From Zoogloea sp. (GTDB taxonomy: Bacteria; Pseudomonadota; Gammaproteobacteria; Burkholderiales; Rhodocyclaceae), in the NCBI RefSeq assembly GCF_017302315.1, contig NZ_JAFLDT010000016.1, positions 1-58,380 of the forward strand: 58,380 bases of DNA. Direction: 5' to 3'. This document shows, piece after piece, positions 1 through 58,380 of this stretch (the first letter of the stretch is position 1; every line of letters starts with the position of its first letter). Under the pieces are notes generated by a model. The model searched no databases, was not told the DNA's origin, and saw nothing but the letters and a program-made list of their open reading frames with translations. The position numbers and the translations under genes are program-made.

Positions 1-828
1 GCGCTGCTGCTTCACCGGGACATCCGCCGACGCGACGAAGAAAGCCAGGCCCTGGCCGAGCTCAACGCCACCCTGGAAGACCGCGTGCGCCTGCGCACCG
101 ACGAGCTCGAACAGACCAACCGCGAGCTCCTCAACTTCAGCTATTCCATCTCCCACGATCTGCGCGCGCCGCTGCGGGCCATCAACGGCTTCGCCCACGC
201 GCTGGATGAGGACTACGGCGATCGCCTCGACGACGCCGGGCGCAACTACGTGAGCCGGCTGCGCAAGGCCAGCCTGCGGATGGGCGATCTCATCGACGAG
301 CTGCTCAAGCTCGCCAGCGTCTCCAACCGGCCGCTGCACATCGAATCCACCAACATCTCGGCCATCGCCCGGGAGATCCTCGACGACCTGGCCGAGCACG
401 ATCCGGCGCGGCTGGTCCACATCCACGTGGACGCCGGCCTCGTCACCGACGCCGACGCGATCCTGATCCGCAAGGCTCTCGAGAACCTGCTGGGCAACGC
501 CTGGAAGTTCTCCCGCGACAGCCACCCGGCGATCATCCAGGTGGGCGGCCGCCTGCACGGCGAGGAGCACCTGTTCTACGTGACCGACAACGGCGTGGGT
601 TTCGAGATGGAGCACGCCACCCACCTCTTCCAGCCCTTCCAGCAGCTGCACCGGAACAAGGGCTTCGAGGGTTCGGGGATTGGCCTCGCCAGCGTGCGAC
701 GGATCGTCGAGCGCCACGGCGGGCAGATCTGGGCGGAATCGGCGCCGGGCACCGGCACCACGATGTTCTTCACCCTGCCGCGCACGCCGGCGATGGTCCG
801 GCGGCCGCGGGAAAGAATGCGGGGCTGA
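1..828 (+). CDS. Sensor histidine kinase, C-terminal part (5' truncated by window)
   Basis: The frame is open from base 1, so the N-terminal sensor region lies outside the window; a GTG at 85 is inside the gene, not the start. About 275 residues are visible. A charged, probably coiled-coil linker (residues 1-40) leads into a HisKA domain with H-box SHDLRAPLRAI (phospho-acceptor His at visible residue 52), then a HATPase_c domain with N-box ENLLGNAWKFS, G1 TDNGVGF and G2 GSGIGLASV. The SHDLRAPLR type of H-box is common in PAS- or phytochrome-linked kinases, so the missing part probably carries PAS/GAF domains (inference). No receiver domain is fused. It converges on greB with 14 bases between the stops. 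The signal and partner regulator cannot be told from the window. Confidence 0.93.
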   Translation, partial: ALLLHRDIRRRDEESQALAELNATLEDRVRLRTDELEQTNRELLNFSYSISHDLRAPLRAINGFAHALDEDYGDRLDDAGRNYVSRLRKASLRMGDLIDELLKLASVSNRPLHIESTNISAIAREILDDLAEHDPARLVHIHVDAGLVTDADAILIRKALENLLGNAWKFSRDSHPAIIQVGGRLHGEEHLFYVTDNGVGFEMEHATHLFQPFQQLHRNKGFEGSGIGLASVRRIVERHGGQIWAESAPGTGTTMFFTLPRTPAMVRRPRERMRG

Positions 829-842
829 GCGCCCCGCGGCAA

Positions 843-1394
843 TCAGATGTAGCGAATCTCCAGCACTTCGATCTCGCGCAGCCCGGCCGGGCTGGCAAAA
901 CGCACCACGTCGCCCTCCCGCGCCTTCAGCAGCGCCCGGGACAAGGGCGCGATCCAGCTGATGCGCCCCTCGGACGCATTGGCCTCATCCACGCCGACGA
1001 TCTGGTAAGTCTGCTCGGCGTCGCCATCCACGTCGCACACCGTCACCGTCGCGCCGAAGAACACCTGCTCGATGTTCTCCTGCTCGGACGGCGTCACCAC
1101 GGTTGAGTTCTCGAGCCGTTTGATGAGGAAGCGGATGCGCCGGTCGATCTCCCGCAGGCGCTTCTTGCCGTAGATGTAATCGCCGTTCTCCGAGCGGTCG
1201 CCGTTGCCCGCCGCCCAGCGGACGGTCTCGACCAGTTTGGGGCGCTCGTCGCGGACGAGTTGATCCAGCTCCGTGCGCAGGATCTCGTAACCACGCCGGG
1301 TCATGTAATTGGTGGTGCCCGGCGGCAGGCTCGGCGCCCCCGGCGGCGCATCATCGTCGTCCTGATCGTTTTCCTTGACGAAAGCCTTGTTCAC
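843..1394 (-). CDS. greB: Transcription elongation factor GreB
   Basis: A 183-residue GreA/GreB family protein that binds the RNA polymerase secondary channel and stimulates cleavage of the transcript 3' end in backtracked complexes. The N-terminal coiled coil spans about residues 28-100 and contains the family motif GDRSENGDYIYGKKRLREID, whose acidic tip residues act at the polymerase active site. The C-terminal FKBP-like domain holds ISWIAPLSRALLKAREGD. The SENGDYIYGKKRLREID sequence fits GreB better than GreA (usually SENAEYHAAKE). An acidic leader (NDQDDDDAPP) of about 25 residues precedes the coiled coil and is longer than in E. coli GreB (158 residues). It may extend the protein or mean that the true start is an internal codon, but no better start is evident. 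Confidence 0.95.
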   Translation of the reverse strand: MNKAFVKENDQDDDDAPPGAPSLPPGTTNYMTRRGYEILRTELDQLVRDERPKLVETVRWAAGNGDRSENGDYIYGKKRLREIDRRIRFLIKRLENSTVVTPSEQENIEQVFFGATVTVCDVDGDAEQTYQIVGVDEANASEGRISWIAPLSRALLKAREGDVVRFASPAGLREIEVLEIRYI

Positions 1395-1421
1395 CCTGAA
1401 ACGCTCCGCTCAGCCAAAATG

Positions 1422-1445
1422 GGACGGCTATGTTAGGAGCCGTCC
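1422..1445 (-). terminator. Rho-independent terminator of the 1468-1701 gene
   Basis: An 8-bp perfect stem (1422-1429 with 1438-1445, GGACGGCT/AGCCGTCC) and 8-base loop. Read on the minus strand it is followed by CATTTTGG. It lies directly downstream of the small minus-strand gene and upstream of greB, so it would separate the two transcription units. Confidence 0.6.
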
Positions 1446-1467
1446 GGGCCACTGGCAAGACAAGCTT

Positions 1468-1701
1468 TCAGTGATAGACGGCCGGCTGGGTGAGCAGGCT
1501 GCCGTAGTCGGCAATCAGGCTCTCGAAGTCGTCCATCTCGGTGGCGGATTCGGCCACGTCGCGTAGTTCGCGCTTGAAACGCACGGCCGCCTCGTCTCGG
1601 ATCAGGGTGCCAAGGCCCCGACGCTTGTCGATCACCTCGACCGCGTCGAAGCCCGGATAGTCCACCACGTACAGCACTGGATTGTTGAGTACCACGTTCA
1701 T
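1468..1701 (-). CDS. Small conserved hypothetical protein (DUF3567-like)
   Basis: A 77-residue soluble protein with no signal peptide or membrane segment. It starts MNVVLNNPVLYVVDYPG and ends in LLTQPAVYH. The short beta-rich beginning (YVVDYPG) followed by VIDKRRG resembles the small DUF3567-type proteins of betaproteobacteria, but I am not certain of the family. The start is well placed: AGGAGACCTGTC precedes the ATG. A terminator-like hairpin follows at 1422-1445, so it is probably monocistronic. Function unknown. Confidence 0.7.
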   Translation of the reverse strand: MNVVLNNPVLYVVDYPGFDAVEVIDKRRGLGTLIRDEAAVRFKRELRDVAESATEMDDFESLIADYGSLLTQPAVYH

Positions 1702-1865
1702 GACAGGTCTCCTGGATAGCGGATTGGCCTTGTGGGCATCAGTGCTTCAGTAGATGGGAACGTTCCTCCCCGCTTCAAGTTCCCCGGCGCCGTTGTATTT
1801 CGCTCCGCCCGGGCCTAAGATTCAACGCATCGTGCCCGTAGTCGGGCTACTCATTCATCACAGGC

Positions 1866-2090
1866 ATGAACGACAGCAACGACCCGAACGCCGACGTCTC
1901 CAGCCTGACCGCACGGCTGGCGGTCCTCACCACCGAACACCGGGATCTGAACGCGATCATCGACCAGATCGCGATGGCCCCACCGCCCGGTGACGACCTC
2001 CTGCTGCGCCGCCTGAAAAAACGCAAGCTGCTGCTGAAGGATCGCATCGCGATCATCCAGCACCTGCTCGATCCCGACGTACCCGCCTGA
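1866..2090 (+). CDS. YdcH/DUF465 family small protein
   Basis: A 74-residue mostly alpha-helical protein. The core has the DUF465 layout: a helix (LTARLAVLTTEHRDLNAIIDQI), a short turn with APPPGDD, then a basic helix LLRRLKKRKLLLKDRIAIIQHLL, which is the hallmark of YdcH-like proteins (conserved LKKxKLxLKDxI). Their role is not established. metY begins 20 bases downstream in the same direction, so the two are likely cotranscribed. Confidence 0.85.
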   Translation: MNDSNDPNADVSSLTARLAVLTTEHRDLNAIIDQIAMAPPPGDDLLLRRLKKRKLLLKDRIAIIQHLLDPDVPA

Positions 2091-2110
2091 ACCTACCGCC
2101 AACGCACTCC

Positions 2111-3415
2111 ATGCCGATCCACCGAAACGCCGGGGCCGACACGCTCGCCCTGCACGCCGGCCAGACCCCGGACGCCACCCACCGCTCCCGGGCCACCCCG
2201 ATCCACTTCACCACCAGCTACGTCTTCGAGAGCAGCGACCACGCCGCCGCTCTGTTCAATCAAGAACGCGCCGGCCACGTCTATTCGCGCATCTCCAACC
2301 CGACCAACGCCGTGCTCGAAGAGCGCATCGCCGCGCTCGATGGCGGCGTCGGCGCCATCGCCTGTGCCAGCGGCCAGGCCGCGCTGATGCTCGCCATCAC
2401 CACGCTGATGGGCAGCGGCGGCCATATCGTGGCCTCGCGTTCCCTCTACGGTGGCTCCCACAACCTGCTGGGCTACACCCTGCCCCGCTTCGGCATCCAC
2501 ACAAGCTTCGTGCCGGCCGGCGACCACCAGGCCTGGCGCGACGCGATCCGCCCGGACACCCGCCTGCTCTTTGGTGAGTCCATCGGCAACCCGGGCCTGG
2601 AGGTCCTGGACATTCCGGCCATCTCGGCCATTGCCCACGAGGCCCGTGTGCCGCTGATGGTGGATGCCACCTTGGTCACGCCGATGCTGCAATGCCCCCT
2701 CGACCTGGGTGCCGATGTGGTCATGCACTCCGCCACCAAGTACCTGGGTGGTCACGGCGTGGCCATCGGCGGCCTGTTGGTGGATGGTGGCAGCTTTGAC
2801 TGGGAGGCCTCCGGCGGCAACTTTCCGACCCTGACCGAACCCTACGACGGCTTTCACGGCATGGACTTCGCCGAAGAGTCACCGATCGCCGCCTTCCTGT
2901 TGCGGGCCCGCCGCGAAGGCCTGCGTGACTTCGGTGCCTGCCTGTCGCCCATGAACGCGTTCCAGATCCTGCAGGGCATGGAAACCCTGGGGCTGCGCAT
3001 GGAGCGTCACGTGGCCAACGCGCGCCAGCTGGTGGCCCATCTGGTCAAGCATCCGCTGGTCGAGTCGGTCTCCTGGCCCGAGCTCGACAGCCACCCCGAC
3101 CATGCCCTGGCCGCCCGCCTGCTGCCCAGGGGCTGCGGTGGCGTGTTCAGTTTCAGCCTCAAGGGCGGGCGGAAGGCCGGCACCGCGTTCATCGAGGGCC
3201 TGCGCCTGTTCTCCCACCTGGCCAACGTTGGCGATGCAAAATCCCTGGCCATTCACCCGGCCAGCACCACCCACTTCCGCATGTCCCCTGAGGCCCTGCT
3301 GGCGGCCGGCATTACGGAAGGCACTATCCGCCTGTCCACTGGGCTGGAAACCGTTGCCGACCTGATCGAAGATCTGGATCGCGGCCTCCATGCCGCCCAG
3401 AAAGCCAACGCCTGA
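2111..3415 (+). CDS. metY: O-acetylhomoserine aminocarboxypropyltransferase / sulfhydrylase (Cys/Met metabolism PLP enzyme)
   Basis: A 434-residue PLP enzyme of the Cys/Met metabolism fold I family. The PLP lysine is in SATKYLGGHG; the phosphate-binding region has CASGQAALMLAI, and the substrate side contains YSRISNPTNAVLEERIAALDGG. Length (about 430) and the insertion after the lysine (DFAEESPIAAFLLRARREGLRDFG) fit MetY-type O-acetylhomoserine sulfhydrylases rather than the shorter MetB/MetC/MetZ forms (about 390). The expected reaction is O-acetyl-L-homoserine plus sulfide (or methanethiol) to homocysteine (or methionine), in the cytoplasm. There is no room for a SAM riboswitch in the 20-base gap upstream. 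The specific substrate is inferred from family and length. Confidence 0.92.
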   Translation: MPIHRNAGADTLALHAGQTPDATHRSRATPIHFTTSYVFESSDHAAALFNQERAGHVYSRISNPTNAVLEERIAALDGGVGAIACASGQAALMLAITTLMGSGGHIVASRSLYGGSHNLLGYTLPRFGIHTSFVPAGDHQAWRDAIRPDTRLLFGESIGNPGLEVLDIPAISAIAHEARVPLMVDATLVTPMLQCPLDLGADVVMHSATKYLGGHGVAIGGLLVDGGSFDWEASGGNFPTLTEPYDGFHGMDFAEESPIAAFLLRARREGLRDFGACLSPMNAFQILQGMETLGLRMERHVANARQLVAHLVKHPLVESVSWPELDSHPDHALAARLLPRGCGGVFSFSLKGGRKAGTAFIEGLRLFSHLANVGDAKSLAIHPASTTHFRMSPEALLAAGITEGTIRLSTGLETVADLIEDLDRGLHAAQKANA

Positions 3416-3426
3416 GCCCGCTGCCG

Positions 3427-4248
3427 ATGACATTCAGCCCTACCCCCTACTGCTACACCGGCGGCCGCAATACGGAATCCGGCCGCCCGACAATCCTCTT
3501 CATCCACGGTGCGGGACACGATCACAGTGTCTGGACACTGCAGAGCCGTCACTTTGCCTCCCACGGCTGGAACGTGCTCGCCCCTGACCTCCCTGGCCAT
3601 GGCCGCAGTCCGGGGCCGCAGCTTGAGAGCATTGAAGCGCTGGCCGACTGGGTGCTCGATTTTGTCGCCAGCGTGGGCATTGAGCAGGTTGCGCTTGCGG
3701 GTCACAGCATGGGCTCCCTGGTGGCTCTGGAGGCTGCCGCCCGGGCTCCGGCGCGCGTCACACACCTCCTGCTCATCGGCACTGTCGCGCCCATGCCCGT
3801 GGCCCCCCCTTTGCTTGATGCGACCTTGAGCAACCGTGACCGTGCCCACGCCATGATCAATCAGTGGTCCTACGCGCCCCGCGCCCAGCTGGGTGCCAGC
3901 AGCATTCCCGGAATCAACCTCACTGCGCTCAACGAACGATTGATGCAGCGCCAGGCGGCCGGGGTGCTGCACAAGGACATGGCGGCCTGCAATGCCTACG
4001 TCGGCGGATTCGAGGCTGCCGCACGGGTCGCCTGTCCCAGCCTGCTGTTGAGTGCGGCCCTCGATCGCATGACTCCCCCCAAGGCCATCACCCCGCTGGC
4101 TGCGGCGTTCACAAGCACGGCCACTGTCCGCAAGCTTGTCATTCCCGGTGCAGGGCATGCCATGATGTCTGAGGCGCCCGGCGCGGTACTCGACGCCCTG
4201 TGGAACTTTGTTGGGGCTTTCCCCTCTTTCGGTCAGGAGCCGCAATGA
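3427..4248 (+). CDS. Alpha/beta-fold hydrolase
   Basis: A 273-residue alpha/beta hydrolase. It shows the oxyanion strand (TILFIHGAGHDHSVW), the nucleophile elbow GHSMGS (catalytic Ser), an acid in the region SAALDRMTPPKA and the late histidine in IPGAGHAMM. There is no signal peptide, so it is cytoplasmic. It starts 11 bases after metY and probably shares its transcript. A link to acyl-homoserine or ester chemistry is possible because MetX-type acyltransferases share this fold, but the sequence reads as a generic hydrolase and lacks MetX-sized lid regions. Substrate unknown. Confidence 0.88.
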   Translation: MTFSPTPYCYTGGRNTESGRPTILFIHGAGHDHSVWTLQSRHFASHGWNVLAPDLPGHGRSPGPQLESIEALADWVLDFVASVGIEQVALAGHSMGSLVALEAAARAPARVTHLLLIGTVAPMPVAPPLLDATLSNRDRAHAMINQWSYAPRAQLGASSIPGINLTALNERLMQRQAAGVLHKDMAACNAYVGGFEAAARVACPSLLLSAALDRMTPPKAITPLAAAFTSTATVRKLVIPGAGHAMMSEAPGAVLDALWNFVGAFPSFGQEPQ

Positions 4249-4302
4249 TCTGATCCTGCCCTGCCAGCCATCACCTTCAAAAAACGATAATGGAGACACA
4301 CC

Positions 4303-5097
4303 ATGGCTCAGCACCCTAGCCCCGCAGATGAACAGGCCGGAGCGGGCCTGCCCTTTCCGACCATTCGCAACATCGGCTTCGGCGCCCCCTTCCGCTGGAT
4401 TGCCCGCGGCTTTTCCGATCTCAAGGCCTGCCCGACAGCCAGTCTCTTCTATGGTTTCTGCTTCACGGGAATGGGCTTGCTGGTCACCTTTGTATTTGAG
4501 CACGCCTACCAATACACCTCGGCCGTCACCACGGGCTTCCTGCTATTGGCGCCATTCTTTGCCATGGGCCTGTACGAGCTGTCCCGGCGGCGAGAGCTCG
4601 GAGAAGCCTGTGCGCTGCTGCCGACGCTGACCGTATGGCGCCGCAATGCCGGCAACATCGCCGTCTTCGCCGCTGTCCTGACAGTCATCTTCCTGATCTG
4701 GGCAAGGGCCTCGCTGGTGGTCTTCGCCATCTTTTACACCAAGGAGATGCCCAATCTCAGCGGTTTCCTGTCCCAGGTCGTGAGCCTGGAAAACCTGGAG
4801 TTCCTGCTCGTCTATTGCGGAGTCGGCTTTGTCTTCGCGCTCCTCGTCTTTGCGGTCAGCGTCGTTTCCATTCCGCTGATGCTTGATCGGAATCAGGACG
4901 CCGTCACCGCAATGCTGGCCAGCATCCGCGCCCTCGCAGAGAACCCCCTGCCGCTGTTGGTGTGGGCCGCGCTAATTGTCGGCCTCACCCTGCTGGGCTT
5001 CATGAGCTTCCATCTGGGTCTGGCCGTACTCATGCCCGTGGTCGGGCATGCCACCTGGCACGCTTACCGGGAGCTGGTCGAGCCGCTCAAGACCTGA
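4303..5097 (+). CDS. DUF2189 family integral membrane protein
   Basis: A 264-residue membrane protein with about six hydrophobic segments: SLFYGFCFTGMGLLVTFVF, VTTGFLLLAPFFAMGLYEL, NIAVFAAVLTVIFLIW, LLVYCGVGFVFALLVFAVSV, LPLLVWAALIVGLTLLGF and a last one ending in VGHATWHAYRELV. The GHATWHAYR ending and the central LLAPFFAMGLYELSR are characteristic of DUF2189 proteins of proteobacteria. GGAGACACACC gives a good ribosome-binding site. Function unknown. Its 3' end overlaps the end of the convergent EamA gene by 126 bases. Confidence 0.85.
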   Translation: MAQHPSPADEQAGAGLPFPTIRNIGFGAPFRWIARGFSDLKACPTASLFYGFCFTGMGLLVTFVFEHAYQYTSAVTTGFLLLAPFFAMGLYELSRRRELGEACALLPTLTVWRRNAGNIAVFAAVLTVIFLIWARASLVVFAIFYTKEMPNLSGFLSQVVSLENLEFLLVYCGVGFVFALLVFAVSVVSIPLMLDRNQDAVTAMLASIRALAENPLPLLVWAALIVGLTLLGFMSFHLGLAVLMPVVGHATWHAYRELVEPLKT

Positions 5098-5952
5098 GTG
5101 TGCCCCCCTGGCGAGTGCGATCACGGCTCCGAGCACGAGCATCCCGCCGAGCACCTGGATGACCGTGACCGGCTCATCCAGGAAGACCGCCGCGAGCGCG
5201 AAGGTGACCACTGGCTCGAGCGTGGACAGCGTTGCACTGTCCGAGGCACCGAGACGTTTCAGGCCGGCGAAAAAGCCCACCATGGCCAGCACCGTTGATA
5301 ACAAGGCGATAGCGAGCACGCTGCTCCAGCCGATGGCTGACGCAGGGAAGTGCGGCGCTTCCAGCGCAACCCAGACGCCAAACACCGCGGCGGCGGCCAG
5401 CATCACCACCGCGGCAGCTGCCAGAGGATCCTCCTCCTGGAGCACGCGACTGCCCACAAGAATGTAGACCGAATAGATCAACGCTGCACTGATACCCAGT
5501 GCGATGCCCAGGGCGCTTCCCGCAAGCCCGGTCCCAATGGTCAGTCCGGTGCCCAACAGGGCTGTAGCGACAGCGCCTGCCCGCAGGCGGGTCATGGTTT
5601 CGCCGAGCAAGGCCGTTCCGATCAGGGTGACGATGAACGGATAGAGATAGAGCAGCAAGGCCACTAAGCCAGCAGAAGCGTGATCCAGCGCCAGAAAGAA
5701 GCACAGGGATTGCCCCACGTAGCCCACACCCCCCATGGCCGCCAGAAACCCCAGTCTGCGCCCGCGTGGCCACCTGCGCCGCGTGGCTCCCATCACTGCC
5801 GCCATCACTCCGCCGGCAATCGCAAAGCGCAGAAAAAGCAGGGCCGAAACGTCCACGCCGTCGGCACGCGCTAGACGGGCGAAGATCGCCATGGCGCCAA
5901 AGGAGGCCGCCGACAGGGCTACCAGCGTTGCACCCAACGTGCGTGAATCCAT
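4972..5952 (-). CDS. EamA/DMT-family transporter
   Basis: A 326-residue inner-membrane protein with the two-fold EamA repeat and about ten hydrophobic segments, starting MDSRTLGATLVALSAASFG. The repeat ends are visible as LYLYPFIVTLIGTALLGE and LEPVVTFALAAVFLDEPVT, the usual family signature. Such proteins export amino acids or small metabolites. The ATG at 5950-5952 is preferred over upstream in-frame starts because the transporter fold begins here and the upstream residues are not hydrophobic or conserved in type. Its last roughly 40 codons lie inside the DUF2189 gene on the other strand and encode a non-family polar tail (VPGGMPDHGHEYGQTQ), which suggests loss of an original stop. Confidence 0.88.
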   Translation of the reverse strand: MDSRTLGATLVALSAASFGAMAIFARLARADGVDVSALLFLRFAIAGGVMAAVMGATRRRWPRGRRLGFLAAMGGVGYVGQSLCFFLALDHASAGLVALLLYLYPFIVTLIGTALLGETMTRLRAGAVATALLGTGLTIGTGLAGSALGIALGISAALIYSVYILVGSRVLQEEDPLAAAAVVMLAAAAVFGVWVALEAPHFPASAIGWSSVLAIALLSTVLAMVGFFAGLKRLGASDSATLSTLEPVVTFALAAVFLDEPVTVIQVLGGMLVLGAVIALARGAHSGLERLDQLPVSVPGGMPDHGHEYGQTQMEAHEAQQGEADN

Positions 5953-6111
5953 CCTCACCCGCCCCAGGGTTGTGCTGCCGCCAAAAAGGGAAGGATCGTG
6001 CCCCCCTGCCAGCCAGTGGTCAAGGACGCCCCGCCTTCCGGGGCTTGCATCTGGGGCGGGTTTGGCCAGAATGGCAATGCAATGCTTGATTGCACCCCGA
6101 ATGAGGCTTCC

Positions 6112-6825
6112 ATGATCCCTGCCATTGTCCGCCCCCTGGCGCTGCTCACCTTCGCCTTCGCGGCAAACCATGCCCTTGCCGCCGACACACCGGCGCTCCC
6201 CGCTCTGCCCACCGTCGAGATCTCCGTCGAAAGCAGCCGCAGCGCGCCCAACGACCTGTTCCGCGCCCAGGTCTATGCCGAAGCCACCGACGCCAACCCG
6301 GGTGAAGTGGCTCGCAAGGTCAATACGATCGTGACCCAGGCCATCCATACCGCCAGGAGCGTCCCTGTCGTGAAGGTCCGCTCAGCCGGAAATTCGACCT
6401 ACCCTGTTTATGGCAAGACCGGTCGCAGCATCGAGGCTTGGCGCATGCGCTCCACGCTGGCCCTCGAGAGCAGCGACGCGGCCGCCCTGTCGGAGTTGCT
6501 TGGTAAATTGCAGCAAAGCATGGCGGTGGCCGGGCTCAGTGCCACCCCTTCCCCCGACACCTGGAAGAAGATCGAGGATGAAACCATTGCCGATGCGATC
6601 GGCGCCTTTGAGGCACGTGCCCGTTTGGTCGCGAGCAGTCTCAAAAAGAAATGGAAGATCAAGCACCTCAGCATTAATACCGGCGGCATGCAGCCCAAGC
6701 AAACGATGCCCTATGTACGTGCCGCGGCCATGATGGCCGAAGCCTCTCCGCCGCCTGCCCCCATCGAGGCCGGTGACAGCCCGGTGAGCGTCAACGTCAG
6801 CGGCCAGATCGAGCTGATTGAATGA
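6112..6825 (+). CDS. SIMPL (DUF541) domain periplasmic protein
   Basis: A 237-residue protein with a signal peptide ([23 protein letters not shown], cleavage after ALA) and a SIMPL/DUF541 domain. The domain begins [20 protein letters not shown], with the family's regular alternation of strands and the segment [24 protein letters not shown]. The family is named for a mouse IRAK1-interacting protein; in bacteria these are periplasmic proteins of unclear role (E. coli YggE is linked to oxidative stress). The start at 6112 is chosen because it places the signal peptide at the N-terminus and has ATGAGG upstream. The stop overlaps the dtd start in an ATGA, so it is translationally coupled to dtd. 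Confidence 0.87.
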
Positions 6826-7259
6826 TTGCCCTGATCCAGCGTGTCCTCGAAGCCCGCGTCAGCGTGGCCGGGCGTACCGTCGGCGAGATCGGTCCCGGCC
6901 TGCTCGCCCTGGTGGCCGTGGAAAAGCATGACCAGTCAGCCAACGTGGCCCGCATGGTGGAACGCCTGCTGGGTTATCGGGTGTTTTCCGACGATGAGGG
7001 CAAAATGAACCGCTCGCTGGCAGATACGGGTGGGGGCCTGCTGCTTGTCTCCCAATTCACCCTCGCGGCCGATACGTCCAAGGGCTCCCGCCCGAGCTTC
7101 ACACCTGCGGCCGCGCCGGCCGATGCCCAGCGCCTCTTCGACGAGCTCGTCACCCTCGCCCGCGAGCGCCACCCCACCGTGGCCACCGGTGAGTTCGGAG
7201 CAGAAATGACGGTTTCCCTGGTGAATCATGGCCCGGTTACCCTGCGGCTTACGGCCTGA
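6822..7259 (+). CDS. dtd: D-aminoacyl-tRNA deacylase
   Basis: A 145-residue protein of standard Dtd length. It removes D-amino acids (and glycine) mischarged onto tRNAs. The two family motifs are intact: [19 protein letters not shown] and, near the C-terminus, NHGPVTLRL with the Gly-Pro that provides chiral proofreading. The N-terminus [15 protein letters not shown] is typical. It overlaps the SIMPL gene by 4 bases at the start and the NlpC/P60 gene by 32 bases at the end, so the three form one operon. Confidence 0.96.
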
Positions 7260-7773
7260 GCTGTGGGCCGCCGTGGTGCTCGTGGCCGCGCTTGCCGGCT
7301 GCAGCCAGGCGCCCATGCGCTCAAGCAGCCCACCTGCACCGGCCCGCACGACACCGCCGGCGGGAGGCTGGATTGCCCTGCCTAGCCATGACCACGCCCA
7401 GGAGGTCGTGCTCTACGCGCTGGGCCTGCTCGATACCGGCTACCGCTTCGGCGGCAAGAACCCGGAAGCGGGCCTGGATTGCAGCGGCATGGTGAGCTAC
7501 ATCGTCGAACAGGTGAGCGGCCGCAAACTACCCTACAACGCGGCAGGCATCGCCGAGCGCACCCGACCTGTAGCCACCCAGGCCCTCCGCCCCGGCGACC
7601 TGGTGTTCTTCAACACCCTTGGCCGCGCCTATTCCCACATGGGCATCTACATGGGGGACGGAAAATTCATCCACGCCCCCAGCAGCAAGGGCAAAGTGCG
7701 GGTCGACCGCCTGGACAGCCGTTATTTCTCCGAGCGCTTCGAAGGCGCCCGGACCTTGCTGCCGGATGGTTGA
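7228..7773 (+). CDS. NlpC/P60 family cell-wall peptidase lipoprotein
   Basis: A 181-residue predicted lipoprotein. The signal peptide [12 protein letters not shown] carries a lipobox (LAGC). The NlpC/P60 domain follows from about residue 55, with the catalytic Cys in [12 protein letters not shown], the His in [14 protein letters not shown] and a later polar residue position. These papain-like enzymes cleave D-Glu-meso-DAP or related bonds in peptidoglycan peptides, here at the outer membrane inner face. The start lies inside dtd (32-base overlap), consistent with translational coupling. A downstream ATG would remove the signal peptide, so this start is preferred. Confidence 0.92.
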
Positions 7774-7792
7774 GCCCCTCCGGCAGCTGGGA

Positions 7793-8818
<1,026 letters not shown>

Positions 8819-8867
8819 TTACATCTGGAAACGAAATGGGGCAGGAACTTTCTTCCTGCATACATGC

Positions 8868-8978
8868 ACAAAGTAGCAGATGGTGCTGAACCGTCTCCCG
8901 CTATACCTCCCTGAGCGGGGCCTTGAGCAAGCAAGGCGTTTTGGCCCCCGGCTCCCCTTGCCGGGGGTTTTTCTTTTC
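8868..8978 (+). ncRNA. Candidate small regulatory RNA with three hairpins
   Basis: Three consecutive stems on the plus strand: CCCGCT/AGCGGG (8897-8902, 8914-8919), GCCTTG/CAAGGC (8920-8925, 8932-8937) and CCCCCGGC/GCCGGGGG (8945-8952, 8960-8967), the last followed by TTTTTCTTTTCTT. The terminator works only rightward, yet no plus-strand gene lies upstream except past the whole antisense hemB, so a transcript must begin between hemB and the hairpins. The first loop displays ACCTCCCT, complementary to a Shine-Dalgarno sequence. The 5' end is a guess. It does not resemble 6S, SRP or tmRNA. Confidence 0.4.
8945..8978 (+). terminator. Strong intrinsic terminator
   Basis: An 8-bp perfect GC-rich stem with a 7-base loop and an immediate T tract (TTTTTCTTTTC). 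In the opposite direction it is followed by CCAAAACG, so it is directional. Confidence 0.8.
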
Positions 8979-9052
8979 TTGCCCCAGCCATTTATCGGCG
9001 CTTTGTACCTGCAGCCCGGATTCTATGCCCAAGCGGACGATCATGCCTTGAT

Positions 9053-9098
9053 CCTGGAAAACACAGGCCACTCCGCAGAGTGGCCTGTGTTTTCCAGG
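9053..9098. repeat. Perfect 21-bp inverted repeat with 4-base loop
   Basis: Arms 9053-9073 and 9078-9098 are exactly complementary; the loop is CGCA. Each arm contains an AAAAC/GTTTT block inside the stem, so it can act as a bidirectional terminator (core stem ACAGGCCACTC followed by GTGTTTT). It may end transcription from the exonuclease gene side. Confidence 0.8.
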
Positions 9099-9424
9099 AA
9101 TTCCTGAAGGAGAACGCCTTCAGTTCAGCTTCCGCGTCTCGTCCCCAGACGCTTTTTCGGGGCACGGAGGCCTCCAGACAAACAAATGCGAAGTACAGGT
9201 GTCCACGACGCCTGTCCAATAATCCAACCACCAAGCAAACGGGCCCATCATCGTCCTTTCAGATATACGTGCAGGCTGCCGGCTCGCTACAGCAGCACTG
9301 GGGGGATAAGCCGGCAACTCGCCACACTGGTTTCCTGAAGACAGCTTGCGCCATAGTCTCGCCACAACCCGAGAACAAATGCGCAGTCCACGCCAAAATC
9401 ATCGGAAAAATCCGGCCGCTCGTG

Positions 9425-10063
9425 TTAATGCGCGGACACGATCGTGGATTGGGCCTGCGCCGACAGTTCGTCGAGTATCCGGCGGAGTTCTTGTTTGGGT
9501 GCCTTCTGTATCCGTCGCAGCAGTGCGTGGGAGACATCATGGACACCAAACTGACGGCCTAGCTCCTCCTTAAGCCTGAGCAGGAGACTTGCCGCCATCT
9601 CCGCATCAGCCAGCGCGCGATGAAAGCGCCCCTTGCTCGGCAATCCGGCAAACTCCGCCAAGGCTTCCAGCTTGTGACTTGGTGCCTGGGGCAGAATCCG
9701 CCGCGAAAGAAGCATAGAGCAGGCAAAGGCCTGCCGTCGGTGCAACCCGAGCCGGCCAAGCTCCGCGTCCCAGAACTTGCTGTCAAAGGACGCGTTATGG
9801 GCCACCAGCGGCAGATCGCCTACAAATTCGAAGACCTCCCGCATAACCCGGGCGGCGGATGGTGCCGCCCGTATCATCGCGCTGGAGATCCCAGTGAGGT
9901 TCTGGATGTGGGATGGAATGGAAACTCCCGCATTCATCAGGCTCTGGTAGCGGTCCAGCACGCTGCCGTTGTGTACGATCACCGCGGCGATCTCGGTGGC
10001 CCTGTCACCCTGGGCGGGGGAAAGGCCCGTGGTTTCAAAGTCGATGACGACGACACGCTCCAT
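9425..10063 (-). CDS. DnaQ-like 3'-5' exonuclease (DEDDh family)
   Basis: A 212-residue protein with the exonuclease fold of DNA polymerase III epsilon. ExoI has [10 protein letters not shown] (Asp and Glu metal ligands), ExoII has [12 protein letters not shown], and ExoIII has [15 protein letters not shown] with the His and Asp of the DEDDh class. There is no polymerase-binding C-terminal tail like that of E. coli DnaQ, and a UvrC-type nuclease fusion is absent, so this is a stand-alone accessory exonuclease. The start at 10063 is set by AAGGAAAAGTG just upstream and by the catalytic strand beginning at residue 3; an upstream in-frame extension is not family-like. Confidence 0.9.
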
Positions 10064-10151
10064 CACTTTTCCTTGTACTCCCCTCGTGCAGCACCGCGGC
10101 ACGCACCCGCGAGACGCCGCGTCCCGGGAAAATACATCCGTTAACGAAAAA

Positions 10152-10175
10152 ACCCGCTTCTTGGCAGAAGCGGGT
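10152..10175. terminator. Bidirectional intrinsic terminator
   Basis: Stem ACCCGCTTC/GAAGCGGGT (10152-10160, 10167-10175) with A residues before and TTTTT after, so both strands have a U tract. It lies between tRNA-Pro and the exonuclease gene and would end the leftward tRNA transcript. Confidence 0.8.
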
Positions 10176-10250
10176 TTTTGCCGAAAGAAAGACAAATGTT
10201 CATCTGTCCTTCCACAGTGGTTTGAAGCATCAAGCTTCATTCCCTATTTT

Positions 10251-10328
<78 letters not shown>

Positions 10329-10383
10329 CAAGCTGCGCATTATAGACACTACCTTTGAAATTGCCAAGGCTTATTTTGAGTCT

Positions 10384-11334
10384 CTAGCTCGACGCCGGGA
10401 TCAGGAAGTCATCGGAGATCCGGCACCCCAGGTCGAAGATGCGATCACGAAAGTCTTCCAGATACTTGCGGAAACCGCCTTCGAAGATCCGCTCGATGCG
10501 ACCGAATCGCAGATGTGACTCCAACTCGCCGGCCAGTCGCTCCGTTTCAGCCGACCGGGCATTGGAGACGCGGGTCAGGTTGGAGTAGACCTCCTTCATG
10601 CTTCGGGCCAGCGAACGGGGCATGTCGGCACGCAGAACGAGTAGCTCGGCAACGCGCAGGGGCGTGATCTGGTCCCGATACACCTTGCGATACACCTCGA
10701 AAGCCGAGACGGACTGCAGCAATGCACTCCACTGGTAATAATCGGCGGCGTGAGCCGTCTCCTCGTCGGCACCCGGCAGGAGATTGAGGTATTTGACCTC
10801 CAGGATGCGTGCCGTGTTGTCGGCCCGTTCCAGAAAGGTGCCCAGCCGGATGAAGCGTAGCGCCTCGTCCTGCAGCATGGTCCCGATGGTGACCCCGCGG
10901 GACAGATGCGAGCGGTACTTGACCCATTCAAAGAAGGCACCGGTCCCCGACTCGAGCAGCTTGGCGACGGTGAAATCGCGCATCTTCAGCCAGGTCTCGT
11001 TGGAGGTTTCCCATAGCTCGGAAGTCAGGGTTCCACGCACGGCATGGGCGTTCTCGCGGGTTGCCCGCAGGCAACGGTAGATGCTGCCCGGGTTGTCCCG
11101 GTCGAAGATCATGAACTCAAGGACGGATTCCGTGGAGTACGCGGGGTACTTGGCAAGGTAGGCGTCCTGCAGCTCCATGATCTTGAGCATGCCGGACCAC
11201 ATCGCCGCCACCTCCTCGCCGTTCTGCGGCAGGAGGGAGAGCCGATAGGTGACATCAAGGATCCGTGCGGTGTTCTCGGCCCGTTCCATGTAACGGGCCA
11301 TCCAGAAAAGGTGATCAGCAGTGCGGCTCAGCAT
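10384..11334 (-). CDS. Alpha-E domain protein (DUF403)
   Basis: A 316-residue all-helical protein of the alpha-E family, starting MLSRTADHLFWMARYMERAENTARIL, which is the family signature. A second similar helix pair (LGTFLERADNTARILEVKY) appears in the middle. Alpha-E proteins are nearly always encoded next to a circularly permuted ATP-grasp protein and often a transglutaminase; comparative genomics predicts a peptide-ligation system, but no reaction is established. It begins 4 bases after the ATP-grasp gene in the same direction, so the two are coupled. The chosen ATG starts directly at the family motif. Confidence 0.92.
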   Translation of the reverse strand: MLSRTADHLFWMARYMERAENTARILDVTYRLSLLPQNGEEVAAMWSGMLKIMELQDAYLAKYPAYSTESVLEFMIFDRDNPGSIYRCLRATRENAHAVRGTLTSELWETSNETWLKMRDFTVAKLLESGTGAFFEWVKYRSHLSRGVTIGTMLQDEALRFIRLGTFLERADNTARILEVKYLNLLPGADEETAHAADYYQWSALLQSVSAFEVYRKVYRDQITPLRVAELLVLRADMPRSLARSMKEVYSNLTRVSNARSAETERLAGELESHLRFGRIERIFEGGFRKYLEDFRDRIFDLGCRISDDFLIPASS

Positions 11335-11338
11335 GTTT

Positions 11339-12757
11339 TCAGGCCTCCAGTACCCAGGTGTCCTTGGTGCCACCGCCTTGCGACGAGTTCACCACCAGCG
11401 ATCCCTCGCGCAGGGCGACGCGGGTCAGCCCCCCCGGCACCATCTGCACTTCGGTTCCCGAAAGGACGAAGGGACGCAGGTCCAGGTGACGCGGCGCGAT
11501 GCCGCTCTCGACAAAGGTCGGACAATTCGAAAGGGCCAGCGTGGGCTGGGCGATGTATTTCTCGGGGTTGGCAATCAGGTACTTGCGGAAAGTCTCGATC
11601 TGCTCCGCGGTGGAGGCCGGCCCGACAAGCATGCCGTAACCACCTGCACCGTGCACCTCCTTGACCACCAGCTCGGGCAGATGCGCGAGGGTGTAGGCCA
11701 GATCTTCGGGCTTGCGGCACATGTAGGTGGGCACGTTGTTGAGGATCGGCTCCTCGCCCAGGTAGAAACGGATCATCTCCGGGACGTAAGGGTAGATGGA
11801 CTTGTCGTCCGCCACGCCCGTCCCGATGGCGTTCGAAAGGGTAACGCGGCCGGCTCGATAGGCATCAAGCAAGCCTGGTACGCCGAGCATGGAATCCTTG
11901 CGGAAGTACTTCGGATCAAGAAAGTCGTCATCCACCCTGCGATAGATCACATCCACGCGACGCGGCCCCTGGGTTGTGCGCATGAAGACCTGATCGTCGC
12001 TGACGAACAGATCCTGCCCCTCGACCAGCTCGACCCCCATCTGCTGGGCCAGGAAGGCGTGTTCAAAGTAGGCTGAGTTATAGGCACCGGGGGTCAGCAC
12101 GACAACCGTCGGATCGGTAACACCAACTGGCGCAAGGCTGCGCAGGGTATGCAACAGCATGTCCGGATAGTGCTCCACCGGAGCAACCCGGTGACGGGCG
12201 AACAGTTCAGGGAAGAGGCGCATCATCATGCGACGGTCTTCAAGCATGTAAGACACACCCGACGGCACCCGCAGGTTGTCCTCCAGCACGTAGAACTCTC
12301 CTGCGCCGGCCCGCACCACGTCCACACCGGCAATGGCCGCATAGATGTCACAGGGCACGTTGACGCCCTGCATCTCGGGGCGATATTGGGCGTTGTTGAG
12401 CACCTGCTCGGCCGGAATATGACCCGCCTTGAGGATTTCCTGATCGTGGTAGATATCGTGGATGAAGCAGTTCAGGGCCTTGACACGCTGGCGCAGGCCG
12501 GCTTCAAGATCTTTCCACTCCTGGGCGGGAATGATGCGCGGGATGATGTCGAAAGGAATCAGGCGTTCGGTTCCGGACTCTTCGCCGTAGACGGCAAATG
12601 TAATGCCGTAACGATGGAACAGGGAATCTGCCTCTGCCCGCTTGCGGGCGATGCGGTCTGCCGGAGTTTCGCTCAGCCACGCGGCGTAGCCCGCGTAATG
12701 CGCACGGACACTCCCATCGTCCGCAGTCATTTCATTGAAGAATTTTGTGATGGCCAT
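11339..12757 (-). CDS. Circularly permuted type-2 ATP-grasp protein (DUF404/DUF407)
   Basis: A 472-residue protein with the permuted ATP-grasp order. Early segments YGITFAVYGEESGTERLIPFDIIPRI and VLEDNLRVPSGVSYMLEDRR (metal and nucleotide residues) come first; later come VVVLTPGAYNSAYFEH, RRVDVIYRRVDDDFLDP and VVKEVHGAGGYGMLVGP. The family is predicted to form amide bonds with ATP, with peptide or glutamyl substrates suggested. It is the first gene of an operon with the alpha-E gene. Upstream lies a sigma-54 promoter (12805-12820) and NtrC-like sites (12872-12905), so it is probably induced by nitrogen limitation. A transglutaminase of the type usually found with this pair is encoded separately at 25309-26214. 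Confidence 0.93.
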   Translation of the reverse strand: MAITKFFNEMTADDGSVRAHYAGYAAWLSETPADRIARKRAEADSLFHRYGITFAVYGEESGTERLIPFDIIPRIIPAQEWKDLEAGLRQRVKALNCFIHDIYHDQEILKAGHIPAEQVLNNAQYRPEMQGVNVPCDIYAAIAGVDVVRAGAGEFYVLEDNLRVPSGVSYMLEDRRMMMRLFPELFARHRVAPVEHYPDMLLHTLRSLAPVGVTDPTVVVLTPGAYNSAYFEHAFLAQQMGVELVEGQDLFVSDDQVFMRTTQGPRRVDVIYRRVDDDFLDPKYFRKDSMLGVPGLLDAYRAGRVTLSNAIGTGVADDKSIYPYVPEMIRFYLGEEPILNNVPTYMCRKPEDLAYTLAHLPELVVKEVHGAGGYGMLVGPASTAEQIETFRKYLIANPEKYIAQPTLALSNCPTFVESGIAPRHLDLRPFVLSGTEVQMVPGGLTRVALREGSLVVNSSQGGGTKDTWVLEA

Positions 12758-12804
12758 TAGCGCTCGCCTGTTATGTTGTGAAGCGGAGATACCACTTTTG
12801 GCTT

Positions 12805-12820
12805 AGCGAGAAGCATGCCA
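12805..12820 (-). promoter_or_regulatory. Sigma-54 (RpoN) promoter for the ATP-grasp/alpha-E operon
   Basis: On the minus strand the sequence reads TGGCATGCTTCTCGCT: the invariant GG and GC are exactly 10 bases apart, and the -24 element matches TGGCAYG. The -12 element is TCGCT instead of TTGCW. The predicted start site is near 12795, giving a leader of about 38 bases before the ATG at 12757. Confidence 0.65.
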
Positions 12821-12871
12821 ATCCAAAAACCTTGATATACAAACGACTTTTCGGCAATTCAACCTGCGTCC

Positions 12872-12905
12872 GCACCAGTTCAGTGCGTACGCACCGAACT
12901 GGTGA
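12872..12905. promoter_or_regulatory. Tandem NtrC-like enhancer sites within a 32-bp palindrome
   Basis: GCACCAGTTCAGTGC (12872-12886) fits GCAC-N7-GTGC exactly, and GCACCGAACTGGTGA (12891-12905) fits at 7 of 8 positions, as in the NtrC sites of glnA promoters. They are centred about 84 and 103 bases upstream of the predicted sigma-54 start site, a normal enhancer distance. Together they form nested palindromes around GTGCGTACGCAC (12883-12894). Confidence 0.6.
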
Positions 12906-13114
12906 AGCCTCCATGCAGCAACTCGGTGCGTATCCGCCCCGGATATGTCTGCCAGCCCGCCCCATACAAGCGCTCCGCCTGACTTCGAGCGGGCAGATAT
13001 GATCCGGCAGGCCCTTGAGATACGCCACAAGCCCGTGACAAATCTACTTCTAAAGACATAGGCCAGGCCGATACAATCCAGCCCGGCCGCATGTGCTGCC
13101 CACAGGATTCGATC

Positions 13115-15106
13115 ATGTCAAAGCCTCTTGCCAAGCGTTCTTACCGCACCCGCCCCCTGCTTCTGGCGGCGCTTGCCACCGCCGCGCTTCCGGTTTTCGC
13201 CGACGACAGTCTGAGCGCCCTCAAGCAGATGAGCCTGGACGCGCTGGCCGACCTGCGTGTCAGTACGGCAACCCACCGCAGCGAACGCCTGGAAGACACT
13301 GCAGCCGCCATTCACGTAATCACTGCCGAAGACATCCGGCGAAGTGGTGCCACCTCGCTGCCAGAGCTGCTGCGGACGGTCCCGGGCCTGAATGTAGCGC
13401 GCATCAGCGCCACCGAGTGGGCCGTGAGCGCCCGGGGCTTTAATAACCAGTTTGCCAACAAATTGCTGGTCATGGTGGATGGGCGCAGTGTTTACACGCC
13501 CTTCTTTTCAGGCGTGTTGTGGGACGAATTGAATCTGGTCATGCAGGACATCGAACGGGTGGAGATCGTTCGCGGCCCCGGCGGCTCGACCTGGGGAGCG
13601 AATGCCGTCAATGGCGTGATCAACGTCATCACCCGCCATGCTGAAGATACCCAGGGTACGCTGCTCAGCGTTGTAGCGGGCGATCTGCAGTCCGAACTGG
13701 TTCTTCGCAATGGCTTCAAGGCCGGCGAAACCGGTCATGCCAGGGTCTGGGCGAAGATTCACCAGAATGACCGGCTGGCGCCTGCATCGGCCGAGGACAG
13801 CGAGGACATCCGCTGGCGCGGCGGCAGAGCCGGCTTTCGTGGTGACTGGGAAGTGGGGGGCGGCACCTTGATGCTGGAGGGTGAAAGCTTCCGCGAGTTG
13901 AAGCGTGAGGAAAGGGCCTACTCCGGCGCCCACCTCCTGGGCCAGTGGTCCCAGACCCGGGGCGAGGCCCGGGACGAAGTGCGTGCCTACGTCAATCGTT
14001 TCACCCTGGATCATTGGCGTGTTCTCAATAATGGTGCCCGCGCCGAACTGGACACCTTCGACCTGAGCTACCGCCACCACTTCAACCCGGTCGGTCAGCA
14101 CAATCTCATCGCCGGGATCGGATATCGCAATATCGCCAGCGATGCCGTGATGACGCCCCCCGCCGGCGTAAGCCGGAGCAGCCGCACCGATCAGCTATTT
14201 AGCGCCTTTGCCGAAGACACCCTGGCCCTGGCCGAGCGCCTCCAGCTGACTGTCGGGGTCAAGGTGGAGCACAACGAATTCACGGGGGTTGAATGGCAAC
14301 CCTCCGCACGCATGCGTTGGACCCCGGCCAAGGGCAACACCCTTTGGGCATCGGTGGCCCGCGCCGTGCGAACCCCCTCAATCATCGAGGACAGCGCACG
14401 CCTTAGCTCTTACATCCCGCCCCGCGCCTTCACGGGCGGCCTCCCCCTTTTCATCACCTCTCACGGCAACCCAAATCTGCAAGCAGAGAGACTTGTCGCC
14501 TATGAATTGGGCTACCGGGCCCAGGTTACCCCCCGACTGAGCTTCGATGCCACGGTCTTCCTGAATGACTACGACCGCCTACTGACCGTAGACCTGATCG
14601 GCACACCGCGACTGGTACCGGGCCTGCCAAGTCCCTACCTCACATGGAACGCCCAGGCAGGCAATGCCCTGCGGGGTACGGCTCGCGGTTTTGAGCTTTC
14701 CATGGACTACCGTCCCGCTGACACCTGGCGCCTGCAGGCCAGCTATTCCCACCTGGACATGAACCTGGCCACCGAGCCCGGCAATGCAGAAATCAACCCC
14801 CTGCGGGCCGCTGGCGAATCCCCCACCCACCAGGCCACCCTGATCGCCCGCCACGACCTGCGCCATGACCTGGAGCTTGATCTGCAGGCCCGCTACGTCA
14901 GTGCCCTCAGCACCTACGCCATTCCTGACTACCTCACGGCAGACCTGCGCCTGGGATGGCGAGCCACCAGCCGGCTCGATCTGTCCTTCAACGGCCGCAA
15001 CCTCATCGGTCCGGCCCGAAAGGAGTTCGGTACCAACTTGGTCAACGCCAGCGATGCCTACCTTATTCCAAGGGAATACTACGTAACAGCCAACCTCCGC
15101 TTCTGA
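13115..15106 (+). CDS. TonB-dependent outer-membrane receptor
   Basis: A 663-residue receptor. Residues 1-29 are a signal peptide ending PVFADD. The plug domain spans about 45-165 (TATHRSERLEDTAAAIHVIT, then LLRTVPGLNVARI and VEIVRGPGGSTWGANAVNG). The rest is a 22-strand barrel ending in an aromatic C-terminus (YYVTANLRF) for BAM recognition. The ATG at 13115 has AGGA upstream. The genes after it encode a YfiR-like periplasmic protein and a CHASE8-type hybrid kinase, an arrangement that suggests the receptor's substrate or occupancy is sensed rather than simply imported. No Fur site was seen upstream. The ligand is unknown; the short plug without a signalling domain resembles colicin I/vitamin B12-type receptors. 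Confidence 0.95.
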   Translation: MSKPLAKRSYRTRPLLLAALATAALPVFADDSLSALKQMSLDALADLRVSTATHRSERLEDTAAAIHVITAEDIRRSGATSLPELLRTVPGLNVARISATEWAVSARGFNNQFANKLLVMVDGRSVYTPFFSGVLWDELNLVMQDIERVEIVRGPGGSTWGANAVNGVINVITRHAEDTQGTLLSVVAGDLQSELVLRNGFKAGETGHARVWAKIHQNDRLAPASAEDSEDIRWRGGRAGFRGDWEVGGGTLMLEGESFRELKREERAYSGAHLLGQWSQTRGEARDEVRAYVNRFTLDHWRVLNNGARAELDTFDLSYRHHFNPVGQHNLIAGIGYRNIASDAVMTPPAGVSRSSRTDQLFSAFAEDTLALAERLQLTVGVKVEHNEFTGVEWQPSARMRWTPAKGNTLWASVARAVRTPSIIEDSARLSSYIPPRAFTGGLPLFITSHGNPNLQAERLVAYELGYRAQVTPRLSFDATVFLNDYDRLLTVDLIGTPRLVPGLPSPYLTWNAQAGNALRGTARGFELSMDYRPADTWRLQASYSHLDMNLATEPGNAEINPLRAAGESPTHQATLIARHDLRHDLELDLQARYVSALSTYAIPDYLTADLRLGWRATSRLDLSFNGRNLIGPARKEFGTNLVNASDAYLIPREYYVTANLRF

Positions 15107-15116
15107 AGCCTCGGTT

Positions 15117-15721
15117 TTGCTTCGCTTCGGCTTACCACTTCCTTTTTTGGCCTGTCGGGTGCGCAGCTTGGCTGCGGGCCTGTGGCTGCTGCTCGCCCTT
15201 TCCGCCTCCCCCCAGGCCGGTGACGCGGGCCCGACCGCGTTTGCCGAGACCGAAGTCAAAGCCGCGTTTGTATATAATTTTGCCCATTTTGTGCGCTGGC
15301 CCGAGGGGAACATGGCGCGCAGCGGAGAGCCTTTCCGCTACTGCATTTTTGACGATACCCTTGCCGCCCTTTTGGCCAAGGCGGTTGCGGGCGAAACACT
15401 GGATGGTCGTCCCCTCGTCGTGCTGCGTCAGCCGGAGCTCCGCAACCTTCAGGAATGCCATTTGATCTACTTCGGCGAACAATCGGTGCTGGGCCCGATG
15501 CTCCAGGCCGACGTGCTCAGGCGTCTGGCGAGCAGCGCGATCCTGACCGTGAGTGACCAACCCGGCTTTGCTGCCCGGGGGGGCATGATCACCCTCGTCC
15601 GCAAGCGTGGGCGCATCCATCCGGTCATCAACACCGACGCGACGGAAAGGGCCGAACTGCGGATCAGCGCGAAACTCCTCAACCTCGCCACCTTGACGCG
15701 GGACGGCAAAGGCGGTGCGCC

Positions 15722-15725
<4 letters not shown>
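15117..15725 (+). CDS. YfiR/DUF4154 family periplasmic protein
   Basis: A 202-residue protein of the YfiR family. The leader hydrophobic segment LAAGLWLLLALSASPQAG is a signal peptide, then the mature domain begins ETEVKAAFVYNFAHFVRWPEG, the YfiR hallmark. Later it has RYCIFDD and ILTVSDQPGFAARGGMITLVRKRGRIHPVIN, also typical. In Pseudomonas aeruginosa YfiR represses the diguanylate cyclase YfiN in the periplasm; homologues next to TonB receptors and kinases are common but uncharacterised. The start is uncertain: TTG at 15117 or GTG at 15159 both keep the signal peptide. Its stop overlaps the GTG start of the kinase by 4 bases. Confidence 0.88.
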
Positions 15726-17701
<1,976 letters not shown>

Positions 17702-17769
17702 CGCCCGGACGGCCTGCTTCCCAATTGGGCAACACCTCACGTCGCGCGCAGGGCGGCCCCTTGCGGAGC

Positions 17770-17815
17770 TTCTCCACATCTTGTCCACAGTCTTGTCCAC
17801 CGCGTCTGTGGAAAA
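17770..17815. promoter_or_regulatory. Cluster of four DnaA-box-like sequences
   Basis: TTCTCCACA (17770-17778), TTGTCCACA (17781-17789), TTGTCCACC (17793-17801) and, inverted, TGTGGAAAA (17807-17815). Each differs from TTATCCACA by one or two bases. The three direct copies are 11 and 12 bases apart, about one helix turn. This is in the 141-base gap between the kinase and the pseudouridine synthase gene. It could be a DnaA titration or control site, or chance; no AT-rich unwinding element is adjacent. Confidence 0.35.
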
Positions 17816-17842
17816 GACTGTGCAAGAATCCACCTTATCCTA

Positions 17843-18556
17843 ATGCCCTTTCGAAGCATGCACTCGCCGCCATTCGTCCAGCAACGTGCTGACCCGCCAA
17901 CGCCGATTGCTTACAGCCCACCCCCTGGACTGCCGCCGATCCTGTATGCGGACGATGCCCTGCTGATCGTTGAAAAACCTTCGGGTCTCCTGTCCGTGCC
18001 CGGTCGCGGCCCTGGCCACGCCGATTGCCTGTTAAGCAGGGTTCACGCCCTGTTCCCCGACGCACGCATTGTGCACCGGTTGGACATGGCCACGTCGGGG
18101 CTGCTGGTGTTGGCCCGGGGGAGCGAAATGGAACGCCGCCTCAGCATTGCCTTCCAGAAAAGGCAGGTCGGCAAATGCTATCTCGCGGTCGTTGCCGGTC
18201 GGCCGACGCCTGATCAAGGCGAGATCCGCTTGCCCCTGATCACGGACTGGCCCAACCGTCCGCGTCAGAAGGTGGCCCCGGAGGCGGGAAAGGCATGCTT
18301 CACCGAGTACGCGGTGGTGACCCATCGCCCGGAAGATGGAACCAGCCGGGTAGCGCTGATTCCGCACACTGGGCGCTCGCATCAGCTACGCGTACATATG
18401 CAGGCAATCGGACACCCCATCCTCGGTGACGAGCTTTACGCAGACCCCGCAAACCGTGACGCCGCACCGCGCCTGCTGCTGCACGCCACCCGCCTGAGCC
18501 TGGAACACCCGGTGAGTGGCCAGCGACTGAGCTTCGACAGTCCAGCCCCATTCTGA
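17843..18556 (+). CDS. RluA-family pseudouridine synthase
   Basis: A 237-residue protein with the RluA catalytic motif RIVHRLDMATSGLLVLAR (nucleophilic Asp in HRLD). Earlier ILYADDALLIVEKPSGLLSVPG and later IPHTGRSHQLRVHMQAIGHPILGDELYA complete the domain. There is no S4 domain. The HRLDMATSG form and the short length match RluA itself (23S U746 and tRNA U32) more than RluC/RluD, but the exact target is inferred. The start may be 17843 or the ATG five codons later at 17858; the first roughly 25 residues are proline-rich and not part of the fold. Confidence 0.88.
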   Translation: MPFRSMHSPPFVQQRADPPTPIAYSPPPGLPPILYADDALLIVEKPSGLLSVPGRGPGHADCLLSRVHALFPDARIVHRLDMATSGLLVLARGSEMERRLSIAFQKRQVGKCYLAVVAGRPTPDQGEIRLPLITDWPNRPRQKVAPEAGKACFTEYAVVTHRPEDGTSRVALIPHTGRSHQLRVHMQAIGHPILGDELYADPANRDAAPRLLLHATRLSLEHPVSGQRLSFDSPAPF

Positions 18557-18583
18557 GCACCCCGGTACAATACCGACAGCCTC

Positions 18584-19651
18584 CTAGCCCGGATACTTGA
18601 ACGCGATCACGTGATCCGCCTCCAGGCGCACGCCGATCTTCTCGCCGAGGGCATGGTTGTGATGGGACGGCACCAGTGAAAGCACCTCGGCGCCACTCTC
18701 AAGGCGCAGCGTGTACATGATGTCGGCGCCGCGGAACGCCTTATGGAGCACCTCGGCGCGGGTCGGGCTGGCATCGTCATGCACCACATCGTCCGGGCGC
18801 AGCAACACGTCCACTGAACAACCCTTGCCGCAGACCCGACACCCCAGGCTGCATTCCACGGGCACACCGGAATTCAGTGTGCCCATCTCGATTCTCACAT
18901 GGCGCGCGTCCAGTACCTCACCCGGCAGGAACACCCCCTTGCCGACGAAATCCGCCACGAAACGGTTGCCCGGCCGGTGATACAGGTTATAGGGCGTGTC
19001 CCATTGCTGGATGCGACCTTCGGACATGACCCCGATCTCGTCGGCCATGGCAAAAGCCTCGTGCTGGTCATGGGTCACCAGCACCGCCGTCATGCCCTCC
19101 TTCTTGAGGATTTCCCGAACCTCGACCGACAGACGCTCGCGAAGATCCACGTCAAGGTTGGAAAACGGCTCATCGAGCAGCACCAGCTCCGGACGCGGTG
19201 CCAGCGCCCGGGCAAGGGCCACGCGCTGCTGCTGCCCCCCTGACAGCTCGTGGGGAAACTTCCGCCCCAGACCGCCCAGGCCCACCGTGGCAAGGAGCTC
19301 CTCGACCCGAGCGCCGCGCTCGGCGGCCGGCATTGCACCCAGGCCAAAGCCCACATTGCGCTCCACGCTGAGATGGGGGAACAGGGCGTAGTCCTGGAAG
19401 ACCATTCCCACCTGGCGCTTCTCGGGAGGAACCCGCAGCCCGGGGGCGCTCACCACCGCACCGTTGATCCGGATCTCGCCGCCCGCGACCTCTTCGAAGC
19501 CCGCAATGCAGCGCAGCAGCGTGGTCTTGCCACAACCGGACGGCCCCAGCAAGCAGGCGATACTGCCCTGGCCGAGCTGGAAATCGACCCCATTAACGAT
19601 GGTCTGGCTGCCATAGCGCTGGACAACCGACCTGAGTTCAAGTTTGGACAT
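18584..19651 (-). CDS. fbpC: Ferric iron ABC transporter ATP-binding protein
   Basis: A 355-residue ABC ATPase with Walker A LGPSGCGKTTLL, Q-loop VFQDYALFPHL, signature LSGGQQQRVALARAL and Walker B LVLLDEPFSNLD. The C-terminal TOBE-like domain reads DVLLRPDDVVHDD. Homology type and the neighbours fbpB and fbpA indicate periplasmic Fe3+ import. A cysteine cluster CSLGCRVCGKGC lies between the ATPase core and the TOBE region (bases 18818-18853). The ATG at 19651 starts just before the family's first strand (KLELRSVVQRYG). It diverges from fbpB across only 37 bases, where the palindrome ATTATAAT (19659-19666) can supply a -10 element in either direction. Confidence 0.92.
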   Translation of the reverse strand: MSKLELRSVVQRYGSQTIVNGVDFQLGQGSIACLLGPSGCGKTTLLRCIAGFEEVAGGEIRINGAVVSAPGLRVPPEKRQVGMVFQDYALFPHLSVERNVGFGLGAMPAAERGARVEELLATVGLGGLGRKFPHELSGGQQQRVALARALAPRPELVLLDEPFSNLDVDLRERLSVEVREILKKEGMTAVLVTHDQHEAFAMADEIGVMSEGRIQQWDTPYNLYHRPGNRFVADFVGKGVFLPGEVLDARHVRIEMGTLNSGVPVECSLGCRVCGKGCSVDVLLRPDDVVHDDASPTRAEVLHKAFRGADIMYTLRLESGAEVLSLVPSHHNHALGEKIGVRLEADHVIAFKYPG

Positions 19652-19660
19652 GGGATCGAT

Positions 19661-19666
19661 TATAAT
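19661..19666. promoter_or_regulatory. Shared -10 element in the fbpC/fbpB divergent gap
   Basis: TATAAT lies 23 bases before the fbpB start. It is part of the self-complementary ATTATAAT (19659-19666), so a leftward TATAAT for fbpC overlaps it. -35 elements are weak in both directions, suggesting activator or repressor control. No convincing Fur box fits in the gap. Confidence 0.4.
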
Positions 19667-19688
19667 TCGCAACAAGACGAAAAATCCC

Positions 19689-21341
19689 ATGACCGACAAA
19701 CACTTTCTCCTGCGTTCAGGACGCCCTTCAGCCCTCGTCGTCTCCGCCTTCATCGTGGCGCTGCTGGCCGGACTTCCCGTCGCCAGCGTCGGTTTCAACC
19801 TGTTCCTTGGCGGAACCACTGAAACCTGGGCCCATCTGGCCTCCACCGTCCTCCCGGACTACGTGCTGAACTCCCTGGCCCTGTGCGCCGGCGTGGGTCT
19901 GGGTGTAGCCATCGTGGGTGTCGCCACCGCCTGGCTCACCGCCATGCATGACTTCCCCGGGCGCCGCATCTTCGAATGGGCGCTGGTGCTGCCCCTGGCC
20001 GTTCCGGCCTATGTCATGGCCTACGTGTACACCGACTTCCTGCAATTTGTCGGCCCCGTACAGACGGCCCTTCGGGATTTCTTCGAGTGGCGGCGTAGCG
20101 ACTACTATTTTCCGGACATCCGCACCCTGCCCGGTGCCATGCTGATGTTCATCTTCGTGCTCTACCCCTACGTTTACCTCCTCGCCCGCACGGCCTTCCT
20201 GGAACGGGCCGGCGGCGTGCTGGAAGCGTCGCGCACCCTTGGCATCGGGCCCTGGCGTGCCTTCTTTACCGTATCACTCCCCCTCGCGCGCCCGGCAATC
20301 GCCGCCGGCGTTGCCCTGGCCCTGATGGAGACCCTCGCCGATTACGGAACCGTTGCCTATTTCGCCGTTAACACCTTTACAACGGGCATTTACCGCGCCT
20401 GGTTCTCCCTGGGTGATCGGGTGGCCTCGGCGCAACTCGCAGCCATCCTGCTCGGCTTTGTGTTGCTGCTGGTCGTCGTCGAGCGCATCACCCGCGGCCG
20501 CGCCCGCTATCACAACACCTCCACCCGGCATCGCCCTCCTCCCGGCCGCCTGAGGGGCGGTGCCGGCCTGCTGGCCCTACTGGCCTGCCTGCTCCCCCTG
20601 TGTCTGGGCTTCCTCCTGCCAGCCCTGCTGCTGCTGCGCATGGCCCTTGGTGAGGGCGATGCGCAGTTCGGCGAGCGCTTTGTCGTCCTCGCTCGCAACA
20701 GCTTCACATTGGCCGGTCTGACATCCGTGATCGCTGTGGGGCTCGCGGTGCTGCTCGCCTACAGCGCCCGTCTATCCGCCACCTGGCTCACCAAGGGTCT
20801 CAACCGCCTGGTCGGCTTGGGTTATGCGGTGCCGGGCACGGTCATCGCGGTCGGGGTACTGATCCCGGTCACCCGGCTCGACAACTGGCTCGCCGGTCAA
20901 TGGCAGGCCTGGTTTGGCATCAATCCCGGCCTTCTCCTCACCGGCGGAATCGCCGCCCTGATCTACGCCTACCTGGTACGCTTCCTCGCCGTCGCACTTC
21001 AAACCGTGGAGGCCAGCCTTTCCAAGATCACCCCCAGCATGGACGATGCCGCCCGCAGCCTCGGGCTCGGCCAGGGTGACACCCTGCGCCGGGTGCATGT
21101 GCCCATTCTGCGGGGCAGCCTGTTCACCGCCAGCCTGCTGGTCTTCGTCGACGTGATGAAGGAACTGCCCGCCACGCTGGTGATGCGCCCCTTCAACTTC
21201 GACACCCTTGCAACCCAGGCGTATGTGCTGGCGTCCGACGAACGCCTCACCGAGGCTTCTACGGCGGCCCTGGCCATCGTCGCCGTCGGGCTTCTTCCGC
21301 TGATCGCCCTTTCGCGGCAGATCTCCCGCACCCGCAAGTAG
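19689..21341 (+). CDS. fbpB: Ferric iron ABC transporter permease (fused two-half type)
   Basis: A 550-residue inner-membrane permease with about 12 membrane segments in two homologous halves. Each half carries the EAA loop that docks the ATPase: VLEASRTLGIGPWRAFFTVSLPLARPA and MDDAARSLGLGQGDTLRRVHVPILRG. This is the FbpB/SfuB layout for Fe3+ uptake. The chosen ATG at 19689 follows the short divergent promoter gap; an in-frame ATG at 19644 would run back through the -10 element. Opposite orientation to fbpC and fbpA is unusual for this system. Confidence 0.92.
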   Translation: MTDKHFLLRSGRPSALVVSAFIVALLAGLPVASVGFNLFLGGTTETWAHLASTVLPDYVLNSLALCAGVGLGVAIVGVATAWLTAMHDFPGRRIFEWALVLPLAVPAYVMAYVYTDFLQFVGPVQTALRDFFEWRRSDYYFPDIRTLPGAMLMFIFVLYPYVYLLARTAFLERAGGVLEASRTLGIGPWRAFFTVSLPLARPAIAAGVALALMETLADYGTVAYFAVNTFTTGIYRAWFSLGDRVASAQLAAILLGFVLLLVVVERITRGRARYHNTSTRHRPPPGRLRGGAGLLALLACLLPLCLGFLLPALLLLRMALGEGDAQFGERFVVLARNSFTLAGLTSVIAVGLAVLLAYSARLSATWLTKGLNRLVGLGYAVPGTVIAVGVLIPVTRLDNWLAGQWQAWFGINPGLLLTGGIAALIYAYLVRFLAVALQTVEASLSKITPSMDDAARSLGLGQGDTLRRVHVPILRGSLFTASLLVFVDVMKELPATLVMRPFNFDTLATQAYVLASDERLTEASTAALAIVAVGLLPLIALSRQISRTRK

Positions 21342-21343
21342 AA

Positions 21344-21366
21344 AGGCCCCCTATTGTCGGGGGCCT
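21344..21366. terminator. Terminator between fbpB and fbpA
   Basis: Stem AGGCCCCC/GGGGGCCT (21344-21351, 21359-21366) followed by GCCTTTTCT on the plus strand. It ends fbpB and sits beside the end of the convergent fbpA. Confidence 0.7.
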
Positions 21367-21396
21367 GCCTTTTCTGCCAGCGGGCGCGAACCGGGC

Positions 21397-22413
21397 TCAG
21401 CGATAGCCTGTCCGGTCGTAGATCATCTGGGCCTTGACCTGGTACATGGCCAGGTTCCTGACCGGCAGCGCATCAGCCTTGAACTTTCCCAGGGCATCCA
21501 GAGCGGGGTTCGCCACCTTGACCTGCTCAACCGCCGGCCACTCGTTGTTGCCGTCGGCAAAATAGCGCTGGGCCTTGTCGGAAGCCAGATATTCCAGGAA
21601 CTTGATTCCGGCCTCCCTATGAGGCGCATGCTTGAGCACCCCACCTCCGGAAACGTTGATGTGGGTGCCCGTCGTCGCCTGATTGGGCCACATCACCCCC
21701 ACCTTCTCCATCAACTTGACCTCGTCCGGCTTGGTCGACCTCATCAAGCGCGCCACGTAGTAGGTATTGGTCAGTGCCACCTGACACTCACCCGCTGCAA
21801 CGGCCTTGATCTGATCGGTGTCCCCACCCTTGGGGCTGCGGGCGAAGTTCGCCACCAGGCCGCGGGCCCATTCCTCGGCCTTCGCCTCCCCCTGATGGGC
21901 AATGATGGCTGCACCAAGAGACAGGTTGTAGGGATGGGAGCCGGAACGACTGCATACCTTGCCCTTCAGGGCCGGTCTGGCCAGATCCTCGTAGTTGCGC
22001 ACGCTGTCGGGCGTGACGCTGTCCTTGTTGTAAACAATGACCCGGGCGCGGGTCGAAAAGGAAAACCAGTCCTCGGTGCGGAGATGCGCCGGAATGCGTG
22101 CTTCCAGTACCTTCGAGCGTACGGGCAAGAACAGACCCAGTTCATGGGCTTTGGCAAGACGTGCGGCATCCACGGTCAGCAACACATCGGCCGGGCTGTT
22201 TGCCCCCTCGTTGCGAATGCGCTCAAGCAGCTCGTCCTCCTTACCCTCAATGCGATTGATCTTGATCCCCGTATTGCGGGTGAAGTCGGCATACAGGGCT
22301 TCATCCGTCTGGTAATGGCGGGCAGAATAGAGATTGAGCACCTTGTCTTCAGCATGGGTCGAAACCGAAAAGGCAAGGACACTCAGCGCAATCAGGGAGG
22401 GCTTGAATTTCAT
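21397..22413 (-). CDS. fbpA: Ferric iron-binding periplasmic protein
   Basis: A 338-residue solute-binding protein. The signal peptide is MKFKPSLIALSVLAFSVSTHAED. The mature part begins KVLNLYSARHYQTDEALYADF and includes the tandem tyrosines in LTNTYYVARL, which ligate Fe3+ in FbpA-type proteins. Other family segments are SRSGSHPYNLSLGAAIIAHQG and NVSGGGVLKHAPHREAGIKFLEYL. It delivers iron to FbpB/FbpC. The gene converges on fbpB. A Fur-like palindrome is present at 22489-22503, about 75 bases upstream. GGAG precedes the ATG. Confidence 0.95.
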   Translation of the reverse strand: MKFKPSLIALSVLAFSVSTHAEDKVLNLYSARHYQTDEALYADFTRNTGIKINRIEGKEDELLERIRNEGANSPADVLLTVDAARLAKAHELGLFLPVRSKVLEARIPAHLRTEDWFSFSTRARVIVYNKDSVTPDSVRNYEDLARPALKGKVCSRSGSHPYNLSLGAAIIAHQGEAKAEEWARGLVANFARSPKGGDTDQIKAVAAGECQVALTNTYYVARLMRSTKPDEVKLMEKVGVMWPNQATTGTHINVSGGGVLKHAPHREAGIKFLEYLASDKAQRYFADGNNEWPAVEQVKVANPALDALGKFKADALPVRNLAMYQVKAQMIYDRTGYR

Positions 22414-22488
22414 CGGGGAACTCCAGCAAAAAGGAAGGCATAAGACGTCGTTTCGCCAGAGTGTAGCCAGCCGGCCTGTTCTTGTACA

Positions 22489-22503
22489 TGAGAACCGTTC
22501 GCA
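22489..22503. promoter_or_regulatory. Possible Fur-type site upstream of fbpA
   Basis: TGAGAA-CCG-TTCGCA is an inverted repeat with one mismatch, similar in form to TGAGAA-N3-TTCTCA half-site pairs of Fur boxes. It lies 75-90 bases before fbpA and overlaps a weak -35 (TGTACA) with a -10 TACACT 17 bases on. The single match makes this tentative. Confidence 0.3.
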
Positions 22504-22529
22504 AGACAGTCCGTCACCGTCAAGCGGAG

Positions 22530-22925
22530 CTATGGCGATACACCGCGGATGAAGCGGTACTCCTGGGTCTCCCCCCCATACCCCCACGCATCGGCAGGCA
22601 GTTCGTGGATGCTGACATAGCTTGCCGGATGCAGCGCCTTGAAATGGGCTGCAAGGGCCGCGAAGACGGCGCGCAGGTAGGCCGCCTTCTGAACCTTGGT
22701 GTTGGTCCCCTCGGTGATGCGGATCTCCAGCACGGCGCCGGACTGCCCGGGCGCCAACGCCTGCCCACCGACGAACCATTGATCGGAAGGAGTGCGGTCG
22801 ATACGTACCACCGTGAGCGACTCCTTCTTTCCGAGCAGCTCCACGGTGAGCCCGGTCAGGGTCGCCGCCAGTTCGGCCACGGGAAGCGCCTCGGGCGCCG
22901 CATAGGACAGGTTCAGATAGGGCAT
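22530..22925 (-). CDS. Tautomerase-superfamily protein
   Basis: A 131-residue protein beginning MPYLNLSYAA, so the N-terminal Pro needed for the tautomerase base is available after Met removal. The central segment GAVLEIRITEGTNTKVQKAAYLRAVFAALAAHF and the ending SIHELPADAWGYGGETQEYRFI fit the MIF/4-oxalocrotonate superfamily of double length (two beta-alpha-beta units). It faces a LysR gene across 189 bases, and such pairs are often regulator and target. The substrate is unknown. Confidence 0.8.
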   Translation of the reverse strand: MPYLNLSYAAPEALPVAELAATLTGLTVELLGKKESLTVVRIDRTPSDQWFVGGQALAPGQSGAVLEIRITEGTNTKVQKAAYLRAVFAALAAHFKALHPASYVSIHELPADAWGYGGETQEYRFIRGVSP

Positions 22926-23114
22926 TTTTCATCTCCACAGGAATGATCAGGCGAGGCGCTACCGCCGACGGGGCCGCTCCAGTCGCAGCCCACCGAACAG
23001 AAAGGCGCTGGAATGGATAAACCGTGATGCCCGCCTGACCGATGCCAAGAAGGGTAACAAGGGATATTCAGCGAGAAAAATGATTAAATCCGATGAGTTC
23101 AATCTCCAGGAAAG

Positions 23115-24026
23115 ATGACCATGGATCTCTCCGACCTGCGCATGTTTCGCACCATCATTGAGGCAGGTAGCCTTACCCGCGCTGCAGAACAGCTTCACAC
23201 GGTCCAGTCCAATGTCACCACCCGTTTGCGCCAGCTTGAGGAGGACCTGGGCACCCCCCTGTTCGACCGGATCAACCGGCGCCTGGTGATCACTCCCGCC
23301 GGCACCTTGCTGGCCGGCTATGCCGAAAAGCTGCTGAGCCTCGCCGAAGAGGCCCGTGACGCAGTACGCCGTGCTGATCAACCCGAGGGGCTGTTGCGCC
23401 TCGGCGCGATGGAGACCACGGCTGCTGCGCGATTGCCGGGTGTCATCGCCGCCTTCCGAAGGGCTTACCCACGGGTGGAACTACGCCTGCGCACCGCGCC
23501 CACCCCCACGCTGGTGCAGGAAGTTCTGACCCACCAGCTCGATGCCGCCCTCGTTTCCGGCCCTCTTGTCCACCCGGAGCTGGAATGCCGGGCGGTGGTG
23601 TTGGAAGAACTGGTACTGATCAGCGCTGCCGACTGGGCACCCATCGAAAAGGCGAGCGATCTCGCACGCCACGGCCCCGTGGAGCTCTTCACCTTCCGGG
23701 AAGGTTGCAGCTACCGCCAGCGGCTTTTTGAATGGCTCCAGCGGGAAGGCATACCGATTGCCCGCAGCAGCGAATTTGGCACCTTCGAAGCGATCCTCGG
23801 CTGCGTGGCGGCAGGCATGGGCATCAGCCTGGTGCCCCGCGCCGTCATCGGTCCCCATCTGGGCGATACCGACCCGAGCCGGGCCACCCTGCGTGTACAT
23901 CCGGCGCCACCGGACCTGGCCAGGTCGGTCACGGTGATGATCTGGCATCGGGCACGCACCCACCAACCTGCCCGTCAGGCCTTCGCCGAATGTCTGGCTG
24001 AGCGCCTCGGCGCCGTCGTGGAGTGA
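23115..24026 (+). CDS. LysR-family transcriptional regulator
   Basis: A 303-residue regulator. The N-terminal winged helix-turn-helix is MDLSDLRMFRTIIEAGSLTRAAEQLHTVQSNVTTRLRQLEEDLG, with the usual LFDRINRRLVITPAG after it. The effector domain occupies about residues 90-295. Either ATG at 23115 or at 23121 could be the start. It diverges from the tautomerase gene and probably controls it and itself. Eight bases downstream the DUF938 methyltransferase begins, so they may share a transcript. Confidence 0.93.
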   Translation: MTMDLSDLRMFRTIIEAGSLTRAAEQLHTVQSNVTTRLRQLEEDLGTPLFDRINRRLVITPAGTLLAGYAEKLLSLAEEARDAVRRADQPEGLLRLGAMETTAAARLPGVIAAFRRAYPRVELRLRTAPTPTLVQEVLTHQLDAALVSGPLVHPELECRAVVLEELVLISAADWAPIEKASDLARHGPVELFTFREGCSYRQRLFEWLQREGIPIARSSEFGTFEAILGCVAAGMGISLVPRAVIGPHLGDTDPSRATLRVHPAPPDLARSVTVMIWHRARTHQPARQAFAECLAERLGAVVE

Positions 24027-24033
24027 GACCCCA

Positions 24034-24639
24034 ATGAAGCAATTCATGAACAAGCCCTACTCTCCGGCCTGTGACCGCAACGGGACGCCGATCCTCGAGG
24101 CCTTGCAGCTGCACTTTGCCGACCGTCGTCATGTGCTGGAAATCGGCGCCGGCACCGGGCAGCACGCGGTGCGCTTTGCTGCCGCCATGCCCCACCTCAC
24201 ATGGCAGACCAGTGACCGCGAGGACTACCTCCCCGGCATCCGGATGTGGCTTGACGAGGCGCACTTGCCCAACACCCCGCCTCCCCTGCCCCTTGACGTC
24301 AAGGGCGCATGGCCTGGCCGCGGCTTCGATGCACTTTTCAGCGCCAATACTCTGCACATCATGGCTTGGGAAGAAGTCCGGATCTTGTTCGAACGGCTTC
24401 CGCACATCCTCGCCGCCGACGCGCGCGTCTGCATCTACGGCCCCTTCCGTTACGCCGGCCAGCCGATCAGCCCGAGCAATGCGGAGTTCGATGCAGCCCT
24501 GAGGGCAGAAGACCCGCGCCGCGGCATTCGGGATTTTGACGCCGTGGACGGCCTCGCCCGTGAACAGGGCTTCCGTCTGATGGAAGACCGGGCCATGCCC
24601 GCCAACAATCGCTGCCTGTGCTGGCAGCGTCAGGATTGA
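24034..24639 (+). CDS. DUF938 family SAM-dependent methyltransferase
   Basis: A 201-residue protein of the DUF938 family. The start MKQFMNKPYSPACDRNGTPILEAL is characteristic, followed by the SAM-binding motif VLEIGAGTGQHAVRFA. Later segments DALFSANTLHIMAW and ARVCIYGPFRYAGQPISPSNAEFD are also family features. The substrate has not been defined. It is followed by a 42-base perfect palindrome that separates it from the convergent gene. Confidence 0.9.
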   Translation: MKQFMNKPYSPACDRNGTPILEALQLHFADRRHVLEIGAGTGQHAVRFAAAMPHLTWQTSDREDYLPGIRMWLDEAHLPNTPPPLPLDVKGAWPGRGFDALFSANTLHIMAWEEVRILFERLPHILAADARVCIYGPFRYAGQPISPSNAEFDAALRAEDPRRGIRDFDAVDGLAREQGFRLMEDRAMPANNRCLCWQRQD

Positions 24640-24676
24640 ACACCCCGGACCGACAAGCCCGGACCACCCCGGAAAA

Positions 24677-24718
24677 CGAAGTGGCGGCGATACCGGAACC
24701 GGTATCGCCGCCACTTCG
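24677..24718. repeat. Perfect 20-bp inverted repeat between convergent genes
   Basis: Arms 24677-24696 and 24699-24718 are exactly complementary with only two bases between them. It lies between two gene ends and could block transcription from both sides, but it has no T tract. Confidence 0.8.
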
Positions 24719-24737
24719 GGCCAGAGGAAGCGGACGC

Positions 24738-25265
24738 TCAGTTCCGATTCAGCCCCAGCAGGCCCATGGGGCCATTGGACGTGTTCAGCACCACCGACGC
24801 AATGCCGCCCCCTTGCTGTTGCTGGACGCCGTAGATGGACAGGTTGCCCGTATCGAAGGAGAACACGTCGCCCGAGATCTTGACCAGCAATTTGCCGGCG
24901 TTCGGGAACCATGCATAGGCCATGTCATTCTGGCTGCCGGAGCTGGCTGGCGAGCCGAGTTCGGCGGGCCACCAACTGGACGACTGGGCAAAGCCCCAGT
25001 TGTTGCCCTGGGGTGCCATGGCGGGCTGGGGCTCCCGGTGCTGGGACAGGTCCGTGAGCAGCGCGCCGACACGCCACTTGAGGCTCTCGTTGAACATGTC
25101 CCCGATCATCATCATCCCGCCACTCATCCATTGCCCCATGCCGCCAAACTCCGGGTGATTGAACTGGGCCTGACTGAAGCCACCGGATTGCAGGGCCGCG
25201 TAGGCAGCCCGGCCGGCATCGGCACTGAAGCCGTGACGGGCTGCGATTTCTTCGATGGTACTCAT
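24738..25265 (-). CDS. Hypothetical protein related to SHOCT-type proteins, without the SHOCT tail
   Basis: A 175-residue soluble protein. The first roughly 70 residues, with GFSADAGRAAYAALQSGG and QFNHPEFGGMGQWMSGGMMMIGDMFN, match a group of proteobacterial proteins that normally end in a short SHOCT motif. Here the C-terminus is instead Gly/Ser/Trp-rich (SSSWWPAELG) and ends with FDTGNLSIYGVQQQQGGGIASVVLN. AGGAGAGACCC precedes the ATG. Function unknown. It lies 43 bases downstream of the transglutaminase gene and is likely cotranscribed with it. Confidence 0.75.
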   Translation of the reverse strand: MSTIEEIAARHGFSADAGRAAYAALQSGGFSQAQFNHPEFGGMGQWMSGGMMMIGDMFNESLKWRVGALLTDLSQHREPQPAMAPQGNNWGFAQSSSWWPAELGSPASSGSQNDMAYAWFPNAGKLLVKISGDVFSFDTGNLSIYGVQQQQGGGIASVVLNTSNGPMGLLGLNRN

Positions 25266-25308
25266 GGGTCTCTCCTGATGAAGTGAATGCGAAGACGCTG
25301 GAGGCGAG

Positions 25309-26214
25309 TCAACAGAGGGGAGCAAGGCGGGCACCAATCAGCACCGCCGAGCCATCATCGGTAGACAAGGCTTCCGAACGATGACGGGGCAGCTCGATGC
25401 CTCCCAGCGGGTCGGAAACGGCCTCGATGACGATCTTGGGAGGTTCGGCCCGAACAGCACCAAAGATCGTGGCGAAAGACACGTCAGCCGCATCCCGCCC
25501 TGTACCGAAGCGCATCAGCCCCATGGGAATGGCCGTGGACGACGGATCGAACAGATACCAGCGGTCCCCCAGGAAGACCTCCACATAGGCATGGAAATCA
25601 CTCGGCCCGAGGGCCGGATCAGCGCCGTAGTCGATACCCGCCACAAAGCGCGCAGGCATGTTGAGCGCACGGCACAGGGCGATCATCAGGTGCGCAAAAT
25701 CGCGGCACACCCCCACTCGCTCGCTCAAGGTATCCAGGGCAGAAGTACTGGCATTGGTGGTGTTCGACTTGAACTCCACGTGCTTGGCCACCCAGGCACA
25801 GATGCGCCGCACACGCTCGTAACCCGGCGGCAGGGTGCCAAACTCCCGGAGCGCCACTTCATAGAGGCGGTCCGACTGGCAATAGCGGCTTGGGTACAGA
25901 TAGGTCAGCACGTCTGCAGGAAGGCGCGAAACCGGCACCTCCGGAATGGACTCCGGCGCGGCCACGTGGTGCTGCAGTTCGACCGTGGCACTGTAGCGCA
26001 GACGCAAGGGGCCGGGTTCGGCCTTGAGACGCATATAGCGGTTGCCGGTGGCGGCATCGGTGTGCACGGTGGGCAGCAGAAACTGCCCAAGCTCCATCAT
26101 CTCGGTCACGACGCGCTGATGGCGCGTATGGGCCGCATGGATGTTGAAGATAAAGTCACAGCCCGGCGCTGCAACTGCGTAATTGAGTTCGACCGAGAAC
26201 TTCAGTCTGACCAT
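25309..26214 (-). CDS. Transglutaminase-like family protein
   Basis: A 301-residue cytoplasmic protein. An N-terminal beta domain (MVRLKFSVELNYAVAAPGCDFIFNIH) precedes a transglutaminase core with the Cys in SERVGVCRDFAHL, His in SDFHAYVEVFL and Asp in WYLFDPSS, so the triad is intact. Bacterial proteins of this type frequently occur with alpha-E and permuted ATP-grasp proteins, which are encoded in this window at 10384-12757; a shared pathway is an inference. The start at 26214 matches the family beginning. The downstream SHOCT-like gene follows closely. Confidence 0.9.
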   Translation of the reverse strand: MVRLKFSVELNYAVAAPGCDFIFNIHAAHTRHQRVVTEMMELGQFLLPTVHTDAATGNRYMRLKAEPGPLRLRYSATVELQHHVAAPESIPEVPVSRLPADVLTYLYPSRYCQSDRLYEVALREFGTLPPGYERVRRICAWVAKHVEFKSNTTNASTSALDTLSERVGVCRDFAHLMIALCRALNMPARFVAGIDYGADPALGPSDFHAYVEVFLGDRWYLFDPSSTAIPMGLMRFGTGRDAADVSFATIFGAVRAEPPKIVIEAVSDPLGGIELPRHRSEALSTDDGSAVLIGARLAPLC

Positions 26215-26382
26215 GAGCGTCCCTGGAAACACTGCCTTGACGCGAAATTGCGGGTCATCCGGCGGAAAAAATGACCGCCGCAGCCCGGACGCACCTGCGC
26301 CGTCTGCGGCAAGGGCTCCATCCTACGCTGCGGCAGCGCAGCACGCCCGTATTTCTGTGGGTAGAGGCCGCCTGCAAATTCC

Positions 26383-27201
26383 TCAGGAACGATACAGGTT
26401 GATCTCCTCGCGGGTCGCCAGCGCCACGGCACGCGCCTTCGCGGCAAAATCCTCGCCGGAGCCCGCATAGAGGATGGCCCGGGATGAAGAGATCATCAGG
26501 CCCATGCCGGAGGCAGTCCGGCCGGCCTTCACCGTCGCCTCCACATCGCCCCCCTGGGCACCAATACCGGGCACCAGCAGCGGCAGATCGCCCACAATCG
26601 CCCGCACTTCGGCCAGCTCCTCGGGGAAGGTGGCACCCACCACCAAGGCGTTCTGGCCGTGGACATTCCACTTTCCGGCCACCAGCTCGGCCACATGCTG
26701 ATAAAGCTTGCGCCCTCCTTCCACCGTGAGGTTCTGCAGGTCGGAACCCCCGGGATTGGAGGTACGGCAGAGCACGACCAGGCCCCGATCCGAGAACTCC
26801 AGGTAGGGCTCGACTGAATCGAAGCCCATGTAGGGGTTGACGGTCAATGCGTCGGCCCCGTAGCGCTCGAAGGCCTCCCGGGCGTATTGCTGGGCGGTCG
26901 CCCCGATATCGCCGCGCTTGGCATCGAGCACAACCGGCACCGCCGGGTGCCGAGCGTGAATGTAGGCAATCAGATCCTGCAACTGGTCCTCGGCACGGGC
27001 TGCCGCGAAGTAGGCGATCTGCGGCTTGAATGCACAGGCCAGATCCGCAGTGGCATCCACAATGCCCTTGCAGAAGGCAAGGACTGCGTCGGGGCGTTCT
27101 CTCAGATGCGGGGGAAGTCGAGCCACGTCGGGATCGAGCCCGACGCACAAGAGTGAATCTTGACGCTGCCACACGGCAGCCAGTTTGGAACAGAAATCCA
27201 T
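26383..27201 (-). CDS. pyrF: Orotidine 5'-phosphate decarboxylase
   Basis: A 272-residue group-2 PyrF that decarboxylates OMP to UMP in pyrimidine synthesis. The catalytic DAKRGD motif is in [18 protein letters not shown]; the start LCVGLDPD and the phosphate-binding end [12 protein letters not shown] are typical. The length (about 270) fits the betaproteobacterial/mycobacterial group. The gene appears monocistronic, with 168 bases to the next gene downstream and a 455-base region upstream. Confidence 0.96.
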
Positions 27202-27656
27202 GGAGAGCAGGGCGCGGACAGCCCGGGTGAGTGAAATCTGGACCGACAGTTTACCAGCCTCACCCCCAGTTCCCGCAGCCCGCCATCACCATTCACCACG
27301 TGCCCGAGAAATCCATGTTGCGTTACAGCATGCTCCACGCACTGTCACGGATTGCATCAGACCTTCCCTTACGTCACAGCAGATTGTTCAATTCCTGAAC
27401 ACCGCCCAAACAGGATTTCGCGCCCCCCGTCGGTGCCGAACGAAAATATATTTATGTTTAAAAACAGATATTTGATAAATTATTGCAGCCATTTTCGAGT
27501 GTCCTGCGACGGTCTGGCACAGCACTCGCTGAAGGGACGTCGCTCCGTAACGGCGTGTTTCAAAGGAAATGCGACCAAGGGAGGAACGAAGTAGTGGTGC
27601 TGGATAGCCCACGCTTCGGTAGTGATATCAACGACAAAATTCCGGAGACAATCGTT
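27202..27656. other. 455-base region between pyrF and the porin gene
   Basis: No gene is seen. Bases 27438-27485 form an AT-rich block (rich in ATATTTATG, TTTAAAAACAG, TTGATAAATTATTG) in an otherwise GC-rich setting; this is probably the porin promoter. If so, the mRNA leader is about 150 bases or more. GGAGACAATCGTT precedes the porin ATG. The block includes TTGATAAATTATTG, only a half match to an FNR site. Confidence 0.5.
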
Positions 27657-28889
27657 ATGAAGAAGACCCGTCTGGCTCAATCCGTTGCCCTCGCCTGCCT
27701 GGCTGCTGCTGCCGGCGGCGCGCAGGCTGTCAGCTTCACCCAGAACGACGTGACCATCGACATCAATGGCACGATCAATGGTTTCTACGTCAACCGCGAG
27801 TCCAAGACCTCGGTTGCCGGCGGCCCCGAAACCAAGACCCAGAACAGTGCCCTTACCAACGGTCTGCTGCCTGGCTGGATCAACTTCGTGATGACCACCA
27901 AGCAGGCCGGGCAGGACATCAAGGCTCACTTCAGCTTCGCACCCGGCATCAACGACTCGTCTTCCGTTGTCGGCCTGCCCTCCACCGTGGGCACTGGCGC
28001 CGGCGGCATCCCGGGCGCCAGCAGCCCCTACAGCCAGATCGACGTGCGCAACGTTTACTTCCAGTTCGGCAACAACGACTGGGGCACCCTGAAGTTCGGC
28101 CGTGACATTGGCCTGTTCGGCCAGAACATCATCCTGTCCGACATGACCCTGCTGGGCGTCGGCGGCACCTCCAATGCCGGCATCCCGTTCAACACCACCT
28201 TCGGCATGATCGCCCACGGTTACATGTACACCGGTTTCCAGGCGCAGATCACCTACACCACGCCGAACTATGACGGCCTGCAGGCTTCCGCGGGCATCTT
28301 CCAGCCAAGCTCCTTCGCCGGCGACCAGACCAAGACCCCGGGCTTCCAGGCCAAGGTCGACTACGACTGGAAGGGCTCGACCCCCGGCAAGGTCTGGGGC
28401 GGTCTGGTTACCCAGAGCACCAGCTGCTCCACCGGCAAGACCTGCAACGGCGTGGGCACGAACCCCGACAAGAGTTTCACGGCCAGTGGCTATGAAATCG
28501 GTGCCAAGGCCAGTGTTGGCGACTTCGGCGCAGTCGCCTACGCCTTCACCGGCAAGGGCCTGGGCCTGTCCACCGTGGGTGCCCAGTTCTTCGGCGGCAG
28601 TGACGGCCTCGGCAACAAGACTGATTCCAAGGGCTACTTCCTGCAAGGCACCTACCAGCTCAACAAGACCAAGTTCGGCATCAACTTCGGCCAGAACAAG
28701 GACACCGACGGTGCCCTGGGCGCTGGCAACGAGCGCAAAAACAAGGCCTACACCCTGGGTGTCTATCACAGCCTGAACAAGTTCGTGACCCTCGTGGGCG
28801 AACTGAACCAGGAGAAGATCACCAGCACCGTGGACGACAGCGAGACCAAGAACCGCACCCTGTCCGCCGGCGCCATCCTGTTCTTCTAA
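27657..28889 (+). CDS. Outer-membrane porin (Gram-negative type, beta-barrel)
   Basis: A 410-residue porin with signal peptide MKKTRLAQSVALACLAAAAGGAQA. The barrel contains VDYDWKG and GVYHSLNKFVTLVGELNQEK, and ends LSAGAILFF with a C-terminal Phe. The conserved segment FQFGNNDWGTLKFGRDIGLFGQN is typical of general porins of Rhodocyclales. It probably forms a trimeric diffusion channel. The codon choice is strongly biased to C-ending codons, as in highly expressed genes. It has its own AT-rich promoter region and a strong terminator at 28953-28978. Confidence 0.92.
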   Translation: MKKTRLAQSVALACLAAAAGGAQAVSFTQNDVTIDINGTINGFYVNRESKTSVAGGPETKTQNSALTNGLLPGWINFVMTTKQAGQDIKAHFSFAPGINDSSSVVGLPSTVGTGAGGIPGASSPYSQIDVRNVYFQFGNNDWGTLKFGRDIGLFGQNIILSDMTLLGVGGTSNAGIPFNTTFGMIAHGYMYTGFQAQITYTTPNYDGLQASAGIFQPSSFAGDQTKTPGFQAKVDYDWKGSTPGKVWGGLVTQSTSCSTGKTCNGVGTNPDKSFTASGYEIGAKASVGDFGAVAYAFTGKGLGLSTVGAQFFGGSDGLGNKTDSKGYFLQGTYQLNKTKFGINFGQNKDTDGALGAGNERKNKAYTLGVYHSLNKFVTLVGELNQEKITSTVDDSETKNRTLSAGAILFF

Positions 28890-29223
28890 GCGCCCTCTCA
28901 CTCTTTTCGCCCTCGGGCGACGCAAGTTCCTGTTGTGTTTCTCCCTCCTTCTGGCGCCCTTCGGGGCGCCATTTTTTTGACTGTGTTTTCCCCTGCACCA
29001 CATACATCGAACGCCGTGCGCCTTCCCGTCCACGATCACCGGGACGTCGCGTGCAGAACGCAGCTTGCGGCGGGCGTCGCACCGGGGTCCGCCCATGCAG
29101 CGTTCCGCGCAGCATGGGCGCATCACGACGGGCAAACGCATCATTCAAGCCCGTGGAATGCTATCTTCACCGCTCCCCGTGCCACGTGTTTCACCATCAT
29201 CTTCATGTATCGGAGTCTTGCCC
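28890..29223. other. 334-base gap after the porin
   Basis: It holds the porin terminator (28953-28978) and an 8-bp hairpin GCCCATGC/GCATGGGC (29091-29098, 29112-29119). Otherwise nothing assignable is seen. Confidence 0.5.
28953..28978 (+). terminator. Intrinsic terminator of the porin gene
   Basis: Stem GGCGCCC/GGGCGCC with a TTCG tetraloop (28953-28970), followed by ATTTTTTT. Confidence 0.9.
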
Positions 29224-29700
29224 ATGCTGCGTGCGGTCCTTGTTGCCCTCGCCCTCTCGCTTCTCGCTCGCCCCGTCCTGGCTGACACCCTCGTCCATCT
29301 GACCATCACGCCCGCCCGCTACGCCGACGCTCGCGAAGCTCTGGTGGATGCCATCGAGACCGAAGGGCTGGTGCCCTCGCCACCGAGCCGCTTCGGTGAC
29401 ATGCTGGCACGCACCGGGGCCGCCCTCGAACAGCCCATAGCCGTCTATGCGGATGCGGAGGTGATGCATTTCTGCAGCGCCCGCATCGCCTGGCAGCTCG
29501 CGCGGGAGAACCCCATCAATGCCGCCCAATGTCCCTTGTCCATGGCCATCTACACGCTGCCGGACGAAGCGGGCGTCGTGCACCTGGCTTGGCGCACGGC
29601 GTCGGGTGACTCTCCCGGGGCTCGTGCAGCCGACACCCTTCTGCAGCGCATCGCCCGCCAGGCCTCCGACAACGCCGGACGCAGCAGCCTCGGCCGCTGA
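29224..29700 (+). CDS. DUF302-like secreted protein
   Basis: A 158-residue protein with signal peptide MLRAVLVALALSLLARPVLAD. The mature part has a ferredoxin-like beta-alpha-beta layout (HLTITPARYADAREALVDAIETEGL, then CPLSMAIYTLPDEAGVVHLAWR), as in the DUF302 family. It contains VMHFCSARIAWQLARENPINAAQCPL, with two cysteines that could form a disulphide. The ATG at 29224 is chosen because it starts the signal peptide and has GGAG upstream. Function unknown; DUF302 proteins are sometimes linked to redox or sulphur metabolism. Confidence 0.78.
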   Translation: MLRAVLVALALSLLARPVLADTLVHLTITPARYADAREALVDAIETEGLVPSPPSRFGDMLARTGAALEQPIAVYADAEVMHFCSARIAWQLARENPINAAQCPLSMAIYTLPDEAGVVHLAWRTASGDSPGARAADTLLQRIARQASDNAGRSSLGR

Positions 29701-29722
29701 TACGCACCGGAGCCCTTCTTAA

Positions 29723-31756
<2,034 letters not shown>

Positions 31757-31759
31757 GCG

Positions 31760-32809
31760 ATGAGCGAGCCGACCATCAACCCCCTGGCCCTCCCCCGACC
31801 ACCGATCCGCGCCACCATCCTCACCGGCTTTCTCGGTGCGGGCAAGACCACCCTGCTCAACCGCTACCTGGCCACCCGGCCCGAGCGCAAGGTGGCCGTG
31901 CTTGAGAACGAGTACGGCAGCGTGGGCATCGACGGTGGCCTGATCGCCGGCTCCCCTGCCGTGGAGGTGGTGGAGCTCACCGATGGCTGCATCTGCTGCA
32001 GCGTGCGCGGCGAGCTGTCCAACGCCCTGGCCGACCTGGCCGAACGCCGCGCAAAGGGTGAGCTGGATTTCGATCACCTGGTCGTGGAGACCACCGGCCT
32101 GGCCGATCCGGCCCCGGTGGCCCAGGCCTTCTTCGTCGATGAAGGCGTGGCCGGGCGCTATGAACTGGACGGCATCGTCACCGTGTTGGACGCCGTGCAT
32201 GCCCACGCCCAGCTCGACGAAAACCGGGTTGCCGCAGCCCAGGTGGGCTTTGCCGACCGGATCCTGCTCAGCAAGACCGATGGCCTGGACGACGACACAC
32301 TGACCGCCCTCCAGCAGCGCCTGCGACGCATCAACATCCGGGTGCCCGTCACCCCGATGCCGGTCGACGCCCTCGCCCTCACCGCCCTGTTCCATCTGGA
32401 TGCCTTCCGTCTGGACGCGGTGCTGGAGCAGTTGCCGTCGTTTCTCGACTCGGACAGCCCTGCCGGACTGCGCCGCGGTGGCGGCAGCACGCGGGGCTTC
32501 TATCGCCACGACGACGACGTCACCTCCTTCGTGCTCCAGCACCCTGGTGACGTGGATTCGGCACTGATGGCGGGCTTCGTGGAAGAGCTGCTGCTGCGCC
32601 AGGGCCCGGCCCTGCTGCGCTACAAGGGCGTGCTGGCGCTGCGGGGCGACGAGCGCAGGGTGGTCCTGCAGGGCGTGCATCGGCTCAGCGGCTCCGACTA
32701 CGGCGCGCCCTGGTCCGAGGGCGAGCACCGCCACACCACCCTGGTCCTCATCGGCCGCCGCCTTGATGAAGAGGGCATCCGCAATGCCTTTCGCCTGGCC
32801 TGCCGCTAG
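31760..32809 (+). CDS. CobW/COG0523 family metal-chaperone GTPase
   Basis: A 349-residue G3E-family GTPase with Walker A GFLGAGKTT (residues 23-31), the COG0523 metal-binding CxCC motif in DGCICCSVRGEL (Cys 77, 79, 80), and switch-like HLVVETTGLADPAP. A CobW C-terminal domain follows (RGFYRHDDDVTSFVLQHPG). Family members handle zinc, cobalt or other metals. Position between parE and parC, 3 bases after parE, is striking; cotranscription would tie its level to topoisomerase IV. No Zur or cobalamin site is visible. A histidine-rich loop is absent. Confidence 0.92.
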   Translation: MSEPTINPLALPRPPIRATILTGFLGAGKTTLLNRYLATRPERKVAVLENEYGSVGIDGGLIAGSPAVEVVELTDGCICCSVRGELSNALADLAERRAKGELDFDHLVVETTGLADPAPVAQAFFVDEGVAGRYELDGIVTVLDAVHAHAQLDENRVAAAQVGFADRILLSKTDGLDDDTLTALQQRLRRINIRVPVTPMPVDALALTALFHLDAFRLDAVLEQLPSFLDSDSPAGLRRGGGSTRGFYRHDDDVTSFVLQHPGDVDSALMAGFVEELLLRQGPALLRYKGVLALRGDERRVVLQGVHRLSGSDYGAPWSEGEHRHTTLVLIGRRLDEEGIRNAFRLACR

Positions 32810-32878
32810 TCATTCCGGCGCCCTGGCACGGCCTGCATGCTGGCCTGCCCACGCCACTTTTCCTGCGAACGTCTCACC

Positions 32879-35233
32879 ATGAACGACACTCCGGATCTCT
32901 TCGATTCCCCGGCCCCCGACGCCGCCGAACCCCCACCGCCCCCACCGGCCACTCCGCTGCTGGGCAGCGACGATGCCCTGCCCCTCGATCTCTACGCCGA
33001 GCGCGCCTATCTGGCCTACGCCATGAGCGTGGTCAAGGCCCGCGCCCTGCCCCAGGTCGAGGACGGCCTCAAGCCCGTACAGCGCCGCATCCTGTTCGCC
33101 ATGAACGAGATGCGCCTGTCGCCCGGTTCCAAGCACGTCAAGTCGGCCCGGGTGGTCGGCGACGTGATCGGCAAGTACCACCCCCACGGCGACTCCAGCG
33201 TCTATGACGCCATGGTGCGGGTAGCCCAGGACTTCTCCCTGCGTTACCCGCTGGTGGATGGTCAGGGCAACTTCGGCTCCCGGGATGGTGATTCGGCGGC
33301 GGCCATGCGGTACACCGAATGCCGCCTGACCCCCATCGCCGAGCTGCTGCTGTCGGAGATCGACCGGGGCACGGTGGATTTCCGCCCCAACTACGACGGC
33401 GCCTTCGAAGAGCCCCAGCTACTGCCGGCGCGCCTGCCCTTCGTGCTGCTCAACGGCGCCTCCGGCATCGCCGTGGGCATGGCCACCGAGATCCCGTCCC
33501 ACAACCTGCGCGAGGTCGCCAGCGCCGCCATCCACGCCATCGAGAACCCCGAGGCCACGGTGGCAGACCTGTTGACCCACATCGCCGGCCCCGACTTTCC
33601 GGGTGGCGGCCAGCTCATTTCACCGGCGGCCGACATCCGTCAGGCCTACGAGAGCGGCCGTGGCAGCCTCAAGCTGCGGGCACGCTGGATCATCGAGGAC
33701 CTGGCCCGCGGCCAGTGGCAGCTAGTAATCAATGAGCTCCCGCCCGGCGTCTCGGCCCAGAAGGTGCTCTTCGAGATCGAGACCCTCACCAATCCCCAGC
33801 CCAAGACCGGCAAGAAATCCATCGACGCCGACCAGGCCCAGCTCAAGGCCGTGATGCTCGGCGCCCTCGACCGGGTGCGTGACGAGTCCGGCAAGGATGC
33901 CCCGGTGCGCCTGGTCTTCGAACCCAAGAGCCGCAACCAGGACGTCACCGAGTTTGCCAACCTGCTGCTGGCCCACACCAGCCTGGAAACCTCCTCCTCC
34001 ATCAACCTGGTGATGATCGGCCTGGATGGCCGGCCCGGGCAGAAAAATCTGGCTGACATCCTCCACGAATGGGGGCGCTTCCGCGTCGTCACCGTGCGTC
34101 GGCGTACCGCCCACCGCCTGGGTCAGGTGGATGACCGCATCCACATCCTGGAAGGCCGTCACATCGTCTTCCTAAACATCGACGAAGTGATCCGCATCAT
34201 CCGCGAGTCGGACGAACCCAAGCCGGCCCTGATCGCCCGCTTCGACCTGTCCGACCGCCAGGCCGAGGACATCCTGGAGATCCGTCTGCGCCAGCTAGCC
34301 CGCCTGGAAGGCATCAAGATCGAACGCGAGCTGGCCGATCTGCGTGGCGAGAAGAGCGAGCTGGAAGCCCTGCTGGGCAACGAGGGCAAGCTGCGCCGCC
34401 TGGTCATCAAGGAGATCCGCGCCGACGCCGACAAGTACGGCGATGCCCGCCGCACCCTGGTGGAAGAGGCCGTTCGCGCCGGCGTCACCCAGACCGTGTT
34501 GGACGAGCCCGTCACCGTGATCGTCTCGGAAAAGGGCTGGGTGCGTTGCCGCAGCGGCCACGGCGTGGATCTCGCCAACGTGGCCTTCAAGGATGGCGAC
34601 CGCCTGGGGAGCGCCTTCGAATGCCGCAGCGTGGATAGCATGGTGGTGCTCACTGACGGCGGCCGGGCCCTGACGGTGGCCGTCGCAGCCCTGCCCGACG
34701 GGCGGGGCAATGGCGTGCCCCTCGCCTCCCTGATCGAGCTGCCCTCGGGCAGTCGTGTCGCCCATGTGCTGGCGGGTTCGCCCGAGCGTCGCGTGCTGCT
34801 GGCCAGCAACGACGGCTACGGCTTCCTGTGCGGGCTCGGCGACATGATCGCCAGCAAGCGTGCCGGCAAGCAGTTCGTCAGCCTGGACGCCGACGCTCGC
34901 CTGCTCCAGCCGGTGCTGTTCGATCCGGCCGAAGGGCAGCATCTGGCCGCTCTGTCGTCCACCGGGCGCCTGCTGATCTTCCCCCTCGATCAGATGAAGT
35001 CGCTGTCGGGTGGCGGCAAGGGCGTGATCATCATGGGCCTGGACGAGGGCGAGGCACTCAGTGCCACCTGTGTCTTCCGCCATGCGCTGACCCTGCTGGC
35101 CAGCACCCGCGGCGGCAAGGCCGTGGAACTGACCGTCGGACCGAAGGACTGGGAGGCCTGGGCGGGCAAGCGGGCCCGCAAGGGCAAGCCGGCACCAGGC
35201 CGCTCGGAAGCGGGGGGATTGCGTGGCGACTGA
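32879..35233 (+). CDS. parC: DNA topoisomerase IV subunit A
   Basis: A 784-residue ParC. The catalytic tyrosine is in [10 protein letters not shown], and the winged-helix region reads [21 protein letters not shown]. The Ser at the E. coli Ser80 position is kept, and Asp stands at the Glu84 position. The C-terminal part consists of irregular GyrA-like blades ([47 protein letters not shown]). The ATG at 32879 is chosen over an upstream in-frame ATG because the family sequence begins soon after; a Pro-rich leader (PPPPPPAT) of 35 residues precedes the [15 protein letters not shown] core. It pairs with ParE. Confidence 0.97.
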
Positions 35234-35251
35234 TGCCCCCGACAGGGGCAC

Positions 35252-35608
35252 TCAAACAGGCAGGCGCATGGCCTCCAGCAGGCGCTGACGATTGATGGGC
35301 TTGATCAGCACCTCGTCAAAGCCGGCGGCGAGGATCTCGACCCGCTCTTCCGGCAAGGCATGGGCGGTGTAGGCCACCACGAACAAGCCGGCCAGCGCCG
35401 GGTCGGCGCGCACCCGCCGACACACCTCGGTTCCGCTGAGGCCCGGCATGCTGATGTCGAGCAGCACGGCATCCATAGGCCTGGCGTGCAGGGCGGCCAG
35501 GGCCGCCTCGCCGGACTCCACCTCCTCGACATCGCACCCCGCCTGCCGCAACAGAACGCATGGCAGTGTGCGATTGATCTTCTGGTCGTCCACAACAAGA
35601 ACCTTCAT
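35252..35608 (-). CDS. Single-domain response regulator
   Basis: A 118-residue receiver domain with no output domain. Acidic pair VVDDQKIN, phospho-acceptor Asp51 in VLLDISMPG, Thr in AYTAHAL and Lys in VLIKPINR. It lies 4 bases downstream of the Cache histidine kinase in the same operon and is the likely partner (CheY/DivK-like role). The stop is 18 bases from parC, convergent. Confidence 0.92.
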   Translation of the reverse strand: MKVLVVDDQKINRTLPCVLLRQAGCDVEEVESGEAALAALHARPMDAVLLDISMPGLSGTEVCRRVRADPALAGLFVVAYTAHALPEERVEILAAGFDEVLIKPINRQRLLEAMRLPV

Positions 35609-35612
35609 GGGG

Positions 35613-37373
35613 TCATCCTATCCCGGGCGTCGCGGTCTGGGGTGCGAGGGGCAATGTGATGGTGAACTCGCTGCCCTGCGCCGGCCGGGAAGACAGCGTC
35701 ACTTCACCCCCCATCAGTTCAGCCAGCTCCTTGACCAAGGCGAGGCCCAGGCCGGTGCCCTGATGACGCCGCGTCAGGAAGCCATCCACTTGCCGGAAAC
35801 GTTCGAAGACGTGGGGCTGCATATCGGGGTCGATGCCGCAGCCAGTATCCGCCACCGTGATCCTCAGCTTGCCCTCCTCCTGGCCCACCTGAACCGTCAC
35901 TGACCCCGCATCGGTGAACTTGACCGCGTTGTTCAGCAGGTTGTTGAGTATCTGTGCCACCCGGGTTGGGTCGCAGACAACTTCGTCCGGCGTACCTGGC
36001 TTGATCTGCAGTGCCAGTACCAAGCCCTTGCGATCTGCCGGTGGCCGGTGGGTGAGCACGATGCGCTCTATCATGGGACGCAGTGGCTCAGTACGCAGCG
36101 CCAGTTCCATCTTCCCTGATTCGATCTTGGCCAGATCGAGTATGGAATTCACCAGTTCCAGCAGGTGGTTGCTGCTGTCGAAGATGATGCCGGCGAACTC
36201 CCGGTTGGTCTCGTCCGCACTTTCCTTGAGAAACTCGGCATAGCCCATGATGCCGTTGAGTGGGGTCCGCAGCTCATGGGACATGGACGCCAGAAACTCC
36301 GACTTCATGCGATTTGCAGCCTCGGCCTTGATCTGACTGTCGCGGAGGGCCGCAGCGATCCGTACCTGCTTGTCGAGCAGCCGGATGGCCAAAGCCCCGA
36401 ACAACAGCACCACCAGGCTCATACCCCCTGCGTAAGCCATGTAACCGATACGGCGCTCATTAAATCCGGTCAGAGCCTCACTCTCACTGACGCCAACCAC
36501 AACCACCAGCGGATAGTCCTTCAAGGCCCGGTAGCCATAGAACCGGCGTATCCCGTCGGCAACACTGCTGGAGCGATAGGTGCCGACATTGGCCCGGGCC
36601 AGGTGGGGCATCAAGGGGCTGCGGGTAAGGTCCTGGCCGACAGCCTTGTTTTCGCCGGAACGGCGCGCCCGCACGATGGCATCGCGCCCCACCAGGGAGA
36701 CGACGCCATCGTCGCCGAGATCGACACCACTGTAGAAGTCGGAGAAGTAGAGGGGATCCACGGAGATCACCACCACGCCGCCAAAACTGCCGTCCGGCTT
36801 GTTGATGCGCCGGGTCATCTGGATCGACCACTTGCCCGATGCGCGGCCCAGCACCGGTTTGCTGATGAACAGCTCATTGCTGTCACGCTCCTTGTGGACG
36901 CGGAAATGCTCGCGATCCGACAGGTCCAGCCGCTTGTGATTGGGGAGGTTGCTCAGGATGTAGGTGCCGTGCTCATCAATCACCCCGAGCTGATTGAAGA
37001 TGCTGCTGATGATCATGCCTTCGCGGACGTATTCCGCGATGTTGACCCGGTCGCCCACCTTTTCGTACTGGAATTTGAGGAAGAGGACGGCCTGATCGAC
37101 GCTCTTGATGGTACGGACGGTATGTTCCTCGAAGGCCCGGGCGAGGTTGAGATTGGCCGTGTCCACCGCCTGGATGACCAGCCTTTCGTCGGCGGCGATC
37201 CGATAGATGACGGCGCCCCAGACGAGCACGATCAGCGCCAGAACGATGCCCCCGATGGGTAGAAAGAGGCGCAGGCGCGCGCCGTGGAAATCGGAATCGG
37301 GGAGTGAGGGCATGAATATCGGAAAGGGGTCGTTGTGCCGCGCCTTGGATCGATAGCGCTCAATGGCATTCAT
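35613..37373 (-). CDS. Cache-domain sensor histidine kinase
   Basis: A 586-residue membrane kinase. TM1 (LRLFLPIGGIVLALIVLVWGAV), a large periplasmic double-Cache domain (about residues 60-300, with LDLSDREHFRVHKERDSNELFISKPVLGRASGKWSIQMTRRI cut as separate family blocks), TM2 (GYMAYAGGMSLVVLLFGALAI), then HisKA with SHELRTPLNG (His366) and HATPase_c with NLLNNAVKFTD, ADTGCGID and GTGLGLALV. It lacks HAMP and a fused receiver. The Cache type resembles those of GGDEF proteins and binds small organic ligands in known cases. It probably signals to the single-domain regulator encoded next. The start may be 37373 or the later ATG (MPSLPDSDF), which would remove 20 residues. Confidence 0.9.
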   Translation of the reverse strand: MNAIERYRSKARHNDPFPIFMPSLPDSDFHGARLRLFLPIGGIVLALIVLVWGAVIYRIAADERLVIQAVDTANLNLARAFEEHTVRTIKSVDQAVLFLKFQYEKVGDRVNIAEYVREGMIISSIFNQLGVIDEHGTYILSNLPNHKRLDLSDREHFRVHKERDSNELFISKPVLGRASGKWSIQMTRRINKPDGSFGGVVVISVDPLYFSDFYSGVDLGDDGVVSLVGRDAIVRARRSGENKAVGQDLTRSPLMPHLARANVGTYRSSSVADGIRRFYGYRALKDYPLVVVVGVSESEALTGFNERRIGYMAYAGGMSLVVLLFGALAIRLLDKQVRIAAALRDSQIKAEAANRMKSEFLASMSHELRTPLNGIMGYAEFLKESADETNREFAGIIFDSSNHLLELVNSILDLAKIESGKMELALRTEPLRPMIERIVLTHRPPADRKGLVLALQIKPGTPDEVVCDPTRVAQILNNLLNNAVKFTDAGSVTVQVGQEEGKLRITVADTGCGIDPDMQPHVFERFRQVDGFLTRRHQGTGLGLALVKELAELMGGEVTLSSRPAQGSEFTITLPLAPQTATPGIG

Positions 37374-37445
37374 TAACGTCGCCCTCCGGTCAGACTTGAA
37401 CCCTCACCATTCCGCCTTGGTAAAGCGGCGCGCTGGAATGATCGC

Positions 37446-38024
37446 TCACCGCTGCGGATCCTCCCTCCCATTGTCCGCTTCGGTACGTGCCTGAAGCATG
37501 TTGCAAAACCAGTGCCCCTGCTCGATGGCATCGTCCAGCGCCACATGGGTATGGGGCAAGGGATCAAACCAGCTCTCGGGCAGCGCGTCACGTCGGCACG
37601 CCCGAAAGGAGCGGCCGAGCACGCCCATGGCGTAGCTGCGGATGTCGATCACCGCATAGCCGAAAGGGTTCTCGCTGGCGTAGCGGGTCAGATGCCAAAG
37701 CACAAACGGATAGTCGAAGGCCGCCGGGTAGGCGACGAAGACCGGACGCCCGGGCAGGCACTTGAGCCAGTCCACATACCGCCCCATGACCACCTCGGGC
37801 GGATCAGGCTCACGGCGACTGGCCTCCCAGGCTTCCGGCTGCGTCCGCCACCAGCGCAGGGTTGCGGGGTCGGGGCTGCACTCGGGCGGGCTCAGAAGAT
37901 TGGCCGTGAAGGACGCGACCATACGCTTGTCGGCGGTGAACGCTGCCGAGGCGATGCTCAGCATGGCGTTGCGCCCCGGCACCGGTCCGTCGGTCTCAAT
38001 GTCGGTGCTCACGTAGATCTCCAT
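37446..38024 (-). CDS. 3'-5' exonuclease family protein (DEDD-like)
   Basis: A 192-residue protein beginning [22 protein letters not shown] with the ExoI motif DIETD. ExoII-like residues appear in [15 protein letters not shown], and the last motif is in [11 protein letters not shown]. This is the small RNase-T/DnaQ-fold exonuclease group without a fused domain. It might act on RNA or DNA ends. It is a separate unit from the kinase operon downstream (72 bases away), though on the same strand. Confidence 0.85.
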
Positions 38025-38107
38025 ACCCCTCCTCCTTCACCAAGCCAGCCTGCCCATGATGGTCGCTCATCCCTGACGATGCAGACTTGCGCAGCGGCAA
38101 GAATCAC

Positions 38108-38200
38108 GTCACATTCCGCATTGAAAGAAACACGATGTGACAATTGATGACTCTAGGGACGAAAGATCACGCCGTTACCCGGATCAGGGTGGAGTCTTCC
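38108..38200 (+). promoter_or_regulatory. Candidate structured leader of the GGDEF-EAL gene
   Basis: Within the 208-base gap, GTCACA/TGTGAC (38108-38113, 38136-38141) can pair, and a second fold uses GACTC/GAGTC (38149-38153, 38192-38196) as closing stem with ACCC/GGGT (38177-38180, 38187-38190) inside. It does not match the c-di-GMP riboswitch consensus I know. It may be an RNA structure or simply operator sequence. Confidence 0.3.
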
Positions 38201-38232
38201 CGCCCGCAGCCCCGCAGCCAGCCCGGACCGCC

Positions 38233-41127
38233 ATGAAACTCTCCGTCACCGACCGGACACTGCCCCGCTACCACCTTGTCGGGACACTGCTCGTCGTCCT
38301 GGCTCTCTCCCTTGCCCTTGGTGCCAGCTTTCTGTGGACATCCTACGCGGAACACCGGGATGCCCTCGTCCGCCTGGAGAAGAACTTCGAGAGCAAGAAG
38401 CAGGAACGCCTGCGGGCCGAGATGGCCTCGGCCATCGCCTATCTCGACTTTGTGCACTCGCGTTCCGAAGCCGTCCTGCGCCACGCCCTCGAAGAAAAGG
38501 TGTCCATGGCCATGCAGACGGCACAGGGAATCTATGACCGGGAGCATGGGCGCCGCCCCGAGGCCGAGGTCAAGCGCATGATCATCGACGCCCTCCGCCC
38601 CCAGCGCTTCTTCGACGGACGTGGCTACTTCTTCATTGATGACAGCGTGGGGCGCTGCATCCTTCTGCCCACAGCCCCGGACCTGGAGGGAAGCTCCCTC
38701 TGGAACAACCAGGATGATACCGGGCACTACATCGTGCGCGGCTTGCTGGAGGCGGCGCGCAGCGGCAAGGAGGGCGGGTTCTCGAGCTACCGCTGGTACT
38801 CACCGGTGGATGCCACCCGGATGACGGACAAACTCGCCCATGTCCGTCTCTTCGCACCCTATGGCTGGATCATCGGCACCGGGGATTACCTCTATCGCTG
38901 GGAGGAAACACGGCTCAGGGAGGGGCTGGACCGCCTGCGCGCCTGGAATTTTGGCGATACCGGGCATTTCATGGTGATGAACAATGACGGAAATCTGTTG
39001 CTCCAGCCAATCGCGGGACGGGGTGTCGACGAGCTGAAACTCGGCAAGGTCGGTTCGCCCGCCGAAGACCACATCCGCCAGGACATGCTCAAGCTGGCAC
39101 GGGCCGGCGGCGGGCTGCTCAATTATTCAGCGCCGCACCGCGCCGAGGGTGGGTCGGATACCCGTTCGGCCTATGTGATGGCTTATAGTCCGTGGAAGAT
39201 CATCGTGATCGCCAGCATCTTTGAGCAGGAGATGCAGTCCGCCCTGGCTGCAGAACGGAACGCCGCCGCCGTTGCCTTGTCCGGCCGTGTTCCCTATCTG
39301 CTGGTTGTGGTGGCCGCCACCGTGGGCGTGGCGCTCGCCGCCTCCCTGCTGTTCTCCAACTGGATGCGCAGACTGTTCGCGGCTTACCACGAAAAGCTCG
39401 AGGCCCATACCCAGACCCTTGAAGCACAGGCTGGCGAGTTGCGCCTGGCGGGGCATGTGTTCGAGAGCAGTCGCGAGGGCATCATCGTCACCGACCCCCA
39501 TACCCGGATTCTCGCGGTCAATCCGGCCTTCACCCAGATCACCGGTTACACCGCAGCCGAGGTGCTGGGTCAGACCCCTGCATTCCTCGCTTCTGGCGAT
39601 CACGACGCGGACTTCTACAACGCCATGTGGAAGTCGATCCGCGAAACCGGCTCATGGACAGGCGAAATCCGCAATCGCCGCAAGGACGGCACTGCCTACC
39701 CGGAGCAGATCAGCATCGGCACGGTACGCGGTCCGGCCGGCGACGTCCGCCACTATGTGGGCACCTTCCTCGACATCACCGAACGCAAGGAAGCCGAGCA
39801 GCGTATCCGTCACCTCGCCGAGTTCGACGCCCTCACCCAGCTCCCCAACCGGGTGCTCTTGGGCGACCGGGTGGCTCAGGCCATCGCACTTGCTCAGCGA
39901 AGTGGTGAACAACTGGCCGTGCTGTTCATCGACCTGGACCGTTTCAAGAACATCAATGACTCCCTGGGCCATGCCATGGGCGACCGGATTCTTCAGGAAG
40001 TGGCCAGTCGCCTGCATCGTCTCGTGCGTCAGACCGACACGGTCAGCCGTCTCGGCGGCGACGAGTTCGTGGTGCTGATCACCGGGCTGGAACATCCTGG
40101 CTACGCGGTGACCACCGCCCAGAAGATCCTCTCCACCCTCGGCGAACCCTATCTGATCGACAAGCACGAACTGCAGATCACCCCGAGCATCGGCGTTGCC
40201 ATGTATCCGACCAACGGTACCGACACGGAGACCCTGCTCAAGAACGCCGATGCGGCCATGTATCACGCCAAGAATTCGGGACGCAACGACTTCCAGTTCT
40301 TCACCCCCGAATTCAACCAATGGGTCACCGAACGCCTGCGCATCGAGAATGGCCTGCGCCACGCCATCGAACGCAATGAAATGCATCTGCACTACCAGCC
40401 CCAGGTGGACCTGGCGAGCGGCCGTATCGTCAGTTGCGAAGCCCTGCTGCGCTGGCAGGCTGCGGATGGAACCCTGATCCCACCCGACAGCTTCATCCCC
40501 GTTGCTGAAGAAACGGGAGCCATCCACACCATCGGTCAATGGGTGCTGGACGAAGCCTGTCGTCAGCTCCGGCAGTGGGATAGGGAGGGTGCCGCCCCGA
40601 TCCGCATGGCGATCAACGTGGCCGTTCCCCAGCTACGTCGTCAGGATTTCATCACCCATGTCAGGGAAGCCCTTGCGCGCCATGGGCTGCCCCCGGGCCG
40701 CCTTGAAATTGAAGTGACCGAAAGTGTCTTCCTGGACCTGGACAGCCAGATCGGCCAGACGCTGCGCAGCCTTGCCGATCTGGGCGTAATCCTGTCCCTG
40801 GACGATTTCGGAACGGGCTACTCGAGCCTGTCCTACCTCAAGCACTTCCGCTTCGACGTGCTCAAGATCGATCGTTCCTTCGTGTCGGAACTGCACTGCA
40901 ACCGGGACGATGTGACCCTGATCCGCGCCATCGTCAGCATCGCCCGGGACATGTCCCTGATCACCGTGGCCGAGGGCATCGAAACGGCCGAACAGCAGCG
41001 CATGCTCACCGAGCTGGGCTGTAGCGTCGGTCAGGGCCACCATTTCTGGCTCCCGCTGCCCGCCGCCGAACTGGCCATGCAAATCCGCCGTGCTGCGCCC
41101 GCAGCGGCGCATGCCACGACGGGCTGA
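38233..41127 (+). CDS. Cache-PAS-GGDEF-EAL membrane protein (c-di-GMP cyclase/phosphodiesterase)
   Basis: A 964-residue inner-membrane enzyme. TM1 about 14-36; a periplasmic single- or double-Cache domain (EEKVSMAMQTAQGIYDRE, later FGDTGHFMVMNNDG) to about 340; TM2 VPYLLVVVAATVGVALAASLLF; a PAS domain about 403-515 (GIIVTDPHTRILAVNPAFTQITGY); GGDEF with intact RLGGDEF at 608-612; EAL with intact EAL at 736-738, DDFGTGYSSL and TVAEGIET. Both active sites therefore look functional. The usual GQGYYFSKPL near the EAL end is GQGHHFWLPL. It would make or break c-di-GMP in response to periplasmic ligands. The start at 38233 is favoured over a GTG at 38137, which lies within the probable leader. Confidence 0.94.
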   Translation: MKLSVTDRTLPRYHLVGTLLVVLALSLALGASFLWTSYAEHRDALVRLEKNFESKKQERLRAEMASAIAYLDFVHSRSEAVLRHALEEKVSMAMQTAQGIYDREHGRRPEAEVKRMIIDALRPQRFFDGRGYFFIDDSVGRCILLPTAPDLEGSSLWNNQDDTGHYIVRGLLEAARSGKEGGFSSYRWYSPVDATRMTDKLAHVRLFAPYGWIIGTGDYLYRWEETRLREGLDRLRAWNFGDTGHFMVMNNDGNLLLQPIAGRGVDELKLGKVGSPAEDHIRQDMLKLARAGGGLLNYSAPHRAEGGSDTRSAYVMAYSPWKIIVIASIFEQEMQSALAAERNAAAVALSGRVPYLLVVVAATVGVALAASLLFSNWMRRLFAAYHEKLEAHTQTLEAQAGELRLAGHVFESSREGIIVTDPHTRILAVNPAFTQITGYTAAEVLGQTPAFLASGDHDADFYNAMWKSIRETGSWTGEIRNRRKDGTAYPEQISIGTVRGPAGDVRHYVGTFLDITERKEAEQRIRHLAEFDALTQLPNRVLLGDRVAQAIALAQRSGEQLAVLFIDLDRFKNINDSLGHAMGDRILQEVASRLHRLVRQTDTVSRLGGDEFVVLITGLEHPGYAVTTAQKILSTLGEPYLIDKHELQITPSIGVAMYPTNGTDTETLLKNADAAMYHAKNSGRNDFQFFTPEFNQWVTERLRIENGLRHAIERNEMHLHYQPQVDLASGRIVSCEALLRWQAADGTLIPPDSFIPVAEETGAIHTIGQWVLDEACRQLRQWDREGAAPIRMAINVAVPQLRRQDFITHVREALARHGLPPGRLEIEVTESVFLDLDSQIGQTLRSLADLGVILSLDDFGTGYSSLSYLKHFRFDVLKIDRSFVSELHCNRDDVTLIRAIVSIARDMSLITVAEGIETAEQQRMLTELGCSVGQGHHFWLPLPAAELAMQIRRAAPAAAHATTG

Positions 41128-41170
41128 GCGGGCGTACCATCGCCAGCCATTCCAGCCCAGGGGCTTCATC

Positions 41171-41911
41171 ATGATCAAGGCTATCGTCACCGGTCACAGC
41201 GCAGGCCTCGGTGCTGCGCTGACCGCCGAACTGCTCGGTCGGGGCATTCCCGTCCTTGGACTGTCCCGGCGCGCCCTCCCACTTCAGGCAGACGCCGGCG
41301 CGGACGCCCTGCAACAGCACGCCCTCGACCTTTCCAGCCTGCCGGCCCTGGGTGTCTGGCTGGCTGGCCAGGCGCTCGCCCACTTCCTGGCCGACGCCCG
41401 CCACGCCCTGCTCATCAACAACGCCGGAACGCTGCAACCCGTCGGCCCCTGTGGCGGGCAGGATGCTGAAGAGATTGCGGCGGCCGTGCAGCTCAACCTG
41501 GGTGCCCCGCTGCTGTTGGCCAATGCCTTCGTGGCGGCCAGCACCCACTGCCCCGAGCGCCGCATTCTGCACGTTTCGAGCGGCGCGGGCCGCAACGCCT
41601 ACGCGGGCTGGGGCATCTACTGCGCCACCAAGGCCGGGCTTGACCAACACGCCCGGGCCACCGCCCTCGACCGCCTGCCCGGGCTGCGCATCGCCAGCCT
41701 CGCACCCGGAGTCATCGACACCGCCATGCAGGCGGAGGTGCGGGCCAGCGACCCGGCCGGCTTTCCCCAACAGGCCCGTTTTGCTGCGCTCAAGGCCGAA
41801 GGCCAGCTCACGCCCCCCGCCGACGCCGCTCGCCGCCTGGTGGACTGCCTGCTTGACGCATCCTTCGGTGACGAGCCGGCCGACGACCTGCGCAATCGGG
41901 CCGCGCAGTAG
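41171..41911 (+). CDS. Short-chain dehydrogenase/reductase
   Basis: A 246-residue SDR. The Gly-rich NAD(P) motif is TGHSAGLG, the structural motif NNAGTL, catalytic Ser in VSSGAGRNAYAGWGIYCATKAG and the YxxxK pair Tyr-Cys-Ala-Thr-Lys. The TGHSxGLG start is like sepiapterin-reductase-type or small-molecule SDRs. Substrate unknown. It begins 43 bases after the GGDEF-EAL gene with AGGGG as ribosome site; it is likely readthrough-linked. Confidence 0.88.
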   Translation: MIKAIVTGHSAGLGAALTAELLGRGIPVLGLSRRALPLQADAGADALQQHALDLSSLPALGVWLAGQALAHFLADARHALLINNAGTLQPVGPCGGQDAEEIAAAVQLNLGAPLLLANAFVAASTHCPERRILHVSSGAGRNAYAGWGIYCATKAGLDQHARATALDRLPGLRIASLAPGVIDTAMQAEVRASDPAGFPQQARFAALKAEGQLTPPADAARRLVDCLLDASFGDEPADDLRNRAAQ

Positions 41912-41928
41912 CCCCTGCTCGCAAGCGC

Positions 41929-43305
41929 TCAGCTTCCAGCGACGATCCGGTAACAGGGGTTGTAGACCTTGCCAGGCAGCTTCATGCGCCCCTGGGCCAC
42001 AAAGGACGCCATCAGCTCATCCATCGGCCCCATGATCTCGGGTTCGCCGGCAATCTCGAAGGGGCCGTGCTTCTCGATCTCACGGATGCCTTCATCCTTG
42101 ACGTTACCGGCCACCACCCCCGAAAAAGCACGGCGCAGGTTGGCCGCGAGCAAGTGGGTCGGCTGGCGACGGTGCAAGGTGAGATTGCGCATGCGCTCAT
42201 GGGTCGGCCGGAAGGGCTGCTGAAACTCGTGCTCGATCTTCAGCAGCCAGTTGAAGTAATACGCATCCCGCTGCTCCTTGCGGAAATCGCGCACCTGCAG
42301 GATGCCTGCCGTGATTTCCTGGGCCACCGCCTCGGGGTCATCAATGATGATCCTGTAGCGCTGGCGGGCCGCCTCGCCCAGGGTCTGGGCGATGAAGCGG
42401 TCGATGCGCAGAAAATACTCCTGGGCGCTGCGCGGGCCGGTGAACACCAGCGGGAAAGGCAGCCCTGCATTGTCCGGGTGGAGCAGGATGCCCAGGATGT
42501 AAAGGATCTCCTCCGCCGTGCCGACGCCCCCCGGAAAGACCACGATGCCATGGCCGGTGCGCACGAAGGCCTCAAGACGCTTCTCCACGTCCGGCAGGAT
42601 CACCAGCTCGTTCACCACCGGATTGGGCGCCTCCGCCGCAATGATGCCGGGCTCGGTGAAGCCCAGGTAGCGCCCGTTGTTGATGCGCTGGGTGGCGTGG
42701 GCCAGGGCGGCGCCTTTCATCGGGCCCTTCATGGCTCCCGGGCCGCAACCGGTGCACACGTTCAGGCCACGCAGGCCGAGTTGGTACCCCACCAGTTTGG
42801 TGTATTCGTACTCCTCCTGCTTGATCGAGTGGCCGCCCCAGCACACCACCACGTTGGGCTGGGTAATGGGTTGGAGCACATTGGCGTTACGCAGGATGTG
42901 AAAGACGGCGTCCGTCACCCCTTCCGAGGTAGAGTAGTCGAAGCGCGCGCTGCCGCTGATCTCGGTGCTGGCGTAAACAACATCGCGCAGTACGGCCACC
43001 AGATGTTCCTGGATGCCACGGATCATCTCCCCATCCACGAAGGCACTGGCCGGCGCACCGGTGATGTCGAGCTTGATGCCCCGCGCCCGCTGCTGGATCT
43101 GGATATCAAAGCTGTGATAACGCTCGAGCAACTCCTTGCCGTCATCAAGCTCGTTGCCGCAGTTGAGCACGGCCAGCGAACAGTTACGGTAAAGGGTACG
43201 AAGCCCGCCGCCGCTCTGATCGGAAAGCTTGGCCGCTTCGGCCCGGGACAGGACCTCCAGACGCCCTGTGGGGGAAACCTGTGCATCGACGATTTTATAG
43301 TCCAT
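41929..43305 (-). CDS. ppnN: Pyrimidine/purine nucleotide 5'-monophosphate nucleosidase
   Basis: A 458-residue PpnN (YgdH) protein, close to the E. coli length of 454. It hydrolyses nucleoside monophosphates to base and ribose phosphate and is activated by (p)ppGpp in E. coli. The LOG motif PGGVGTAEEILYILG is present, with GCGPGAMKGPMKGA binding the phosphate. The N-terminal domain starts LVSPTGRLEVLSRAEAAKL in type and the C-terminal domain has NLTLHRRQPTHLLAANLRRAFSGVVAGNVKDEG. The ATG at 43305 is the family start. The gene appears monocistronic. Confidence 0.95.
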   Translation of the reverse strand: MDYKIVDAQVSPTGRLEVLSRAEAAKLSDQSGGGLRTLYRNCSLAVLNCGNELDDGKELLERYHSFDIQIQQRARGIKLDITGAPASAFVDGEMIRGIQEHLVAVLRDVVYASTEISGSARFDYSTSEGVTDAVFHILRNANVLQPITQPNVVVCWGGHSIKQEEYEYTKLVGYQLGLRGLNVCTGCGPGAMKGPMKGAALAHATQRINNGRYLGFTEPGIIAAEAPNPVVNELVILPDVEKRLEAFVRTGHGIVVFPGGVGTAEEILYILGILLHPDNAGLPFPLVFTGPRSAQEYFLRIDRFIAQTLGEAARQRYRIIIDDPEAVAQEITAGILQVRDFRKEQRDAYYFNWLLKIEHEFQQPFRPTHERMRNLTLHRRQPTHLLAANLRRAFSGVVAGNVKDEGIREIEKHGPFEIAGEPEIMGPMDELMASFVAQGRMKLPGKVYNPCYRIVAGS

Positions 43306-43947
43306 GGTTGCAACTCTCTCTTGTCTGGTCCGCAAAAGGCAATAGAGCGGTGATTGCTGCCTACGCCAACCGTGCCGTACTGCCAACACCGGGCAACGCG
43401 GCATCAGCATAACGTCCGCGGCGTCGCGCGCCACTAAAAACGCGGGATTCTCCGGACATTATTGGGGTATCGCGCTCGTAACCGGCGGAAGTGCCAGGCC
43501 AATGGATCTTGTAACGCAATCCGGCCGGCCCGTAGCGCTTGGCGTCGGCCGGGTCGAAATCAGCGTGGTAACGATTCCTGACGACGGAATCGCTGAGCAG
43601 CGCTTGGGTCTCGGATTCCTCCGGATGTTAGTGCAGGCAACCCCGCACGCGGGCCGGGTGGATCTATCCTGCACCGGAACGGAGTGTCCCGACCCGGCAA
43701 TCTACCAGATGCGGAACATTGCCCCTACGCCAACGATAGACGACATCGCGGCGACGGCCCCCTTATCGGAGCTTAGGGCGGGTGTTGGCTGTCTCGGTGG
43801 CACCTGAACAGCCAGAACGCGAATAAGCGGGGACAGAAGTGTGCGTGACAGGGCAGTCGTTAAAGGCCGATTTTCACGGAAAGCATGTCTATGGGCACTA
43901 TCGACCCATCGACCGGCCGACGACGCGTTACACCAAGTTTGCAGGCT
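43306..43947. other. 642-base region with no intact gene
   Basis: It has the ppnN promoter side at the left and a decayed coding segment on the minus strand (43440-43770, listed separately). Near 43820-43850 the sequence GAATAAGCGGGGACAGAAG occurs, a form often met beside REP-associated transposases, hinting at a mobile-element scar. Open frames on the plus strand here are short and not recognised. Confidence 0.5.
43440..43770 (-). pseudogene. Decayed gene, possibly dTDP-4-dehydrorhamnose 3,5-epimerase (RmlC)-like
   Basis: In one minus-strand frame the translation reads DVVYRWRRGNVPHLVDC, then a TAG stop, then a short piece ending GCLH, a TAA stop, and then HPEESETQALLSDSVV, RYHADFDPADAKRYGP and GLRYKIHWPG. 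The order (D-V-hydrophobic, G-x-x-H, V-x-Y-x-x-x-F-x-P, then I-x-W-P) is that of RmlC-type cupins. Two in-frame stops and the missing N-terminus mean it cannot be functional. No rhamnose genes lie nearby. The assignment rests on short motifs and is uncertain. Confidence 0.3.
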
Positions 43948-45222
43948 TCAAGACCCCTCTCTCGCCCCACCGGTATGCACTAACGCATCCCACGTCCGTC
44001 GGAGACTCGCCATCAGCAGCGGCGAGCTGCGCTCCGGGTGGGTAGCGTAGATCGCCACCACGGTGGCGTGATCAAAGTCGATGTATAGACTCGTTCCGAA
44101 GGCACCAAGAATGGCTGTTCTGCGCCCCGCCCCCCCGGGGTGGACAAAGCGGTATTGCCAGCTACCGTCCTCCCCGAGACCTCGCCAGGGGGCCGGCAAG
44201 CCATGGGCAGACGAGCCGACGCCGGCGACAGTTTCGACGAACCAAGCAGGAACCAGCGAGTGTCTTCCCGGGCGTGCCCGAACCTCCAGCAGCCCCTGTC
44301 CGAGGGCGGCAAAGTCCCGCAGACTAAGGGCCAGACCATCCGCCAGAGGCGTACCTCGCCCATCGCTGGCCCAGAAGGCAGCATCCTGCGCCCGGATGCC
44401 GGACTGGAGTTCGCAAAGCAGCTGACTTGCGGGCTTCTTGGTGGTCTTCTCAGCCACCCACAACAAGAGCTCGTTTTCCGCTCCGGAGGGCGGATCGCTA
44501 ACGGGTAGTGTGCTGCGGGGCCAGGGGCTCCGGCCTGCCAGCCAGGCCCGGACACCAACGCTGCCACCGGGCACCCACCCCGCTTCCTTGCGCCATCGGG
44601 TCCGCTCCTCGTCAGTCCATTCAAACCCGGTCCGGCCATGCAGCAAGCGGGTAAGGGAGAGCTTGCCCAGCCCCTTGTTGCCGCCCAGTTCAGGGAGCAC
44701 TCGATCCATCGCCTTGCGCCGGTCCACCAAACCCTCAGCCGAGGCCTTGACCACCATCATTGCCAAGATGGGGTGAGTGGCCTCCAGGAGTAGCCGCGGA
44801 GCGCCAGGATCGAACCCGGTACGCCGATAGTCCAGCACTACCCTACCCCGTCTTAGAACCAGCACGCCGTCCGCATCGATACGGTTCTCAAGCACATACC
44901 GAAGACTGCGCGCAGCCCCGTCGGCGGGATCCTTGACCTGCATTCGGTCCATGTCGATCAGTCGGGCAGGCGATGTCCTGCGCTCGGTAGGCGTGGGGGG
45001 ATCGATCCAGCTTCCGGGCATGAAGCTGGCCGGATGGGCCAGCCCGAAGCGCAAGTTGCCCGGACGCAGCCAGTCCTCTGCGCCAACAACAGACTGCCCC
45101 TCCAGGGGCGGGGGCAAACTGCGCTGGATACGACAGGACGTCTCCGCTGCCAGCAGTGGAAGGGCTGCACACAAGACGCAGCCAGGAATAAAGCGGAGCA
45201 GGCTGGTAGCGAGATCAGTCAT
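43948..45222 (-). CDS. Serine-hydrolase/beta-lactamase-fold protein lacking the SxxK motif
   Basis: A 424-residue protein with signal peptide (LLRFIPGCVLCAALPLLAAE) and a class-C beta-lactamase/esterase-type domain. Fold markers are DGVLVLRRGRVVLDYR, VLPELGGNKGLGKLSLTRLLHG and the last strand pair FGTSLYIDFDHATVVAIYATHP. At the place of the nucleophile motif SATK the sequence is EATH (Glu147-His150), and the YxN site has no Tyr (PPSGAENELLLWV). It therefore probably does not hydrolyse beta-lactam-type substrates and may be a binding or scaffold protein. It is the last gene of the four-gene operon; its start overlaps the YbdK-like stop by 8 bases. Confidence 0.85.
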   Translation of the reverse strand: MTDLATSLLRFIPGCVLCAALPLLAAETSCRIQRSLPPPLEGQSVVGAEDWLRPGNLRFGLAHPASFMPGSWIDPPTPTERRTSPARLIDMDRMQVKDPADGAARSLRYVLENRIDADGVLVLRRGRVVLDYRRTGFDPGAPRLLLEATHPILAMMVVKASAEGLVDRRKAMDRVLPELGGNKGLGKLSLTRLLHGRTGFEWTDEERTRWRKEAGWVPGGSVGVRAWLAGRSPWPRSTLPVSDPPSGAENELLLWVAEKTTKKPASQLLCELQSGIRAQDAAFWASDGRGTPLADGLALSLRDFAALGQGLLEVRARPGRHSLVPAWFVETVAGVGSSAHGLPAPWRGLGEDGSWQYRFVHPGGAGRRTAILGAFGTSLYIDFDHATVVAIYATHPERSSPLLMASLRRTWDALVHTGGAREGS

Positions 45223-46363
45223 GGCGGTGATAGCGGGAGGGTTTGGCAAAGTGCTCGGAGGCCGCCCGGGTAAGCTCGTTCAGGCTGCCGACACTGCGGG
45301 CCAGCCCACGCAGCAGGCGGGCGTCGCTCTGCCGACTTTCGACCTGTCGGCGCAGGGCTTCGATCTGCCTGTTGCAGCCCAGATCCCGGGCATCCTCCAT
45401 CAGACTGTCCAGGAGCTCGGCGAGGGCCTTTGCGATGGGTCGTTTGCAGCGTGCCAGGGGGTCGGCAAGCTCGGCGTCGAAGCCAAAGCGGCAAGCCTGA
45501 AACTTGTTGTAGCGTGCAACCAGGCTCTGCAGCGGCGGATCGATGGGCGGGCGCTTGCGTAGCAACCAGCGGACCAGACTCTGGGCAAAGGCAGCCAGCT
45601 CAGTGGCCCGGTCCACCGTGAGGGGCGTGTCACAGACCCTAACCTCGACGGTGCCATACTCCGGCTTGGGCCGCACGTCCCAATACAGATCCTTGATGCT
45701 CTCGGCCACGCCGCAGGCCTGCAGCACCGCCATGTGCTCGAGGAAGGCCGCCCAGTCGCGCACGTCCGGCGCCTGCCCCGACAGGGGAAAGGCCGACACG
45801 GCGTTGAGCCGCGCCGAATCGAAGGCCGTATCCGCTCCATCCACATAGGGCGACGACGCGGACAGCACCACAAAGTGCGGGACGTACATGTTGAGGGCGT
45901 GGGTCAGCCAGATCGCTTCGTCCCCGGAGGTGACGCCGATGTGGATGTGCTGACCAAACACCGTGAACTGCTTGCTCAGGTATCCATAGCGCTCGTTGAG
46001 GAATGCAAAGCGCTCGCCCGGGCAGATCCGGCGTTCCGGCCAACGGTGGAAGGCGTGGGTGCCGCCTCCGCAGATGACCACGTTGTTGCGCCGACAATGC
46101 TCGACCAGCAGCTCTCGCAGCCCCTCCAGGTCGGTGGCGATGGCGGTCACGTCCTGTCGCGGATGGGTATTCACCTCAATCATGCTTTCGGTGATTTCCA
46201 GCTTCACATCTCCACAGCTGCCGTTGTGATGCAGGCTACCAAGCAGATCGGTGGCGGCCCGGGTCAGGTCGTAGTCCCGCGGCGAGACCAGTTGCAGTTC
46301 CAGCTCCACCCCCAGGGTGAGGGGCCGACTGGAGGCAAAGGGAAGGTTGGCGAAGGCGTTCAT
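45215..46363 (-). CDS. YbdK-type carboxylate-amine ligase (glutamate-cysteine ligase 2 family)
   Basis: A 382-residue GCS2-family protein. Family segments: LTLGVELELQLVSPRDYDL at the start, LEITESMIEVNTHPRQD, GGGTHAFHRWPERRI, FGQHIHIGVTSGDEAI, SARLNAVSAFPLSGQAPDV and YGTVEVRVCDTPLTV. E. coli YbdK (372 residues) shows weak gamma-glutamylcysteine synthesis in vitro; its physiological role is unknown. Genes on both sides are antiporters and a serine-hydrolase-fold protein; 4-base overlap with the upstream antiporter and 8-base overlap downstream indicate one transcript and coupled translation. The divergent neighbour at 48962 encodes a gamma-glutamyl-hydrolase-type amidotransferase. Confidence 0.92.
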   Translation of the reverse strand: MNAFANLPFASSRPLTLGVELELQLVSPRDYDLTRAATDLLGSLHHNGSCGDVKLEITESMIEVNTHPRQDVTAIATDLEGLRELLVEHCRRNNVVICGGGTHAFHRWPERRICPGERFAFLNERYGYLSKQFTVFGQHIHIGVTSGDEAIWLTHALNMYVPHFVVLSASSPYVDGADTAFDSARLNAVSAFPLSGQAPDVRDWAAFLEHMAVLQACGVAESIKDLYWDVRPKPEYGTVEVRVCDTPLTVDRATELAAFAQSLVRWLLRKRPPIDPPLQSLVARYNKFQACRFGFDAELADPLARCKRPIAKALAELLDSLMEDARDLGCNRQIEALRRQVESRQSDARLLRGLARSVGSLNELTRAASEHFAKPSRYHRHD

Positions 46364-47616
46364 GGAGGCGGCACACGGTTGGGAAGGGCTGCCTCGCCGC
46401 CCAGGACAAAGGCCCGGCGACATAGCTGCGGCCCGATGAACTCCATCAACGCCGCAGCCAGCAGGGGTAACAACAAAGCCTGGACGCTGACTTCGGGGTA
46501 GAAGGCTGCCAGCTCCGCGGCCATGAAAACGGCGGTTGCCGACAGGGGTTGCACGCCCAGGCCCAACAAACGGCGACGTTGCGCCGACAAGTCCTCCCGC
46601 CCGGTGGCCATCACTCCGATGAACTTGGCGAGCCCGCGCACAACCAGCAGTCCAATCGCCTGCAGGAGCATCAGCCCGGTAGCCTGACCGAGGGGCAACA
46701 TGGCACCGGTCACCACGAAGAGCACGATGGCCAGGATCCAGTGCCCCTGGGGCAGGCTGGTGTAGGCCAGAACCCGGTTCCGGTCGAGCTGCCCCACTGC
46801 CACCCCCATCAAGAACAGGCTCAGAAAGACCGGCACCGCCCCCATGCGGGCGAGCCCGATGGCCAGCAGGGCCGCTGCCACCAGCACAAAGACCTGACCA
46901 GCACCGCCCGTCTCCAAACGGGCCGCCAGCCCCAGCGCAAGACGCGCGCACAGCAAGGCGATCAACACGCCTCCGCCCAGCACCCAGATCGGGTGAATGA
47001 AAGCGTTGAGCCCGTCCCCCGATTCTTCAGCGTGGATCAGGCCCAGCACCAAGGCGAACACCACGAAGGCCAGGGCACAACTGATGGCCGTGAGCAACAG
47101 CGTGCGTTGCGTCACCTGCCCCTGGGCGCGGCACTCCTCGGCGGTCAGCAGCACCACCGCCGGAGCCGAGGTCATGGTGATGGCGGCGGTGGCCGCGCTC
47201 CACGCCGGGCTCAAACCCACAACCGCCAACGAGAAGACAAAAACGCCTGCAAAGGCCAGGCCTGATTCGGCCGCCGCGGTACGCAGCAGGCCCGGATTGG
47301 CCCGTAGCCAGCCCAGATCCAGGTTGCGCCCGGTTTCCAGCAGGAGCAAGCCCAGGGCTGCATCGGCCACCGGTCGCGCCAGGGCCAGCGTCTCGCCATC
47401 GAGCCAGTTCAGTGCCCCGGGCCCGGCAAGGGCCCCGGCCAGCACGTAGCCGACAATGCGCGACAGACCTGCCACACGGTACAGGCCTTCTCCCGCCAAC
47501 AGCCCCGCAACAAGCAACAAGGCCATCAGGGCCAACGGGTCGGCCTGTTCGGGCATGGGCGGGAGAAACATGAGTCTGTCCTGCAGAGACTCCCAGAAAG
47601 CGCGCACGCTGCTCAT
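46360..47616 (-). CDS. CPA2-type (Kef-like) cation:proton antiporter, second copy
   Basis: A 418-residue membrane protein of about 12 segments with the Na/H exchanger fold: YRVAGLSRIVGYVLAGALAGPGALNWL, ALGLLLLETGRNLDL, ITMTSAPAVVLLTAEE and LPQGHWILAIVLFVVTGAMLPLG. It ends with no TrkA-N or TrkA-C domain, unlike KefB/KefC. It overlaps its upstream partner by 4 bases and the YbdK-like gene by 4 bases. The two antiporters may form a heterodimer (inference). Confidence 0.9.
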   Translation of the reverse strand: MSSVRAFWESLQDRLMFLPPMPEQADPLALMALLLVAGLLAGEGLYRVAGLSRIVGYVLAGALAGPGALNWLDGETLALARPVADAALGLLLLETGRNLDLGWLRANPGLLRTAAAESGLAFAGVFVFSLAVVGLSPAWSAATAAITMTSAPAVVLLTAEECRAQGQVTQRTLLLTAISCALAFVVFALVLGLIHAEESGDGLNAFIHPIWVLGGGVLIALLCARLALGLAARLETGGAGQVFVLVAAALLAIGLARMGAVPVFLSLFLMGVAVGQLDRNRVLAYTSLPQGHWILAIVLFVVTGAMLPLGQATGLMLLQAIGLLVVRGLAKFIGVMATGREDLSAQRRRLLGLGVQPLSATAVFMAAELAAFYPEVSVQALLLPLLAAALMEFIGPQLCRRAFVLGGEAALPNRVPPP

Positions 47617-48842
47617 CGGCGGATCAACCCCCTGCCCACGCCCAGTCTTGGCACGTAACGACGGGCCTCACCAAAGCCGCGTATCGCCGCCTGGGTGCAT
47701 AAGGGCCCGAGTAGCTGCATCAGGGCTATCGCCCCCAGCAGAGTGCCGCTCAGCACTGGCCCGATCCCGCCATCGAGGGCACCAGCGTCCCCCAACAGTA
47801 CGAGGGCAACACTGGACATGGGCAGAAGCCCCACGGCGGTCCAGGCCGCCTCCCGACGGGGCAGCCCGAAGGTCGGGCCTGCCAGCTGCAGGGCCAGCCC
47901 CCGGGCGAGGAAGCGCGTCAGCACAAACGCTAGCACCGTTGACCAATGGGTCCGCAGGAAGGCCAGATCAAGCGCCGCACCCGCCAGCACGAAGGTCACC
48001 ACCAGAAAGACCCGAGCGTCTGACGCGATGCGGATGGCCACCACCTCCCGCGCCCGATCCAGCACGCGCACCCCCACCCCAAAGGCCAGCAGGCTCATCA
48101 GCGGCGACATCTCGACACTCAGGGGCACGCCGGTCCCCACAACAATCAAGCCGAGCAGCATCAGGTGTTGATGCTCGACTTGCGGCCCCAGCCAGCGCGC
48201 CCCCTGGCGCGCGGCAAAGGCCAGCCCTGCTCCGAGCACGACCGACAAGCCGATACTGGCTACCGCATGCCCGTAGCCGGGCATGGCCTCCGTTGCCCCA
48301 CTCTCTGCCAGCGAAGGCAGGATCAGATCAATGGCCGCAAAGGCAAGGCAACCGTTCAAGGCCACCAGCCCGAACAGGCGACTGGTCAGCGGCCCATCCC
48401 CACCCACGTCACTACTGGTTGCAATGGTGATCGCCGGTGAAGTGGAGACCGCGATGGCTGCGGCAAAAGCGCCTCCCGCAGCGCCGAAGCCCAGACCGAT
48501 CATGACGAGCATTACCAAGACAAAGACGACCGCCGATTCGATCAAGCCCAGGGCGATCAGCTGCGGATCCAGCCGCCCGCCTTCAAACGGAACCCGCTGC
48601 CCGAGCTCGAAGAGGATCAGACCCAGGGCGGGATATATGAAGAACTGGGCAGAACCCAACACGTAGGGATCAATCCATCCCAGCCCGCTCTGGCCCAGCA
48701 CGAGGCCACACAGTACATAGCCCGTGGTTCGGGGCAGATTTAACAGGCGCCGACTCAGTTCGCCACTGGTCAGCCCGCCCAGCAGGCAAAGGCCGAACAG
48801 CAGCAAGGGCGAAAGCACGAGATCCTCAAAGATGGGGGACAT
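47613..48842 (-). CDS. CPA2-type (Kef-like) cation:proton antiporter, first copy
   Basis: A 409-residue exchanger with segments LLNLPRTTGYVLCGLVLGQSGLGW, ALGLILFELGQRVPF, FAAAIAVSTSPAITIATSSD and a late PMSSVALVLLGDAG. It is similar in layout to the next gene but only moderately so in sequence, pointing to an old duplication or a pair that assembles together. There is no nucleotide-binding TrkA domain. It is the first gene of the operon; the ATG at 48842 has only a weak ribosome site, and the region upstream is AT-rich with a 9-bp palindrome. Confidence 0.9.
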   Translation of the reverse strand: MSPIFEDLVLSPLLLFGLCLLGGLTSGELSRRLLNLPRTTGYVLCGLVLGQSGLGWIDPYVLGSAQFFIYPALGLILFELGQRVPFEGGRLDPQLIALGLIESAVVFVLVMLVMIGLGFGAAGGAFAAAIAVSTSPAITIATSSDVGGDGPLTSRLFGLVALNGCLAFAAIDLILPSLAESGATEAMPGYGHAVASIGLSVVLGAGLAFAARQGARWLGPQVEHQHLMLLGLIVVGTGVPLSVEMSPLMSLLAFGVGVRVLDRAREVVAIRIASDARVFLVVTFVLAGAALDLAFLRTHWSTVLAFVLTRFLARGLALQLAGPTFGLPRREAAWTAVGLLPMSSVALVLLGDAGALDGGIGPVLSGTLLGAIALMQLLGPLCTQAAIRGFGEARRYVPRLGVGRGLIRR

Positions 48843-48849
48843 GGAAGAT

Positions 48850-48879
48850 TTGGCTTAATTATATTTGTATCAATATAAT
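48850..48879 (+). promoter_or_regulatory. Promoter of the 48962 gene
   Basis: TTGGCT (48850-48855), 18-base spacer and TATAAT (48874-48879) on the plus strand, upstream of the amidotransferase gene. It overlaps the palindrome at 48857-48880. Confidence 0.5.
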
Positions 48880-48880
48880 T
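48857..48880. promoter_or_regulatory. Palindromic operator-like site AATTATATT-N6-AATATAATT
   Basis: 9-bp perfect arms 48857-48865 and 48872-48880 around TGTATC. It is the only strongly AT-rich stretch between the divergent antiporter operon and the amidotransferase gene, and covers the -10 of the plus-strand promoter, so a repressor bound here could control both directions. No regulator gene is adjacent. Confidence 0.45.
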
Positions 48881-48961
48881 TAAAGCAATACATAAAGGCA
48901 AGACGAGGGCTGCGGTGCTTTCCCGTGCCCCCTCTTTCCCAACCCCGACGACGGAGGCGCC

Positions 48962-49744
48962 ATGAGCAGAACCAAGACCATTCGCATCGGCCTGTCGGCC
49001 CGTCTGTTTCACCCCCGTGACGGCGCCGTCGGCATCGAGTCCAAGACCCTTCAGGTTCTCGAACAGTCCATCGCCCAGTGGGTCATGGCCCGGGACGTGA
49101 TGGTGCTGATGGTGCCCTCCATCCTTAAGGACGGGCCCATTCACCGCAGCAACATCCGCCTGCGGGATTACGCCGGCTTTCTGGACGGGCTGGTGCTCCA
49201 GGGCGGCGCCGACGTGAGCCCTGAAGCCTACGGCGAAGCCCCGCTGCGCGAAGAATGGGCCGGTGACCGGGTGCGGGACGCCTACGAGATGGAGCTGCTC
49301 CACGAGTTCGTAGAGGCCGGCAAGCCGGTCCTGGGGATCTGCCGAGGCATGCAGCTCATCAATGTGGCCTTTGGCGGATCGCTCTACCAGGACATTCCCA
49401 GTCAGTTCGTCGACGCAGCCCGCCATGAGGCGGATGCCTACGACCGCCATAGCCACCCGGTACACTTCGCCGAACGGGGGCGCTTTGCCCACTGGTTTGG
49501 TTCTGCTGAGGGTGGTCAGGTGGTGTCCATCCATCACCAGTGCGTGCGCAGTCTGGGCCGGGACATGGTGGTTGAAGGGCTGTCCCGCGATGACGGAATA
49601 ATCGAGGCGATTCGCCACACCAGCCATCCGTTTGTGGTGGGTGTGCAGTGGCATCCGGAGTTTCACACCCCGGGGCGGAACACGTTGCTGGACTGTACGC
49701 CCCTGCTGGAGGCATTCCTAAGTGCTGCGCGGCTATGCCGCTGA
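48962..49744 (+). CDS. Class-I glutamine amidotransferase-like gamma-glutamyl hydrolase (peptidase C26)
   Basis: A 260-residue cytoplasmic protein of the PuuD type. The nucleophile is the Cys in GICRGMQLINVAFGGSLYQDI; the His-Glu pair is in GVQWHPEFH; the region DGLVLQGGADVSPEAYGE binds the substrate backbone. E. coli PuuD hydrolyses gamma-glutamyl-GABA; this one's substrate is unknown. It lies divergent from the antiporter/YbdK operon, so a gamma-glutamyl ligase and a gamma-glutamyl hydrolase flank one control region. GGAGG precedes the ATG. Confidence 0.92.
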   Translation: MSRTKTIRIGLSARLFHPRDGAVGIESKTLQVLEQSIAQWVMARDVMVLMVPSILKDGPIHRSNIRLRDYAGFLDGLVLQGGADVSPEAYGEAPLREEWAGDRVRDAYEMELLHEFVEAGKPVLGICRGMQLINVAFGGSLYQDIPSQFVDAARHEADAYDRHSHPVHFAERGRFAHWFGSAEGGQVVSIHHQCVRSLGRDMVVEGLSRDDGIIEAIRHTSHPFVVGVQWHPEFHTPGRNTLLDCTPLLEAFLSAARLCR

Positions 49745-50075
49745 AGGCGCTGACTCTCACCAGCCCCGACGAGTCTTGCGCGGCCCCCGGTCGATCCGGC
49801 TCGGCTTTCTCGCCTTCACGCTCGCCGACACGTGCCGGCACACGCGAGGGCTGCTACCCATCGTGCAGCCAATGACTTGCTCCGCGCATTGACCGAGCGG
49901 CCAGGGCCAGGGCGACGCTCTACGATCCGGTCACGCGGCAGTTGATTGCATCTACGCTCGTGAGCTTGTATCAGTGCGAATTGACGCTCTGCGGCGATCC
50001 CGCAGCGGGCGCCCCAATGACAACGGCCGGTGAATCGCTTCACCGGCCGTTGTACTTCAACATTTCAGATCAGGC
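49745..50075. other. 331-base gap after the amidotransferase gene
   Basis: It holds a 13-bp hairpin (50022-50051) and a small one (CTGCGG/CCGCAG at 49989-49994, 50000-50005). No gene is supported. The sequence from 49760 to 49980 has no recognisable feature. Confidence 0.5.
50022..50051. terminator. Terminator-like hairpin at the end of the DUF1329 gene
   Basis: A 13-bp perfect stem AACGGCCGGTGAA/TTCACCGGCCGTT with TCGC loop. No strong T tract follows on either side. It sits just after the minus-strand operon end. Confidence 0.6.
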
Positions 50076-51383
50076 TCAGTCGCCGCCGCGCATGTACTGC
50101 ACCTGGAACATGGAAGGCGGGTTCAGCTTGGGATCGACCTGGCCCTTGAACTGGCCGGTGGTGCAGTGCTTGCTTTGCACGTCCACCATCGAGAAGGCGT
50201 CGTCGATGCCGATGCCGGAGCCCTTGTTGATGGGCAGGTGGCTGTCCGGATGGGACTTGCCGACCATGAAGACCTTCCACAGCTCGCCCTTGCGGTCGTA
50301 GATCTCGTTGGCGCCGTTGAGGTTGCCGAGCTGGGCGTCCATATAGAAGACGCGCTTGCTGACCGGGTGGTTGGCGTTGACCGGCGCGGCCTCCAGCACG
50401 TACACCTTGCGCAGCTGCCAGGTGCCTTCATGGAAGCAGCCGCCCTGCCCGCCGAAGTTCACGTACTTGTAGCCGTCGGACTCGGCCGGCATGTCGGCGG
50501 CCAGCTTCAGCTCGTTGTGGTTCCACATGGGCAGGATCACGTTCTTGGTGCCTTTGTAGGTCCACTTCATGTCCGAGATGCGGCCGTTGTAGCCTTCGAA
50601 GTCTTCGATCATCAGATCGGAGCCGAGGAAGGCATCGGTGGTCTGCCCGGTTGCCAGACGGCGCACGCGACGCTGGAAGCCCAGGTAGAGGTAGGCATCG
50701 TCAAGCTTCTGGTCATCCTCGTAGCGCTGGATCAGGAGCTGGGTGTTCTTCAGATCCTGCGGATCCAGGGCCTTCACGTAGATGGCGCGGAAGAGCTCGG
50801 ACGGATTCGGCGTCACTTCGGGCACCGGCGCATCCTTCACCCGGTGCTTGAAGTTGAGGAAGTGGAAATTGAACTTGATGGTCTTTTCCACCTGGCCGCT
50901 CTGCATGTTGCGGTACTTCCAGTAGAACGGGGAGATGGCGGCGCCGTCACCCCAGTTCACCCCGTACTTGTAGTTCCAGGCCAGCTTCTCGCCGGCGCGG
51001 GGGTCTTTGGCATCGGGCTCTTCCACGAAGGGCCGGCCAGCCACATAGCCTTCGATGTCGCCATTCTTGGGACCCAGCTTGGCCTTGCCCAGGTTCTTGC
51101 GGGTCGCCTCGATGTAAGCCTTCGAGAGCTCGAACTGGGTGGTCGGGCCCACCTTGATCTCGAACTGGCCTTCCTTGAGCAGCTTGAACACCCCGGCCGG
51201 AATGGCGTCCTTGAACTGGTCGGCATTGGCCTTGTTGATCACGGTGCCCGCGTTGAGGCCGGCTACTTTCGGAAAGCCACCCTTGTATGGATTGAAGGTG
51301 TTTTCCACGTCGGCCTCGGTAGCGGCCTGGACAGCGCCGGCGGCAAACAGGGCCAGCGTGGTGGCGATGATGGTCTTCTTCAT
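50076..51383 (-). CDS. DUF1329 family outer-membrane-associated protein
   Basis: A 435-residue protein with signal peptide MKKTIIATTLALFAAGAVQA. DUF1329 proteins have a LolB/LppX-like beta fold. Features include EGYVAGRPFVEEPDAKDPRAGEKLAWNYKYG cut in blocks, the TYKGTKNVILP segment, and the ending FMVGKSHPDSHLP. The family is nearly always next to DUF1302 and an RND transporter, as here, and is suggested to move hydrophobic molecules across the envelope; no mechanism is known. It is the last gene of the minus-strand set starting at 56875. Confidence 0.9.
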   Translation of the reverse strand: MKKTIIATTLALFAAGAVQAATEADVENTFNPYKGGFPKVAGLNAGTVINKANADQFKDAIPAGVFKLLKEGQFEIKVGPTTQFELSKAYIEATRKNLGKAKLGPKNGDIEGYVAGRPFVEEPDAKDPRAGEKLAWNYKYGVNWGDGAAISPFYWKYRNMQSGQVEKTIKFNFHFLNFKHRVKDAPVPEVTPNPSELFRAIYVKALDPQDLKNTQLLIQRYEDDQKLDDAYLYLGFQRRVRRLATGQTTDAFLGSDLMIEDFEGYNGRISDMKWTYKGTKNVILPMWNHNELKLAADMPAESDGYKYVNFGGQGGCFHEGTWQLRKVYVLEAAPVNANHPVSKRVFYMDAQLGNLNGANEIYDRKGELWKVFMVGKSHPDSHLPINKGSGIGIDDAFSMVDVQSKHCTTGQFKGQVDPKLNPPSMFQVQYMRGGD

Positions 51384-51400
51384 TGTCGATGTCTCCTCGA

Positions 51401-53398
51401 TCAGAATTTGTAGCGCATGGTCAGGAAGATTTCGTCTTCCCGGATGGCGGAGCCGATGGGGCCGGCACGGAAGCGGCCCAGGGGTTCCATGCCGGAGAGG
51501 CCGCGGGAGTAGGCCACCATCGGGTCGCCCGGATAGGTGCCGGCCGTGAAGGGAGCGAAGGGGTTGCACGAGCGGCAGTCGTCAAAGGAATTGCCCCCGT
51601 TGGAGCCGCCCTTGAAGTTGGCACCGAAGGTGAACTTGAGCTTGTCGGTGGTGCTCCATTCCAGCGCCGGAGCGATGGCATGGGTGCGGGAGCGGAAGTC
51701 CCGGGCGATGATGAGTTGCGGGCTGATGCGGTCGCCCGCCAGGAAGCCCTTCATCAGCAGGGTGCCGATCACGTTGTCCTTGAAGTCGGGAATGCCCCGC
51801 TCGCCGACGCCGCCGTTCTCACGCTCGTGGTCGAAGATGTGCTGCCAGAACAACTGGGCCGAGAACAGGGTGGTGCGGTGGGGATTGATCCACGACACGA
51901 AGGTCGGCCGGTCCACCCCGATCACGCTGCGCCACACCCGGTTCTTCGAGTAGAGCTGCTCCCGGTTGGTATTCGCAAACTCCTCACCCCAGGTCATGGC
52001 GCCCTCGAAGCGGAAGGCGGCTCCCAGCGCTTCTGACTGGAAGTCCAGCGAACCGCCCAACAGGTTCACCCGCGGAAACTCCATGTCGAAGGAGATCAGG
52101 TAGGGCCAGGCGTTCTGGTATTGCCCGGTGAAGGAGTTGGTGGCGCGCTTGCCCCCATGGAGCGACGGCAGCTGGGAACGGTAATGCAGGGCGTTCAGGG
52201 AGAAGTTCAGCCCGCCCATGGTCACGCCTTCAAACTTGGCGCCGATCTGGGTGTTGGCCAGGCTCCACTTGGGCAGGTTCACATTGGCGATGCCGATCTG
52301 GCCCGGGCCGAAGTTGGTGGCCAGGTAGGTGTCGGGGCCGACGTTGGCAAAGTTGGACACCGTGCCGCCGTAGTCCCACAGGGTGCGCATGCCGCGGAAG
52401 AAGCAGCCGGCATCCAGGGCCACGTTGGCCGTGCCGCACTGGCCCAGGTTGTTGGCCCGGAACTGGTCCACGTTCCAGATCAGCTGCAGGTTGCGGTCCT
52501 GCATGGATTCGGACGCGCCCATGCGCCATTCGGCCTGGGCGATCCACATGGGGATGCGGATGTCCTGCAGCTCGTCGTAGATGTTGTTGCGCGAGTAATC
52601 GACGGGGTTGATCACGTCGAGCACGCGGAACAGGTCGGTGCGGCCCCACACCACCTGCTGCTTGCCCAGCTTCAGGAAGAGCTCCTGGCCGCCGCCGATG
52701 TCGAAGCTGTTCTTGACGTAGGCTTCGCGGAGGAAATCAAGGCGGCTGTTGAACTCCGGAAACTCCAGGTCGCTGGTGCTCTTGTCGCCATAGCCACCGA
52801 AGTCGGTACAGCCGCGCTTGTCCACGTTGCAGGGGCGCACCGGCGTGGCAAAGGCCACGCCGCCGTTCACCTTGTGCCAGCGATCCCCCAGCACACGCAG
52901 GCCTTCGTTGGGGCTGTTGGGGTAGGCATCCATGAACGCATTGTTCGCGGAACCGGGATAGCCCAGGCCCGCCACCGCCGTATAGCCCAGCGGGCCGGCC
53001 GGGGAGGTGCTGCCCCAGGGTACGTCGGTCAGGTTGCCGCCAAGGGTGCTCTGGGCGCCGATGGAGCCGCCCGCATCCTCGCCGTACTGGCCCTTGTTCA
53101 TGCGGTACACGCCATCCCAGCTACCGCGCAGGACGCTATGGAAGACCCAGCCGCCCGAGAGCTTCTTGTCGGCTTCCACCTGCAGGGTGTTGCGGAACTT
53201 GGACAGGCCGACCACCTTGCCCGTGTCATCGCGGCCACGGAAGGCGGTGTGGTTCTCGTAGTAGGTGTCCACCTGCCACGGTTCGCTGGAGCTGCCCATG
53301 TCGGGCAGGTTGTCCTGGGCGAAGGCCGGCAAGGCGGCCGCCACGGCCAGGGCGGTGAGGCTGAGCGCCGGTGTCTTCCGGCTTGATCTGTTTTTCAT
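51401..53398 (-). CDS. DUF1302 family outer-membrane protein
   Basis: A 665-residue protein with signal peptide (ALSLTALAVAAALPAFAQD) and a long beta-barrel-like body ending EIFLTMRYKF, with C-terminal Phe. Family segments include LFLKLGKQQVVWGRTDLFRVLDVINPVDYSR and the PMWIAQAEWRMG block. DUF1302 proteins are probable outer-membrane channels in catabolic gene clusters of aromatic, terpene and steroid users. The gene is 17 bases upstream of the DUF1329 start and 79 bases after the RND gene. Confidence 0.9.
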   Translation of the reverse strand: MKNRSSRKTPALSLTALAVAAALPAFAQDNLPDMGSSSEPWQVDTYYENHTAFRGRDDTGKVVGLSKFRNTLQVEADKKLSGGWVFHSVLRGSWDGVYRMNKGQYGEDAGGSIGAQSTLGGNLTDVPWGSTSPAGPLGYTAVAGLGYPGSANNAFMDAYPNSPNEGLRVLGDRWHKVNGGVAFATPVRPCNVDKRGCTDFGGYGDKSTSDLEFPEFNSRLDFLREAYVKNSFDIGGGQELFLKLGKQQVVWGRTDLFRVLDVINPVDYSRNNIYDELQDIRIPMWIAQAEWRMGASESMQDRNLQLIWNVDQFRANNLGQCGTANVALDAGCFFRGMRTLWDYGGTVSNFANVGPDTYLATNFGPGQIGIANVNLPKWSLANTQIGAKFEGVTMGGLNFSLNALHYRSQLPSLHGGKRATNSFTGQYQNAWPYLISFDMEFPRVNLLGGSLDFQSEALGAAFRFEGAMTWGEEFANTNREQLYSKNRVWRSVIGVDRPTFVSWINPHRTTLFSAQLFWQHIFDHERENGGVGERGIPDFKDNVIGTLLMKGFLAGDRISPQLIIARDFRSRTHAIAPALEWSTTDKLKFTFGANFKGGSNGGNSFDDCRSCNPFAPFTAGTYPGDPMVAYSRGLSGMEPLGRFRAGPIGSAIREDEIFLTMRYKF

Positions 53399-53477
53399 GG
53401 TGTCTCCTCCTTGGTTGTGTCGATTGCGGCCGTCACCCGGCCGCCCTCCCTTGAATCGCGCGTTGATACCTCCTTGA

Positions 53478-55865
53478 TCAGGTTTCCAGCACGCCGTCCT
53501 CGTCGTAATGGGCGGCCGTGACGAACTTGGGTTTGAAGACCACGCACCAGGACGGCACGATCAGCACCGCGGCGATGGCATTGACGATGAGCATGAAAGA
53601 CAGGAGCACGGCGGCGTCCGACTGGAAGCGCAGGTCGGACATGAAAATCCACATCACCACGCCCGCAATCAGGGTCACGGCGGTGAAGGACACCGCGTAG
53701 CCCGTGGTGGCCACGGCGCGGATCACCGCCTGCTTGATGTCCTGCAGCACTGCGAACTCCTCGCGGATGCGGTCCATGAAATACACCGCGTAGTCGATGC
53801 CCACCCCCACACCCACGGCGATCACCGGCACGGTGTTGACGTTGATGCCGATGCCGGCTGCACCCATGTAGGCGTAGGTCATCAGGGTGGCAAAGAGCAT
53901 GGGCAGGACCATCAGCCAGCCCGCGTGGACCGAGCTGTAATAGACCATCACCAGCAGGAAGGCGATGATCATCACGGTGGGGATGATGATCATGTGGTCG
54001 GTGTGCAGGGCCTGGTTACCCGCCGCCGTCACGCCCACGATGCCGCCGCCCAGCTCGATGTGGATGCCTTTGACCTCGGCCTCGAGCTTCTTCTTGCCCT
54101 CTTCGGCCAGGGCCACCACCCGGTTGATGGTGTCGGCCTGGTGGTCCTTGTAGTAAAAGACCATGTTCGCCTCGTTCTCGTCGGCGTTCACGAACTCCTT
54201 CAGGGCGCCGGGAATCGGGCTGGCGGCCATGTAGGCGAACATCAGGCCGCCCACCTCGTCGGCCGTGTCGGGCACCTGCATCCAGCGCGGGTCGTCGTTG
54301 TGGGTGAGCTTGTTGACCACCCGCAGCACACCGGGAATGGCCTTGGCGCCGCCCAGGGTCGGGTCGGACAGCATGTGGGCCTGGAAGCGCTCGATGGCGG
54401 CCATCACCTCGGGACGCTTGATGCCGCCCTTCTCATCGGTGCGCATCAAGACGTGCAGCTCTTCCGAGCCGGGGAAGCGCGTGTTGATGGCCTTGGTGGA
54501 CACGTTGTAGTCGTGATGGGTGTGGAGCAGCGGCGAGCCCGGTTCCGACTCACCCAGCTGCACCTTGCCCACGAAGTACAGGCCGCCGACGGCGCCGATC
54601 AGGGTCAGCAGCAGGATGCTGCGAGCGCCGCCGTCGGTACCTCCGGTGCGGGCCATGGCCGCGCCCAGGAAGTTGCGCACCCCTTCGTTGGCATTCACGG
54701 TGTTCTTCGGGGCCGGCAGCACGGTGAGGGCCAGGGGCACCATGAAGTGCACCGTGAAGATCACCGAGAAACCCCAGAAGCCCGCCGCCACACCTAGCTT
54801 GTGGTTGAAGGGCGCAGCCCCCAGCACCAGCACGGCAATCCCCACCGCGTCGATGATGATGGCGAGGGAACCCGGCCGGAACAGGGCATCCAGCGCATTG
54901 CGCGCCGCCTTCTTGCCGTTCTTCACGACGGCCAGCTCCTCGTAATAGCGCACGACCAGCTGCACTCCGTGGGAGGTGGCGCGGGCAGCGATGAGGAAGG
55001 GGATGGGTAGGGACAGGGGCTCCAGGTTGATACCCATCACCGCCATGAAGCCCAGCCCCCAGATGGTGGACAGGGCAATCCCAAGCAGCGGCAAGGCGAT
55101 GCCGTAGAAACGCCGGAAGTACACGATCAGCAGCACGGTGATCAGGGCCAGGGTCCAGGCCAGGATCTCGACGATCTGGTTGAGGTAGGTGTACACCCAG
55201 CCGGTGAGCACCGGGTTGCCGGTGACATGAATGGTATGGCCTGGCACGCTCAGGGACTCACGGACCTTCTGCAGCGCCTCGAAGGTCTTCGGGTAGTCGA
55301 TGTCCGCCTCGTTGAGCTGGGCCTTGATCAGCGCTGCCTTCAGGTCCGGCGAAACCAGCAGGCCGAAGATCGTCGGATTGGCGATCACGTCCTTCTTGAG
55401 CTGCTCCAGCTCGGCCACGGTGCGGGTGGTCTTGGCCGGGTCGTAGTAGGACTCGGACGCAAAGCCCCCCTGCTCGTCCAGGAAGATCTTGCGAGCAGTG
55501 CGGTGGGTCAGGCTGGAGACGAGGTTGTGGTTCACCCCGGGCAGGTTGTCCACGCCCTGGGTGGCCTGGTGGATCAGGGCCAGGGTCTCGTCGTTGAAGA
55601 TGGTGCCCTTCTCCACTTCCACCGCCATCACGATCATGTTGGCGCCGCCGAAATTCTCCTTCAGGCGGTTGTAGGTCTGGATGTAGGGGTGGTTCTGGGG
55701 CAGCAGGTCGGCGAAGTCGGAATAGATCCGCAGCTTCGGCAGGGCCGCACCAAACAGTGTGGTGATGACCAGGATGAGGGCAAGGACGATCTTCGGGTTG
55801 GCGAAGATCCACTCTTCCGCCCGGTGCAGGGCGTGGGTGATGCGGTGGCGGGTTTGGCTGACCAT
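53478..55865 (-). CDS. MMPL/RND-superfamily transporter
   Basis: A 795-residue inner-membrane protein with two repeats, each a membrane segment, a periplasmic domain and five more segments. TM1 is KIVLALILVITTLFGAALPKL. Typical blocks are VYFRRFYGIALPLLGIALSTIWGLGF and VIAVGVGVGIDYAVYFMDRIREEF, with AVTLIAGVVMWIF near the end. It is like the hopanoid/lipid-type RND proteins (HpnN, MmpL) without a membrane-fusion protein gene nearby. With DUF1302 and DUF1329 it probably transports a hydrophobic compound. The start MVSQTRHRITHALHR follows the YCF48-like gene by 8 bases. Confidence 0.93.
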   Translation of the reverse strand: MVSQTRHRITHALHRAEEWIFANPKIVLALILVITTLFGAALPKLRIYSDFADLLPQNHPYIQTYNRLKENFGGANMIVMAVEVEKGTIFNDETLALIHQATQGVDNLPGVNHNLVSSLTHRTARKIFLDEQGGFASESYYDPAKTTRTVAELEQLKKDVIANPTIFGLLVSPDLKAALIKAQLNEADIDYPKTFEALQKVRESLSVPGHTIHVTGNPVLTGWVYTYLNQIVEILAWTLALITVLLIVYFRRFYGIALPLLGIALSTIWGLGFMAVMGINLEPLSLPIPFLIAARATSHGVQLVVRYYEELAVVKNGKKAARNALDALFRPGSLAIIIDAVGIAVLVLGAAPFNHKLGVAAGFWGFSVIFTVHFMVPLALTVLPAPKNTVNANEGVRNFLGAAMARTGGTDGGARSILLLTLIGAVGGLYFVGKVQLGESEPGSPLLHTHHDYNVSTKAINTRFPGSEELHVLMRTDEKGGIKRPEVMAAIERFQAHMLSDPTLGGAKAIPGVLRVVNKLTHNDDPRWMQVPDTADEVGGLMFAYMAASPIPGALKEFVNADENEANMVFYYKDHQADTINRVVALAEEGKKKLEAEVKGIHIELGGGIVGVTAAGNQALHTDHMIIIPTVMIIAFLLVMVYYSSVHAGWLMVLPMLFATLMTYAYMGAAGIGINVNTVPVIAVGVGVGIDYAVYFMDRIREEFAVLQDIKQAVIRAVATTGYAVSFTAVTLIAGVVMWIFMSDLRFQSDAAVLLSFMLIVNAIAAVLIVPSWCVVFKPKFVTAAHYDEDGVLET

Positions 55866-55873
55866 GATGCGTC

Positions 55874-56875
55874 TCAGTGGGCCGCAAGGGCCGGTGATGC
55901 GGAGGAAGCCTGGGCGGCCTGGGTGCCGATCACGCGCAGCAGGCCACCCGGGCCGCCAACGATGATGGCGTGCTGTTCGGGCAGGGATGCGCCTGCGCCG
56001 AGAAAGACCGGCGCCGCGTCCGGATAGGGCACAGTGCGCCAGGTGTCACCTTCCAGACGCGCCACAACACCGCCGGCACCGACGCCGTGGGGCACACCCT
56101 CGTGCATGAACAGCCGATACAGCGGGGACCGGCTGGCATTGGTCTGGCGCGTCCAGGTCTGGCCGCCGTCGCTGGTGTGCAGGATCTGCCCGGCAATACC
56201 GCTGGCCCAGCCCCGCGCAGGAGTGGTGAACAGGGCCGCGTAGGGATAGAACTCCTCGGGCATCGGCGGCTGGCGTGTCCACGTGGCGCCGCCATCCCGG
56301 GTCACGGCCACCAGACCGAACTCGCCGGTGGCGAAACCGACTGTTTCGTCAACCATCTGGATGCCCGTGAGCTGGGCGTCCTCAGCCAGATCGGTCACCG
56401 TCCAGGTGGTACCCGCATCGACGCTCACGGCCAGGGTAGCGCCGGTGCCGGCCACCCACCAACGGCCCTTGGCATCACAAGTAATGGCGAGAGGCGTGCG
56501 CGGCTTGTCAATGGAGACAGCCTTCCAGCCGGCCCCGGCAGCGTCGCTGCTCCACACCTTGCGAAAGAAATCCACCGCCACGAAGCGCCCGTCCGGGCAG
56601 GCGGCGATGCCGATCAGGGAACTCCCCCCCAGCATTTCCCGCTTCCAGCTACGACCGTTGTCGGCGGACACCAGCACCGCTCCGCTTTGGGTGCCGGCCA
56701 CGACGATTTTGCCGTTGCTGGCCAGGGCCTGGGTCGTGTCGTAACGCTGTACCGGGCGGGCCGCCTCGGCCGTCACCGCCGAAAGGTCGGCCTGGGCCGT
56801 GCAAGCAGCGAGGCCGGCAGCCCCCGCCGCAATGAATGCCACGCTCAGGGCGCGGCATATCTGTGTCTTGTTCAC
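55874..56875 (-). CDS. YCF48/BNR-repeat lipoprotein
   Basis: A 333-residue protein starting with GTG (GGAGACCCA upstream). The signal peptide AFIAAGAAGLAAC has a lipobox LAAC. The rest is a seven-bladed-type propeller with repeated SxDxGxTW motifs: VSADNGRSWKR, SVDAGTTWTV, TRDGGATWTR and TSDGGQTWTR. YCF48 is a photosystem II assembly factor in phototrophs; here the fold is placed beside a DUF1302/DUF1329/RND set, where such genes are common, and probably acts as an assembly or binding partner in the periplasm. It is 8 bases from the RND gene. Confidence 0.88.
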   Translation of the reverse strand: MNKTQICRALSVAFIAAGAAGLAACTAQADLSAVTAEAARPVQRYDTTQALASNGKIVVAGTQSGAVLVSADNGRSWKREMLGGSSLIGIAACPDGRFVAVDFFRKVWSSDAAGAGWKAVSIDKPRTPLAITCDAKGRWWVAGTGATLAVSVDAGTTWTVTDLAEDAQLTGIQMVDETVGFATGEFGLVAVTRDGGATWTRQPPMPEEFYPYAALFTTPARGWASGIAGQILHTSDGGQTWTRQTNASRSPLYRLFMHEGVPHGVGAGGVVARLEGDTWRTVPYPDAAPVFLGAGASLPEQHAIIVGGPGGLLRVIGTQAAQASSASPALAAH

Positions 56876-56964
56876 TGGGTCTCCTCCAGTCTTTCTGTTT
56901 TTCTGGCGCAAAGCCGCCCTGCTCCATGGCCTTGGCCTGGAGTTCTCATAGGGGCGCATTCGTT

Positions 56965-56998
56965 GGCCCGCGGGAGGACTTACCTCACCCCGCGGGCC
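56965..56998 (-). terminator. GC-rich hairpin between dmpI and the YCF48-like gene
   Basis: 10-bp stem GGCCCGCGGG/CCCGCGGGCC (56965-56974, 56989-56998). No T tract follows on the minus strand, so it may only weaken, not stop, transcription from the meta-pathway genes into the export genes. Confidence 0.45.
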
Positions 56999-57007
56999 CG
57001 GGTGTTG

Positions 57008-57199
57008 TCAGCGGCCCAGATCCTTGGCGCTGACCCCGGCGATACCCCAGTTCTCCTTGGGAACATCGTGAATCCACACCCGGACGTTCTCCTTGGGGGC
57101 GCCCACGGCTTCGTGCAGGGCCTGGGTGACTTTCTCGATGACCGCCCGCTTCTGTTCCTCGGTGCGTCCTTCGATCATGTAGATCTGTGCAAACGGCAT
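57008..57199 (-). CDS. dmpI: 4-oxalocrotonate tautomerase
   Basis: A 63-residue protein of standard 4-OT length beginning MPFAQIYMIEGRTEEQKRAVIEKVT, with N-terminal Pro as the catalytic base and Arg11 (EGR) / Arg39 (NVRVWI) as expected. It isomerises 2-hydroxymuconate to 2-oxo-3-hexenedioate in the meta-cleavage pathway. The order dmpG-dmpH-dmpI on one strand is the classic arrangement. The start lies 16 bases after the dmpH stop. Confidence 0.93.
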   Translation of the reverse strand: MPFAQIYMIEGRTEEQKRAVIEKVTQALHEAVGAPKENVRVWIHDVPKENWGIAGVSAKDLGR

Positions 57200-57215
57200 G
57201 TTCTTCTCCCTGGAT

Positions 57216-58004
57216 TTACTTGAAGCGGACCGACACGGAGCCCATGCCCTGGACCCGCAGCGTGATGCTGTCGCCGGGCGCCACGGCCACGGCTTCGGTA
57301 ATGCCACCGGAGAGGATCAGCGCCCCGGCGGGAATCTCCTCGCCCCGGGCACCCAGATGGTTGGCCAGCATGGCGATGGCGGCAGCCGGATGGCCCAGCA
57401 CCGCCGCGCCGGCACCGAAGGCCACCGGTTCGCCGTTTTTCTCCATCACGATGCCCACGGTGCGCAGATCCACTTCGCTCACCGGCAGGGGCTGGCCGCC
57501 GATCACGAAGCGGGCCGACGAGGTGTTGTCGGCGATGACGCTCTTCAGATCGAACTTGAAGTCGCGATAGCGGGAGTCGATGATCTCCATGCCGGGGATC
57601 ACGAAATCGGTGGCCGCCAGTACGGCACCAATGTGGCAGCCCGGCCCCTTGAGGGCGCGCTTCATGACGAAGGCGATTTCGGGTTCGATCTTGGGATGGA
57701 TGAGTTCCGAAACCTTCACCTCGCCACCGTCAGGCACCGAGCCGTAGTCGGTGATGAAGCCGAAACACGGGGTCTCAACGCCCATCTGCTTCATCTTGGC
57801 GTAGGAGGTCAGGCCAGCCTTGAGGCCGACGATGCGGGTACCACGCGCAAGCTTGCGCGCCCTGATGCTGTCCTGGATGGCGTAGGCGTCCTCCCAGTCC
57901 ATGTCGGGAAACTCGTCGGTGATCTTCGGGGTGTCCCGGGCTTCGAGCTCGCAGGTCTCCAGGTGCTCGGCGAGCCGGGCGATGGTGGCTTGATCGAGTT
58001 TCAT
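57216..58004 (-). CDS. dmpH: 2-oxo-3-hexenedioate (4-oxalocrotonate) decarboxylase
   Basis: A 262-residue member of the hydratase/decarboxylase family. Blocks typical of DmpH/XylI/NahK are [63 protein letters not shown] and [14 protein letters not shown] in type. It removes CO2 from 4-oxalocrotonate to give 2-oxopent-4-enoate; in Pseudomonas it works in complex with the hydratase DmpE. The start overlaps the dmpG stop in ATGA. Confidence 0.95.
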
Positions 58005-58380
58005 GCCAGTACCCCCCGGGCCCTGGCCATGGAGATGGCCGTGTCCTCGATCATGTCCTCCTGCCCGCCCACCATGCCACGGCGGCCCAGCTCCACCAGG
58101 ATGTCCCGGGCCGGCACGCCGTACTTCACCGAGGCGCGCTTGGCGAAGAGCAGGAAGGAGCCATACACGCCAGCGTAGCCCAGGGTCAGGGCGTCCCGGT
58201 CGATGCGGATCGGGAAGTCCATGATGGGCACCACCAGGTCTTCGGCCACGTCAGTGATCTTCGCCACATCCACGCCGGTCTGGATACCCATCAGGTCGGC
58301 CACGGCGATGAAGACTTCCATCGGGGTGTTGCCGGCCCCGGCGCCCAGGCCGGCAGCGGCGGCGTCGATGCGCGTGGCGC
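58001..58380 (-). CDS. dmpG: 4-hydroxy-2-oxovalerate aldolase, C-terminal part (cut by window end)
   Basis: The last 126 codons of a DmpG/MhpE-type aldolase; the frame stays open to the window end. Seen are [18 protein letters not shown]-type sequence (a Gly/Ala-rich stretch followed by [18 protein letters not shown]), [47 protein letters not shown] in blocks, all characteristic. With DmpF it splits 4-hydroxy-2-oxovalerate into pyruvate and acetyl-CoA. The window likely cuts a longer phenol/catechol meta-cleavage operon. Confidence 0.95.

Follow-up and report, generated by a model that had tools for sequence, protein, structure and literature searches.

We report a recurrent bacterial gene set that combines a YbdK-type ligase, an antiporter-like membrane protein of the CPA2 fold (CPA) without the ion-binding aspartate, and, often, a peptidase C26 hydrolase. 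This ligase/CPA/C26 set is not a chance arrangement of a single genome, as it recurs across many species, and its content suggests a transport or signalling system that has yet to be described. A literature search, largely title-level and open-access, did not find a description of it. If true, this would add a further gamma-glutamyl metabolite and a new use for one of the best-studied transporter folds; the system is open to testing in culturable bacteria, e.g., Zoogloea and Dechloromonas.

Organization of the locus

The locus is situated in a contig of Zoogloea sp. (NZ_JAFLDT010000016.1), analyzed as a stretch of 58,380 nucleotides, hereafter the window. By the gene coordinates, four of its genes overlap by 4, 4, and 8 bases, exactly as claimed in the earlier note, and the C26 gene indeed diverges from them across a palindrome, which is perfect (Table 1). 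A role in anti-phage defence was considered and not favored; PADLOC models had zero matches among all five proteins at E 0.001.

Table 1. Features of the locus, with positions in the window.
Feature	Position	Strand	Basis
NylB-like serine-hydrolase fold, SxxK motif lost, signal-peptide-like N terminus (judged by eye)	43948..45222	-	
YbdK-type GCS2 carboxylate-amine (gamma-glutamyl) ligase	45215..46363	-	NF010040, 1r8g match, GVELE
CPAb, core CPA2-fold protein	46360..47616	-	PF00999, structure model, NapA/KefC fold, residue counts
CPAa, the second protein of the CPA2 fold, lacking an RCK domain; optional in relatives	47613..48842	-	PF00999 only; alignment with KefC
Perfect palindrome with 8-bp arms and a 6-bp spacer; candidate MarR operator between the divergent genes, in their promoter region	48858..48879	no strand	
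Peptidase C26 / class-I glutamine-amidotransferase-fold gamma-glutamyl hydrolase, divergent	48962..49744	+	Pfam PF07722, catalytic residues, solved matches

The ligase and its CPA neighbor

YbdK is widely annotated, and to our knowledge its natural product is unsettled. The predicted window ligase belongs to the same equivalog family as E. coli YbdK (483.9 bits against NF010040, cut-off 425) and matches the solved YbdK structure 1r8g with E 2.5e-96. Its GVELE motif near the N terminus fits the GhExE metal/ATP signature described in the available text of PMC2588565.

Co-occurrence beyond this genome, set beforehand in the earlier note as a test of its proposal, proved to be deeply conserved. 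On a tree of 104 ligases, the CPA neighbor was gained twice (two changes), once in a clade of 65 rows and once in an independent case; a CPA is present in 65/65 rows of that clade, the window locus among them. It adjoins the GCS gene in 20/20 relatives at 55% identity or more, in 19/20 relatives at 42–55%, and in two sets of named loci (67/67 and 12/13). The gene order is CPA then ligase, overlapping or closely spaced. In contrast to the window ligase, seven sampled YbdK-like ligases of a presumed enterobacterial family (f57, 40–45% identity) have no CPA neighbor; by identity, none of six YbdK-like ligases at 36–42% has one, nor do two of f57 at 44–45%. An independent pairing, of a DD-type CPA with a distant GCS2, was observed at another locus (L201). 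The retention of the CPA partner in 65/65 sampled clade members gives a direct handle on the question of the YbdK product.

The C26 hydrolase

The divergently transcribed protein scores 182.9 bits against PF07722 and has the catalytic Cys (ICRGMQ) and His/Glu (WHPE), aligned with those of solved members. Its best solved matches are Lin1909 (3fij, the top one), a probable glutamine amidotransferase (7d4r), which we take to be SpuA of the spermidine pathway, and PuuD (6vtv).

The earlier note treated this hydrolase as a part of the system. It is recurrent, with counts of 17/20, 9/20, 60/67, 4/13, and 2/24 in five sets, and at the same time less constant than the ligase/CPA pair. Three arrangements were observed: the C26 gene may run divergently, lie between the CPAs, or follow the GCS gene downstream. 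On the 104-row tree, the C26 link changes 11 times. Among 300 genomes of the order, 38 contain both C26 and the ligase (12 expected), 5 only C26, 47 only the ligase, and 210 neither (Fisher p 3e-19, uncorrected for kinship); thus, 47 of the 85 ligase genomes lack C26 at the threshold used. In the phylum sample, taken for its own family and order, the co-occurrence was 16/22 versus 0/17.

Of 44 C26 places, which split into 14, 4, and 26, the four adjoin Kef-type genes and the 26 have no CPA or GCS within 2.5 kb, although in one of the latter (L255) a ligase is situated about 3.1 kb away. The neighbor tally of loci L229–L277 (31 with neither gene, 7 with both, 5 with CPA only, 1 with GCS only) takes in L248, which duplicates the linked G017 locus, and five loci without C26. 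When the unlinked C26 loci were read for a pathway, Kef-type genes in the four places were the only nameable shared partner. One C26 gene stands beside a distant GCS2 alone (L242). Hence, each two-of-three pair exists in the absence of the remaining member: Kef-type CPA with C26 (L229, L230, L232, L253), GCS2 with C26 (L242), and DD-type CPA with GCS2 (L201).

CPA-fold proteins with an altered ion site

In both CPAs (409 and 418 aa), PF00999 (69.7 and 55.7 bits, cut-off 26.2) is the sole Pfam domain; the C-terminal RCK/TrkA_N domain is missing, and the Pfam search found no soluble ligand-binding domain. PDB sequences gave no match to CPAb or CPAa (E up to 1 for each) or to a CPAb profile (E up to 0.1), and the evidence for the fold therefore comes from the structure model of CPAb (pLDDT 90.5), which retains both broken core helices and, in model comparison, has the NapA/KefC fold.

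In KefC, the glutathione-gated K+/H+ efflux system of E. coli, residue D156 is strictly conserved, and the D156N mutant has no K+ density and a smaller K+-induced current, according to the available text of PMC11150392. Unlike KefC, the window CPAs lack both the RCK domain and an equivalent of D156: at the site in the helix, CPAb has ISC and CPAa has LNG, with no acidic pair. Counting any acidic residue within five columns of D156, as the MAFFT alignment of all CPAs is one column off there, we found none in 138 of the 140 adjacent CPAs that could be read, nor in 32 of 34 second CPAs (duplicate genomes are included in these sets). A comparison with KefC by hhalign gave 93% probability; its alignment of the D156 helix looked unsound and was left unused. 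At the column of KefC K307, which in the MAFFT alignment is away from the D156 site, Lys is present in 134/141 adjacent CPAs, whereas the second CPAs have Gln (21), Arg (11), or His (2; n = 34). Further, 136/141 adjacent CPAs have Glu or Asp in TM2 where KefC has Ile. In CPAb, E94 and K331 are nearly invariant.

Thus, of the two CPA2 antiporters without TrkA domains claimed in the earlier note, the fold and the absence of RCK/TrkA stand, while the loss of the ion-binding Asp from both means that cation/proton antiport and its gating should not be assumed. As the Pfam family is matched and the residue essential for antiport is absent, "antiporter" is probably a misleading annotation for this subgroup. 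The suggested pairing fared similarly: two CPAs are present in the window, and the second is optional in relatives (34 versus 141 adjacent CPAs, duplicate genomes included), several of which give no match to CPAa. An obligate CPAa-CPAb pair was accordingly dropped.

The NylB-like protein

The serine-hydrolase fold claimed for the fourth gene was confirmed; it is NylB-like and spans nearly the whole protein. The catalytic motif is lost, however, and the gene is confined to a part of the clade. The fold is shared with the 6-aminohexanoate-dimer hydrolase NylB, whereas the SxxK Lys is absent in 45/45, with Arg (41) or His (4) in its place, and Ser is kept in 3/45. Hence, judging by its sequence, the protein is a pseudoenzyme; it resembles enzymes acting on omega-amino-acid amides.

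Possible functions

We tentatively favor a MarR-controlled cycle of making and breaking a gamma-glutamyl compound, built on an Asp-less CPA2-fold membrane carrier. YbdK would join the gamma-carboxyl of glutamate to an amine, and CPAb would bind the resulting gamma-glutamyl anion and carry it across, or exchange it at, the inner membrane. The cation site of CPAb, the Asp of KefC D156, would have been swapped for one where the Lys conserved in the K307 helix is unpaired; such an anion site may be suggested for CPAb from residue conservation and fails for the second CPAs, given Gln, Arg, or His at that column. The C26 hydrolase would cleave the compound when it is unwanted, and the periplasmic NylB-like protein might bind it, or a related amide, without cutting. 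A bolder proposal, which we regard as doubtful, is a new class of CPA-fold transporters that have lost cation/proton antiport, carry gamma-glutamyl compounds, and are always encoded with the ligase making their substrate; C26 would act on the same compound and elsewhere control true Kef antiporters, so that one gamma-glutamyl metabolite would link both kinds of CPA2 proteins.

A carrier of a gamma-glutamyl compound fits the altered CPA site at least as well as does ligand gating, in which the CPAs would still move cations and protons, and a gamma-glutamyl compound, formed by YbdK and eliminated by C26, would open or close them, replacing the RCK/glutathione domain. Indeed, glutathione gates KefC through the RCK domain (PMC11150392, available text) that the window CPAs lack, and the conserved acidic residue of TM2 might stand in for the lost Asp. 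Moreover, Kef-type antiporters adjoin C26 of the same family in four genomes: the neighbors in L232 and L253 are KefC-like (398 bits to E. coli KefC and 380 bits to the highest-scoring of five CPA queries, respectively), that in L229 keeps the Asp as VED, and that in L230 is alike by score. This association fits gating and the carrier cycle equally well; however, the four places amount to approximately two events (2/30 at a guessed background of 2%, p 0.12). Given also the missing Asp and the lack of a soluble ligand-binding domain, gating seems rather unlikely.

The Puu and Spu pathways also comprise a gamma-glutamyl-forming enzyme and a C26 hydrolase. By analogy, YbdK could cap a toxic or surplus polyamine-like amine as a gamma-glutamyl amide, with C26 freeing it and the carrier exporting it, in a Puu-like cycle without oxidation. 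The presence of PuuD and 7d4r among the solved relatives of C26, the likeness of the pseudo-hydrolase to omega-amino-acid-amide enzymes, and the putative MarR-type control agree with such detoxification or storage. However, the window ligase is of the GCS2/YbdK type, the top solved match of C26 is Lin1909, and its score against the PuuD equivalog NF008471 (81.7 bits) is far below the cut-off of 266. Further, no recurring oxidase, importer, or permease stood out across 53 wider-clade loci; there, CPA, GCS, and C26 (14 loci) are followed in frequency by a real-looking family, ApaG-like by eye, that occurs in seven loci of one bacterial family. Hence, we consider this explanation unlikely.

Still less probable is that the CPAs no longer transport and instead localize or regulate gamma-glutamylation at the membrane for the ligase, as a sensor or scaffold. 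The transport Asp is gone in nearly all members, and the CPA-then-ligase order with overlapping or near genes would suit such a role; on the other hand, the strong conservation of the Lys and the TM2 Glu and the two broken core helices kept in the CPAb model argue for retained transport, and Asp-less homologues persist without the ligase (L217–L220). These homologues also indicate that Asp loss extends beyond CPAs linked to the ligase, and the ligase was therefore dropped as its cause. Finally, that these are housekeeping neighbors kept together by descent without a joint function is very improbable: a single gain explains all 65 linked rows and C26 is unlinked in many genomes, but the C26 position shifts while the link recurs, C26 and the ligase co-occur even when unlinked, and independent pairings are seen in L201, L229/L230, L232/L253, and L242.

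The carrier cycle also has a partial parallel in amidoligase neighborhoods, where a gamma-carboxylate ligase is similarly encoded beside a class-I GATase-like thiol peptidase; there, the ligase is of another family, and the available text of the paper mentions no antiporter (PMC2588565).

Candidate regulatory site

A scan for palindromes in 46 gaps did not reveal a single motif common to all, and, when up to two mismatches are allowed, the genome contains the window palindrome at least as often as its reversed control. At up to one mismatch, its half-site TATCAATATAATTT has just two genomic occurrences, one in the window palindrome and the other a short way upstream of a MarR gene that is not linked to the locus, and this MarR protein may thus regulate the gene set via the putative operator. 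A comparison of operators in three other genomes was negative for G017 and positive for G000 and G006.

Gene set in the window

The earlier note described a run of four overlapping genes with a C26 gene diverging from them across a palindrome, and the gene coordinates bear this out. From CPAa (a second, optional CPA2-fold protein) through CPAb (the core CPA2-fold protein) and the ligase to the serine-hydrolase-fold protein, successive genes overlap by 4, 4, and 8 bases. The 20-mer core of the palindrome occurs exactly once in the genome. A PpnN-type nucleotide nucleosidase gene nearby (41929-43434) is probably unrelated.

Coordinates of the locus features in the window
Feature	Position	Strand or placement
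CPAa, CPA2-fold	47613-48842	minus
CPAb, CPA2-fold	46360-47616	minus
GCS2 ligase, YbdK-type	45215-46363	minus
Serine-hydrolase-fold protein	43948-45222	minus
Peptidase C26 gene	48962-49744	divergent from the minus-strand genes
Perfect palindrome	48858-48879	inside the 119-bp gap between CPAa and C26

A literature search, with subscription papers largely beyond its reach, found no paper describing the ligase-CPA-C26 gene set. One report (PMC2588565) describes GATase-like peptidases as neighbors of amidoligases from a family other than the YbdK-type GCS2; antiporters are not mentioned in the available part of its text.

Linkage of the ligase to CPA-fold genes

The ligase was searched for in 149 genomes of relatives (62 with a match; 40 of 70 match rows taken for neighborhoods) and in 397 genomes of a phylum sample (114 with a match; 60 of 124 rows taken, including all with at least 44% identity except the window and G137, already present as L069). 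An order sample of 300 genomes yielded the ligase in 85 at E 1e-60. A named collection holds at least 577 ligase relatives, among them Zoogloea sp. with 91–95% identity, and the best 80 were used. Since at least 17 of these 80 loci lie on the same contigs, matched by length, as loci of another sample, the samples overlap in part and are not independent of one another.

In 20/20 relatives with at least 55% ligase identity, a CPA gene is found no more than 400 bp from the ligase; at 42–55%, this holds for 19/20 (the exception being L070). For the best 80 of the named collection, the respective counts are 67/67 and 12/13, and the exception, L142, has a CPA match upstream of the ligase within 6 kb. 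In the phylum set, linkage was observed in 22/24 rows at 42–55%, both exceptions coming from one family (f57), in 0/6 at 36–42%, and in 1/30 below 36%. On the 104-row ligase tree, this trait changes twice, giving one clade with 65/65 rows linked (SH-aLRT 90, under the program's mark of 95) and a lone locus, L201. The latter (L201:5850-8506) is an independent pairing of a distant GCS2 (28% identity) with an upstream CPA that carries a true DD pair. Elsewhere (L217:5156-8302), a row of three genes encodes a MarR protein, an NN-type CPA without the Asp, and a further CPA bearing a DD motif; this stretch gave no ligase match.

Placement and co-occurrence of C26

C26 takes three positions at the locus: in Zoogloea it is divergent, in Dechloromonas and Accumulibacter it precedes CPAb or sits between the two CPAs, and in the wider clade it is downstream of the ligase. 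The ligase has a C26 gene no more than 4.5 kb away in 17/20 relatives at ≥55% identity and 9/20 at 42–55%; in 60/67 and 4/13, respectively, among the best 80 of the named collection; and in 2/24 at 42–55%, 0/6 at 36–42%, and 0/30 below 36% in the phylum set. This trait changes 11 times on the ligase tree.

C26 was found at E 1e-60 in 43 genomes of the order sample, at 44 places. Both genes are present in 38 genomes, C26 only in 5, the ligase only in 47, and neither in 210; 12 co-occurrences would be expected by chance (Fisher p 3e-19, uncorrected for kinship). Within the window's own family and order, the phylum sample has C26 (≥44% identity) in 16/22 genomes with the ligase vs. 0/17 others. 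Outside the order, a single genome, G479, has C26 (54% identity); there, a distant GCS2 adjoins it, with no CPA match within 2.5 kb (L242).

Possible role of a gamma-glutamyl compound

Because the ligase in its clade always lies beside a CPA-fold protein and the hydrolase of the opposite reaction recurs there, we propose that the ligase would form a gamma-glutamyl compound, C26 would catalyze the opposite reaction, and the membrane protein would handle or sense the compound. Our favored, still tentative reading is that the compound is an anion carried by CPAb, as the cation-binding Asp is gone from this protein and a Lys is kept.

Alternatively, the compound might control the CPA proteins as a gating ligand. 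This explanation, somewhat less likely than the carrier reading, is still a strong rival, given that members of this C26 family adjoin Kef-type genes. Among the 44 C26 places of the order sample, 14 have a CPA + GCS locus, four a Kef-type CPA without GCS, and 26 neither within 2.5 kb (one of these, L255, has the ligase at a distance of about 3.1 kb). At two of the four, the C26 homolog is directly downstream of the Kef-type CPA (L229:2695-6609, with a VED motif; L230:3275-6811); at the others, it diverges from a KefC-like gene, which scores 398 bits to E. coli KefC (L232:3303-7009) or has a top score of 380 bits among five CPA queries (L253). The four come in pairs from two families and thus represent about two events; at a guessed 2% background, 2/30 gives p 0.12 and 4/30 gives p 0.003. 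The link is thus suggestive only.

L229 also carries a P-II gene on the upstream side. At L243:5926-10422, the C26 homolog lies, as judged by eye, among a PEP-utilizer-like protein, a methyltransferase, and a nucleotidyltransferase, an arrangement reminiscent of the Campylobacter CDP-amidate cluster.

Accessory genes and a candidate operator

Both the profile and the model of the serine-hydrolase-fold protein match NylB-type 6-aminohexanoate-dimer hydrolases, but the Lys of SxxK is replaced by Arg (41) or His (4) in all 45 sequences. The N terminus, read by eye, resembles a signal peptide, C271 is invariant, and C31 is present in at least 90% of rows (numbering of the reference used). These features are consistent with an exported pseudoenzyme. 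The protein was found only in the ≥55% band (Zoogloea, Dechloromonas, Accumulibacter, and kin), occurring in 16/20 relatives and 51/67 loci from the best 80 of the named collection, with contig ends scored as misses.

MarR-family matches, often divergent, lie within 6 kb of the locus in 12/20 relatives and 35/67 named loci (again from the best 80) of the close band. The window's genome has one MarR ortholog (78%), unlinked, on another contig (C77:4057-4551). With up to one mismatch allowed, this genome holds the 14-mer TATCAATATAATTT at just two sites: one is in the palindrome region (48868-48881), the other just upstream of the unlinked MarR gene (C77:4029-4042). The reversed control pattern has no such occurrence. 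In G006, the locus and MarR-gene regions share a changed version in both, CCAATATAATTT, and 0/200 shuffles gave a match as long; G017 has no comparable match between the two regions (37/200 shuffles).

Small OmpA-like proteins recur at the locus edge in several relatives (e.g., L038:10391-11026, L048:2935-3495); of these two, tested against the Pfam OmpA cut-off, the latter scores above it and the former just under.
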